DNA from: Hexactinellida sp. DTS-2022 | Taxonomy: Eukaryota; Porifera; Hexactinellida | DNA length: 64,000 nt | Reading direction: 5' to 3' | Assembly: GCA_028753945.1 (NCBI GenBank) | Contig: JAPNXP010000016.1 | Coordinates: 1,302,001 to 1,366,000 of the forward strand | In this document: piece by piece, positions 1 to 64,000 of the stretch | Layout: each line of letters starts with the position of its first letter | Numbering within the stretch: the stretch's first letter is position 1 | Notes under the pieces: model-generated | The model's database searches: none | The model's input: only the letters and a program-made list of their open reading frames with translations | Told to the model about the DNA's origin: nothing | Translations under genes and position numbers: made by a program

Positions 1-77
1 ATATTTTGGGCCATATGACATTTTCCAATTAGAATTTGAGATGTGAATCCTTATAAGTGTAGATGTGTAATAGGAAG

Positions 78-250
78 AATACCGACATAACGTTACACGA
101 CAAAACGTTACACGACATAACGTTACACGACATAACGTTACAGACAGAATGTTACTTGGACAAAATGTTACACGACAAAATGTTACATAGACAAAATGTT
201 ACACGACAGAATGGTAATTATTTGATTGGCTATTTTTTTAGACTTCATAA
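78..250. repeat. Left terminal inverted repeat of the MULE
   Basis: Starts AATACCGACATAACG and consists of degenerate units of the type GTTACACGACATAAC and GTTACACGACAAAAT, followed by a stretch ending near TGATTGGCT. The reverse complement is at 1812-1950. Such repeated subterminal motifs are commonly transposase-binding sites, which is inference here. Confidence 0.8.
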
Positions 251-365
251 TCATTAAATGGTTACTTTAATATAACGGTATAACATTAATTATAATAAAT
301 ACTTCAAAGGACACACACAAATAAATAATTGAGTGATGATTTACTATATATCACATCTTGACTCC

Positions 366-1568
366 TTAAGCAGTTCCTAAACTAAAATGGTGCGCTACTC
401 CGCTTAAGAACTCCAATCCAGGACGAAAATAATAGCTCATAATCAACGTTTTTAATGCTTGTTCGTTGGCTTGGCACCTCCTCCTCTTGGACGGCTGAGC
501 TCCTGCGACGAACTTGGCATGTCGTCCTTCGACTAGTCCCTGCTCCCGCTTCAGGGCTGTGATGAATTTCCACATGTTCGGATGATGACATCCAACGGTT
601 GAATTAAAGGAGCGATGCCATGCCTCGACAGCATTAGTGGTTCGAGGTAGTCCGAATGGTGTCATAATGTGATAATTCCACAGGCCGATAGGAAATAGAG
701 CCTCCTGGTAAGTTCCGCTCGGGAGCAGGCGTCCGATGTAGGTGTCCTCGAAGTATGCCAGCAGACCGGCTGCTTGTGGCATCGGCAGCTGCCCAGCTAC
801 CTCATTGAAGAGATGTCGTACATGGGATGGTGGAGCAAATGCAAGAGCTGGTAGCAGTCGGATGCTTCTAGCCAGATCTCCATGCAGATTGTACTCAGCT
901 TGCATCCCCTCAGCCTGCACCTTGCGCCATACATTTTGCGTTAGGTGGAAGAAACAACACTTTAGCAGTGTATCGGGCCAGAAGTGTGCAAAACTGTTGA
1001 GTGACGCTTTTTCAAAGTCCATTATCATCTCGATGGGATGAGCAGCAGGACAAAGGAGCTGGATTTGCTGCCACATCCTTGTGTAGGTTACCTCTGTTTT
1101 ATTAGGTAGGAGCACGAAAAGACTAGGTGGGAGTGTGAGCTGTTCCAAGGTAGCAGGCTGTGCAGGAGCTGCCAATGCCTGCACGCGTTGCCTCTGAATG
1201 GTGCGCTTCAGGCTGTCTAGCTTGGGCAGCTTAGCAGCGGTGCCTTCTGATACCGTAAGGAGACACTCACCAACTATGTGATGGGAGCTGTCCTGGGATC
1301 GTAGTGCTTGCCTCTTCATTCCGACCTTGGTCTCGTAGCACCTCACCGACTCCTCGTCTGATGCATGGAGATGTTCGTTAGTGCGTCTCACTATATCCAT
1401 CCCTTTAGTATGTACTCTCGCCTTGCAAACCCCCCTCTGTTCACATTGCCAATGTGTGACATCATTTACTCTCCTTTGCATACCATACATATATCCACCT
1501 TCAATCATCTTCTGTCCTCCTTTCTGAGATATGATCACCCTAAATGTCTGATGAGGAGCAGTCGCCAT
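366..1568 (-). CDS. FLYWCH zinc-finger / MULE transposase, first catalytic Asp block missing
   Basis: A 400-residue open frame. Residues about 9-68 form a FLYWCH-type zinc finger (Phe9, Trp40, Cys42, Cys48, His66, His68). From residue 151 the protein follows the MULE transposase core: LLPNKTE, IMDFEKA with the second acid at Asp184, CCFFHLTQNVWRK, and TNAVEAWHRSF with the probable last acid at Glu315. Between LTLPPS (residue 149) and LFVLLPNK (151) the usual block carrying the first catalytic Asp (DGTF-like) is absent, while the frame stays open. This looks like a clean in-frame internal deletion near 1118-1125. The start ATG at 1568 gives the complete zinc finger. The copy may bind DNA but should not transpose on its own. 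Confidence 0.85.
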   Translation of the reverse strand: MATAPHQTFRVIISQKGGQKMIEGGYMYGMQRRVNDVTHWQCEQRGVCKARVHTKGMDIVRRTNEHLHASDEESVRCYETKVGMKRQALRSQDSSHHIVGECLLTVSEGTAAKLPKLDSLKRTIQRQRVQALAAPAQPATLEQLTLPPSLFVLLPNKTEVTYTRMWQQIQLLCPAAHPIEMIMDFEKASLNSFAHFWPDTLLKCCFFHLTQNVWRKVQAEGMQAEYNLHGDLARSIRLLPALAFAPPSHVRHLFNEVAGQLPMPQAAGLLAYFEDTYIGRLLPSGTYQEALFPIGLWNYHIMTPFGLPRTTNAVEAWHRSFNSTVGCHHPNMWKFITALKREQGLVEGRHAKFVAGAQPSKRRRCQANEQALKTLIMSYYFRPGLEFLSGVAHHFSLGTA

Positions 1569-1811
1569 GTTGTGTGTATTTAATAATAAAGTTTCCGATT
1601 TTGGAAAGTTGTACTATTTATACATGAAGTTTTCCTATTATTACAGTACTAAATCACCAAAAGGCGTAAACTCACTATACCATCCTAGTACCTAAATTGT
1701 ACTAGATGAGATTGCATTAATCACCTAAGGTGTAAACCGTCCACACCATTCTACATAGTACCTAGATTGTTGTTCGTTTAGATTCCTTGTTTTTGGTAAA
1801 CAGAGTCCATA

Positions 1812-1950
1812 TATGAAGTATAAAAGCCAATCAAATAAGTACCATTCTGTCGTGTAACATTTTGTCTATGTAACATTTTGTCCAAGTAACATTCTGTCTG
1901 TAACGTTATGTCGTGTAACGTTTTGTCGTGTAACGTTATGTCGGTATTCC
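1812..1950. repeat. Right terminal inverted repeat of the MULE
   Basis: Reverse complement of 78-250 with fewer internal units. It ends TTATGTCGGTATTCC next to the duplicated GTAATAGGAAG. Confidence 0.8.
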
Positions 1951-1961
1951 GTAATAGGAAG

Positions 1962-2288
1962 TATAAAGTGTGAAGCCATAGCAAATACGGTAAGTAAACC
2001 GTCATGGATAGAAAATATCCATGGATAAATATGGTTATATTAATAGAGGTAATTAAACTGTCATGGTAAGTAAACCGTCAGACAGGTATAATTCTTAACT
2101 TTAAAAATGCGTTGGTCTAATTCCTAGCATCACGCTAGTTGGTAATATTCCTACCTAAACGTTGATCTTACTCCGCTGCCCCATATTAATCTCTGTCATC
2201 AAATAGCATGAAAGTATTAACTTAAATGTCATATCATATTAATAAATTATTGAAGGAAGTATCGTTTTATAGATATATCAGATACGGT
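1962..2288. other. No gene seen; AT-rich spacer
   Basis: The sequence GTAAGTAAACCGTCA occurs twice (near 1988 and 2065) and an ATGGATA motif recurs. No coding frame is supported. Confidence 0.5.
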
Positions 2289-3358
2289 CAGAGGGTCCAA
2301 ATGGATCGGAATCCATATCCAGTCCATAATCCATCTCATCTAGAATTAAAATTCTAAACCCGTTCCAAAATCCGTAAATTACGGATTTTATGGATTTGGA
2401 ATCCGTAAATCCGTCCATAGCTTATTTTCAAAATTCATATAAATTGCATACGGAATTCCAAACCCCTACGGATTTCCTAAATCCATACTACGTGCTTCCC
2501 AATTCATTTTGATTTGCATATACAAACATATTTCTAGATCCAATGTTTAGAAGTCTTTCTAGTAAGTATTATATGTATATAATATATATGGTATCCAGGG
2601 TATGAAAGGTTCACGAACGAACTTATTGAACTTGAACTGAACGCAGGGCATTTAAGGGATTCACGGTGAACGAACTGAACGAACGCCAACGGTTTCCGAA
2701 CGGCAATTGAACGAACTAAACGAACTGAACTGAAAGAACTAAACTGAATGAAGATAAATTATAAATATAGATCCATTAAATATAATAGGTGGCTGCAAAA
2801 GTGCTAATTCTGGACATCCCTAGTGGACTCATGTCTCTTAGCTTAGATTCTAGCTTCTTAACCTGAACTTCAGTAACAGCCTGGAGGATCGAACAGTCTT
2901 TCATAAACAGAATAGTTCGACCCACTCACTGTCACTGAACGAATTGAACGAACTGAACGAACTTAATTGAACGGATTGAACGAACGCGAGTTAGCCCGTG
3001 AACGAATTGAACGAACGCTGGCGGAGCTGAAGTTAGGAGGTGAACTTGAACGAACTGAACGTGCGTAAATTTAAGATGAACTGAATTGCATCAATTCTGT
3101 CCGTTCGTGAACCTTTCATTCCCTGATGGTATCTATATTAGGGTACAATGTACATTTTCAATCCAAAAATCCATATTACCATATTACTATTAAGGATTTT
3201 GAATATATTTGAGAATAATTTCCAAATTTATTAAACAATCTGTAATTTACGGATTTGGAATGGATTTAAGAATTTTTCCAAATCCTTTCCAAAATCCATG
3301 AATCACGGATTTGATGGATTTGGAATACGTCAAATCTGTAAACCATCCGGACCCTCTG
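2289..3358. mobile_element. Inverted-repeat MITE, split by a hAT MITE
   Basis: The ends are CAGAGGGTCC (2289-2298) and its complement GGACCCTCTG (3349-3358). Inside each end are many variants of ATCCGTAAATTACGGATTT, so the two halves fold on each other. The 530-bp element at 2596-3125 lies in the middle. No convincing target duplication was found, so the superfamily is left open; the CAGAG start suggests hAT. Confidence 0.65.
2596..3125. mobile_element. hAT-like MITE with perfect 8-bp target duplication
   Basis: The ends are CAGGGTATGAAAGGTTCACG and its complement, ending CCCTG. The 8-bp duplication ATGGTATC is at 2588-2595 and 3126-3133. The interior is rich in GAACGAACTGAAC units. No coding capacity. 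Confidence 0.9.
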
Positions 3359-4744
3359 CACAGGGTTGATAAAAATCATAATATTTTTTAAAATTATCAT
3401 TTTTTTATTTAAATCAAATTTTTAATTTAAATCACAGTTATATTTAAATATTTGTACATATCTTGTTGTTTGCTACCTGCCATACAAGTTATGAACGCTA
3501 TGTCGCAATAATTAAAAATAACAGTAAGTTAAATAATTACTTCCCAGCATTTGTACATGGAATACATACTGATATTAATTTTTAATACCCGGCAAAACGG
3601 CCCGTCAAATATATATGGCTCTGAGAAACCATGGTCTGTGGGAGGGAGAAGTCTGTCGGCGGGGAGTGAAGGTTAGAAATGTCGTGTGTTCGGAGGTCTT
3701 TATAACTGTTGTAGAGAAATTCGGCCAGCATGGATCTGATTTTTAATTTTCGCAGGATGCACCGATTTTATCTTCCCACCGTTAAGAGAAGCTTGAAGGA
3801 AATTATTATGAAAGAGAGAAAAGCGTCTAAGATCTGTGAGATTATTCAAAGTGATGTTATCGGGTTAGAGGATACACAGAGTGTGTTCTTCCAATCGATG
3901 ATATTTTTATTTGTTCATCTGATAATCTTTTATGTCAAAATGCTAGCTTTATAGCATTAATACATTGATTATCAACATAATATTCGTCACAAACCGTCTC
4001 TCGTATAACTATACATAAATCTTTGATCCACTCCTACGAGAATGGACACTTCGCTACAAGGGAATGTTTCGTAGTCACATATGCTCCATATAGTATACCA
4101 CACTACAAAGGGCCCAGCTTTTCCCCAATGACATACAACTCACGTTGGAAAATGCCTTGAGCTACCCTCTTCTTACGAACCTTACTACAGCTTGGCTCTA
4201 GCTAGTACACGTTTTCGCCTTGAAATAATTCATCCCTACTTCAGGCAAGCTCTCGTTTTATTCATTAATAATTCCTCTGCCTAGTGCCTACCTATACTTG
4301 CTTTGGACCACCCAGTTAATATATACTACCAGGAGTAACTAACATGCACAATATTCATAGTATAAAAGGGGTCTAAATTAGCTCGAAAAATAGCCTACCC
4401 CGAATAATAGCCCGCATTAGGGAGTAAAAATAAATAATCGCGAATAAATGCTAAATATACTGACATCTAAGTAGCTAACAATGAGCATCCGTGAATACAT
4501 TATCATACAAACACCACATAAGCACTTGAGAGGAGTTGTTTAACAGGATAATTAACGGTGTTTAAAGTATTTCCTCAAATAGAATAGTAGTCCAAGTAGT
4601 TCAACTCAAATAATAGCACCCCTGCGGGCGGACCTGGGCGGCTAAAAATAATAATCGCCTAGGCCACTATTCGAGTAACTACGGTACGTATAAATTAAGT
4701 TTTATCACCCAGAAGTAAGTAGTTAGGTCTTATATTACAGAACA
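3359..4744. other. Non-coding stretch, one unrecognised short frame
   Basis: Mostly AT-rich. Positions 3600-3900 are less AT-rich than the surroundings and hold the short frame listed separately. Positions 4370-4690 hold diverged AATAATAGC/AATAATCGC-rich sequence that resembles 36125-36260, probably an old repeat. Confidence 0.4.
3730..3954 (+). CDS. Unrecognised 74-codon open frame, possibly an exon or relic
   Basis: The frame is basic at first (KRSLKEIIMKERKASK) and ends in a hydrophobic stretch (FLFVHLIIFYVKMLAL). It lies in a local island of higher GC. A possible splice acceptor (TTTTCGCAG) precedes an internal ATG near 3758. I do not recognise a family, and it may be chance. Confidence 0.2.
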   Translation: MDLIFNFRRMHRFYLPTVKRSLKEIIMKERKASKICEIIQSDVIGLEDTQSVFFQSMIFLFVHLIIFYVKMLAL

Positions 4745-5194
4745 CACTCACTTTTTACTGTGCCAACTATACTATAGTATAGTGGCCCAGTTCTAATCTT
4801 ACTGCCTTTATATAATATTTTTTCTGCATAGACGATGCCCTGACCACACCTTGATACATTGAGGGCTGAAAATTGGCATGTAGGTTCGGAGTAACCGTTT
4901 AATTTGCACCTGGGGTGGCAATTTTTGATCAAATAATTTTAACACTTATTTAAGTAATTATGGCTCTTAAAATGAAATATTTAATAGTGAACTTGATAAG
5001 ATTACATATTTGGATAGAGAATTAAATTCTACACCTTTTGGCAAATCACAAATGTTCAATTTGGCCTAGGTTTGTGCCATAATTGGCGTGCCAATCTCCT
5101 GTATTTCCTTACACTTCAAATTCAGTAAAACTGTTAAATATAATTCTATTGATTTAACTTGTGAGTCGAGCTGGGTTATATTCAATCGCAGAAA

Positions 5195-5355
5195 TACAGT
5201 GGTTGCCGGTTATAAGCACATCGTCGGGAACTGCACTTAATGTGCTTATAACCGGCATGTTCTTATAACCGACATAAATTATATAGAGTATATGGCAACC
5301 CTTTTCCTACATAGTGTTCTTATTACCGGTGTGCTTATATCCGACATATACTGTA
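5195..5355. mobile_element. pogo/Tigger-like MITE nested in the reversed array unit
   Basis: The left end TACAGTGGTTGCCGGTTATA and the right end TATATCCGACATATACTGTA are imperfect inverted repeats that open and close at TA. The array units at 26-35 kb lack it at the matching place, so it entered after this copy was placed here. Confidence 0.6.
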
Positions 5356-5610
5356 CTATACAATAGATTGAAGCAAATTAAATTAATTAAATAAGGAATT
5401 TGTTGAATTCTATTCAACTCACCACCGTGGATAACATTGCTAATATAATTAACTATTTATAGGATATATTATCTTACATAATTAATGAATGGCATTAAAC
5501 TCCAGATGGTTTAAGATAGAAACAAGCTTCCAATTTACCAATCGTTCCTTGTAGCTCGTGACCACTCGACAAATGTGTCATAACATCCTGACGTGATGGT
5601 AACATGGCAA

Positions 5611-5740
5611 AAAAATCCAAAATTGCAGCTGTACCGACAGCATGTTCCTTTGGAGGCACTATCAATTTACCAATCAGTAGCCACCAAAAGATAGTGCCTC
5701 CAAAGGGAAATGCGTCCGCACAGCTGCAATTTTGAATTTT
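5611..5740. mobile_element. Foldback hairpin MITE (CCAAAATTGCAGC family)
   Basis: The arms are AATCCAAAATTGCAGC to CCTTTGGAGGCACTATC and the reverse complement, about 50 bp each, around a short loop. The same element occurs in six places within the array at 26.5-34.1 kb and in degraded form at 50527-50630. Confidence 0.75.
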
Positions 5741-6306
5741 AATATTGTTTTAGGGTAAAGATTGATCTATATATTAAAAACACAATTGTTCTTTGTGTGT
5801 GTGTTTGTGGGTTTGTTTGTCCAGAATTGTGTTGCCTAAGACTACGTGTCCCAGAAAGCTGAAATTTGTATACAGGGGCAATTTTGTACTGCGACAACGA
5901 TCTATTGTTTTTTAAGAGAAATATTCGCATTTTCATCCAAAGGTGGCAAAATATGTTGGCCAATTATTTCGAGGGTTTGTTAGTATTGACTAGGTAGATA
6001 GACTTCATTCAATTAGAATAAATAGACCATGCATAATAGAAAGCGTTTCCGAGGCTGCAATCTGATGAGTGAAAATAAATTAAAACAACCAATTATTTGT
6101 ATATTTTATTGAATGTTTTTCTTTTAATATTACGAGCCCTTCGGTTTCGGTCGCTTTGCGACTGTTCGGCGCTCGTGTCTCAATTGACGACCGCTGCGCG
6201 GCCTTACAACGCCTTGAAACTAATCATTTAGAATTATACATCTTTGTGGTGTATTAAATATATTCCTCATAAAGTCCCCTTAATAAAATGTTATACGTAC
6301 AATGTA

Positions 6307-6482
6307 ATTCTTCTTCAAATCTACGCTAGGCAATGATAGAGTATGGTTATGCTGCAAGCTGACGCAATTTAACACTTTCCTTAAAAGTAGCGGTAACAAT
6401 TATCGCTTTAGTTGTTAACGCTGCTGTAGGTCAAATAATATTGGTATATATACTCGGTAGTACTATAGTTCCCCAGCTACAA
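6307..6482. repeat. Left inverted terminal repeat of the DIRS element
   Basis: Starts ATTCTTCTTCAAATC and runs to AGTTCCCCAGCTAC. The reverse complement at 10986-11160 is almost identical. Confidence 0.9.
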
Positions 6483-6516
6483 GCGTGCTAATTTTACTTT
6501 CCTACTAACTCGCGTA

Positions 6517-7836
6517 ATGCTTCACTCAGAATCTTCATCCTTATCCTCATATCATACGGACTCGGACGAGTCAATCCCAGAAATGTCTGCTCCCAGGAAG
6601 GTTCCTAACCTTCCTTCTATAACAGTCAATTGGGCTCCACCAGTGAGTATGCCTCAAAGCAGTGGCGCTACCAAACGCTCGACTGATGGACCTCAGTCTA
6701 AGTCGAAGCAAATAAGAACGGATCAATTACCCGTTCATTACTCACGGAAGCCAATTTCAAACAAACGGAGCACTGGGCTAATCCCAGCAGTGGCCAAGGA
6801 CATCGTTCCTACAAAGGCCGTTAGGGAGAAATCCTCCCGCTTAACTCCGTCCTCTAGTCAGGACGAGGAGACTCCATTGAGTTCTCTAGTGGCACACTCT
6901 CCCCTTCAGGAGACGTTCAATGCCAATATTCTCCAAGCTTTAGCCAAGCCGGAAATGAGAATATCAGGATTATTACCTGAGGATCACGACGACAATGAAA
7001 GTCAGCCAGATGACGTAGTGCTTCCAGCCGAGCTGGAAACTGATCCTAACATGGCCAGTTCCCAACCAGGCGCATGGGATACGAGCTCCGCTTTTGATCC
7101 TGCCTCGTTAATTGAGAACGAGTACTTTGAGGATACGTCACTAGAAGTGGCGGAATACATAACTAAATGTTTCTCAAACAGGCTGTCTTCCGAGGAACAA
7201 CGAAAGGCTACCAAACAATTCAAGAGGCCAGACATAAACTTAATGAAAGTGCCTCGGCTCGATCCTTTCCTGGCGGATAGATTTCCCTTTGTTCTAAAGA
7301 AAGACAACGAATTAGTTGAGATTCAACGTCACTTATTACAAAGTGTTGGTCCGCTCTCAATATTAGCTAATAAGCTATCCAAAGGAGATAGCATCGACGA
7401 CTCTACGTTGACTGCTCACATTTCAGCAGCGCTTACTCTGTTGGGCTCTCTAGCAGCATTCATCACAGAGAAACGTAGACGACAGAGCATACAGGCTTTT
7501 GATAAATGCCTGAAATTAGACCTCAAGAGCTTTCCCCCAGATTTCGACTCGCCATTACTATTTGGGGAATCCCAACTAAATAAGCTCTGTGAATTATCGA
7601 AAACTCACAAGAAGCTAGAGGCTTCCAATCAAAAGCCTCGCACCAATAGCACCCAATACCAAAGAACTAACAGCAGTACCTTTACCAATCCTCGACCAAG
7701 GGGTCAGTTTTTTCGAAGAGGCCCTGCAGGAGGAGCGGGCTCCAGCAGGGCCAGTTACCAGTACCGTCCCAAATTTGTGGAGAACAAATTTTCGAAACCA
7801 AATGCTCGAAAGAGCCCAAATTTTCGGAGCTTCTAA
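6517..7836 (+). CDS. DIRS ORF1, gag-like protein
   Basis: A 439-residue frame in the first position of the element. The N-terminus is Ser/Asp-rich and low in complexity. A central helical stretch (about residues 205-360) follows, then a C-terminal Arg/Gly/Asn/Ser-rich tail (RGQFFRRGPAGGAG), as is usual for RNA-binding gag-like proteins of this family. The assignment rests on position and composition; no conserved catalytic motif is expected. Confidence 0.75.
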   Translation: MLHSESSSLSSYHTDSDESIPEMSAPRKVPNLPSITVNWAPPVSMPQSSGATKRSTDGPQSKSKQIRTDQLPVHYSRKPISNKRSTGLIPAVAKDIVPTKAVREKSSRLTPSSSQDEETPLSSLVAHSPLQETFNANILQALAKPEMRISGLLPEDHDDNESQPDDVVLPAELETDPNMASSQPGAWDTSSAFDPASLIENEYFEDTSLEVAEYITKCFSNRLSSEEQRKATKQFKRPDINLMKVPRLDPFLADRFPFVLKKDNELVEIQRHLLQSVGPLSILANKLSKGDSIDDSTLTAHISAALTLLGSLAAFITEKRRRQSIQAFDKCLKLDLKSFPPDFDSPLLFGESQLNKLCELSKTHKKLEASNQKPRTNSTQYQRTNSSTFTNPRPRGQFFRRGPAGGAGSSRASYQYRPKFVENKFSKPNARKSPNFRSF

Positions 7837-7988
7837 GCTCCCTGAACCCTATACCAAAAACTGCCCCTCCGACTGGTCGCCTAATATTCTTTACAAACAA
7901 CTGGCGATTAACAAAGGCGCCCACGGATATAATAAACATAATTACGGGCCTGGACCTGGGTCTGAATCAACTGCCATCACAGCAACTA

Positions 7989-9845
7989 GTGCGGCAAAAT
8001 ACGGCGATCAGCTTGTGTGCGATCATAGATCAGGAGATACAAAGCCTTCTAACGAAGGGTGCTATCGAGGAAACGTCCAGCAAAGGGTTAACATCTCCGA
8101 TTTTCGTACGGCCCAAACCATCAGGAGGCTGGAGACTCATCCTGAATCTAAAAGGATTAAATCAATATCTCTTACCTCCACACTTCAAAATGGAGGGCTT
8201 GAAATGTCTACCCTATACGGTTCAACCAAACTCGCTCTTAGCAAAGATAGATCTCAAGGATGCTTACTTGACAGTACCAGTGATACCCCAGTCGGCTCGC
8301 CTGCTCCAATTCAAATGGAGGGCGAAGCGGTATCAGTACATAACAATGCCATTCGGCCTGAATATTGCTCCTTCAGTCTTTACTCGGATAATGAAACACC
8401 CGTTAAGGATGCTGAGATCTCAGGGGGTGTCCGCGATCATATATCTAGACGATATACTGATTGCAGCCAGCAACTGCAACACAATCAGGTTGCATATCCA
8501 ATGGACCACCTCGCTGCTTATCGCTCTAGGTTTCATAATAAACTGGGAAAAGTCCGTGCTAAACCCGGCAGTAGAAATGACCTTCCTGGGTATTCTAATC
8601 AACACAGAGAAAATGTCTTTACAGTTACCCGCACTGGCCTTGAACAATATTCGAGCCAGTTGTCGGAAACTACTTGTCACGAAGAAGGATACGGCTCGGA
8701 ATGTTGCCCATTTAATCGGACTAATGACACATTCCAAAATAGCAATACTGCCTGCTCCTATATACTACAGAAGTCTCCAATACGATCTCATAAAGGTAAT
8801 AAAACACGGCTCTTACGAGCAACACGTAATCCTACAGGAGCAAACCAACCTAGACCTCCAGTGGTGGGTCAAGGAGAGTCCCTCATGGAATTCTGCTCCG
8901 ATCCTCCCCATGAGGATCAGTCTGGAGATAGACTCGGATGCGTCCCTGCACGGATGGGGCGCGGCCACAGACAAGGACCGAGCACATGGGACTTGGACTC
9001 TCCAAGAAACTCAGCTCCACATAAACTTACTCGAATTACGAGCAGCGTTCTTCAGCCTGAAGATATTCGCTCACCAACTAACAAATGCATCAGTCCTAAT
9101 CCACATCGACAACGTCACCGCCATAAGGTTTATCAACAAGAGAGGCGGGACTCACTCGCTACTTCTGTGCCGGGAAGCCATAAACATGTGGACATGGGCG
9201 ATGGAGAGAAACCTGAGTATTCAGGCAGAATATATCCCGGGCCGCGAGAACACAATTGCGGATGCGCTGTCACGGGACGAGGAGGTAGACTGGAGCGATT
9301 GGAGACTAGATCCGAGTCTATTCCAGGAGATTACCCATCGCTTTGCGATACAACCAGCAATAGACCTGTTTGCCAGCAGAAACAACACTCAGCTACCAAT
9401 CTATGTGAGTTGGAAGAAAGACCCGAATGCATGGAAGATAAATGCATTCACTCTCGAATGGGGAAACCTCGGGATCCTCTACCTCTTCCCGCCATGGATA
9501 TTGGTGGGAAGGACTCTAACGAAGATATTGACAGATCAAGTGAGGGAAGCAATCCTAATTGCACCTCTCTGGCAAACCAGGCCATGGTGGCCCTTACTAA
9601 TGACAATGCTTACCAGAGTCCCGGTAAAGCTACCATTAGGCCCGATAACAATAACAAACCCGAAGGGGAAATCGCACCCGAAAGTCCACACGGGTCAACT
9701 TACAATGATGGCATACGCCATATCAGGACTATCCTCGCCAACAGAGGCCTTTCAGAATCAGCTATCCAACCGATACTCTCTTCGTGGAGAGAGTCAACTA
9801 AAAAATCATACACCTCTGTCTGGAACAAGTGGAGAACTTGGGTAG
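7989..9845 (+). CDS. DIRS reverse transcriptase / RNase H polyprotein
   Basis: Reverse transcriptase motifs are seen in order: GGWRLILNLKGLN, LAKIDLKDAYLTVPV, MPFGLNIAPSVFTR and the catalytic IYLDDILIAA. RNase H follows, with EIDSDASLHGWG, LLELRAAF, IHIDNVTA and ADALSRD. After that comes the DIRS-specific region IDLFASRNN ... FPPWILVG ... APLWQTRPWWP, annotated in related elements as methyltransferase-like. The frame overlaps the recombinase frame at its end, a usual arrangement in DIRS elements. Confidence 0.92.
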   Translation: MRQNTAISLCAIIDQEIQSLLTKGAIEETSSKGLTSPIFVRPKPSGGWRLILNLKGLNQYLLPPHFKMEGLKCLPYTVQPNSLLAKIDLKDAYLTVPVIPQSARLLQFKWRAKRYQYITMPFGLNIAPSVFTRIMKHPLRMLRSQGVSAIIYLDDILIAASNCNTIRLHIQWTTSLLIALGFIINWEKSVLNPAVEMTFLGILINTEKMSLQLPALALNNIRASCRKLLVTKKDTARNVAHLIGLMTHSKIAILPAPIYYRSLQYDLIKVIKHGSYEQHVILQEQTNLDLQWWVKESPSWNSAPILPMRISLEIDSDASLHGWGAATDKDRAHGTWTLQETQLHINLLELRAAFFSLKIFAHQLTNASVLIHIDNVTAIRFINKRGGTHSLLLCREAINMWTWAMERNLSIQAEYIPGRENTIADALSRDEEVDWSDWRLDPSLFQEITHRFAIQPAIDLFASRNNTQLPIYVSWKKDPNAWKINAFTLEWGNLGILYLFPPWILVGRTLTKILTDQVREAILIAPLWQTRPWWPLLMTMLTRVPVKLPLGPITITNPKGKSHPKVHTGQLTMMAYAISGLSSPTEAFQNQLSNRYSLRGESQLKNHTPLSGTSGELG

Positions 9846-10689
9846 CCAACGGAGTATCAATTCTCTGGACCCACCTATAGAGCAATTCGTGACATACCTC
9901 TCCGAGATACATTCAAAAGGTAAATCAACGAGCTGGGTCAACACTCACAGATCGGCAGTATCTGCGATCATTGGAACTCACTCCGATAAATCAATAGGAA
10001 GCCACCCACTCGTATCCCGACTGCTCAAAGGTATCGAGGCAATACAACCGAAACTGCCACGTTACTCCCACACCTGGGATGTAGCTACGTTACTCAAAGC
10101 GCTCAAATCTCTCCCCTTAAATACAAAGTCGCTAACTCTGAAAACTGTAACGCTGATTGCCTTAACCACGGCCTCTCGTTGCTCCGAGCTAGCTAAACTA
10201 AATGTAAACCTCATTTCTTTTCAAAATGACACTGCCACTTGTCAGATAGATGGCACCAAAACCTGGCGAAAGAAGGAAATGAAAGAAATCATTTTATCTT
10301 CATTTCCTGAGGATCCAGCCCTGTGTCCCATCGAAACGCTAAAAAGTTACCTAGCGGAAACAGAACCTCTTAGGCCTCCTAAGGAAAGCAAGTTGTTCAT
10401 CGGCATCACAAAACCTCATAACCATGTGACCGCTTCTACAATAAGCAGGTGGATTAAATCAACCTTAGAAATTGCCGGAATAAACAATAAATTCAAAGCT
10501 CACTCAACAAGATCAGCTTGCACATCCACTGCCGCAAGGGCAGGAATTCCCATTGACACTATTCTACAGGTTGCAGATTGGAAAAGTACGAATACATTCC
10601 GTAAATTCTACCTAAGGGAGCAACCTCAACAAGGTCAGCCTAAGGCTATAGCTAATGCCAAGACCTTTACCACCGCAGTGCTAAGTTAA
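9829..10689 (+). CDS. DIRS tyrosine recombinase
   Basis: A 286-residue frame with an N-terminal SAM-like domain and a C-terminal catalytic domain. The family residues are visible: Arg in TTASRCSELAKL, the His-x-x-Arg of AHSTRSAC, and the nucleophile Tyr in FRKFYLRE. In this family the enzyme is thought to insert the circular DNA intermediate, replacing an integrase. Confidence 0.9.
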   Translation: MENLGSQRSINSLDPPIEQFVTYLSEIHSKGKSTSWVNTHRSAVSAIIGTHSDKSIGSHPLVSRLLKGIEAIQPKLPRYSHTWDVATLLKALKSLPLNTKSLTLKTVTLIALTTASRCSELAKLNVNLISFQNDTATCQIDGTKTWRKKEMKEIILSSFPEDPALCPIETLKSYLAETEPLRPPKESKLFIGITKPHNHVTASTISRWIKSTLEIAGINNKFKAHSTRSACTSTAARAGIPIDTILQVADWKSTNTFRKFYLREQPQQGQPKAIANAKTFTTAVLS

Positions 10690-10814
10690 TATAATTCTCA
10701 GAACTGGATTAGTACCAGACTGAGCTCATAGCTTACAGTAATATTATGTAATGGAAAGCTCCAATATATATATATTCATATTGGAACATATCACAACTAA
10801 TAGCTAAACGAGTA

Positions 10815-10935
10815 TAACCATACTCTATCATTGCCTAGCGTAGATTTGAAGAAGAATGGTAAAATTCGACGAGCCCCGCGAAGCGGGGTGAAGTCGAATT
10901 GAGATTCTTCTTCAAATCGTAGCTAGGCAATGATA
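10815..10935. repeat. Internal complementary region of the DIRS element
   Basis: Positions 10815-10857 are the reverse complement of the left outer end (6307-6349), and 10858-10935 are the reverse complement of the right outer end (11129-11206). Together they match the circle junction, as the DIRS replication model predicts. The GC-rich hairpin CCCCGCGAAGCGGGG lies inside. Confidence 0.92.
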
Positions 10936-10985
10936 AATCACCCACCCAATAATACCTCTACCCCATGAGTTTGCAATTTGCACAC

Positions 10986-11206
10986 TGTAGCTGGGGAACT
11001 ATAGTACTACCGAGTATATATACCAATATTATTTGACCTACAGCAGCGTTAACAACTAAAGCGATAATTGTTACCGCTACTTTTAAGGAAAGTGTTAAAT
11101 TGCGTCAGCTTGCAGCATAACCATACTCTATCATTGCCTAGCTACGATTTGAAGAAGAATCTCAATTCGACTTCACCCCGCTTCGCGGGGCTCGTCGAAT
11201 TTTACC
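10986..11206. repeat. Right inverted terminal repeat of the DIRS element
   Basis: Positions 10986-11160 mirror 6307-6482. The right end is longer by 46 bp (11161-11206), including a CCCCGCTTCGCGGGG hairpin. That asymmetry is normal for DIRS. Confidence 0.9.
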
Positions 11207-11392
11207 ATTTGTTTTCAAATTATCATATTAATAGTAGCTCAATAAATTTCAGTTGCACGATAAGGATAGCTCGAATCTAAATACATAATACCAAAAGAAA
11301 AACATACACTAGAATAGACAAATAATTGGTTAGAGTAATTTATTTTCACTCATCAGATTGCAGCCTCAGAAACGCTTTCTAATATGCATAGT

Positions 11393-11868
11393 CGTGACCT
11401 AAGTTATAATAAGGCCCGTTCATTAGTGTTGAATTTTGGACCATGGATGTCGGTTAAGCCATTGATTCTTTTTACAAAAGTGTTATAGTTAAAGATAATT
11501 GACCAAGTAGTAATCCAGAAGAAATAAAATATTATTAGGTTTAATACCAAGCACATTTGAAGTGAATGTATATGCAATAATACAAAATATTAAAGAAAAC
11601 ATGAAAGTGAATATAATTTTTAGCAAATAAACATTTGAAGAACAATAACAACTACTGTAATTGGGTTTAACTTTCTTTATTTTTCGAGTATTTTCGACAC
11701 GAACCGACTGCAAGGGTAGCAAGGTATTCATATTTTTCGTCCTGGGTTACTACTTGGTTAATTATCTCTCAACTATAACATTTATTGTAAAAGAATCAAT
11801 GGACTAAACGACATCCATGGTCCGAAATTTAACACTAATGAACAGGCCTTATTATAACGTAGGTCACG
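11393..11868. mobile_element. 476-bp MITE with ~130-bp inverted ends
   Basis: The ends start CGTGACCTA(A/C)GTTATAATAAGG and mirror each other for about 130 bp on both sides of an AT-rich core. GCATAGT is repeated directly outside (11386-11392 and 11869-11875). The opposite-orientation family copy at 6000-6050 is continuous at this point, so the insertion is well supported. The 7-8 bp duplication fits hAT. Confidence 0.85.
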
Positions 11869-12074
11869 GCATAGTCTATTTATACTAATTGAATGAAGTC
11901 TAGCTAGTCAATACTAACAAACCCTCGAAATAATTGGCCAACATATTTTGTCACCTTAGGATGAAAATGCGAATATTTCTCTTAAAAAACAATAGATCGT
12001 TGTCGCATTACAAAATTACCCCTGTATACAAATTTTCAGCTTTCTGGGACTCGTAGTATTTCAAATTAATTCAG

Positions 12075-12224
12075 GACAAACAAACAAACAAACAAACAAA
12101 CAAACAAACAAACAAACAAACAAACAAACAAACAAACAAACAAACAAACAAACAAACAAACAAACAAACAAACAAACAAACAAACAAACAAACAAACAAA
12201 CAAACAAACAAACAAACAAACACA
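12075..12224. repeat. (ACAA)n microsatellite, ~150 bp
   Basis: A nearly perfect tetranucleotide run inside the minus-strand copy of the repeat family. The plus-strand copy has only a short TTTGT-rich run at 5795-5820. Confidence 0.95.
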
Positions 12225-12681
12225 CATTGTGCTTTAAATATATAGATTAGGAATCGAGCTATCCTTATGGTGCAGCTGAAATTTATTGAGATAATAATTG
12301 GAGAATTTGAATTTCCCAAACAAATTAATTGTGTACATTCGTATTAAGGGGACTTTATGAGGAATATATTAAATACACCACAAAAATGTATAATTATAAA
12401 TTCTTAGTTTTAAGTAGTAAGGCGGCTCAGCGTCTTCAATTGAGATGCGAAGCGCCGAACCGTCGCAAAGCGACCGAAACCGAAGGGCTCCTAATCATAA
12501 ACGTTCATTGTTCATACATGGTACATGCAATCTTAAAACCCTCAAAGGTGACAAGGTGTCACCCGTAATTTTAAAGCAGCGGTATTACTCTTCCTCGATT
12601 AGCTAAATAAAATCTATAGACAACAAAATTAGGTTGAGGGAAAAAATGGTTTACTATAATAGTACAAATAGGACAACGAAC

Positions 12682-12891
12682 CGTCAACAGAAATTTCAGA
12701 TAATTCTGAAGCAACAATATATGTATCTTTATCCAATTGTGGAATTTCATCGTTTACATCAAGAATTAAGACAACGAAACCGTGAGATACTGGAAACCCG
12801 CCATCATTCACAGTCACCATCAAAGCATATTGATCAACTAATTCTCGATCCAAAGGAGTAAATGCAGAAGTACCAGAGATCACCACAGTAG
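12682..12891 (-). CDS. Gene B exon 18 (last visible), 3' border uncertain
   Basis: Encodes the second half of a cadherin repeat (TPLDRELVDQYALMVTVNDG, then LILDVNDEIPQL) and the start of the next. The acceptor TTACAATAG is clear and enters in phase 1. The open frame runs on to a stop at 12629. A weak donor at 12681 (GTTCGT) was taken because the frame beyond it stops looking like cadherin. Confidence 0.65.
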
Positions 12892-15800
12892 CTATTGTAA
12901 GAGAAAAATAAACAATAAATAATTATAACTTAAGTCTTAAGAAATAAAAAAGTTAAGAGATTTTGTATGTGGCTATTACAATTCCTCACCCAATACCGAT
13001 ACCATTATGGCGTTACATCTTTGAACAGTAATTTCAAAGTGAATTATGATTAATTAGATAAGTTTAACACTTAAAAAAAGAAGGGCATTGAGACATGAGG
13101 GAAATACGTTTTGGCCAGTCTGATCCATTGGCAGGGCTTTGAATATATCATGATATATGATATCCTTTTTTTTAAAAATCGAGATAATCAATCAGTATCA
13201 TATCACTTGGATTGAGGTGATATTTATCTCATATATCTTGTAGTGATATAGATATCATTTTATGATATATATATATCACATTGAATGTTCATTGATGCTT
13301 TTCAGTTTTGTCTGTATAAAGTTTTTAAACATTTTTATAATTTGTTATTTGCCACCATTTTCATGCGTAGCTACTTAGCTGCGTATTACTAAGTATGTTG
13401 AGTGGACCAAAATGGTTTCGAGAGTTCTTCGAGGAGACTGGGGATGGATATATATATATATCATTGTTGAATTTTACTAAACGTGTATATCACTCATATA
13501 TGTATATTTGGACGATATGATATATATATCATATATCATATCAGATATATATCTGATATGATATATTCAAAGCCCTGTCCATTGGATCATGAATGTTAGT
13601 CATAAATACAAGCAAGACATTAAGATCTTTCAATTATAATAATATCCGGTTCGGGATCGGGATCGGGATCGGGATCTGATTCTAGGAATCAATCGCGATC
13701 CGTTTTTCTGATACAAATAGAAAATCAATGGATTTTCGATAACCTGAACAATTAATAAAGGAAGGTGTATTAATTGTAATTCACTCGCGACAATGATTGA
13801 GGGAAGATACTACATCACATAAATTATAAGATTATTGATACTATAATTAATTAATTATTATTATAAATACACTAGTGATATTTTTGTAAAGCTGTATTAT
13901 CCTATATTTTCCCTTTCTATTGAGCATTGGACGAGCTCTTTTGGCACAAAATGTAAGAAAAAACTTAATAAATACAGTCATTCTCTGCTTTGATTGATTA
14001 CGGTATGCTATATATATGTAATGTCGAATTTGTCAAATGTTGATTTTACAAAATCGACATTAATCAACATTCTCTCTCAAGGTGTGGAATGAGGGTCAAA
14101 GCCATGCTTAACTGAGTAAGTATGCAGTGCCGTAACTAGGGGGGGGGGGGGGGGGCAAGCGGGGCATATGTCTCGGGCGGTAAATTACTGTGGGGCGCAA
14201 ACGTGAGGAAAGTCCAGGCAATGGGGTGCCCAATTATGCAAGCACCAAGATTGACCTTTCTATAACGGAATGGAATAAACACGATGCAAAAACCGGATAA
14301 CACAAGTGAGACTGCTACGACTCGACCGTATGATGAGGGATATGCCGTGGATACGGTTAAGGTAAAGAAGAGATTTTCTGATCTAACAACAAACGCCATC
14401 TAAATCCAATATTTCTCGCATTCCCGAACTGAATAACTTTTACAATAGAACTAAGTATATTTATTAGAAATAAACATATTTTTATCTTTTCCCTCTGGGA
14501 AAGAGAAAAGTAATTATCAGCAATTTCTCGCTAAAGCCTATATCGTTAAATCCAAAGTTTACTGGTACAATCCAAAATATTATCAACTTAGAAATGTTTA
14601 ATGAAATATTATAACATACGATCCATACCATACGAGTATATAGATTTGAGTTTGTAAATAGCATGTAAATATTGCAATCTCACTCCAGTGCACCAAAGAG
14701 CCAATATATCTTATGGGCGCATTTTTTGTTACTTGTCCCGGGCGCTATAATTTCTTGCTACGGCTCTGTAAGTATGTAGCACATAACAATATAAAAGAAC
14801 CAGGCTTCAAACAAAGTGTCTTGTATGGTTATTTGAAACGCTCGGCCCATTTTAGGTGTGGGTTTACAAATTCAACAAATAAAATATGTCGATTTTATAA
14901 AATCAACATATCAAATTGTTGATTTTACAAAATTTAAATTCTGAAAATAGTTTATTTTACAAAATCATACATATTTTACAAATAACTTATACAGGTAAAC
15001 CTCCCAAAGCGGCACCTCCGAGTAGCGGCAACCTCCGAGAAGCGGCACAAAATCATTCTCCCGATGGGTGCCGCTTTGGGAAGTTTACCTTACGAGCAAC
15101 CTCCGAGTAGCGTTAACCTCCGAGAAGCGGCACAAAATCATTCTCCCGATGGGTGCCGCTTTGGGAGGTTTACCTGTATAGAGTTCATTTTTTCAGTATG
15201 TGTATTCAGGCACTGAGAAAGGTCACATTTCCCAGAGTTTGAAATTTACCTTTAGAAAGTAAGCCTGGGCTTTTAGTATGGGAAAAAATCTGAACTCTAC
15301 TAGAGCTCAGCTCTATATAAGGATTCTCCATATTTTATTAGTTTGTTTTCTAAAATCGATTTTGTCAAATGTTGATTTTATAAAATCAACATGTCGATTT
15401 TACAAAATAAACTATTTTACAAATTAAAGTCAAGTTTGTATGTTGATTTTACAAAATCGACATTTTTGATGTTGATTTTGTAAAATCGATATAACATATA
15501 TATCAAAGGATCTTAAAAAGGTTCGTGATCGGACTGTAGATATTTTAGAAACTAGGATCGGAAATAGAGCTGAGCGAACACGAACTATGTTCGTGTTCGT
15601 GTTGAGCTAGAAGATTTGTGTTCGAGTTCGTGTTCGTGTTCGTGTTCGTGATTTTATTAAATATTTCGTATCGTGTTCGTGCCTAAAATAAAATTCGCGT
15701 CGTATTCGTTTCGACTCGTATTAAAAATATATCCTTTTAAATTTTTTCTAGCTTGAGCTATCCCAGTTAATTTATTGTGTTATATTGTATATGTTACAGC

Positions 15801-18800
15801 CTGTTCATGCCGTGTCTAGTAATAATACAGTGTTATACTTGCTGTCCTTCATGGGGTGTTAATCTTAAATTTGAAGACGATGCTCGCTCTAATCGGAAAC
15901 GAGATCGTAGATTATAAATTCAGCTAGTCGGGATTGGGGTATCGATTCAAATTTGAACAATGTTTAATGCCAGTGAATAGATTAAACAGACTTTGGCATT
16001 GAAATAAATAGTAAGAAACCTGTATCCCCAGAGCTGGATATTGAAAATGGTCCACCACCATCCACTAGAGTGAAAAAGAATGTTGGATTCTCGTCTACGT
16101 CCATGACAGTGAAGGTAGCAACAAGTTGACCTCCATTTGTATTCTCAGGAATATTCACACTAGTAACACTTGAACCAAGAAAAGTAGGTGCATTATCATT
16201 TACGTCGGCGATGGTAATCGTGACCTAAGAAGAGATATTAGTTCAAATAATAGAGTATTTACAATCTCTCATTACATAAGCAGAACAATTAACTATAACT
16301 AAACATAATTGATATTAGCAATTATTTATGAATGCTACGACAAAGTAATAGTAAAAGTTGGACGAAAAATTAAATAATTCAAATAGAATTTATAACCAGT
16401 TTAAACACAAATCATAGCTTACAGATTGACAAACGGACAGAATTGTAGAGCCTCCATCACTAGCGCAAATTGTAATAAAATAGCTAGAAGTAGTTTCTCT
16501 ATCAAGAGCAGGTGTTGTTGTTGTTAGTATACCAGTGGAAGGGTCCATTGTGAAATCAGTAAGATCAACGCTGTAACTTATAAATGCATTTGTTGTATAG
16601 TCTGCATCTGTAGCAGATACAAGCATTATGAACCCATTCACTAATTCTTCATTCACAGTTGAATCGACAGGAGGACGGTCTACAAAATAAATAGTAACAA
16701 AAAATAATCAACAAAACATCACTATAACATAACAAAACAGAATAATAAACAATTATACGTACTATGTACCATTTAGGGAAATATCATGTTATTTATTCTT
16801 TATTACTATTCAAATCGGCTATCAAAAAATCAAAATATACAAACTTGAGATAATTAATTGATTGAGTATTCTCATAGATGTCGTTGCTTGGGGCGGATTA
16901 TGTATTTCCCCACCTCCAGATTTCATGCCCGAGCTAAGGTTTTTGTCTTGAAAATTAACTAGAATTACAAACCTTCATACATGCAAAAAACTTGTGGAAT
17001 GCTATTTGTACTTTGATTCAATCGTATTTGCATGGAAGAGCATTATGTTGTACATATAAACTGTCACTTATTTGAATACATTTCAACATCAATTATCTGA
17101 ACTTCGATCACCCGAACTCTTCGGTTAGCCGAACACCCAAAGTTGTTCTATAAAGTAGTCCAGTAATGAATTATCCGAACTGCAGATTATCCTAACTCGT
17201 CCCAGTGGTCCCAACAAGTTCGGGTAATCGAGATAAACATAGCCTAAATTCACGGAGCCCCAGACCTTCATATAGGCCTAAGAGATCCGCGCAGCCTAGG
17301 TGATGTTGATTTTTCAATCGCGCACCAAAATTTGCCCAAAATAGTACATTTACCAAAAAAGACCAAAAATAGTATTAAGCCCACCATACACGATGCAACA
17401 AAGTAACATACACGGTGCAACAATGTTGCATGCAACACAATTTTCGTGCGACAAGTTGCATGCAACATTTATTTTCGTGCAACATTGTTGCATGGAAATT
17501 ACTCTATTTACACATGGAAAAATATTATTTTAAATCAGTGCTATACGTCATGGCCTACTTAATATACGGCTATACATATGTCGCCGAAAAGTGCATTTCA
17601 TCTATTGATGAAATAAATTTTTAGTTGACACATCCAGTTATAGAAATTCGTAAGGATGGATCGTCTGTCGAGTAATAAGGTCTAGCCATTTTGGTATTCT
17701 TAGTTAGAACTGGATATTTATATATACGTACATCCAAACCTCCCTTATTCGGGCACTGTCGTCCGGAGGCTGCCCATAACTAGAATATACCCGGATCTTA
17801 GAAATACAATGGTTAGTACATGTGCAATCCCAAAGTGTCTAATCCATATTTTCTAGATTCATTCAAAAATCAAAAAACGTCGTTAACGGGTCGTGGATAA
17901 TTTAAGATGTGAAGTATTTCTAGGAAAATAATTTGTAGCAATACGATCAGTGTTTTTAATACCGTGCTCAAAATTATAATATATACATTAGTGTTCGCAT
18001 CATAGGTGGCTTAATTAAGGGTACTGAGAAAGTAAGTAGTAAATTAAATCGGTACACTAGAAAGAACATGTGAATTTTTCAATTGTTTTGAGTAGGTGAA
18101 AGAATGCAAACGAAAATAATCTGAAAAATATGTATTGAATTTCCATATTTTCGTGCAACAATGTTGCAAGAAAATTGAACATGTCCAATTTCCATGCAAC
18201 TTGTTGCATGCAACAATATTTCGTGCAACAATCAACATACACGGTGAAACTAAGTTGCATGCAACAAAGTTGCACGCAACATTTCAACATACACGATGCA
18301 ACTAAGTTGCATGCAACAATGTTGTATGCAACAAAGTTGCATGCAACAAAGTTGCATGGAAAATTTAATATACACGATGCAACAAAGTTGCATGTAACTT
18401 TGTTGCATCGTGTATGGTGGGCTTTAGAAATACTCTGGGTGCGCACTGCGCACCCAAATTAATTCCAAATCCACGCACCTTTCCAGAATTTTTCCTTAAA
18501 ATCACGCACCCAGATGACGGCCTGCGGAGCCCCCATAAGCTCGTTCCTCGGCACATTAATTAGTTAATAATTATCCTGTATCTACCTCCCACATGACATG
18601 ACGCTACTTTATAATATCTCTCTTAATAGTCTTAAAAGGAATAAAATACTGTTTTTAAAATCTGCAAACTACTATGTAGTGGGCCAGTATTGAAATCACT
18701 GTCTTGGTTAGTTAATATTTAGTTAAATAGTTGTTCTTATTCAATTAAAAATTAAATAAATTCTCCTTCCCACTTGCTACCGGAGGAGAAAGGGCATGTC

Positions 18801-21800
18801 TCGCCACCTCAGATTTTCAGAAAAGTTAGAAAATTAGTATAGTAGCTATTGTAAACACAAATATATCAAGTATATACAAAATTTCATGATAAATAATAAT
18901 GTATTCCCAATACGTAAAAAATGTTTCATTCAATTCTTGCTTATGCCTTAAATATTGCCCATGGAATAGGGTGGCGCAAAAAACACATTCCATGTGAGCT
19001 GTAGAAATATGGTTTACTTTGCTTAGTTAGGAGAACATTTCAAAATTTTAACCTCTAAGAATAGTTTGAGAGGTTGCACACCAAGGCTATTGATTTTCCA
19101 TATAAATTCGATTCAAAAATCAGCCTTTTTCATCATAATGCAATTTTTGTATTAATAATATTTCAAAATCTTGGAAAATGCAAGAAATGATTGGTTTCGA
19201 GTATGTTTATCTCACATTAAATTTATTTGTATGCTGTAAAGCGAATGATTTCGAGATAATACAAGATTTATGCACAGTAGAGCCCATACTATTTCCTAAT
19301 ATTGATGTGGAATCACTCGAAAGTCCTTTATTTTACAACTAAATAAACGTATTTATATTTATATTAACCTACCTTTGGAGTATCCATTTCTTGCATTTTG
19401 TTAATAATTTGGGATATTTTAAGAGCAAGAATTCGATTACTTTAGTTAAGATGACGATTTTATAATGTAATTTTATGGAAGATACAGAATCACGTTGGGC
19501 GACTCTCAAAATAATCTTACACGACTGAAATTATACATGTAACCCTATCTAAGTAGATAAACAATTTTATTCCGATCAAACTGAACACACATGTTTTTTT
19601 TTGCGCCACCCTAATACGGAAGTTCTAACTGTTGTACTCTGTCGTCGTATATAGTGTTCTAAAGAGGAAAATAGGACACAAATAACTACCAAAAACTGGT
19701 GAATTATCGTTCACATCCAAAATAGTAACTTCGACTGGTGTACTAGTTGTTCTGGGATTAGTTCCATTATCTGTTGCTTGGACAATCAAAAAATAACTTG
19801 AATATACTTCAAAATCAGGACTAATGACTGTAGTAAATATTTCTCCTGTGGTAGGATCAATACGAAATACACCATCATTATTACCATCTACGATGGAGAA
19901 ATAAATTATATCATTCCGGTCAGCATCTGTTGCAGATACCTGGAAAAAATTAATATATATACTATATTATGAAAAAACTTTACTATTGTATGTAAATGTG
20001 TGTGTGTGTGTCATATACTACTACGGTATTATTGATTGTTCACTTTCTGAATTTGCACAAACATACATAGAATTGTATTATCAATGAATAGTAAGTTACC
20101 TATTAAGGGCAGATCAGTAATAGCCTAGATGACAATTATGACTCATTTAGGAAGCAAAAATTTCCAGGGCTTTTCACGAGTCACTCGATTGACTCGATGA
20201 CTCGCGAGTCAAAGCGAGTCATCGAGTCAACTCGGTGACTCGAGTCACCGAAATTTGTCACGAGTCAATTGACTCGGTGACTCGAGTCACTGAATTTTGT
20301 CACGAGTCAAATGCAAATGACTCGGTGACTCGAGTCACATGACTCGGTGACTCATGAAAAGCCCTGAAAATTTCCCTCTGTCAGCATTACATTCATAATT
20401 TCGTAATACAGTCAACTACGCTTAATAGAGTCACCACGGAACCAGGTTGTTTGACCCGATTAAGCGGAGAAATCTATTAACCGAAAATATTTTAAGCCAA
20501 AATATAATTCCGTCCTATAAATGCTGCGAAATTTTGACCGATTAAGCAGTGAAATCTATTAACCGGTGGCTCTATTACGCGGAGTCGATTGTATATTTAT
20601 ATGTATATTTGTTTGAAAGTCCAGAATTGATTGAAGAAACTACAATACCCACAGGGCCGAATTTTGGCATAAATGAGTATTTTAGTTCTGGCTCTGACAA
20701 GTTCGAGTATTGAGCGAGAATTCGCACCTACCATGGAGTTATGACGTAATTGTCACATATTTGATAGTGCTTAAATCAACCTAATTAATCTAATTAATCA
20801 TAACTCGTACTCTTTTTTTTATACATATTATATTTATATTTAATCTTCTCACTTTTAGAAGTGAGAAGATTAAATATAATATGTATATTAATAGTGCCAA
20901 CATATACTCCACCAACAATCACGGATATGTTTACTCATTGTCATTGTCAAATTATTACGTCATCATAATACAAAATTGTAAACATTTATTCTCAAAATTA
21001 TTTACACTTTTCTCCTTCGCGAGACACCAAGTGCTGAGTGCAACGCACAATAACCGCAAAGCGGTGCTTTTGTGGATGCCACACATCGTTTAGCAAACTA
21101 GAAAGCGTAGCGCGTTAGTACATGTATAGACATCCAGCCTCGTGTCTTAATAGTACCATAGATAATAAAATTCAATATATGATGATAGACATCGATTTAC
21201 CGAATTAGGCCATCAGATTAAAATATAGTAAACTTGGGGAAATTGTGTAACTAAAGATAATAAAACTAAAAAAGTATAAACCAAAAAATACATTTAGAAT
21301 ATCATTGGAAGGACAGTTTCATATAAAATGAATTAATCCCTGAATCAAGATCAAAATATAATCTGTAGAATTGCCTAAATGCCAAAAGTTTATTTTGTTT
21401 ATATAAATTATCTATGTTGAGCGTTAGGAGCAGGAATAATATCAAACCTGAACAACAAGTACATCTGCAGCAATATTTTCTGGAATAGGAGTAACTGTAA
21501 AAGGATCGAAGATTGGAGGATTTTCATTGCTATCAACAACAAAGACAGTAACAACTGTTGTACCAGTTCTTTCGCTACCTGATGTAGTATCAATTGCAAA
21601 AACATCAAAAACGAATTGAGTAAATTGCTCATAATCGACTTGAGCTTTCAAATTAATTGCACCTGCAAAATGGAATATACGATAATTGCATAATCTCTAA
21701 GTTGAGTATTAGAATATATTTATATGTAAAGTTAATTAGGCTACATGTAAAAACTCGGAAATATAATACTTAGTTGTATAAATCATATTAACACTCTTCT

Positions 21801-24800
21801 TATAAAAAATAACAAATTGAGGTTATTTTCACCTGAGGAGGAATCTAAATTGAATGGAAGGGAGCTCCCAACAAAAGAATACAAAAATATCCCATCAGGT
21901 GTAGAAGAGTCATCAGCATCTGTAGCAGTAACACTGCCGATTACAGAGTTAATTCCTTCTGTCTCATCCATAAAAAATGTGTATGTTAAAGATGAAAATA
22001 CAGGAGAATGTTCATTGATTCCAGTAACTGTGAGTGGTACAGATAATATAGTGCTACGAGTATTCGGGGGTCCTCTGTCAACAATCTAGAGAAAAAACAA
22101 AGCGGAAAAAGCGATTTAATATAATCAACCAATGCTCTTAACAATGGCAAATAATAAATGTTATTTAGAATGTATTAATTAAATACGTCATTTGCTTTTG
22201 ATATAATGGAATTACTTATATACCGGGAAACCCCTTTTCAAATATAATTTTTTAAATCAACCTTTGGGAGCCGGTATTTTATCCAAAAGCATCTATCAAG
22301 CTATTAATAAGCCCTTAATTAATTAGCCAAATATAATCTATCAATTTGAAAAAAATATCTTTGATCATTTCCTCCTCCAGTGCCACGAAATGGTCTAAGT
22401 CTGGAAGGAATTATTTAGATAGCTGCTAGCTCTATAAAAATATAACTAGGGTATGGGTTATCGACAATGAATAAATTAGCTTAAACAATATTAAGTGGTA
22501 CGTGTATGTGATAACTTATCAAAAGTTGCATAATTGCTACATTTACCTCCATTAATACTATACATATACGTATATTAGTCACCATCAAGTAATTCACTTT
22601 CAGAAGCATAATTACGAAATTTTACTAGAATGGGTCACATTGCGAGAATAAGCGAGGGAGTGGATTTTAATTGTTATATGATTGAACGAGCACCTTGAAG
22701 TTGAAGCTCACAAAAAAGTATAAGCTTCATATTCTCTAGTAAGAAATAGTAGTATTCCTATACTACAGATAATGTGAAGTAACACATACACAACAAATGT
22801 GCTTTTAATATATGGAATTAGGATCAATACAACAGCAAAATATATTTTCCTCCTTACGTCAAGGTTTCATTGAGGCTACGTCCAATTTTACCGCTTTAAC
22901 TGGTTTTAATAGAAATTTTGTCCACTGTCCGTCCAAAACTAGTCGGACGAACTGGTCAAAACCCAACCCTGGTGGGCGCTGGTGTAGCCGTAGGTTTATA
23001 CACCAGGCATGGGTTTAAACTGCAACATTTATATTCTTCAAATAGGCAAACTGATATATGTACATTGTACAATTTGGGTTTTGAAGAATTCTCTCTTAAC
23101 AAGCAGTTGGTAACGCTTTGAAATATTCCAATTATTGAAACCTGAGTTCAAGAATTATTAAAAATTTTAGGTTTTCTGATAAATTGAATACTACTCATTC
23201 AAATAATCGATAGTAAATTCCAAAAAGCGAAGTGAAAATCTGGGTTCCCACATAAATATGATCAATTCGTAAATTATTTTAACCAGATTTATGGACTTTT
23301 GAAAGTATGGGTGCTATGAATTGTTCAGACCTACAAATTTTAAAGAAATAGCCCAATCTACAAGTATATTCGATTTATATTCTCGGTCGGATACCTGTCA
23401 TTGCACGACCCATTAGTAATTGATAAATATCTTTAAATATTATTAGGCCACTATTAAATCAAAATAGTAAGCGGGATGAATTATTCGATTTGTATTAAAC
23501 TAATTACATGTTATCATTGCGTTTGTTATGACCTGTCAAAGTAATTGATATTCAAAAGTTTTTATAGGACAAATTTAGTAATCAGTATTTTTAAAGACTC
23601 AATTATAGCGTAATGTTATAAAATTATAATGTAAATTCCCAATAACATCCAACAAACGAGTCTACTATTGCCAAAATTAGTGTAATCACAAAAAAATTAG
23701 AGTTGTAAATTAAACTCTAATATGTTGTAAAAAAACACATCATGCACATAATTGTCTCACCAGTTGTTACCATGCTGTTATATCCACTTTAGAATAAGAG
23801 TCAAAAATCCAGGAGGCGAGTATTCGAGGGAAAATGTTTATAAATTTAACAGAGAACCCGTCGAATGTATAGTAAAGTAAAGGAATCTATTGTTATAAGG
23901 CTAATTAAAGAATACACTATATTTATGTCTCATTTATATGAACACACTCATTAATTAAACTGAAATACATTTAATTACATTATTGTAACTTCAGTAAAAT
24001 AGAATTGGTTATAATTAGGATATACTGACAGTTTAAGTAGTCCTGAATGTATTTCTAAACATTTTTCGGATCAAATACACGGAGGTATCATTATAGCTAA
24101 TTATCAAAACCATGCAAGCTTGAAAGAATAGTTAAATACGGTATAATAAAGTAATGTAAAATACGTAATTGCATATCAGTTCATTGATGAAAGATATGTT
24201 CCAAAGACAAAAATGACATATTCAACTAGTCATTTTAATAATTAACAACTTACGGTGATTATCAAGGGATATGATTTCGTCTGCTCAAAATCGAGTGTAG
24301 ACTGTAACTCAAGAGTAGCTGTTGCAGCTCCATCTGAATAAACAACCACAAATTCGGGGAGAGAAGGTGATATTGAAAATCCACTGGATACCAAAGTAAA
24401 GTCATTGGTAGCATCCTGGTCTTCATCTATTACTCCTAAGGTGCAGAAAGGGCCAAGTCCAAGATCCTCAGGAAGAGCCATAGTACAAGCTTGAACTATA
24501 TGAGGGAGAGCAATGTATTATGTATTATACCTATAATATGAATCAAATTAACATATTCGTTTAATTAATAACCACCACAAGAGTGGTGTAGTGGCCAGAG
24601 GCGGTGTCAGGATTTTATCTGTGTAACCAACATGCAACCAATTATCGGAGGGGTGTAGCGCACCATACAGGAATTCACTCATAAAAATAGTAACTCTGAT
24701 ACCAAGAAAACGAAAAATCATATTAATTTTCAAATTAGAGAAGCTATCATAGTGTCATAGCCAGCTTAGGCTTGAAGGGGTTCAGGGGAGTAAATTCAGG

Positions 24801-27800
24801 GGAGAATGTAGAGGTATATATTTATCCACTTATATGATGGTGAGATGATAGTTGAGTTTCCAATTTCCCGACTTTCCAAGCGCATTTTCCGAACAATCCT
24901 TGGTCTATCGTGCAAATAATTAATTTACTTAAATAAAACTCAAGACTGTAAACTGTCCAACAGTTCAGGGATTTTAGTTGAAGCAAACCTACGTATGGTG
25001 TTTCAACTTGATAGTACCTAATTCTTGACATTTATAAAAATCACACAGCTGTAAATTTTGGATTGCGCAAATTGCATGCGACTATTCATGAGTACAGGAA
25101 TTACTTCACATGAAATATTTATATTCGAAATTTTAGAGTATTCTAGAAATTTGTCTAGGGGATCCTCATGTTGTACGTTTGGAAATAGTATTTACTACTC
25201 CAAGGTGCATCATCAAGTGGTGCTTGATAATACTTGTATTTTGTTGGGTGTGCCTTTGCGTATTCAATAACAGAATAATTATAGATAATACTTTTCAAAG
25301 TAATTACTTGGTAACACCCGGGTGTAGTCAAGGCCTTGGAGAGCGCAGCCAGTGCTATACTTGACTACGGGCTTTCATCCAGGCGAATTATTATGCGCGC
25401 CAAAAATTGGCCTCGCTCACACACGCGCTAAATTACTCAATTTGTATTACGTCTATAGGAGCATCTCGCGATTTTTGCGCGCCTAGACAAGTTTCCGCAC
25501 GCCTGGATGAAACCCTGCTTGGCTAGATCTTGGAGCCGCTCCTTAGTGACCACATGTATGTCATATAAAATGCTCACTGTTCGAGGGTACACATCTCAAT
25601 AATAGCATTTAATACATGTGAACATTTTAAATATCAACATATGTATAGATCAATCAGTGACAATCACTCAAAGTAGGTACATTACAGAGTTTAGTTTAGT
25701 GATTTGGGGATTCAATTTATTTTCTCCACTTGAATATAATTTACAGTATCCCTATAATCAATATATTATGCTGTGTAGAGGATACAGATGGTCAGGTCGA
25801 ATCAATTCAGATTATGGGGCATTGTATCATAGAAATTACTGAACTTAGTAATTGTGAAGCTGGAATTCTTGAATGTAATGAAACTTATAAATATCGTGGC
25901 AATTAATTTTATGTATAAGTAATCGTACTTAAATATTCCTTTATTGTCATTAATCAATGAAGAAAATCTGAAAAACAGCTAATAAGCTCACTATTCACGA
26001 ATTCTGTAATTCACTTGCTAGCATGCAACATAATATTAATTGAACAGATTTGACCATTTGTGAACTTCAGGCAGCCTGCAAATTACATGATAGTGTGTTC
26101 TGAATTAAACTAGATATAATTACCACCGTGATGAAACATAATAATTTCATTAGAGAACTTGCAATCAAGAAATAATGAAAATCCATAACAATCCGGTGCT
26201 GGAGACAAACCGTACCAGTTTTTTGTCCGCATTACACTATAGTGCAGACTCTCTACCAAATAGTTGTCAAAATTTCATAGAGCCAGTAAATGGCTATTAA
26301 TTTAATTAGATTTTCTTTAATCCAATTTTGTGAATGGAAAAATGGAAACTTGCAAAGCCATCATGTATAAATTACTTGAGAATGTATCTTTAATTATAGA
26401 AATAGTACTAAAGTAAACTACATCTTGTTTGTACGTATAAATCAAGAAAATAATTAAAAAAATCCAAAATTGCAGCCTGTGCCGACGCAAGATCCTTTGG
26501 TGGCACTATATTTTGTTGGTTGTTTATTGATAGTGCCTCCAAAGGAACATGCTGTCGGCGCAGGCTGCAATTTTGGATTTTTTTTGCCAAGTCATCAACG
26601 CCCAAGGTGTGAAGAAGCATTTGTTAATTGGTCCGAGTCACAAGGAACGGTAGATAAATTTGAAGTTTGTTTCTATCTTAAACCATCTTGAGTTTGATGC
26701 CATTCATTCATTATGTATTGATAATAAATTATATTATTAGTTATTTATCTTAGCATTGTTATCCACGGTTGAGTTGAATTAAGTCAACAAATTCCTTATA
26801 TTATATTATTTTATTTAATCCATTGTATGGTAAATTAAATAGAAGCCAGCTGCAATTTATAAGTTAAATCAATTTAATTATCGCAAGTTGAATCAATAGA
26901 GTAAGATTTAACAAGTTAAATCAATGGAATTAGATTTAACAGTTATACTGAAACTGAAGTGTGAGTAAACAAAGAAATTTCAACCCCCATTTATGGCAGA
27001 AATAAAACTCTTTATTGAAAGTTTTCTTCTCCCATCAGACGCGGAATTTTATGGTGAATCCAAATGTGAAATAAAATTTGGGGGTTTAGTAAAACATATT
27101 TTGTGTTATGGACCAGACAAATTTTGAAAGGTGTTAAAGATGTGTCAAAAATTTCTTAATCAAAAATCGTTACCCCAGGTGCAAATTAGACGGTCCCATC
27201 GCACCTACATGCAAAGTTTAAGCCCATCAACTATAAAGCTCTGGCCAGGGCACCGTCTACGGAGAAAAAAAAAAATCCAAAATTGCAGCCTGTGCCGACG
27301 CATGTTCCTTTGGTGGCACTATATTTTGGTGGTGGTTTATTGATAGTGCCTCCAAAGGAACATGCTGTCGGCACTAGCTGCAATTTTGGATTTTTTTTCG
27401 CCTAGTCATCATCACTATGAATGTGTTAAATTATTTCAGAAAGGTGTTTCAGTATGCAACGACCCTTAGAGTTGTGGAAGTTTCCATTTAGCTCACTTCA
27501 TTTGAGAGATATTCAAGTTTCAGTAGAATATAATCTGTGATGACTCAGCATTTTTAAAGTGCGTGTTGGGTATTCACCCAACTCCAACCAACCCTTGCGA
27601 ATTATTTAATTCACAAAATTGTAAAATACATTTTTTTGACGATGTCATCATCACCTCAAGGTGTCAAGACCCACTTGTATAGGTGGTACCTGGCATAAGG
27701 ACCAATTGATAAATTGAAAGTTTGTTTCTATCTTGTATCATCTCTGAGATTAATGAAATTTAGATAATTAGTATACATATTTACTTAATAGTACATTAAT

Positions 27801-30800
27801 AATTTAACACCATTATTATGTACAGCAAAATAAATAAAGTTCAATTATATGCACTTATTATTAATTAAATCGAATTTCACTATCATATTTGAATTCAGCG
27901 CACTCGATAACCCCAATAATCCAATTGGAAAATTCTATAAGTTAAATACAAAAGGAATTAATTATAATAAATTACGTCAGTACATTAATTGTGCAAAAAG
28001 AATATTCTCGCCGAAATAAATATAATCACTTAATCTGTCGTTGTTGTGGAATGTAAAATATTAACGGTTCTATCATAAACCATCTTGAGTTTAATGCCAT
28101 TCATTCATTATGTATTGATAATAAATTATATTATTAGTTATTTATTTTAGCAATGTTATCCATGGTTGGTTGAGTTGAGTCAACAAATTCCTTATATTAT
28201 ATTATTTAATTTAATCAATTGTATAGTAATACTAAAATTAAATAGAAGCCAGCTGGAATTTATAAGTTAAATCAATATAATTATCGCAAGTTGAATCACT
28301 AGAGTAGGATTTAACAAGTTAAATCAATATAATTATTACAAGTTGAAACAATAGAATTAGATTTAACACTTTACTGAAATTGAAGTGTCAGTAAACAAAG
28401 AAATTTCAACCCCCATTTATGGCAGAAATTGACCCCTTTATTGAAAAATTTCTTCTCCCATCAGACGCAGAATTTTATGGCGAATCCAAATGTGAAATAA
28501 AATTTTGGGGTTTAGTAAAACATTTTTTGAGTTATGGACCAGACAAATTTTGAAAGGTGTTAAAGATGTGTCAAGAATTTGTTAATACAAAATCGTAACC
28601 CCAGGTGCAAATTAGACGTCGACTCCGAATCTACATGCCAAGTTTCAGCCCTCTATGTATACAGGTGTGGCCAGGGCACCTGCTACGGAGAAATAATAAT
28701 AATAATAAAAAAAAATCCAAAATTGCAGCCTGTGCCGACGCATGCTCCTTGGGGGCACTATATTTTGGTTGTGGTTTATTGATAGTGCCTCCAAAGGAAC
28801 ATGCTGTCGGCACAAGCTGCAATTTTGGATTTTTTTTCGCCATGTCATCATCACTATGAAGGTGTTAAATTATTTCAAAAAGGTGTTACAGAAGGCAACG
28901 ACCCTTATTGAGTTGTAAGTTTCGTTTTTGATCACTTCATTTCAAAGATATTCAAGTTTCAGTAGAATATAATAGCTGATGACTCAGCATTTTTTAGGTG
29001 CCGTTTGGGTATTCACCCAACTCCTACCAACCCATGCGAATTATTTAATTCACAAAATTGTAAAAATAAATTTTTTTGACGATGTCATAATCACCTCAAG
29101 GTGTCAAGACCCACTTGTATAGGTGGTACCTGGCATAAGGACCAATTGATAAATTGAAAGTTTGTTTCTATCTTGAATCATCTCTGAAATTAATGAAATT
29201 TAGCTAATTAGTATAAATAATTAATTAATTTATAATTATTTAACACCATTATTATATACAGCAAAATAAATTAAGTTCAATTATTTGCAATTATTATTAA
29301 TTTAAATTGAATTTCACTATAATATTTGAATTCCACGTACTCGATAACCCCAATAATCCAATTGGAACCGTCTATAAGTTAAATACAAAAGGAATCAATT
29401 ATAATTAATTACGTCAGTACATTAATTGTGCAAGAATATTCTCGCTGAAAATATATATAATCACTTAATCTGTCGTTGTTGTGGAATGTTAAATCTTAAC
29501 TGTTCTATCATAAACCATCTTGAGTTTAATGCCATTCATTCATTATGTAGTGATAATAAGTTATATTATTTGTTAATTATTTTAGCAATGTTATCCATGG
29601 TTGGTTGAGTTGAGTCAACAAATTCCTTGTATTATATTATTTAATTTAATCCATTGTATAGTAATACTAGAATTAAATAGAAGCCAGCTGGAATTTATAA
29701 GCTAAATCAATATAATTATCGCAAGTTGAATCAATAGAGTAAGATTTAACAAGTTAAATCAATATAATTATTACAAGTTGAAACAATAGAATTAGATTCA
29801 ATATAATTATTACAAGTTGAAACAATAGAATTAGATTTAACAGTTTTACTGAATCTCAAGTGTGAGGAAACACAGGAGATTGGCACCCCAATTATGGCAC
29901 AAAGCTATGCTAAATTGAACATTCGTGAATTGCCAAAAGGTGTAGAAATTAATTCTATATCCGTATATGTAAATTTTATCAAGCTCAATATTAATTATTT
30001 CATGTTATGAGCCATAATTAGTTTAAATAGGTGTTAAAATTATTTGATCAAAAATCGTAACCCCAGGTGCAAATTAGACGGTCACTCCGCACCTGCATGC
30101 CAAGTTTCAGAACTCAATGTATACAGGTGTGGCCAGGGCACCTGCTACGGAGAAATAATAAAAATAATAATAAAGGCAGTGATTCCAATACTGGGCCACT
30201 ATACTATAGTATAGTCGGCACAGTAATAATAATAAAGGCAGTGATTCTAATACTGGGCCACTATACTATAGTATAGTCGGCACAGTAAAAATCCAAAATT
30301 GCAGCCTGTGCCGACGCATGTTCCTTAGGTGGCACTATATTTTGGTGGTGGTTTATTGATAGTGCCTCCAAAGGAACATGCTGTCTGCACAGGCTGCAAT
30401 TTTGGATTTTTTTTCGCCTAGTCATCATCACTATGAAGGTGTTAAATTATTACAGAAAAGTGTTTCAGTAGGCAACAACCCTTAGAGTGGTAGAAGTTTC
30501 CATTTAGCTCACTTCATTTGAGAGATATTCAAGTTTCAGTAGAATATAATCTGTGATGACTCAGCATTTTTATAGTGCGTGTTGGGTATTCACCCAACTC
30601 CAACCAACCCATGCGAAATATTTAATTCACAAAATTGTAAAAATACATTTTTTTGACGATGTCATCATCACCTCAAGGTATCAAGACCCTCTTGTATAGG
30701 TGGTGCGTGGCATAAGGACCAATTGATAAATTTAAAGTTTGTTTCTATCTTGTATCATCTCTGAGATTAATGAAATTTAGATAATTAGTACAAATATTTA

Positions 30801-33800
30801 ATTAATACATTAATAATTTAACACCATTATTATGTACAGCAAAATAAATAAAGTTCAATTATTTGCACTTATTTGTAATTTAAATCGAATTTCACTATCA
30901 TATTTGAATTCAGCGCACTCGAAAACCCCAATAATCCAATTGGAAGCGTATATAAGTTAAATACAAAAGGAATTAATTATAATTAATTACGTCAGTACAT
31001 TAATTGTGCAAGAATATTCTCGCCGAAATAAATATAATCACTTAATCTGTCGTTGTTGTGGAATGTAAAATCTTAACGGTTCTATCATAAACCATCTTTA
31101 GTTTAATGAAATTCATTCATTACTTATTGATAATAAATTAAATTATTAGCTATTTATTTTAGCAATGTTATCCACGGTGATTTGAGTTTAGTCAACAAAT
31201 TCCTTATATCATTATATTTTATTTAATCCATTGTATAGTAATACTACAATTAAATAGAAGCCAGCAGGAAATTTATAAGTTGAATCAATATATTTATCTC
31301 AAGTTGAAACAATAGAGTAAGATTTAACAAGTTAAATCAATATAATTATTACAAGTTGAAACAATAGAATTAGATTTAACACTTTTACTGAAATTGAAGT
31401 GTGAGTAAACAAAGAAATTTCAAACCCCATTTATGGCAGAAATTAAACATATTTTTGAAAATATTCCTCTCCCATCAGACGCAGAATTTTATGGTGAATC
31501 CAAATGTGAAATAAAATTTGGGGGTTTAGTAAAACATATTTTGAGTTATGGACCAGACAAATTTTGAAAGGTGTTAAAGATGTGTCCAAAATTTGTTAAT
31601 CAAAAATCGTAACCCCAGGTGCAAATTAGACGGTCCCATCGCACCTACATGCAAAGTTTAAGCCCATCAACTATAAAGCTCTGGCCAGGGCACCGTCTAC
31701 GGAGAAAAAAAAAAATCCAAAATTGCAGCTGTGCCGACGCATGTTCCTTTGGTGGCACTATATTTTGGTGGTTGTTTATTGATAGTGCCTCCAAAGGAAC
31801 ATGCTGTCGGCACAGCTGCAATTTTGGATTTTTTTTTTTCGCCTAGTCATCATCACTATGAAGGTGTTAAAATATTTCAGAAAGGTGTTTCAGTATGCAA
31901 CGACCCTTAGAGTGGTGGAAGTTTCCATTTAGCTCACTTCATTTGAGAGATATTCAAGTTTCAGTAGAATATAATCTGTGATGACTCAGCATTTTTAAAG
32001 TGCGTGTTGGGTATTCACCCAACTCCAACCAACCCATGCGAATTATTTAATTCACAAAATTGTGAAAATACATTTTTTTGACGATGTCATCATCACCTCA
32101 AGGTGTCAAGACCCACTTGTATAGGTGGTACTTGGCATAAGGACCAATTGATAAATTGAAAGTTTGTTTCTATCTTGTATCATCTCTGAGATTAATGAAA
32201 TTTACCTAATTAGTATAAATATTTAATTAATAAATTAATAATTTAACACCATTATTATGTACAGCAAAATAAATAAAGTTCAATTATTTGCACTTATTAT
32301 TAATTTAAATCGAATTTCACTATCATATATGAATTCAGCGCACTCGATAACCCCAATAATCCAATTGGAAAATTCTATAAGTTAAATACAAAAGGAATTA
32401 ATTATAATAAATTACGTCAGTACATTAATTGTGCAAAAAGAATATTCTCGCCGAAATAAATATAATCACTTAATCTGTCGTTGTTGTGGAATGTAAAATC
32501 TTAACGGTTCTATCATAAACCATCTTTAGTTTAATGCCATTCATTCATTACTTATTGATAATAAATTAATTTATTAGTTATTTATTTTAGCAATGTTATC
32601 CACGGTGAGTTGAGTAAAGTCAACAAATTCCTTATATAAATTAATTTAATTTAATCCATTGTATAGTAATGCTACAATTAAATAGAAGCCAGCTGGAATT
32701 TATAAGTTGAATCAATATAATTATCGCAAGTTGAATCACTAGAGTAGGATTTAACAAGTTAAATCAATATAATTATTACAAGTTGAAACAATGGAATTAG
32801 ATTTAACACTTTTACTGAAATTGAAGTGTGAGTAAACAAAGAAATTTCAACCCCCATTTATGGCAGAAATTAAACCATTTATTGAAAATTTTCTTCACCC
32901 ATCAGACGCAGAATTTTATGGTGAATCCAAATATGAAATAAAACTTGGGGGTTTAGTAAAACAATTTTTGAGTTATGGACCAGACAAAATTTGAAAGGTG
33001 TTAAAGATGTGTCAAAAATTTCTTAATCAGAAATCGTTACCCCAGGTGCAAATTAGACGGTCCCATCGCACCTACATGCAAAGTTTAAGCCCATCAACTA
33101 TAAAGCTGTGGCCAGGGCACCGTCTACGGAGAAAAAAAAAAAAATCCAAAATTGCAGCTGTGCCGACGCATGTTCCTTTGGTGGCACTATATTTTGTTGG
33201 TGGGTCATTGATAGTGCCTCCAAAAGAACATGCTGTCAGCACATCTGCAATTTTGGATTTTTTTCCGCCAAGTCATCAACGCCTCAAGGTGTCATGATCC
33301 ATTTGTTAATTGATCCGAGCCACAAGGACGGGAGATAAATTTGAAGTTTGTTTCTATCATAAACCATCTTGAGTTTAATGCCATTCATTCATTATGTATT
33401 GATAATAAATTATATTATTAGTTATTTATTTTAGCAATGTTATCCATGGTTGGTTGAGTTGAGTCAACAAATTCCTTATATTATATTATTTTATTTAATC
33501 AATTGTATAGTAATACTAAAATTAAATAGAAGCCAGCTGGAATTTATAAGTTAAATCAATATAATTATCGCAAGTTGAATCACTAGCGTAGGATTTAACA
33601 AGTTAAATCAATATAATTATTACAAGTTGAAACAATAGAATTAGATTTAACACTTTACTGAAATTGAAGTGTCAGTAAACAAAGAAATTTCAACCCCAAT
33701 TTATGGCAGAAATTGACCCCTTTATTGAAAAATTTCTTCTCCCATCAGACGCAGAATTTTATGGCGAATCCAAATGTGAAATAAAATTTTGGGGTTTAGT

Positions 33801-36800
33801 AAACATTTTTTGAGTTATGGACCAGACAAATTTTGAAAGGTGTTAAAGATGTGTTAAGAATTTGTTAATACAAAATCGTAACCCCAGGTGCAAATTAGAC
33901 GTCGACTCCGAATCTACATGCCAAGTTTCAGCCCTCTATGTATACAGGTGTGGCCAGGGCACCTGCTACGGAGAAATAATAATAATAATAAAAATAATAA
34001 TAATAAAAAAAAATCCAAAATTGCAGCTGTGCCGACGCATGTTCCTTTGGTGGCACTATATTTTGTTGGTGGGTCATTGATAGTGCCTCCAAAAGAACAT
34101 GCTGTCAGCACATCTGCAATTTTGGATTTTTTTTCGCCAAGTCATCAACGCCTCAAGGTGTCATGATCCATTTGTTAATTGATCCGAGCCACAAGGACGG
34201 GAGATAAATTTGAAGTTTGTTTCTATCATAAACCATCTTGAGTTTAATGCCATTCATTCATTATGTATTGATAATAAATTATATTATTAGTTATTTATTT
34301 TAGCAATGTTATCCATGGTTGGTTGAGTTGAGTCAACAAATTCCTTATATTATATTATTTAATTTAATCAATTGTATAGTAATACTAAAATTAAATAGAA
34401 GCCAGCTGGAATTTATAAGTTAAATCAATATAATTATCGCAAGTTGAATCACTAGAGTAGGATTTAACAAGTTAAATCAATATAATTATTACAAGTTGAA
34501 ACAATAGAATTAGATTTAACACTTTACTGAAATTGAAGTGTCAGTAAACAAAGAAATTTCAACCCCCATTTATGGCAGAAATTGACCCCTTTATTGAAAA
34601 ATTTCTTCTCCCATCAGACGCAGAATTTTATGGCGAATCCAAATGTGAAATAAAATTTTCGGGTTTAGTAAAACATTTTTTGAGTTATGGACCAGACAAA
34701 TTTTGAAAGGTGTTAAAGATGTGTCAAGAATTTGTTAATACAAAATCGTAACCCCAGGTGCAAATTAGACGTCGACTCCGAATCTACATGCCAAGTTTCA
34801 GCCCTCTATGTATACAGGTGTGGCCAGGGCACCTGCTACGGAGAAATAATAATAATAATAAAAATAATAATAAAGGCAGTGATTCTAATACTGGGCCACT
34901 ATACTATAGTATAGTCGGCACAGTAATAATAATAAAGGCAGTGATTCTAATACTGGGCCACTATACTATAGTATAGTCGGCACAGTAATAATAATAAAAA
35001 TAATAAAGGCAGTGATTCTAATACTGGGCCACTATACTATAGTATAGTCGGCACAGTAAAAATAATAAAGGCAGTGATTCCAATACTGGGCCACTATACT
35101 ATAGTATAGTCGGCACAGTAATAATAATAATAAAGGCAGTGATTCTAATACTGGGCCACTATACTATAGTATAGTCGGCACAGTAAAAATGACGAAGGTG
35201 AAACATATTCATGCTGGACAACACTCAACCGGTTATAAAATTGATTGAGGTTAAACAGTTATACATAATAATTAAATTAAACGTACTAGTCAGAATTGGA
35301 TCGTTATCATTAATGTTATTGACTGTAATTGTGAGAGTCGCAGTATCAGGGAAAGTACCATCTGTAGCAATGATATTCAAAAGTAAAGTCGAAAGGTGCT
35401 CGAAATCTAAACTTTTTGCTGCAGTGATAACACCTGTCCCTGAATCAATAGAAACATACTGCAAATGGTTATCGGCCATACCACCGGCAGCATTTGCTAA
35501 AGAGTAAGTAATCTGAGTGTTGGCATCCGGAGGATTTTCAAAGGCCCGTACTTGAACTAAAGTTTCGCCTAGAGAATAATAATAGGTATATAACTAATTT
35601 AACAAGAAAATACAAAATATTGTTTTTGAATAGTAATTATTAATTAGTATATAGGACACAACGTGTATAAACATCAACATGTAATGAGACAATTTATAAA
35701 GAGGATCTTCAGAGTTGAGATTCTTTAAAAATGACAAGAATCACACTTCTGAAAGACAAAACTTTTCGAGGAATGGAAGGAAAATTCATTTAAAAAGCAA
35801 GAACACCACCCTCGCTAATCAGAACCTTGTAAATACGCATATGCGTTTATAAGAACAGCAGGTCGGCAGATATCATATATGAAATGTGACACGTATCACG
35901 TATGTGTTAATATTGGCTTTCAGACTTATCAACAGGCGCGACGCCAGAGGGGGGGCAGGGTGGTCAGGATTTTAGGGTATTCTCAATCAAGTTAAAATCC
36001 TAACTGATAACCTAGTGCAGGCTAATCCTCTTTCTCTAGCCAAGAATTCCCTGGAAATTGACTCATTCCCCTGGACACATTTCTAGAGGCTCGAATGTCT
36101 AAAAATTTTAGCTCGCTCGCTCGATTTTCATCGAGAACATATATATTGTACCGTATATCTGGAATAGTATCCCCCCCCTCGAATAATCGCCCCCCCCCAA
36201 GTAGCAAATAAATAATTATTACCACTGCCCAGGGGCCAGAGTAAACATCTTTTTCGAATATAAGCCCTAGCACGATTATCAACCGATTTTAATAAATAAA
36301 TTGTGACAACATGTGATATTCTGGAAAACTCACTCAATTTTTGGTCCAAATGGCGAAAACAACAATAAACGCTTATAAATACGGTAATTTAAATATTATA
36401 TATTACCCAATACCGAATACAGATCTTAGTTACTGTCAGAAGTGATATACTGAGTTTGAGGAGTCCAGTGAGTAAATACGTATCTAAACGGGTGGGCCAT
36501 GGGTAAATCCCGTGGCGTTGGCAGGTCTAAAATTGGGTATGGCTTTGTATACGCGTATTATTACTATTTACACAATCAAATAACATATATAGAGCTCAGC
36601 TCTAGTAGAGTTCAGTTTTTCAGTATGTGTATTCAGGCACTGAGAAAGGTCAGTTTTCCCAGGGTTTGAAATTGACTTTTAGAAAGTAAGCCTGGGGTTT
36701 TAGTATGGGAAAAAATCTGAACTCTACTAGAGCTCAGCTCTATACGTGTATAAGCATTCTCTTACACAATTTACCGATTACATGCAAACTTTCAGATATT

Positions 36801-39800
36801 TTACCGTTTGTATGAACGTATCTAACCAGTTTTTTCAGCTCCTAAATAATTACAAGTTATTTTTCCAAAGGATAATGGGGATTCCCTGGATTTTCATTGC
36901 TAAATACCTAGAAATGGACATTCTATAGTTCTCTTGAACTATTTGTGGTAATTATTTTCCCCAAGAATAATATTATTTGTACATACAATGCTTATCTATT
37001 ACGGAAATATAAGCAAAAATAATTTCTAAAAAATCTCTGGATATTCGATGAAAACCCTATATCCTTGGATAGTTTGTAAGTATGACAAGTTCATCGTAGC
37101 TCCCCCCCCCCCATTTCGAAAAACCTGGCGCCGCGATGCTTATCAGCCAGAATTCTTCCTAAGTGGCTAGTCCTAATTTGGGGGGTGTATTGTACTCACA
37201 TTGGATAAGTAGGATTTGATTGTAGCAACATTACCATACTAGTGACAGTAGTATAGTAGTAGTATACTATAATCCTATACTCACGTATTGATGGTTAATC
37301 AGACATTCCACTTACTTGTCAATGTATCCTCGTCAACGTCAAGAGAATAGCTGGGAAATTCGAATGTAGGACTATTATCATTTAAGTCATTTAATGATAT
37401 TTTTATTATGGCAGAATCTGAAAGTGAAGGACTTCCTTGGTCCCGAGCTTCAATAGTGAGTGTGATTTCACTGAAATCTTCACGATTGGGTGCAGAAGTA
37501 CCTAATTGAAGTCATTTTTAAGGGGAATGTATTAGGGTTTACTGCTTATAAATATTTTGGAAATAGATTACAATTTAAAATACATTAAGGAGCCAAATAT
37601 ACTATATTATAGTAAAGCGAACAACTTTGATCCGCCTAATTAATTAATTATGATATTTTCTAGTTAAAATGATTCTAATATTATCTAGGAAATTTAAGTT
37701 ATACCATGATGAATTTTGATGTGATAGCAATATTAAACTCACTTTCGATCGTGCCGGTATCCTCTCCAATAGTAAATAATGAAGAAATAGAAGGAACTAC
37801 TGGAAACGATGTAGTAATAAAATACTTCACAACGTTATTAGGAGAATCTCGATCATTGTCTTTTGCAATAAAAGTGAAGATACTAGCTACAACTGTGTTT
37901 TCATCAATAGATACCTCAACACTAGATATTAAGAATGATGGGGAATTGTCATTTACGTCATTAATAGTCACAGTGATTGTTACGATCTTACTTAGAGGAG
38001 GGACTCCACTATCAAAAGCTACGACAGAAAATCGATAAATAGAAAATATTTCTGCATCCAATTGAATCTTGATAGAAACTTCGCCAGAGCTAGAATCAAC
38101 TTGGAAATAGTCCTCACTATCTCCTGTCTTCACGTAAATAACAGGTCCAAATATACTTGTATCGTCATCAGTAGCCAATACAGTTCCTATATTCAAACTA
38201 TATGTAAACAAAGGTAAACACAAATACAAATATGTTTAGCAGCTATCAAGGGAAAAATCAGTATTTCAATAATACGTAGATATACGTACTATAATGTTAA
38301 TCTGCTAAGTGTATATATCTTTTATTAAATTTATCGTCATGCCATTACAATTGGTGTAGTGTTCAACAAATCTTAACCAATAGCAGGCGTGAATAAGTGG
38401 ATAATTGCCGTTTGTATAAAGCTGATCCCTGTTTGTTAAAAATATCAAACTCATTCAAGCGACTAACTCACCAATAATAGTCCCAGTTTCACTCTCGTCT
38501 GCAGTAAACGAATAACCAGATGGTATTGAAAAAATTGGAAAATTATCATTGATATCTTCAGTAGTTACGGTAACGACTACTGAATCTACAAAGTTTCCAT
38601 CAAATACAATTATAGTAAGTGCATACAACTTGTCAACAGTTGCCTCAAAGTCCAGAGCGCGTGTTGTTGAAATATGAGCAGAAGCAAAAGTATTCGTAGG
38701 AATTCCGATGTCAACAATCGAAAATGGTACAGTACCAGCTTCCTAAATACATAATTATATAATGATTAATATAATCGATCCAAAAGTCCAATACCTGATA
38801 TAAACAGATAGCTTAAAAGTAATTCAAATTGCAGAATAAAGCGAAATTGTAATTCTAGCTTTATTATTCGAATAAAAAAATTTTAGAAAAGAAGTTCAAG
38901 GAAACAATTTTGTAATTGGATTTAAAATTGTGGCAAAATTGTGTTTGGAAATACTGTAAAGTTAATTATAAAGTTAACCAGTGATTGTGGAAAGTAGTGC
39001 AAGTGCTTTTGTGTCCAAGCCCCTTCAAACGATATAGCTATCCATAAGACAATCGATTCGATTCACGTAGAACGAATCCAATAGCTTTTGAGTTTTTGAG
39101 TTTAAATTTAATTAAACTGACCAAATGTTAAAAAGGAGGAATATGACAGAATATTTAGCAAAATCTCATTTCATAATGACAGGTGAGTGACAAGAATATT
39201 TACTAATTTTAATGTCGTTTCGAAATAAGATATTTACAGAGAAGACAAGAAACACATTCAATAGCATGGAAAAATATAATGGCTGACAATCTGATTTACA
39301 ATTCATTTTTAATTTGAGTGTCATGAAGATTAATTAGTTTGTTTAGAGGAGATTAAATCTATCATCATTTCTTCGGGATATCCTATTCACCTAGGTATGT
39401 GTATATATTTAGCATTAATAAGTGATTATTAATTTTGAAACTAGTCAATAAATACGGTAAATAAGATTTATCAGTCCGGACATTAGTCTTATAAGGTGTA
39501 TCCATTTTAACGAACGAACATATTATATACAATAAGACCAGAGTATATAAAATGCCTCTAATAAAGTTACCATTATAGTAAAAGAAAGTGGTATACTCAA
39601 TCCACCATCCGTGTCAGTCGCAGATACAGTAAAAACTATAGTGCCAGATGGCAAACCTTCTTTGACAGAGTGTGGCCCAATTGGTGCTAGCACAGGAGAA
39701 TTATCGTTTACATCGTTAACGTTAATAGTAAGCACAAATGAACCAGTACGTCTCTCAGTAGCTAGTACAGCTTGATCTGTTGCAATAACCGTAAGCTTAT

Positions 39801-42800
39801 ATACAGATTGAATACTGAAATCCAACACAGCTACAACTGATAGCAACCCAGTGTCTGGGTCTAAAGAGAAAGCACTATCTCCTGTTTGGAGGCTATACTT
39901 CACCTATAATTAAATTTAATAAATTAGATACAAATAAGAAACCAAGGAAATCAATAGATAAACATTGTTTACAAATATAGCTGAAGTTAAATTAATTATA
40001 AAGGAATATTGAGTTAATTCTACTATTTTGAGGATCTTATTGGTACATTTAAAACTCGACCTAATAAAATTTGAATTAATTGTATGAATGTGTGAAACCA
40101 GATTAAATCCAGTTTAACTATAAAATATTCAATCAATAATGAGTCTGGACTGACAATACACGTAGTCATATTTAGGGCTGACAAACCCAGACATATTTTG
40201 CAATCCCTGGATTTCGGGATTGACTTTTTTAATCGGGATTAGAAAAAGCATACTATACTCGTGAAATTATTCGAAGAAAAAGTACTATATTGATATTAAA
40301 TACTATTAAGTCGTAAAACACAATCTTTGATTTTAATAATATACCTTATAACTAGCAATAATCTGAAAAAATATTGTGTTTACTTTTATAAGCTAAGTTT
40401 TTCAGATGTATTTCACACTATGGTGTACTATAAGTCTAAATACAAATACAAATTATGATATAGAAAACGTATCACAATAAATCTTCCTAAACATTCACAA
40501 TATTGTTGTATGTTTGTGGATTAAGTTATTTACATTGTAACTTGTAAGTCTTGCATAAACATGTTATTCGTTAGTATTAATCAAATCAGGGATGAGTTTT
40601 AGTTATCCTTAACAAATTCGCAACAAAGTATAATAGAATTAACGCGGAGAGATCAATGAGAAAATAGGTGTTCAAATACTTTTTGGCAGGGAGTGTATAT
40701 TTAATTAAATACCTGCTCATTGACTCCATCATCAATGTCAGTAACTGGATTCGCATTTATGATGTTGTAGAGAACAAACGGTATAACAGTAATCAATTCA
40801 TTAGAATCAATAGTTTGTTCGGAAACTGCGAAAGTAGGAGAGTTGTCGTTCTCATCAGTAACTTGTATATTCACAGTAGCAGTATCAGAACTAGGACTGC
40901 TGGCATCGTCTGTTGCAATTACTTCGAACGTGTAAGTAGCTTGTGTTTCACGATCTAGTGAACTAATCAATGAAATAAGTCCAGTAGAACTGTCAATAAA
41001 GAATTTCGATGAGTCAGTACTTCCATCTAGACTGTATGTTACTGTATGTGACTAAAGAAATACACATCATATATTCTACAGAAATACTAGTTATAAATTA
41101 TTATAAAACTGCTATAGATAATTAGTATATGTACTACATTTAGAAAGCGAAAATTCAATAAGTATTCAAATGCGCTGTGTAATTAGAATAAGATAATGTT
41201 CATGTTACCCATGTAAAGAGTGGAGAGGTAAACAATTAGCCAGTTCTCAAAATTAAGAAAACAAGAAAATAACATATAATGACACGTTCTAAGTAATGGA
41301 TTATAATATCTTATTTAGTATAGTACAAAGATAACGTAGTTTTTCTATCAAATACTGCCGAATATGAAGATGCCTTAAACTAACTTACCGGATCCAAGTC
41401 TACCGCAGTTACTAACAAGGCAGCAGAATTGATATCAGAAGCTTCTGAAAGATCAGCATCAAAAGTAGATTGAATGAACACAGGAAGAAATTCATTACTA
41501 TCTTCTATAATGAGAGTCAAAGTCGTGAGAACAGAAGCTTTCGGAGACTGATCTTCTTCTGCCTGTATGACTAGAGTATATTCACTATGAGTCTCATGAT
41601 CGAGTTTGGTAACTGCAACTGAAACCGCACCTATAAAGAGATAATTTGTGCTAAACATTTTAATTGACCAAGACCGAAGGGTTCGTATATATACATATAT
41701 GGTCATTCTATTTAGGATCGACAAATAAAAACAGATAAAACCTGGGTATATGATATCTTGCACAATTGCATTAATTTACCGTCCAGAGGGTCAGCATGTG
41801 TATAACTAATTCCAGGGTTGGATTTTGTCCAGTCCAAACCAGTTTTAGACAGACAGTGGACAAAACCGGTGTAATATTATATACCATGTTAGAATAATGC
41901 ATATAATGTTGCTATATGCATGTATTTGATGATAGATTAGACTATATTATACTTGGTAGCGACATTTTCTATACAAGTAAATGCATATATTTTAAATATT
42001 TAAGGTTTTGTCCAATTTTTAGATTTGGACAGGTCGGTTTAAACCTGGTTTTAACCACTTGGCCAAAACCTACCAACTCTGCTAATTTCAGGAACTTTAG
42101 TGGAGTCGATCCTGGGATGACTCGATAAAGTAAGGACAAAATTGGAGTACTGTATATGTTGATAGGAATATACTATTAACATTCTTGAAGTAAGAATTCT
42201 CCAAATTTGGTTATGTGTGATTATCGGAAACACTAGCGGACGTGGGAATTTTGGTACCACTATCATGGCTGACAGAGCCTCTCTTTCAATTTCCTCAATA
42301 TCCATAAATGTTCGCACTACATCAATGTACATGGGTACAAATTTTGGTGCTTTTATCAAAAAATGAAAAAATTTATTGTTACGATGCTGCACTATAACTT
42401 GAATATGTAAATGAACTCAGATTATGGAGGATCCTCATTTTATAGATGCCTATAGAAAGTGTAATACTTCACTAATCCGAACGAATTCACTAATTGGGAC
42501 AGAAATTTGAATAAAACACTCCTGTTCGGATTTGCGAGGGTTACTGTAATAATAATTTATTAGACATGAATTATAATTAGTGGAGCGTATGTGTGGTTGT
42601 CGAGTCAACCGTTGCGAAGGAACCGAGAACAAGAGCTCGCATCCTATAATTTCTATTGAAGGTTTCCCTCTAAAACAAAACTACATATTACATCCCTACC
42701 TGTAGATGCAATAGCAAAGCTATCTATTCCACCAATTGGATCATTGCCAAAAATAATAGAATAAGAGAATGTAGTCAAAATAGAAAGAACAGCATCGGTA

Positions 42801-45800
42801 TCTTCAGCTTGAATAGTAAAAATGGTTCCAACAAATGTTTCAGGTATAGATACATTTTGGTCCTCGAATCCCAATGAGAAAATAGGATCTTCATCATTAA
42901 TATTCACAACAGCAATAGTAACATTAACCTATAATAAGGAAATGTAAACAAAGGGATTCAGTTACATACGAAACAGGGGTGGATCTAGCCACTAAAATTT
43001 GGGGGGGGGGGGGGGGTGTGCAAATTTTAAATATTATCGGCCAAGTGTTCAACAAAATAGGACTACAATTCAAAATAGAATGAAATTTTCTAATAGTATA
43101 AATTTTTTTTGGGGGGGCAGACCCCCCCTAGATCCACCCCTGCTTTCGAAGCAAATCGAATAAGTTCATAAATGTTAACTTGGCACACTACTCTATATAT
43201 ATAGTATTATATATTGTCGGAGAGCAATCAAAAGCTAGTCAGTGATGGGGTCAAATACAAAAGTATTTGTATTTGGAGAATCTAAATACATTTTGAAGTA
43301 TGAGTTGAGGGGCGTATATATACATTTTGAGTTTAAATACTATAAACTACATTGTTGCTGTTTTCAAAAATAGGCAAACAACTGATTTAAAATTCAAAAT
43401 TAACCTAGAGGCTTTCAACGGGCATTATTGGTAAACAAGTACGGTATGTTGAATCCGAATTTTGCATTTACCAACGGATAATACGAATATTTATTGTTGT
43501 TGCTTAAAAATAAGTAAACGCATTAACATGGTCTACTTCTACTGTACTTAATTGAATAATCGAGACCGAATAGCGCTTGAGTGATCTGTCGCAAAGCGAC
43601 TGATACCGAAGCATTCGTATAAATAAAATACAGTAAGGTCCTCTATTTACCAATTAGTAATCACTACAGCTGGGTAATAACTAAATTAACAAATAACAGT
43701 ATTCTCGTACCTCAGAATATACTGGGCCCGAAGGGCCAGGTTCAGTGTTGGTAGCTCTTATAAGTATATTGTATGATTGTGTAGTTTCAAAATCAATAAT
43801 CCTCCTCACTCCCACACTATCATCTAATGTAGCGATGAGATTGCCATTGGGATCTAGGGTGAATCTGTCATCAGATCCGGAAATAATTGAAAATACTGAT
43901 GGTTGATTGTTTCCTATATCAGCGTCTGTGACAATTATCCTTCCACTAGATGGATTGACCTATAGGGAATAGTATGGAAACTTTGAAGTTAACTTATCAG
44001 CAATAATTATTTCTACCATGACGTAATACATTCAGTAAAAAAATTGTGAAAATGATGCTATATTTTTTGAGATCTCATTAAAACTGTCAAATAAAAAATA
44101 TGAAAATATAGTATACCTATATAGTATGTACAGTCAACTCAACTAATCGGATCACTTTGATCCGAGGGAAGTCTGACCCAATTAACCGAAAATTACAATT
44201 TTGAAGGTATATTTATTAATATAGTGATATACGAACACGAAATTTCCAAGAAAATTCCGGAAATTTTGAGTTTAAATTTCCCAACTTCGGAAAAACTTCC
44301 ATAATCGTTCAATAAATTAGGACAAAACCCTCAACAATCGAGTATTAATAATATAGTAGATATTATATCCAGTTTTATTCGTTCTAATTTAATTTATCTG
44401 TGATAATAATAGTTAGATCTAGATTAATATTTCTTTCTTCCATAAATACAAACTTTACAGTGCAACCTGTCTATAACTGCTACCTAAGGAACAGCTAAAT
44501 AGCCGTTATGCATTGGTGGCCGTTATAGACGGATCGTGTCTCTAGTCTATAAAAGTATTGGATAAACCACATAATACCTAGTACAGTGGAAGTCGCTTAA
44601 TCGGGAGACAAATAATCGTCAATTTCTGTTATTTTTTAAGCAAGTTATATCAAATAGTATAATTACATCGGCTAATTGGGAGAATCGGATTACGTTACAA
44701 AAAAATCCTCGTAGCCTGGGTGGCTAGGGATTTTCTTAACTTATAAACTCAATTGAATTTACTTAGGGTTTTATATTATAGATTATTAAACAAACCCCCT
44801 CTCAAATCTCATAGCCTCACCCGCTATCAGTTTCTCGCTACAGGCCTGGTCCCAAGGCGTACCTATTAAGCGGCTTCTGATATCCTTAGCTAATAAGGAT
44901 ACAAGGATACAACTACTATAACAAAATTAAAATTTCTATAAACTTAATCATCGTTCAGAATTATTTGGCTTTCAAGGGAACAAAAAATGGTGCGTGTTAG
45001 CCGCGTTGAGCAGGTGATCTCAATACACAATTTATGTGAATAAGACGGCACTGTATAAGTACGTATAGCTACGTATAGTTGTCCTATACGTATAGAGTTG
45101 GCCCGTTAGGAAAGGTTCGACTGTTTCAGAATTGAGCGTGTATTTTTAAAAGTTATCTAATCTCATACTACAGTCCAAACTCTATTTTCGAAATAGTTGA
45201 CATTTCTCCGATACCAAATACTGAAATACAATGTTACTATCATGGTGTTAAGATTAACCAAAGTTTACTGTAATAGCAATAAAGAATATTAATAGGGATT
45301 ACTGCTTAGTTAACAAACACTCTGGTAGTCCCAGGGATTTACTTGAAGTAATTTACTTAATTAATATAAAACATTTATCTGATAGATCAAATAACTACGT
45401 AATTGCTAATTGCCATGTAATTAATTAAGGCTGTTGTTGAGAATCTGAGTTATATTTCTAGTGCACTACAATCATATTTACATTACTTGCTTGATTTGGA
45501 CTGGAAAATGAGGTGAGTACACCAAAATTGTATAATTAACAAGATAACAGTTAAACTGTTAATTGGGATTTTATTATATACTTAAATAATTATACACTAA
45601 GTACTTATTAATGATAATAATGAATTATAATTACTAATTAAATTAACAAATCAGATCAGTAGCGAATTGTCTGTAACGAATTATCTGTAACGATTAGCCG
45701 TGTAACGAATTGTCGGAGTTCCCCTCGAATGTCTAAGAAATTCTGCTCTCTCGCTCAGTGTACAAATAGATTACAATTAGAGGTTGGTTGGCAAGTATTC

Positions 45801-48091
45801 TACAATTCTTAACCTAACATATTTTTGGTATAACTCAATCTATTCTACTAGTACGTAACTATAAATATGAGCTTTTCCCTATCGCCTCTAGATAAATTAA
45901 TATTTTGAGATAGTATACTAATCTAAATTTACCCCATTAAACTGAATCTATTGTATACGTATAACCATAAATATCCAAAGGAATTTTTCTCTTAAATGTG
46001 TCAATCATCAATTATCAATTATCATAGAAATTGTAGACAGCCAATCCAAATTTCATAAAGTGACAATGACACAGGGGGGGGTCAATCGACAGATACTTGA
46101 CCCATAGCCAGGTGGTGGGTCCCATTTTAAAAAAAATTTCATGAAGTACCTGGTACTTCATGGAGGGTACGAATCAATATTATTGCGAAATTTTGCAGCA
46201 AATTATCAAGAATTTACACTAAGGGTAATTTTTATAAATCTTATCACACCTTTATGCTGACTAATTAAAATTGTAAAAAATTGTGTTTTGGGTAAAAATG
46301 CTCATAGGAGGACTTCAGGGACCAGATGTAATTAACTTCGTTACAATTTATGCTAATCTGACACAGGTGACAACTTCAGAGTGTCACTTGTGGCAAATAC
46401 TGAATGGGTGTAGGGGTCCAAAAGCAATAAATTCGTTAAGTACTTGGTACTTCGTGAGGGGGGGGGGGTGGGTGGGTATGCCCTAAAAATATATTTTTGC
46501 ATGAAGTCACCTATGGGTTAGTATTCTTAAGATTGACCCCCCCCCCCCCTGAATGACATACAGTCAACTTCGCTTAATAGAGCCACCGGTTAATCGGGTC
46601 AAAACAACCTGGTCCCGAGGGTCCCAAGTCCGCGACTGTATATAGTATACTCAGGGCCGGATTTACCATTAGGCTAAGTAGGCTATAGCCTTCGGCCCAC
46701 TACAGGACCACTACCGAGTCCCGACCAATGTCGATCATGTTCGGGCCACTTCAGGCCACTCAAGGGTAAATCCTGCCCTGAGTATACTGTACGTAACTTA
46801 TCTAATATGGTCAAAATAACAAACAATTGAGTAATGTTATGTATACTACAAGCTATAATAATTAAAAATATATATGTTATGTCGATTTTGTCAAATAGTC
46901 GATTTTACAAAATCAACATGCAAAATGTAGATTTTGTAAAATCAACATACAAACTTAAGTTTTAATTTGTAAAATAGTTGATTTTATAAAATAGATATTT
47001 TTAATTAATTGAATTTGTAAAATCGACATTACAGAAAGTTGATTTTATAAAATCAACATATTAAATTAGTTGATTTTGTAAAATCGATATTCTGAAATGT
47101 TGATTTTGTAAAAGCGAGATTTCAGAATGTCGATTTTACAAAATCAACTAATTAAAAATGTTGATTTTATAAAATCGACATATTTTATTCGTTGATTTTG
47201 TAAAATCACCCTGGAATATTTTTTCATCCTAGTAAAAAAATTTCATTTTGGTAAAAAAATTATTCATACAAGTCGGTATATACTTGGATGAAGCGAATTC
47301 TGAACAAAATGCAATAAAACCTTGGCTTATCCGAGTTATATAGCCAAAGTCGAACACTTGTTTTAGTTCCGTTGATTCATGTTGATTTTGTAAAATCGAC
47401 ATAACATATATACCACAAGTTATAATAAATTAATAATCTATACTACTACAAGTTATAATAAAGTATAACATTTTCGTTCTTAAACAAACCAACCTGATAG
47501 CCATTGCTCACTCCTTCCTCGATGGTAAAAGAGTATGGACTGTTTACAAAAAAAGGAGCATTATCATTAACATCCAGGACTACAATCTGTACTGTAACAC
47601 TTGGCAAGAACAGGCCACTTCTCTGGTTATCGTTGGCTAAGATATCAAATGAGTAAGAACCAACTGTTTCTCTGTCCAATAGTGATGCAACTGTGAGAGA
47701 GCCAGTAGTTTGATTAAGTGAAATTTCAAGTGTATCACTAATATCAACCTTTTGAAACAATATCGGGTCACCTTCAAAATCAGTAGCATCTATCTGTAAT
47801 AGAAGATGAAATAAGTAAGGGCCGCTAACTCCAAGGCGAGGAGGTGCTTATACTTATAATGAATTAAGTACCTCATTATAAACTAAAATTAACAAAACTT
47901 ACTCCACTCAAAGGACTTGAAGCAGTTAGTTCAATTCCTATAAGAGCATCTTCTGACACTGAAAAAATATACTGAGTCGCAGTGAAAATGGGAGGTCTGT
48001 TATCTTGAGAAGAGACTGCCCGTAATAGAACACTGAGCACGAGAATGTTACAAAAGGATAGGAAGGACGTTCTTGTACACCCAACCCTCAT
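12682..48091 (-). CDS. Cadherin gene B, 18 exons seen, 3' end outside window
   Basis: The model joins exons at 48091-47903, 47793-47494, 43959-43711, 42928-42700, 41630-41389, 41051-40713, 39903-39571, 38742-38472, 38186-37743, 37501-37316, 35568-35287, 24495-24254, 22085-21833, 21662-21448, 19939-19690, 16679-16423, 16224-16020 and 12891-12682. Every junction has AG/GT borders and consistent phase (0 or 1 only). The product starts with a signal peptide and then holds only cadherin repeats, with at least 14 DxNDN-type boundaries in about 1565 residues. No EGF, LamG or transmembrane segment is seen before the left end. It should be a calcium-dependent extracellular adhesion protein. The anchor and tail must lie left of the window or be lost. 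Confidence 0.85.
13132..13577. mobile_element. hAT-like MITE with perfect 8-bp target duplication
   Basis: The ends are CAGGGCTTTGAATATATCAT and its complement, ending AGCCCTG. The duplication TCCATTGG is at 13124-13131 and 13578-13585. The interior is full of GATATATATC palindromes. Confidence 0.9.
14125..14768. mobile_element. hAT-like non-autonomous element, 644 bp
   Basis: The ends CAGTGCCGTAACTAGGGG and TTGCTACGGCTCTG are inverted. The duplication TAAGTATG is exact at 14117-14124 and 14769-14776. The run of G after the left end is typical of a widespread animal hAT group. No transposase. Confidence 0.9.
14992..15176. mobile_element. pogo/Tigger-like MITE (AAACCTCCCAAAGCGGCAC)
   Basis: The ends are CAGGTAAACCTCCCAAAGCG and its complement, flanked by TA. 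An internal block (CCTCCGAGAAGCGGCAC to GGGAAGTTTACC) is duplicated. A shorter relative lies at 61335-61416. Confidence 0.8.
15180..15316. mobile_element. MITE related to 36590-36741
   Basis: Shares with 36590-36741 the core TTCAGTATGTGTATTCAGGCACTGAGAAAGG and the right end ACTAGAGCTCAGCTCTATA. Its left end is shortened. Confidence 0.7.
16020..16224 (-). CDS. Gene B exon 17
   Basis: Encodes a repeat boundary VTITIADVNDNAPTF, then NIPENTNGGQLVATFTVMDVDENP. Enters in phase 0 after CTTCTTAG and leaves in phase 1 (TACAG|GTTTCT). Confidence 0.88.
16423..16679 (-). CDS. Gene B exon 16
   Basis: Encodes most of a cadherin repeat: LVSATDADYTTNAFISYSV, MDPSTGILTTTTPALDRE, FITICASDGG. Enters in phase 1 and leaves in phase 0 (CAATCT|GTAAGC). 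Confidence 0.9.
17261..18524. mobile_element. hAT-like MITE carrying a later Harbinger-like insertion
   Basis: The ends CAGACCTTCATATAGGCC and CAGATGACGGCCTG are inverted. The duplication CGGAGCCC is exact at 17253-17260 and 18525-18532. A full uninterrupted relative stands at 51530-51758. Positions 17378-18423 are a later insertion. Confidence 0.9.
17378..18423. mobile_element. Harbinger-like non-autonomous element with TTA duplication
   Basis: The ends are AGCCCACCATACACGATGCA and its exact complement, with TTA on both sides (17375-17377 and 18424-18426). The 3-bp TTA duplication is typical of PIF/Harbinger. The relative at 51530-51758 is continuous at this point (near 51640). Both ends carry clusters of the palindrome GTTGCATGCAAC. 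The middle (about 17500-18060) is AT-rich and unrelated. Open frames here are by-products of the repeats. Confidence 0.85.
19690..19939 (-). CDS. Gene B exon 15
   Basis: Encodes VSATDADRNDIIYFSIVDG, FRIDPTTGEIFT, and the boundary VEVTILDVNDNSPVF. Enters in phase 0 and leaves in phase 1. Confidence 0.9.
20165..20366. mobile_element. hAT-like MITE built of GACTCG repeats
   Basis: The ends are CAGGGCTTTTCACGAGTCA and CTCATGAAAAGCCCTG. The duplication AAAATTTC is exact at 20157-20164 and 20367-20374. The interior consists of GACTCGGTGACTCGAGTCAC units. Confidence 0.9.
20409..20591. mobile_element. Tigger-like MITE (CTTAATAGAG family)
   Basis: The ends CAGTCAACTACGCTTAATAG and CTATTACGCGGAGTCGATTG are inverted, with TA on both sides. 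Relatives are at 46561-46638, 54673-54853 and 56315-56482. Confidence 0.8.
20820..20888. repeat. AT-rich perfect hairpin
   Basis: AATCTTCTCACTT pairs with AAGTGAGAAGATT around a short loop. The pairing extends outward through TATATTTA and TACATATTATA with a small bulge. It looks like a very short foldback element. Confidence 0.6.
21448..21662 (-). CDS. Gene B exon 14
   Basis: Encodes INLKAQVDYEQFTQFVFDVFAIDT, a boundary VVDSNENPPIF and the next strand PIPENIAADVLVVQ. Enters in phase 1 and leaves in phase 0. The LDRE-type motif is replaced by VDYE. Confidence 0.88.
21833..22085 (-). CDS. Gene B exon 13
   Basis: Encodes LTVTGINEHSPVF (a divergent boundary), FMDETEGINSVIGSVTATDADD and FNLDSSSG. 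Enters in phase 0 and leaves in phase 1 (CCTCAG|GTGAAA). Confidence 0.88.
22086..24253. other. Gene B intron 12
   Basis: AT-rich. Around 22865-22980 is a diverged repeat ending CAAAACCCAACCCTGG, related to the ends of 41813-42081. Nothing else supported. Confidence 0.55.
24254..24495 (-). CDS. Gene B exon 12
   Basis: Encodes MALPEDLGLGPFCTLGVIDED and LQSTLDFEQTKSYPLIIT. It continues the repeat opened at the end of exon 11, after a 10.8-kb intron. Enters in phase 1 and leaves in phase 0 (ATCACC|GTAAGT). The phase match supports the join. Confidence 0.85.
25369..25516. mobile_element. Probable hAT-like MITE remnant
   Basis: GGCTTTCATCCAGGCG and CGCCTGGATGAAACCCTG are inverted around a GC-richer core. 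The left CA is missing and no duplication was found. Confidence 0.5.
30170..30288 (+). repeat. ~57-bp minisatellite, two copies
   Basis: Units of AATAATAATAAAGGCAGTGATTC, then TACTGGGCC, the 18-bp perfect palindrome ACTATACTATAGTATAGT, and CGGCACAGT. They sit at the tail of one array unit. Confidence 0.85.
34865..35188 (+). repeat. ~57-bp minisatellite, five copies
   Basis: The same unit as at 30170-30288, repeated five times with variable AAT runs between. It ends the array 98 bp before exon 11 of gene B. Confidence 0.9.
35287..35568 (-). CDS. Gene B exon 11
   Basis: Encodes VQVRAFENPPDANTQITYSL, VSIDSGTGVITAAKSLDFE, LNIIATDGTFPDTA and the boundary ITVNNINDNDPIL. Enters and leaves in phase 1. 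Confidence 0.9.
35933..37138. mobile_element. hAT-like non-autonomous element, 1.2 kb
   Basis: The ends CAGGCGCGACGCCAG and CTGGCGCCGCGATG are inverted. The flanks CTTATCAA (35925-35932) and CTTATCAG (37139-37146) match at 7 of 8 positions. G and C runs lie inside both ends. The MITE at 36590-36741 is nested in it. Confidence 0.75.
36590..36741. mobile_element. MITE with AGAGCTCAGCTCTAGTAGAG ends
   Basis: The ends mirror each other (AGAGCTCAGCTCTAGTAGAG and its complement) and are flanked by TAT/TA. A relative with a shortened left end is at 15180-15316. Confidence 0.8.
37316..37501 (-). CDS. Gene B exon 10
   Basis: Encodes ITLTIEARDQGSPSLSDSA, the boundary ISLNDLNDNSPTF and YSLDVDEDTLT. 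Enters and leaves in phase 1. It is the shortest internal exon (62 codons). Confidence 0.88.
37743..38186 (-). CDS. Gene B exon 9
   Basis: A long exon (148 codons) with the end of one repeat (VLATDDDTS, FQVDSSSGEVSIKIQLDAE, AFDSGVPPLS), the boundary TINDVNDNSPSF and the next repeat (VSIDENTVVASIFTFIAKDND). Enters and leaves in phase 1. The donor is GTGAGT at 37742. Confidence 0.9.
38472..38742 (-). CDS. Gene B exon 8
   Basis: Encodes TTRALDFEATVDKLYALTII, the boundary VTTEDINDNFPIF and YSFTADESETGTII. Enters in phase 0 and leaves in phase 1. Confidence 0.88.
38743..39570. other. Gene B intron 7, nothing recognised
   Basis: 828 bp of AT-rich sequence without repeat or coding signal that I can support. 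Confidence 0.5.
39571..39903 (-). CDS. Gene B exon 7
   Basis: Encodes FSLDPDTGLLSVVAVLDF, LTVIATDQAV, the boundary INVNDVNDNSPVL and VKEGLPSGTIVFTVSATDTDG. Phase 0 at both ends (ATAATG|GTAACT). Confidence 0.9.
39904..40712. other. Gene B intron 6, nothing recognised
   Basis: 809 bp. AT-rich, no supported feature. Confidence 0.5.
40713..41051 (-). CDS. Gene B exon 6
   Basis: Encodes FFIDSSTGLISLISSLDRET, FEVIATDDASSPSSDTA, the boundary IQVTDENDNSPTF and the next repeat's first strands. Phase 0 at both ends. Confidence 0.92.
41389..41630 (-). CDS. Gene B exon 5
   Basis: Encodes VAVTKLDHETHSEYTLVIQA, the boundary LIIEDSNEFLPVF and ALLVTAVDLDP. Enters in phase 1 and leaves in phase 0 (GATCCG|GTAAGT). 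The 337-bp intron 5 beyond it holds nothing recognised. Confidence 0.9.
41631..42699. other. Gene B intron 4
   Basis: Holds the inverted element at 41813-42081. The rest is AT-rich with no supported feature. Confidence 0.55.
41813..42081. mobile_element. hAT-like MITE, imperfect flanking repeat
   Basis: The ends CAGGGTTGGATTTTGTCC and GGCCAAAACCTACCAACTCTG are inverted. The flanks CTAATTC and CTAATTTC differ by one base, suggesting an old target duplication. Confidence 0.6.
42700..42928 (-). CDS. Gene B exon 4
   Basis: Encodes the boundary VTIAVVNINDEDPIF, VSIPETFVGTIFTIQAEDTD and a repeat body. Enters in phase 0 and leaves in phase 1. Confidence 0.9.
42929..43710. other. Gene B intron 3
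   Basis: Positions 42974-43142 are a hAT-like element. The rest is AT-rich with CTTCGGTA/GCGACTG-type sequence near 43560-43610, distantly like the 6130-6180 repeat. Confidence 0.55.
42974..43142. mobile_element. hAT-like MITE with G/C runs
   Basis: The ends CAGGGGTGGATCTAG and CTAGATCCACCCCTG are exact complements, with homopolymer runs just inside. No clear 8-bp duplication remains. Confidence 0.75.
43711..43959 (-). CDS. Gene B exon 3
   Basis: Encodes IIVTDADIGNNQPSVFSIIS, FTLDPNGNLIATLDD and RIIDFETTQSYNILIRATN. Phase 0 at both ends (TCTGAG|GTACGA). Confidence 0.88.
46072..46551. mobile_element. hAT-like element with G/C-run ends
   Basis: The ends CAGGGGGGGGTCAATC and GATTGACCCC...CCCTG are inverted. 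AATGACA is repeated exactly at 46065-46071 and 46552-46558. Confidence 0.8.
46561..46638. mobile_element. Tigger-like MITE, shortened
   Basis: Starts CAGTCAACTTCGCTTAATAG and ends CCGCGACTG, with TA on both sides. The right half is shortened relative to 56315-56482. Confidence 0.7.
46652..46780. mobile_element. hAT-like MITE, 129 bp, perfect duplication
   Basis: The ends are CAGGGCCGGATTTACC and GGGTAAATCCTGCCCTG. The duplication AGTATACT is exact at 46644-46651 and 46781-46788. Confidence 0.92.
46862..47412. repeat. Element made of TGTTGATTTTRTAAAATCRACA palindromes
   Basis: Opens with ATATATGTTATGTCGATTTTG and closes with its complement near 47385-47412. Between 46868 and 47205 are about a dozen palindromic units, alternating as GTCGATTTT and AAAATCAACA halves. 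The same family lies at 14035-14065 and 14880-15500. Confidence 0.75.
47494..47793 (-). CDS. Gene B exon 2
   Basis: Completes the first cadherin repeat (ISLNQTTGSLTVASLLDRET, YSFDILANDNQRSG), with boundary IVVLDVNDNAPFF, then YSFTIEEGVSNGYQ. Phase 0 at both ends. The intron to exon 1 is only 109 bp. Confidence 0.92.
47903..48091 (-). CDS. Gene B exon 1: signal peptide and first cadherin strands
   Basis: The ATG at 48091 opens a signal peptide (basic MRVGCTR, hydrophobic FCNILVLSVLLRAVSS), then RPPIFTATQYIFSVSEDALI, the start of the first cadherin repeat. The donor is GGA|GTAAGT. The sequence just before the ATG (TCATTCCAG) looks like a splice acceptor, so an upstream non-coding exon is possible. 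Confidence 0.9.
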
Positions 48092-48793
48092 CTGGAATGA
48101 TAATACTTAACTCTAGGAGAAATGCTTAATTTGTTCTGAAATAATTATATTTTCCAATAAATGCCTAATGTAACCAGGTTTTGTTATTATGAACATTCAA
48201 GGGACCAAAAATTGTGTTCACAATAGAGATACTTCATAATTACATTAAGGGAACTAAACTTAATACAAACCCTAAGTAATTTGTCAAATTGGGACCATAG
48301 GGCTTATTCATAATAAAAAAACCTAATATTAGCAGGGAAAATTGTTTACAGTAAGCAGACCTGTGTTAATACAAATAATTGAATACTTTGCGCGCAATCA
48401 AAAAGAATTTTGTTCTAATAGAGCTTGTAAAGATACAACAGTGACAAGTGATATCAGACTGAGTTTGCTGAAACAGTAGCAAAGTTAGTCCAAACAATAA
48501 GGTTTTGGTGGCTAATATGGAAAAAATAAATTTGTTACAATCCCCTATTTACTTGGTATTATTCGAAGTTAAGTTCCCATTTATCGGTAGGTGTGTGTAG
48601 TGTAAAATTCAGAGATAAAAGGATACTCAAATAATTAAAAAAATAGAACCGAATCAAGAAAGCCTCGAAAATCGATAAAAACACTAAATAATAATATAAA
48701 AATTAGCTATAGCAGTAGTTTAAACTAAGAATCACAAGAATATAGAAGTAGAGTATAAATGGGGATTAGATTAAGTAGTTTTAACAGTGCCCT
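48092..48793. promoter_or_regulatory. 702-bp interval between cadherin genes A and B
   Basis: Must hold the 3' end of gene A and the promoter or 5' leader of gene B, since both read leftward. AT-rich. No clear TATA box and no AATAAA on the minus strand was found by eye. No transposon is evident, unlike nearly every long intron nearby. Confidence 0.55.
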
Positions 48794-48901
48794 AGATTGC
48801 AGATATAGAACTATCATCAAAGTAATTATCGTCGTCCATAGACACATCAAGAATCTCAGCCAGCAGAGAACCACCACCGGCACTGCTCGTCCTCTCTGAG
48901 C
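48794..48901 (-). CDS. Gene A last exon: acidic C-terminus and stop
   Basis: Encodes SERTSSAGGGSLLAEILD, then VSMDDDNYFDDSSISAI and a TAG at 48794-48796. The final S-A-I fits a class I PDZ ligand. Enters in phase 1, matching the previous exon. Confidence 0.85.
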
Positions 48902-51900
48902 CTAATAATGAAAATAAATAAAAGCTAATGTAAAAAGATACTAAAACAAATACCTACCTTTAGCCAATACTAGTCTCTAATTATAAAAGTTAAAGGCTTT
49001 ATAATATAAAAATGAATCGTGTTTGGGTCAAATTTATTTTGTCAGAATAGTATAATTGTGATTATAATTAGCAGTGGATATCAATTTTGCCCTAACATAG
49101 TGTTTACCACGTATTAAATATTATGGTATACAGGGATGGTAAAAAGGAGTTCAGATAAAATGGCTCGTCTACAAAAAGATTAAATATTTTCTATTGGATA
49201 TACAGAGTTGTTAAATACAAGAGGGACGCATCATTCTGTTTACATGGTCGTGCAGCAAGTGGGTTCATGTTATCAATAAATTACAAAAACTGTTGGTGAC
49301 AGGATAATATAGACCTAAATACTAAGCGCGAAATAAATATAAATAAGAGTGGTTATTGACATGAGAATCAAGTACAAACTCACCACTTATGAACTCGTCT
49401 TCTGGTATCTCATCTACAAATAGATCCATCTTAAGTTCCTGAGATTCATATGCTAGCTCTTCTGTGATGGGTAGAGGTTCAGGTACAATCTCGGCTTGAT
49501 TAAGTACCATGCCCCGTTGTGGGCCTGTTAGTACATCAAGCCCTTCCATCCCTCCGTACACAAAATCGTCTGAACGTTTGATGCTACGCTTACCAATATA
49601 CCTAGTGTTGAGTAATAAAATGATATTTCTGGAAAGACCAGATGAGTATTCATGGTGTGACAAGATGTGATCATAACCACACCTACTGTCTCTGTGCTAT
49701 CCGGAGAACAAATGTTCCGGAAATGTAAACCCTGGCAAATGTACTATTTAATATTTAATATACTTCACATCAAAAAGATTGAATAAATATTCAATATACA
49801 ATGGGGTCACTGGGTAATGGGGTCAATTTTCACGAACAGAATCATGCCAATAGAAGACAAATATACTTTTATTTTCATGTTATTCAAGTCCCAATTTATT
49901 TGGTTAATATTTGGTTCATTCATTTTGAAATGGATACTCCACTAATATTGTATTTAATCATGTTTTAAGCCTAAGCGAAGAATAAAGCCCATTTTAGTAT
50001 GCTCTCAATAGAGTAGTGAACGGGTAATCAATATTGAATATGTGAAACCAAGAAGGCGAAATTTTGAAACCATCTGACCTCACCCAGCTCACTTAGATAA
50101 GTTGCAGGATTATCAATTGATAAAATAGCGTGCATCAGTTCCTGGGGAGAAACAGGTTCACCTTGAAAGAAGAATATTTTCTAATTTATTACTCAGGAAG
50201 AGGAGATTCAAATCGTCTTCTAATATTTTGTGCTCCCTAAATGTTATCTTACTTGGAGAATCTCAAGAGTTGTTGTGCGGATAGTATATTATGATAAGTT
50301 CATGTGTCTATGCATTGTTGACGAACAAAAGTAAGCTAACCCTTTAGTAAATCATGGTTAATTTTGAGATAGTTTATAAGTGCATTAAATCTACATTTCT
50401 GGGCAACGTATCTGGAAGTGTTTAATTTAGCTCAAAGCATACTCGGGAAATCCAATCATTGATTTTATCAATCAATATATTGAAGATATCAGTTTTGCTC
50501 TCACTTAAACTTTTGAGTTTACTTCTAAAATCTAAAATTACACCTTTGCCGGCAGCATGTCTTTTGGAGGCACTATACTTTGGTCGTTGGTTGATTAATA
50601 GTGCCTCCAAAGAAAATGCTGTAAAATAACTGATTGAAAAAACTGATGGTATACAAATAAAAGATTGGATGCATGAATATACTCTCGACCAATAAATTAC
50701 AGCCTCTGTTAGGCATTCTATAAAATAAAAAAATAAAAATAAAACGATAGGCATTCATTAAAAGAAAGCGTTCAACCACAAAATTCGATATTCCAAACAA
50801 TCTTGCTATATTTTAAGTTTCCCGTAGATTTTGGCTTATAACACAAAATTTGGCCTAACTAAGTCAATTTTTATCCGATTTCTCCCTGTTTCGACAAACA
50901 CTCATTATTTTCAAAGCTCTATCCAATAAAAAAATAACCTCTAACAAAACACGAAAATATCTAGGTGAGGTAAGATAGTGAAATTGTACCGTTTTGTCAC
51001 CTTTTGGGAAGGAAATAAAAAGTTCAGCCTGTGATATACGCTAAATGGTAGTGCTTCTTCAAGCTTCTTCAAATGTATGTGATTATTTAGTTGGGCTGAC
51101 CCGTAGGTTATGTTTGGAGTTTATAGATCCTCTGAGTTTAGCTCCATTTCTAAACTGCCGCCTAATACCTTTGATAAAAATCCAGGGGTTTGCCCTATTG
51201 GTATAGGATTATTAGGAGGATAATCGGGAAATCTATTATAATGTTAGTAAGACTATAAATAATACAATCTGTCGGTACCCTCAGCTTAGTGCAGGGAAAG
51301 AGGGTGGTTTGTAGGCAGCATGCCATGCAATGAGAGAAATCTTTAACGAAGATGAATGTCAAGGTGTGCTAATACTTGATGCCTCTAACGTTTTAATAGT
51401 CTCAAAATAGACTCTCAATCGTTAATCACAGTTGTATTTAATTACTTGTTTCCTATCTACCCTAGTATGCTATATACGCTAATAAGTAATAATTAATAAT
51501 ATATTAGTAAGAGAATTTTACCTCCCAGCCAGGCCTTCATCTAGACCTAAGAGATCCGCGCACCCTAGGCAATGTTTATTTTACAATCGCGCACCCAAAT
51601 AAACCAAAAATAGCATATTTACCAAAAAAAAGACCAAATTTAGTATTAAAAATACTCTGGGTGCGCACCCAATTAATTTCAATTTCACGCACCCTTCCAG
51701 CATTTTCCTTAAAATCACGCAACCCTGGGTGCGCGCCGCGCACCCAGATGAAGGCCTGCTCCCAACCAAGTTTGATAAAAAATCATGATTTTCGTTGTTT
51801 TTTTAATTTAAAAAATCTGATTTTTTTGTATTTAAATCAAACAACCCTGCAAATTACTCAGTGTATAATGGATTCCAATCGGGTATCAGTTGAACTTGTA

Positions 51901-54900
51901 CAAATCACAGTTTCAGATAATTTATTTGATATTAACAGCTGGAACAATCAATACAAGAAGCGATATTTATAAAGTGGGAATCTGGGGAAGCAATTATGCA
52001 TTATAAGGAAAGCATTGGCTGGAGCAAGCGTTAAATGACTATCGTTTGCGGTTCTGGAATTAGAGAAGCAAGGATCTATTTAAGGGATCGCATATAATTT
52101 AAATTTCTAAACTAATACAAATTTAAATAATTCTTAAATATTAATTGTTACATCATAAATATTAACCTTAATTATTCATTTAATGATTATATTGAGTTGT
52201 TTAGACCAGTCACGAAACATTCGGTCCGTGTTGTTTTGGTCCGGCCGGACTAAATATTCCAGACGTTTCTGGTCCGTGTTGTTTTTGGTCCGGCCGGACT
52301 AAATATTTCAGTCCGGGTATACTACGTTATTATTTTGTTGAATTTGTTCAATAGGGTAATATATTATAAACGATGAGAGCAATATTTCATTTAGAGTAAT
52401 CTAGAATGTGTATTCGTAATGTCAAGATTTAGCTTATTGGTAGTGACCGCATGACCGTCGACGTCCGTCGTGCCAATAGTATACCAATTAGTCTCGAGGG
52501 AAGAAGATTGAGTGAAACCACATTTTTAAAAATAGTTGCAATGCGTGTTCCCCAAAGGGACCAACAAGAGAAGTACACTAATGGCTAAAATCAATGTTGT
52601 AGTTAAAGTAACTCTATATTTATCTGTTTAAGAAAATGCATAATTATTAGCAATATTGTTCTCATCAAATAGAAATTAGAATCTATTACCTATTGAACAC
52701 AAAAATATACACTCGGACCAAAAACGTATGAAATATTTAGTCCGGGTTAAAATTTGGTACGGCCGAACCAAAAACAACACGGACCGAATATTTCGTGACA
52801 GACCAATTATCCATAATACGAAATATCAACTATACGAAATTTCATCAGAATAAAAGTCCGTTATATGAAATTGATGAGAGACAAAATGTCGTAGACGAAA
52901 TGTCCGTAGGCGAAGTGCCCGATTAACAGTATATTTATATCAAGTGCTAAGTATTAACTACAGTCAACTCCGTTTATCAGGTCACTTTAGGCCCCAATTA
53001 AACGCAAATCCAATAATGATATCTATTTTTATATACGTGTACTACTGGAATATGTATCGGAACTGTTTGACAGACTTGTTCCGAAGTGCAAAATGATTCC
53101 AGTTGGAACCATTTTGTCATAAATTGGTCATTTAACAATTTAGTTCCGGGCTAGATTTTAGAGTGTAAATTGTACAAGGAGTCTTTGAGATAGTAGAGGC
53201 TCTTTATATTACTGCAACACAACAACGTAACACAGTGAATCAGTTAAAAGAACAAGTCGTCATACTTAGCATAAAATATATATGTAATTAACTAGCAAGA
53301 ACATTTATGGTCAGAATACATTGGACATCCGCAATCTCGAATCCTCAGAGGAACTAAAAAAATTGTTTTGTTTATCAAACCAGTTGTTCTTAGCTATTAA
53401 CGATACACTTCATGTGATTATGAAAACATTGGGGATGAGAACTTTTTCCGAAAGCCATACTTATATTATACTCACAAGTTAGTGCCCTTCAATTATACTG
53501 TCATTTAGTCTCCATACTCTACTATACTGTATTATAGTGTGTATGATAATAACCTTGATTTTATTTGGTTAAACGAAGAATCAACTCTTTAACGTTATTC
53601 TGATATAATATTGTTAATAAATTTAAAGTGGTTAATAGTTTTATATCCTTTTACGTAGTATTGTCACCATTTATCGCTGTTAGAATAAGAGTAACTCATC
53701 GATTTTGAGGTCAGAGCTTTAAAACCAATGAATTGGTATACAGTTATATTAATGCGGTACAAATTAACAGTTTGGGGAGTATTATTGTAGTGTACTGTAA
53801 TCGGTTTAAATTTCGCAAAATGGCATAGGCCTTGAATAAAGAAAACAATATACTCAGAAAAACAATCAAAAATAAAAGCATTTGGTTAATAAAAGTTCAA
53901 GGAAGGAAGGAAGTGTACTCTTTTCATTGAAAGGTGATCAATCTAATTCTTATAGATTATAAAATAAATCAGTAATTCTATTTTTAAAATATGAAATGTA
54001 TAACTCGTGATCAGGCATAGACTGGACCATTGGGTCAAACGGGTTACTATATTCACTCAATTATCGGAAGAACCAAAAAATAATACGGCTTGACCCAATT
54101 CAGAACTAATCCGATTATCAATATTGTGAAAGGTAATTAACTTTCACTCATCAATACAATACAATAAATTATTTATCTAAAAATAAATAATAATAAATAA
54201 TAACCGGGTCATGACTCGTATATAAAAGTACAAGCATAGTATAAATAAATTTACCAATTGTTATAACAAAAATTTAACAAACCTTTGGTATAGAGCGAGT
54301 ACGTTCGCAAGACAACCACAAAGGATGATAACAGCACAAAAAATTATAATAAGATACATCTGTATATTGTTAGATGGAGGTTGTAAGACAGGATTTACAG
54401 TTTCTGCAAGTGGAGAGACTGAAAGGATCTTGCCCTCGCAAATATTAGAGAGATCGCTAAAACTATCATCGATCTATTTCATAATATTAGTAATTACCAA
54501 AGGTAGTATAACTGACACAAACAAACTACTTAGGTATAACGATTATTAATACGAATTTTGCTAATAACTGATACATAAAGCATAGTAGAAATAAACTAAG
54601 CCACCAAAAGTATTAGATATGATATCGGTGAGAAAATTTTAGACTTGTTAGTACTTAATAGTATACTATATACAGTCGACTCAGCTTAATAGAGTCACCT
54701 CGGGACCAGGCTACTTTGACCCGATTAAGCGGAGAATCCATTTACAGAATATATTTTAAGCCAAACGGTCATACCGTCCTATAAATCCTGTGAATTTTGA
54801 CCTGATTAAGCGGAGAAATATATTAACCGGTGGCTCTATTAAGCGGAGTCGAGAAATAACCGTTCGTAATAACCGTGTTCGTACTAACGAGGTTCTATTA

Positions 54901-57900
54901 TAAATAGTAATGACTAAAAATAAAGATTTGTGAAATTAGAGTGTAAATATCTAACCTTTCTAAGTAAGTCTGTTTGCTGTACAAGAGATGGGACTCCACC
55001 AATTGTTTGAATAGCGTAAAAGAATACACCAGTAAGATCTGAGAATACTGTGGTGCCAACAACATGTTCTTTCACTTCGTAAATTAATATCTATTTAAAT
55101 AAAATATTTATTAATACAAAATAAATATTTACAATAATTAGGAGAAGTTAATTCGTTGAAAAAATTTAAGAATTTAAAAAGCGATTTTCCATATGTACTG
55201 CTATCATTTGATTGTCAACTACGTAATAAAAAATACTACATTTAAGAGTTAAACACAAGTAGACCCCACCTAAAATACGTCTAGACTCTAGAGTCATATA
55301 TTTAACTGTGTAATGTGTACTAATTGTTTCCAAAGTAACTTCCCAAGTTAAGAAGGTGCAGACTATCGTGAAATGTTTAATAATATGACGAATATTCAAA
55401 ATTCGGAAAGAAAGATTCAGAATAATCTTACCTGGAAAGAGGTGATTTCAACAAGTTTAGCAACAAGCGCATCCAAACAAAGAAGAGTCTTCGCAACATT
55501 ATCATCAACAACAATGAGCAACAAATAGTCGTTATCCACAATACTAATTACAAAGGATTCCACAGTGCTCCTACTAGTTACAGTATCTTGATCTGAAGCA
55601 GTGACTTCAAAGCTTGTGACCTCGCCAGCTCTCACAGTAAATACAGCATTTGTAATCAATACTCCAGTAGTGCTATCTATTTTGAAGTTATCTTCACTAG
55701 CTAGAGAATATCTAAGGGAAATAACCGATAAAATACAATACTTGTAAATACATGCACAAAAGTTGTATTTCGTCGGGTTATAGTTTAACAAATTCGTGGA
55801 AATTTGTACAGATATGAAATAATCATTTATTTTCAAATAAGTGGTAGTATCCATTGATCGGGTAGATAATTGTGGTTGTGGATGCCAATTATTTTGAAAA
55901 TATATTGAATTGTATTGTAAACCCAAAAACTTGCAACTTATACTGTGCAAACATAATAATTCATAAGACTTACTGCACTTCTCCTGCATCACTGAGATCA
56001 GCATCAGTAGCCTGAATAGTAACAACATCGGAACCGAAAGAAGCTGAAGATGAAACTGCTAAATTGAGTTGAGTATTTACGAAAACAGGATTGTTGTCGT
56101 TAATATCAGTTACAGTTAGTTGAATGATAGATGAGCCAAACAACTTGCATTCAGTTCCCACCAATCGAGCCTGATTGGTATTTAGAGGATTGCAGAAAGA
56201 ACCGCGAGGATCTCCAGATTCCTAATAAAATTGATAAGAATGTTAAAATATCCTCACATTGTTACACGACTTAATACTCATTGTTCACAAATGTATTAAA
56301 ATAAAAATATAATACAGTCGACTCCGCTTAATAGAGCCACCGGTTAATTGGTTTATCCGCTTAATGGGGTTAAAATTTCACAGGATTTATAAGTCGTAAT
56401 TTATTTTCGGTTAATAGATTCCTCCGCTTAATTGGGTCAAAGCACCTGGTCCCGAGGTGACTCTATTAAGCGGAGTCGACTGTATACGTATCACCAAAAT
56501 ATAAACGTTGTAAATTCAATAGATTCTCGCAACACGGGATACTTCGGTGATTCATATTATTCCCAGCTGTGAAGGACTGCCCCGGTTTGCGAATGTTGAA
56601 TTGTAGGACAATAGTAATGTATATAAGTAATGCCACATTTTTTGTTGTTGTTTGTTTGTCTGTTTGTTGGTTGGGTGGTTGGTTACTGATTACCATACTG
56701 ATTACCATGTACAACAATTTTAGAGTGTCCTAGAGTTGTGGATTGTGATAAAGGGAACGGGCCCACGGGATTTACGCCTATGCACTTAACAACAAATAGC
56801 ATTTTATTACTCTATAAATTTCAGGGTTGTCGTGGGAAGTACTATTTCCATTCCCATAATTTTCCGTACAATCCCACATAATCTATTTTATTAAAACTGG
56901 ACTGTATGTTGATTTGACAGGATTGTATTAAAGAAATAGGAAAATAGTACGTGTATTTAGAAACCGTATTTATATTTGAGATTAAACAAACGTCCAAATG
57001 TTATAATAGGTAAACAGGTATGCTGAACACCAATTTTGAAATTTCGCATTCCTAAATTTCTAGTATGAATAATTACTGTTTTGTTTACCGAATATTTCGT
57101 GACAGGAAAACAAATGAATAAAATTCAAAATTGACTCCAAATCCTGATTTCGAAATTGGAATATATAAATAACTTAGAAATTACAAATGTAATCAAAATG
57201 TTAAAACCTAAACTCACTGTATTAATCACTTCCACGTATAGTGTATAGTTATCCCTAGTCTCGCGATCCAATCCAATATTGAGAAAGCAATCACCTCCTG
57301 ACGTAACATTGAAGTCTGGATAGGAAAAAGGAGAATTCGCGCCCAGTCCTATTATAGAAACTTTATACTCAGAAGTCGAGTCTCCATCAGAGTAAGATAA
57401 TGTGGTTAAGAGTCTAGACACTCCGTTCTGAGCTAGCGGATCAATGTCTTCGGGAAAAGAAATTAAGTATAATTCGCTAGAAAACATAGGAGGAATATCA
57501 TTCTCGTCGCTTAAAGTGATAGTTAGATTTGTTGTGGTAAAAAGAGCAGGAACTCCATCATCAGTAACCACTGCTTCAGCTGAATAAGTGTCCTGTGACT
57601 CTCTGTCCAGAGGTCCATTAACCTCCAGTTTTCCATCCAAATTAATGCGAAATGAACGATCAAACTCAGCAGAGTTTGCGGAGGCGCTCGAGAATGAGAC
57701 ACGGCCATTTCCTAAGTTAGGATCGTCATCATCGTCAGCAGTCAGAATAAGGACTTGAAAGCCAACTTGCGATAATTCAGATATTTGCACTGTTAAATCT
57801 GCATTGGTAAAGTAAGGAGTTTGGTCATTAACATCAGTGATTGTTATTTGAATTTGAGCACTGCCCTCTAAGACAGGGGAAGAGTTAGGATTAACAGCTC

Positions 57901-60900
57901 GGACGGTGAGTGTTATCGTATTAGATATCTCGCGATCGAAAGCAGAAAGGGCTAGGATTGTACCTGTCACGGAATCGACAGAGAAGTCTGTGACTGAAGT
58001 AAAGAAGAATGATATCTCTGAATTTTTAGAATTAGGAATATCTGCATCTGATGCAGTAACGTTCAGTAGGAATGTGCCAGGTGGAGAGTTCTCAGGTAGA
58101 TCTACGAGGTAGCTGGTCTGTGCGAAGACTGGTGGATGCTCGTTAATATCTATAATAGTAACGACTAATGTGTCAGTATCGGTAAGAGGTGGAAACGCAC
58201 TGTCAGAGGCTTGAATTAATATGTCATAACGAATGATCTCTTCTGCATCCAAGTTATCATTAACAGATAAAGCGCCAGAATTTGGGTCAATGGAAAAGTC
58301 TCCAAAATGTCCTCCAAGAATAGAATATGTAAGTTTAGAATTATCGCCTTCATCTATGTCAGTTGCGTCAACATCAAACACAACAGTACCCATAGTAGTG
58401 TTCTCACTAATCTGGATAGTGAATATAGTGGTATCTATAATAGGTGGGTTGTCATTGACATCGATGACTGTAATATTAACAGTAGCATTTGATGACAAAA
58501 CTGGAGCACCATTGTCACGTCCCAGAATTTGTATCTGATAGAAACTAACGGTTTCTCTATCAAGCTGTTCCTGTAGGATGATGTCTCCAGTGGTCAAAGA
58601 GACAGAGAACTTAGGCTCATCAACGATCTCAAAAAATTCAATAACTCCATTCTGTCCCTCATCTTGATCGGTCGCAATAACCTTTCCAACAATGAATAAC
58701 ACATTTCTATCCTCTAATATGGTAAAACTATAAACAGACTGGCTAAATACTGGAGCATGATCATTCGCATCAGTAATTGTAATAGTCACTCCTACATCTG
58801 TGCACATAGATATATTTCCCATATCACAAGCTGTGACTACAAGGTTGTATAACGATTGGGTTTCTCTATCCAAATTGGCAGTGTTTACACTGATACTGCC
58901 TGTAGTATTATCTATCGCAAAATGGCTCGCATTTATACCAGAACTAATAGAATAGACTAACTCGGCATTGGTTGTAGAATCATCATCCGTCGCATCAACT
59001 AATATAACAAAATTACCATCAGGAGTACTCTCTTGAATTGACACTTCATAAGGCGGCATAAACACAGGAGCGTGGTTATTCGCATCGATTAAAGTGATTG
59101 ATAGCGTAGAGGTATTAGAGAGTGGAGACGCTCCCATATCTGTCGCTCTAATCACTAGTGAATAAAATGGGACAGTATTGAAATCAAGAGGTTTGACTGT
59201 AGTGATTTGTCCAGTAATAGATTCAATGCTGAACACGGTATCAATGTTACCACTGGAGATTTCAAAAGATATCGCTGCGTTACTATCTATATCTAAATCA
59301 TTAGCCAGCACCTTGAACACTTCAAAACCACCGAATTCAGTCTCATTTACTAGTATCGAGAAAGGGAGGTTTATAAAATATGGAATACGGTCATTTATAT
59401 CTAAAATTTCTATATCAGCAATAAGCGTGTTACTCAGAAGAGCGGGAATTCCTCTGTCTGTAATAATCAAAACAAGCGTGTACATATCATCACTCTCTCT
59501 GTTCAACACATCATTTAAAACAACAATAAAGGCAGTTGAAGCACTTGCTGATACTATACCAAAGGCGTTATCATCATTTCCACTCAAAATACTGAAAAAG
59601 AAATCTCCGTTTATTCCAGAGTCTTTGTCTGTTCCACAAATCTGTCCTATCGTTGTGGCGACAGGGGAATGCTCCGCTATAGAAAACTTATAATCAAGTG
59701 TTTGACAGAAAGCTGGCGGGTTATCGTTGGTGTCTGATATCTCAATGTGAAGCGAGGTTATGCTGGACTTAGTTAGATCGCCTGTTTCAAATGCGCTAAT
59801 AGTTAATTCGAAAATAGTGATATTCAAACTGAGAAGAGATTTAATAGTAAATACATCACCAGTTGTTTCATTGATGGAAAACAGTCCATAGAGATTCCCG
59901 CCTACAATTTCATAATTAATTACGCCGTTAGTATCATTGTCTGTAGCAGTTAGTCGAATTAAGGTTGTGCCAATAGTTGCGTTCTCAAGAATTCCAACGG
60001 TAAAAAAGGGCGAATCGAATATAGGAACATTATCATTTTCATCTAACACTGATATATTAAGACCAATTGAACTACTTAGAGGAGGAGTGCCCAGATCAGT
60101 GACAATAAGATCGAATGTGTACTCACTCTCACCATTGAGACCAGTGGAGTCTACATCTAGAGACTCGATCAGTCGTATTTCACCTGTATTCGAATCGATA
60201 GAGAATATTGTAGAAACAGGAGAGAGAGAATAGACAACCTCTCCCCCTAGCCCTAGGTCAGGGTCTGTAGCCACTGGAGACAGAATAATGGTCGTTATAC
60301 GTGTTGTCTCCTGAATGTTGGTTCTAAAAGAGGTGATGCCAGGAAAAGACGGGGCCACATCATTCAAGTCATTAATTGTGATTACAACGTTAGCTGTAGA
60401 TGTCAATCGATTTGGTTCAAATATGGCATTATCGCGAACTACTACCTCAAAGGTGTATCTGTCTGTAGTTTCGCGATCAAGTGCTCCACTCACAGTGATA
60501 TCGCCAGAAGTACTATCGATTGTAAACGGCAACGAACCACCAGCAATAGGGTCTTGGTAAGCAAAGAACAACAGTGAATTCTGATTAATATCCAAGTCGG
60601 AAGCATCTAGATCCACGACTAAAACAGAAACACTATTTTCATCAACATCACTGTTATAGAGAGATTGTGAAAAAATAGGTTCGTTGTCGTTAGAATCTAG
60701 CACTGTTATGGTCACAGTAGCTGTTCCACTCCTAAATGGCGAACCACTATCAAATGCAGCTATTATCACCTGATAGCTATCAGTGACTTCCCTGTCGAGA
60801 GTTCTAATTAGTGTAACCACTCCAGTCTTGCGATCAACTTCGAACTTGCCTTCTGAGCCAGCGAACAGAGAATATGAGATCTCCATGTTTGGCCCAGCGT

Positions 60901-63900
60901 CCAAGTCAGTAGCAGATACAGTAGTAATTAAAGTGAACATAGTTAAGTTTTCAAATACAGTGGCAGAATAGGAAAGAGGGCTGAAGATCGGAGAATTGTC
61001 ATTCTCATCTTCAACAGTAATGACAAGAGTAACATTGGAGGTCTGGGGTGGAGAACCAGTGTCAATAGCGAAAATAACTAAGTTGTAGCTCGCTACAGAT
61101 TCGCGATCAAGAGCTACTTGCAGGAATATGTTCCGTGTACTGGTTATATCAAAGACAGAGTTATCGTCCAGGCTCAGAGAGAATATTGAATTAAACCCTT
61201 GATCATCATCAGTCACTGTAATAGGAGTATTCTAGAAAAGAAAGGATCATTTCCCAAAGGATTTATACTAAGTTAACAATTTTGTAATAACAATTTATTA
61301 CACATTTGATAGTTTCGCATAACAGTATATATATAGGTAAACCTCCCAAAGCGGCACCCATCGGGAGAATGATTTTGTGCCGCTACTCGGAGGTGCAGCT
61401 TTGGGAGGTTTACCTGTATACTACGTATATATATATATACTATATATAATATTCACCAGAGTAACAGTGCTTGCAGTTAGTGCACTCTCAGAAATGGATG
61501 CGGTGAATACAGTAGGAGAGAATGAAGGAGCATTATCATTTGCATCCAATACAGTTATTGTAACGGTGGATGTTCCCTGTCGAACTGGAGTCCCATTATC
61601 CTGCGCGAGTATGATCAGTTCATAGCTGGCTTGCGTCTCTCTGTCTATGAGATCTAGAGCTACTTCTATATCGCTTTGGGTTAGAGTAACCTGTGTGGAA
61701 TAAGCATGTGAGATGCAAGTCTAGATTAACAGCAATTTGACATGCTTCACTGCGTGTGGGCAATAGCAACCAGTCGTTAAACAACTCAGCATTGCAACAC
61801 GTCAAAGCTTTTAAAAACTATTTTTATTTATCATGTTTTAAGGTTATAAACTGTAATTTACAGACGGGAAAATTAATACTGATGCCAACACTCTCAAAAC
61901 AAGATTAGCAGCCCAGAGATTATTGGTCAATATAGGGTAACTAAATTCTAAATATTATGAACCTTTGTAGTCAGAATATTTCTCGGCAGTTTGCACATCT
62001 ATATTATCAAAACTCGATTGTTGTGTGTGTGTGTGTTTGTGTGTTTGTTCCAAGATTGAAACCAAATACAGTAGAACCTCGTTAGACGAACACCCAGGGA
62101 ACGTCAAAATCCGTTTGCCTTATCCGGAATTCGTATTAACCAACAACTTTGTATTGAAAAGGCTTAGAAGGGGACTGAAATAGTCTTCGTGTTAATTGGA
62201 ATTTCGTATTAACCGTGTTCGTACTAACGAGGTTCAGCTGTAGTTCAGCGGTTAGCCAAATACTGTTTGCCAAATAGTGTTGATATTCGGTTGGTTACCG
62301 AATATCAGTATTTGGTATTTGGTATTTGGTTGGGATACGAATATGATATATTGATCAATCATAAAAATGTTATTCGGTTGACCAAATATATTTAGTTCTT
62401 CATATTGCGGGATATAGATTGTTCTAAGTATTATTAACAAATATATTACAAAAACTATCTCTAGTTGTTGAGAAAATTCTAATCCCTGTGTGTGCTAATC
62501 TCTTATCTACTAATTGGTCAGCCACATATCAAGGTTTCAACCTAAGGTTATTTGTTTGTTCGGATTCTATTAAGTGATAGGGGGATATAAAACGTAATTA
62601 CAGTTGAGATAGAGACACATTGTTTTAATAGGTAAACAACTAGTATGTTGAAAACGAATTTCACATCTACAAATTTCTACTCTAAATATCTATTGTTGTT
62701 GTTTACAAAAATAATTGACTTATTAATGAAATTTCGGGACGAACCTAGACGTTAACTTTTAACCTGAATAATTGGTAAACAAGTATGCAGATATCGAATA
62801 ATAAATTTTATATTTATAATATGATTGTTTATTGTTGTTGTATACAAGAAATAGGAAACCGATTAATGGAAATTCGAATAAACCTAGAGGCTAACTTTCG
62901 AAGGTTATAATAGGGAAATTCACTATGGTATTATTGCCGATTTGCAAAGAAGAATATGTTTGTAATTACAGTACATAATGGATATAGTGATATTGGATAT
63001 ATTGGATATATTGGATATATTGGATATAGTGATAATTTTGCCGCTTTAGGTGTCCCCCCGAGCAAATCCCATACACACAACAAATTTTATTGGTTATGAT
63101 GATATCATTATGGATATAGTGATAATTTGTGCACAGATTATACAAGAATATTGGATTTTGACCTTCCTTGTCTCACATAATTTCATATTTTACAGTATAA
63201 ATATCGTTACCAGTTGAATTCGATAAGGAATTTGATCATACTTATGAGAATATAATTATTGACAATGTATACATATTAGATGCAGTAATACAGTGGATAT
63301 AGTGATAATTTGGCCAAAAATCCCATGTCCCCACCATTAACACTATATTCATTATGTACTGTAGATTGAATTAACTGAGAAAAACGAGACCGCGAACAGT
63401 AAATGATTCGTCGCGAAGTGAGACCAGGGGTTCGTATCTATTATATACAACGTTTATTTCAATTATAGTAATATGGCAGCTGAATGCAATATACAAACTC
63501 AAGAACTTAACCTCGGATTCAATCTTAGTTAGTTCTGCCATTTTACAAACACATGTAATATACATAAGCTCACATTAACAATCCTGAAATGATCATCAGG
63601 ATCGCCTCCGATGATACTTAAAGTGACCCTTCCATTCTCCCCATCGTCAAGATCACTGGTTGTCACGGACGTAACTGAGGTCCCCACAGCGGAATTCTCT
63701 AGAATAGAAGCAGATATACTCGTAGCTGCAAATTCAGGATTGTGATCGTTGATATCTGTAACTTCAATAGTTAGTGTTGCCTAACAATAGATAGAATGGT
63801 TGAACGAACTATAAACAAGTAATTATTCTTAGCTTCGTAAGATAAGACAGTCAACATACAGGAACCGTGTTTGTTCCGTCTGTAACTTCGACTAGGACTT

Positions 63901-64000
63901 CAAGAGACGGGCTGTCCTCGCGGGAGAGAACTACAGTTGTTCTTAATTCGCCACTGTCTGCATTCAAGCTAAATTTGTCTAAAAGGATTAAAAAATTTAC
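48794..64000 (-). CDS. Cadherin gene A, 11 exons seen, 5' end outside window
   Basis: Exons, in transcript order: 63978-63860, 63780-63574, 61690-61457, 61231-57218, 56221-55974, 55711-55432, 55090-54956, 54473-54279, 50161-50071, 49601-49384 and 48901-48794. At least 15 cadherin-repeat boundaries are followed by a non-cadherin membrane-proximal domain, one transmembrane helix and a tail of about 130-140 residues ending SISAI. The plan resembles long CDH23/PCDH15-type cadherins; this is judged from layout and motifs, and orthology was not tested. Most junctions match in phase; those flanking 50071-50161 are tentative. Confidence 0.85.
48902..49383. other. Gene A last intron, nothing recognised
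   Basis: 482 bp, AT-rich. Confidence 0.5.
49384..49601 (-). CDS. Gene A exon, cytoplasmic tail
   Basis: Encodes YIGKRSIKRSDDFVYGG, LTGPQRGMVLNQAEIVPEP and an acidic end MDLFVDEIPEDEFISG. The acceptor (AACACTAG|G) enters in phase 2 and the donor (AAGTG|GTGAGT) leaves in phase 1. An alternative acceptor 27 bp upstream (TCTTTCCAG) keeps the same frame. Confidence 0.75.
49602..50070. other. Gene A intron, nothing recognised
   Basis: 469 bp, AT-rich. Confidence 0.45.
50071..50161 (-). CDS. Gene A short tail exon, borders tentative
   Basis: Encodes LMHAILSIDNPATYLSELGE, a coherent helical segment. The donor ATG|GTTTCA at 50070 gives the phase needed by the next exon. At the 5' side the acceptor may be CTTTCAAG (50162) or the stronger-looking TCTCCCCAG (exon start about 50142). 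Only the latter fits the frame of the transmembrane exon if that exon ends at 54279. Confidence 0.5.
50527..50630. mobile_element. Degraded foldback hairpin MITE
   Basis: Diverged copy of the 5611-5740 family: AATCTAAAATTACACC, GGAGGCACTATAC, GATTAATAGTGCCTCC. Confidence 0.65.
51530..51758. mobile_element. hAT-like MITE, uninterrupted relative of 17261-18524
   Basis: The ends CAGGCCTTCATCTAG and CAGATGAAGGCCTG are inverted. The flanks CTCCCAGC and CTCCCAAC match at 7 of 8. It provides the empty site for the Harbinger-like insertion at 17378-18423. Confidence 0.88.
52207..52801. mobile_element. Inverted-repeat element with GGTCCGGCCGGACTAAAT units
   Basis: The ends CAGTCACGAAACATTCGGTC and GACCGAATATTTCGTGACAG mirror each other. 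GGTCCGTGTTGTTTTGGTCC is repeated near both ends. No target duplication found. A fragment of the end (CGAATATTTCGTGACAGG) recurs at 57081-57100. Confidence 0.65.
54279..54473 (-). CDS. Gene A exon: transmembrane helix
   Basis: Encodes IDDSFSDLSNICEGKILSVS, a linker, and the hydrophobic helix MYLIIIFCAVIILCGCLANV followed by LALYQ. Phase 0 entry matches the previous exon. The 3' border may be 54279 (TTT|GTTAAA, phase 0) or 54283 (AAAG|GTTTGT, phase 2). Confidence 0.82.
54474..54955. other. Gene A intron with a Tigger-like MITE
   Basis: Positions 54673-54853 are the MITE. Positions 54858-54898 hold an end fragment of a pogo-like family (GTTCGTACTAACGAGGTTC) seen whole at 62069-62240. Confidence 0.65.
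54673..54853. mobile_element. Tigger-like MITE (CTTAATAGAG family)
   Basis: The ends are CAGTCGACTCAGCTTAATAG and GGCTCTATTAAGCGGAGTCG. The last bases of the right end are lost where another repeat fragment joins. Confidence 0.75.
54956..55090 (-). CDS. Gene A exon: second half of membrane-adjacent domain
   Basis: Encodes ILIYEVKEHVVGTTVFSDLT, GVFFYAIQTIGG and SLVQQTDLLRK. Phase 0 at both ends. Predicted strand, strand, helix completes the fold begun in the exon at 55432-55711. Confidence 0.85.
55091..55431. other. Gene A intron, nothing recognised
   Basis: 341 bp, AT-rich. Confidence 0.45.
55432..55711 (-). CDS. Gene A exon: last cadherin repeat, then start of membrane-adjacent domain
   Basis: Encodes FKIDSTTGVLITNAVFTV, FEVTASDQDTVTSRSTVESF, then, after VISIVDNDYLL, the non-cadherin LIVVDDNVAKTLLCLDALVA and KLVEITSFQ. 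Enters in phase 2 (joining GTG CA|A) and leaves in phase 0. Confidence 0.88.
55974..56221 (-). CDS. Gene A exon, cadherin repeat
   Basis: Encodes a Cys-containing linker (FCNPLNTNQARLVGTECKLF), the boundary LTVTDINDNNPVF and VVTIQATDADLSDAGEV. The donor GTGCA|GTAAGT leaves in phase 2. Confidence 0.9.
56222..57217. other. Gene A intron, 1.0 kb
   Basis: Holds the MITE at 56315-56482 and a TTTG-rich run at 56640-56690. No other feature. Confidence 0.6.
56315..56482. mobile_element. Tigger-like MITE, best preserved copy
   Basis: CAGTCGACTCCGCTTAATAG and CTATTAAGCGGAGTCGACTG are exact complements with TA on both sides. Confidence 0.88.
57218..61231 (-). CDS. Gene A giant exon, 1338 codons, ~12 cadherin repeats
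   Basis: A single exon of 4014 bp, phase 0 at both ends (acceptor TTTTCTAG|AAT, donor AATACA|GTGAGT). Twelve repeat boundaries are visible in order: VEDENDNSPIF, LDSNDNEPIF, NDLNDVAPSF, LDENDNVPIF, SDTNDNPPAF, LDINDRIPYF, IDANNHAPVF, TDANDHAPVF, IDVNDNPPII, IDINEHPPVF, TDVNDQTPYF and SDENDIPPMF. Most repeats keep LDRE and DxD calcium motifs. The repeats bind calcium between successive domains and form a stiff extracellular rod. No EGF or LamG domain interrupts them. Confidence 0.95.
61335..61416. mobile_element. Short pogo/Tigger-like MITE in a 225-bp intron
   Basis: AGGTAAACCTCCCAAAGCGG and its complement with TA flanks. A shorter form of the element at 14992-15176. It fills over a third of the intron. 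Confidence 0.8.
61457..61690 (-). CDS. Gene A exon, cadherin repeat
   Basis: Encodes VALDLIDRETQASYELIILA, QDNGTPVRQGTS, the boundary ITVLDANDNAPSF and ISESALTASTVTL. Phase 0 at both ends. Confidence 0.92.
61691..63573. other. Gene A intron, 1.9 kb
   Basis: Holds a TG run near 62020-62048, the MITE at 62069-62240, a TATTTGGTA-rich stretch at 62285-62330, and TTGGATATA tandem units at 62980-63030. The motif GGATATAGTGATAATTT recurs at 63022, 63113 and 63295. Confidence 0.6.
62069..62240. mobile_element. pogo-like MITE (ACCTCGTTAGACGAAC family)
   Basis: CAGTAGAACCTCGTTAGACG and CGTACTAACGAGGTTCAGCTG are inverted with TA flanks. Confidence 0.75.
63574..63780 (-). CDS. Gene A exon, cadherin repeat
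   Basis: Encodes the boundary IEVTDINDHNPEF, ISASILENSAVGTSVTSVTT, SDLDDGENGRVTLSIIGG. Phase 0 at both ends. Confidence 0.92.
63860..63978 (-). CDS. Gene A exon, most upstream one visible
   Basis: Encodes KFSLNADSGELRTTVVLSRE and VLVEVTDGTNTVP. Enters in phase 1 and leaves in phase 0, so more exons lie to the right of the window. Confidence 0.88.

Follow-up and report, generated by a model that had tools for sequence, protein, structure and literature searches.

Which type of domain stands at the base of the long cadherin encoded in the window, meaning the whole stretch of 64,000 nucleotides analyzed here, and does it bring this protein close to the cadherins of tip links? In the minus-strand gene designated below as gene A, EC repeats are followed by a non-cadherin stretch distributed over three exons, then by a transmembrane helix and a tail. 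The initial annotation compared this stretch with the membrane-adjacent domain of CDH23 and PCDH15, the small domain by which these tip-link proteins of hair cells are anchored. The data obtained so far largely support, at the level of sequence, that gene A encodes a long cadherin with a base of the CDH23/PCDH15 tip-link type just outside the membrane, its function in tip links being putative.

Gene model and coding status of the segment

Exons of gene A on the minus strand (..57218, 56221-55974, 55711-55432, 55090-54956 and 54473-54283) have GT/AG borders and are joined in one open frame. In the spliced model the last EC repeat precedes the membrane-adjacent domain, and the single membrane helix comes after this domain. 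The segment reads YLLLIVVDDNVAKTLLCLDALVAKLVEITSFQ / ILIYEVKEHVVGTTVFSDLTGVFFYAIQTIGGVPSLVQQTDLLRK / IDDSFSDLSNICEGKILSVSP, and is followed by a linker of 17 residues and the transmembrane stretch MYLIIIFCAVIILCGCLANVLALY. All strands and helices that had been described ahead of the transmembrane helix were found at their place. The non-cadherin stretch itself turned out to be real, its length being approximately 100 residues instead of the 90 given at first, and alignment added to the list of elements a last strand, KILSVSP, which had been missed after the second helix. With the 5′ border of the large exon taken as provisional, its 13 EC-repeat matches are a minimum for gene A, and more EC matches were registered upstream of the window.

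Table 1. Elements of gene A and their positions in the window.
Feature	Position	Strand	Basis
Large exon with 13 EC-repeat profile matches (a minimum for the gene), the first one partial	57218..61231	(-)	open frame; EC HMM from these repeats; last repeats also matched by Pfam Cadherin
Exon B, coding for the final part of one EC repeat and the beginning of the last one	55974..56221	(-)	splice borders, frame
First part of exon C, completing the last EC repeat, which lacks a following DxNDN linker	55528..55711	(-)	gene model, alignment
Part 1 of the membrane-adjacent domain, with its first strand and first helix (YLLLIVVDD..SFQ)	55432..55527	(-)	gene model, profiles
Part 2 of the membrane-adjacent domain, in exon D: second strand, loop and a further strand, up to the beginning of helix 2	54956..55090	(-)	gene model, profiles, same exon in A′
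Part 3 of the membrane-adjacent domain, where exon E begins: remainder of helix 2 and the final strand	54411..54473	(-)	gene model, profiles
Transmembrane helix MYLIIIFCAVIILCGCLANVLALY, after the 17-residue linker	54288..54359	(-)	read from sequence
Cytoplasmic exon F with YESQELKMDLF motif, 64% identity to A′	49384..49601	(-)	sequence, comparison with A′
Exon G, probably the last one but with less certainty; its end, SSISAI-stop, resembles a class-I PDZ ligand	48792..48901	(-)	found with a filter for such ends

Contig C8, the chromosome carrying gene A, also contains a paralogue of this gene, A′, at about 1219.5-1201.5 kb. The paralogue repeats the three-exon layout of the segment with the same junctions, while the identity of the two segments is 53%. 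For 147 codons covering the segment and the helix, pS was 0.80 and pN 0.31. The same exon cuts in A′ together with this disproportion indicate that the segment is a real coding sequence maintained by selection, and the possibility that gene A is a pseudogene or a false gene model was rejected on these grounds. For exon G, no convincing A′ counterpart was found in the 4.6 kb examined downstream of A′.

Relation of the segment to the domains of CDH23 and PCDH15

Comparison of sequence profiles makes it very probable that the segment truly belongs, as a divergent member, to the CDH23/PCDH15 membrane-adjacent domain family and serves as base for a long single-pass cadherin. Six membrane-adjacent domains of this genome were combined in a profile of 107 positions. 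Among the 12 PDB sequences found with it at E ≤ 10, the first was CDH23 MAD28 (8tri_A, E 6.5e-14, positions 1-104 of 107) and the second PCDH15 MAD12 (6c10_A, E 1.5e-4, positions 1-95), followed by four further PCDH15 chains; the best other protein had E 0.0083 over 36 positions. An HMM built without gene A or A′ gave 27.1 bits (E 2.9e-6) for gene A, the best of 5,000 shuffles reaching 11.5, and 31.5 bits for A′, where the best of 5,000 shuffles reached 13.0. The resemblance initially proposed from the pattern of strands and helices is thus backed by both profiles. After removal of the C1 relative from the profile, gene A dropped to 17.9 bits against 15.3 for the best shuffle. Alignment of gene A and A′ with six other members by hhalign had a probability of 93.4 over 102 columns.

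The relatives can be reached from the vertebrate side as well. The CDH23 domain alone, used as a query in the 112-Mb genome, found C18 at 7.8e-8 and C3 at 1.7e-4, and a PDB search with the last EC and the domain of C18 ranked CDH23 and PCDH15 first. With the Pfam family PF23206 (PCDH15_12th, cut-off 27), C14 scored 27.8 bits, over the cut-off, CDH23 itself 28.3, C3 and C1 18.9 and 17.9 bits, both under it, while gene A, A′ and C18 were unlisted. A search of the whole genome with PF23206, in which the control gave a below-cut-off match in one archaeon, returned two matches, C14 and C3, with gene A and A′ absent.

The segment of gene A alone found no match in PDB and no Pfam family at E ≤ 10. 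A profile of two vertebrate domains gave it 3.0 bits, under 8.6 for its best shuffle, the profile of CDH23 alone 1.0 bits, under 9.9, and hhalign against the vertebrate pair a probability of 9.6. The sensitivity limit of the vertebrate pair is illustrated by C1, which scored 13.8 bits there versus 38.2 on the profile built without C1. Thus, the check with profiles of the CDH23 and PCDH15 domains, suggested in the initial annotation, gave a positive answer via the relatives, but vertebrate domains alone miss gene A, and its tie to them therefore runs through these relatives. The last EC has no canonical DxNDN calcium linker in 7 of the 7 proteins aligned, gene A included (alignment read by eye). 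In the tree of EC plus domain the sole resolved grouping was gene A with A′. Judging by homology, the segment would adopt a ferredoxin-like fold.

Comparison with known cadherins and properties of the tail

As in CDH23 with its MAD28, the domain of gene A sits past the last EC of a long chain and ahead of the membrane helix, and in both proteins this EC is devoid of the DxNDN linker. Unlike these general features, the domain of gene A itself shows no detectable pairwise similarity to MAD28. CDH23 has 27 EC repeats; in gene A at least 13 matches are present in one exon, and further ones lie upstream of the window. The C-terminus of CDH23 is a class-I PDZ ligand, resembling the pattern at the end of gene A; CDH23 is not known to have a tail of the YESQEL type, which gene A does have. 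With PCDH15 MAD12, or EL domain, gene A shares the position and the domain family (PF23206 bears its name). PCDH15 carries, however, a five-residue insert after helix 1 that is missing from gene A in the alignment, and has 11 ECs versus at least 13 matches in a single exon of gene A. In EC number gene A thus departs from what a PCDH15 orthologue would show.

The tails of five members, gene A among them, are alike in being of the YESQEL type and in their [IL]-S-x-I end, a PDZ-ligand pattern. This pattern terminates 5 of the 5 aligned tails, of which 4 of 4 are independent, since the search for the tail end of gene A was itself filtered for the pattern. Three tails scanned against Pfam gave no family, and the one scanned against PDB gave no related chain (best E 0.39). 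Matches to TMC, LHFPL-type and USH1C_N are present in this genome.

Alternative explanations

The alternative that survives best accepts homology of the domain but sees in the protein a recognition molecule or a cadherin for tissue adhesion in general, unrelated to microvillar or tip links. We consider it a serious possibility, falling somewhat short of probable. It agrees with the strong divergence of the relatives from one another, the near-copies that several of them (C14, C6 and C1:10.44 Mb) have in the genome and the additional cadherin exons adjoining gene A on C8. The PDZ-ligand ends of the aligned tails argue in the opposite direction, as do the known users of the domain, CDH23, PCDH15 and PCDH24, which link microvilli or stereocilia. 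PCDH24 (CDHR2), which connects microvilli of the gut, is presented as nine ECs followed by a membrane-adjacent domain (MAD10) and a transmembrane domain (PMC8691648), and it was by this description of its architecture that MAD10 was likened to gene A. Since PCDH24 of the gut brush border, according to the same text, also uses the domain family, the domain alone does not imply a tip link.

The segment could also fall into a broader group of domains at cadherin bases, similar to near-membrane regions of Fat and Celsr and having no special tie to CDH23/PCDH15, the family then simply representing the base that long cadherins had ancestrally. In line with this, the last EC of gene A weakly matches Pfam Cadherin_CELSR2_9th (PF23592; 22.7 bits, E 1.1e-4, under the cut-off of 36.8), CELSR1 is the top PDB match of its last ECs among the best 60 of 145, and the domain tree lacks resolution. 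A non-EC stretch after the last EC, followed by EGF, is also present in L028, the Fat/Celsr-like protein of this genome that served for the Fat/Celsr comparison. However, the L028 stretch found no CDH23/PCDH15 chain in PDB and no Pfam family, and was unlisted by five profiles at E ≤ 1000, which did list gene A. Besides, EGF or LamG, which in Celsr/Fat separate the base from the membrane, are absent in gene A, where only the 17-residue linker is found at this place. We regard a broader group of this kind as rather unlikely.

Convergence on a common alpha/beta plan without common descent could explain why direct comparison of the vertebrate domains with gene A is not significant, but the relatives bridge this gap at significant sequence-level scores, and position, the last-EC linker and the single membrane helix all agree, which makes it highly improbable. 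Finally, a degenerate EC repeat stripped of calcium motifs, compatible with the place in the chain and the length of the segment, was rejected as having a negligible chance, because the segment is absent from the matches (E ≤ 10) of the EC HMM based on repeats of gene A itself, Pfam provides no family at E ≤ 10, and the match to the CDH23/PCDH15 domain profile spans almost the whole of it; the outcome named beforehand as speaking against the domain, namely that an ordinary cadherin repeat would match better, was thus not observed.

Possible function and origin

In gene A the EC chain ends in a repeat without the DxNDN linker. The presumably ferredoxin-like domain follows, then the short linker, one membrane helix and an acidic tail with a probable PDZ-ligand-like end. 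By analogy with PCDH15, the likeliest mechanism would be that the domain pairs two chains laterally next to the membrane, so that tension from the ectodomain would reach the helix via this domain, whereas the tail end would bind an actin-linked PDZ scaffold, for instance harmonin. This would most likely take place between microvilli, such as those of the choanocyte collar, and gene A may then be a microvillar-collar link. Extending this to the whole set, one can tentatively propose, with more doubt than confidence, that at least five divergent cadherins with the CDH23/PCDH15-type base, YESQEL-type tail and [IL]-S-x-I end serve, together with a harmonin scaffold, as links between microvilli in the choanocyte collar and represent the ancestral stock of tip-link and brush-border cadherins. 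The small gene family to which gene A belongs provides specific genes to consider for the origin of such links.

The source organism was initially labelled an early-branching animal, which is plausible, and it is probably a sponge. The Hedgehog-signal family, used as a taxon marker, had no match anywhere and was uninformative in this respect. If the organism is a sponge, the domain would already have existed before sponges and the animals bearing CDH23 and PCDH15 diverged. Among the open-access titles and abstract openings examined, none gave an account of this domain in sponges, which does not exclude one. Choanocyte-enriched cadherins of Ephydatia are sponge cadherins without assigned relatives, and their description states that domain architecture gave few clues to affinity with intermicrovillar-link cadherins (PMC4942974). 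The combination of the CDH23/PCDH15-type base with a PDZ-ligand tail narrows the question of sponge link cadherins to a short list of genes.

The juxtamembrane segment of gene A

The genome examined comprises 112.4 Mb in 18 contigs, the window being 1302001-1366000 of contig C8. In gene A, the long cadherin gene on the minus strand, the initial annotation had noticed a non-cadherin segment between the last EC repeat and the membrane helix, and this was confirmed: about 100 residues are followed by a 17-residue linker and then by the helix. No Pfam family matched the segment at E ≤ 10. Exon cuts through it, as well as the cytoplasmic exon, are the same in A', a paralogue on the same contig (~1219.5-1199.2 kb). 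The two segments are 53% identical, and comparison of segment plus helix (147 codons) gave pS 0.80 (saturated) and pN 0.31. Judged from its sequence, the segment is real coding DNA. The least certain part of gene A is its probable last exon, since it was picked by a filter for acidic, PDZ-ligand-like ends and had no convincing counterpart within the 4.6 kb of A' sequence examined.

Exons of gene A (window coordinates) and elements of its predicted domain core
Feature	Position	Strand	Sequence	Remark
Large exon	..57218	minus		13 matches to EC-repeat profile made from gene A's own repeats
Exon	56221-55974	minus		GT/AG borders, in frame
Exon	55711-55432	minus		GT/AG borders, in frame
Exon	55090-54956	minus		GT/AG borders, in frame
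Exon	54473-54283	minus		GT/AG borders, in frame
Cytoplasmic exon	49601-49384	minus		same exon present in A'
Probable last exon	48901-48792	minus		ends SSISAI
Core strand 1			YLLLIVVD	from homology
Core helix 1			NVAKTLLCLDALVAKLVEI	from homology
Core strand 2			FQILIYEV	from homology
Next core strand			GVFFYAIQT	from homology
Core helix 2			SLVQQTDLLRKIDD	from homology
Last core strand			KILSVSP	from homology

Introns of gene A carry two oppositely oriented copies of one MITE-like element (56318-56486 and 54669-54852), 80% identical over 186 columns and with near-perfect inverted ends of ~24-30 bases. Downstream of the probable last exon there are more EC-repeat exons on the minus strand (12632-47847); perhaps they are the 5' part of A', which would make the two genes tandem cadherin genes on C8.

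Relatives bearing the domain

Relatives, named here after their contigs, were sought in 26 regions, mostly 3' ends of cadherin matches, picked from at least 150 scored matches; 19 stretches from 18 open frames were read. A domain of gene A's kind was found in four of the 18 frames: C14:405 kb, its near-copy C6:4.49 Mb, C18:1.077 Mb and C3:156.6 kb. Other frames give no proof of its absence, because many end before any membrane helix. A fifth relative lies at C1:10.593 Mb and a sixth at C1:10.44 Mb; the latter is nearly a copy of C14, with a frame that departs from the similarity in mid-domain. With gene A and A' this makes eight loci and six distinct sequences. In C14, C6, C18 and C1:10.593 domain and helix share a single reading frame, so that the domain is visible without any splicing assumption.

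Profile links to CDH23 and PCDH15

Against PDB, the profile of all six domains (gene A and A' included) found CDH23 first (8tri_A, E 6.5e-14, positions 1-104 of 107), then PCDH15 (6c10_A, 1.5e-4, positions 1-95) and four further PCDH15 chains; among 12 sequences at E ≤ 10 the best unrelated protein reached 0.0083 over 36 positions. To avoid circularity, gene A and A' were left out of the test profiles, and 15,000 shuffled sequences plus 987 open frames (members' own frames included) served as background in the scoring. The profile of CDH23, PCDH15, C18, C3, C14 and C1 gave 27.1 bits for gene A (best shuffle 11.5) and 31.5 for A' (13.0), which supports the proposed CDH23/PCDH15-like membrane-adjacent domain. 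The four genome relatives alone gave 27.8 bits for gene A (best shuffle 14.7), 57.8 for CDH23 and 33.7 for PCDH15; omission of C1 left 17.9 for gene A (15.3) and 26.7 for A' (12.5).

Profiles made exclusively from vertebrate proteins failed to detect gene A. With CDH23 plus PCDH15 gene A and A' scored 3.0 and 7.6 bits, under the best shuffles (8.6 and 11.1), and with CDH23 only 1.0 and 6.3 (9.9 and 12.3). Likewise, hhalign gave the gene A and A' pair a probability of 93.4 against the six-member alignment, but only 9.6 against the vertebrate pair. Membership of gene A in the family, which the profiles support, therefore runs through its relatives. Some of these are tied directly to the vertebrate domain: CDH23 alone, searched against the whole genome, found C18 (7.8e-8) and C3 (1.7e-4). 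The Pfam model PCDH15_12th (PF23206, cut-off 27) gave 27.8 bits for C14 and 28.3 for CDH23 itself, with C3 (18.9) and C1 (17.9) under the cut-off and C18, gene A and A' unlisted. Its genome-wide search found only C14 (26.7 bits; 27.1 with neighbours) and C3 (17.2), one archaeon used as control also having a below-cut-off match.

The last EC repeat

The DxNDN linker is missing from the end of the last EC in all seven proteins aligned and read by eye (gene A, C1, C14, C18, C3, CDH23, PCDH15). LDRE is missing as well, a weak point, since strict DR[ED] is absent from 6 of 14 gene A repeats, the last one included. The last EC plus domain of C18 placed CDH23 and PCDH15 ahead of all other cadherins (12 PDB matches listed), whereas the last ECs of gene A matched ECs generally, with CELSR1 on top (best 60 of 145), and the last one weakly matched the Pfam model of the ninth Celsr EC (22.7 bits, cut-off 36.8). 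Since Celsr too carries a base domain, after its ninth EC, gene A and Celsr may have an older cadherin base in common. In a Fat/Celsr-like protein of this genome (L028, C16:94000-102300) the last EC is followed by a non-EC stretch and then EGF-like modules; PDB and profile searches detected no similarity of this stretch to the CDH23/PCDH15 domain. Orthology of gene A to PCDH15 was rejected because of too many ECs.

Fold, tails and possible function

According to PMC6092121, the PCDH15 domain is ferredoxin-like, a hairpin separates its core strands 2 and 3, and it was crystallised as a dimer; a complex of PCDH15 with LHFPL5 is also described there. Because the alignment spans almost the entire domain, a core of this type can be transferred by homology to gene A (Table).

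Five tails (gene A, C3, C18, C14, C1) share a motif of the YESQEL/YETKEL/YESQEF type with hydrophobic-acidic residues after it, and all five aligned end in [IL]-S-x-I; only four ends count as independent, since that of gene A was filter-selected. The near-copy C6 has the same kind of end. Class-I PDZ ligands follow the pattern S/T-x-hydrophobic, which these predicted ends fit. Pfam scans of three tails gave no family, and a PDB search with one tail gave no related chain (best E 0.39). The base of gene A would bear tension, possibly in pairs, and pass force on to the membrane helix, and the tail would be held by a PDZ scaffold. The genome has three TMC and two LHFPL-type matches above cut-off, and for USH1C_N one above and one under, two bacterial controls also giving below-cut-off USH1C_N matches; their presence does not demonstrate a tip-link complex.

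PCDH24, PCDH15 and CDH23 are each described with a membrane-adjacent domain in PMC8691648. Among the open-access papers listed by our literature searches, none reported such a domain in sponges. The host is probably a sponge, judging by the size of the genome, its 18 chromosome-sized contigs and the small number of nuclear-receptor ligand domains (4 matches on two contigs). The Hedgehog-signal family, tried as a taxon marker, had no match in any genome searched. Gene A and its relatives thus form a small set of cadherins that are candidates for intermicrovillar links in what is probably an early-branching animal.

One and the same domain-bearing cadherin occurs as near-copies on three contigs, at L018 (C14), L019 (C6) and L035 (C1:10.44 Mb). 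The large cadherin-bearing frames L023 (C5:1079000-1088500) and L038 (C5:268000-276500), ~90% identical over 2,051 aligned residues, are evidently a duplication on contig C5.
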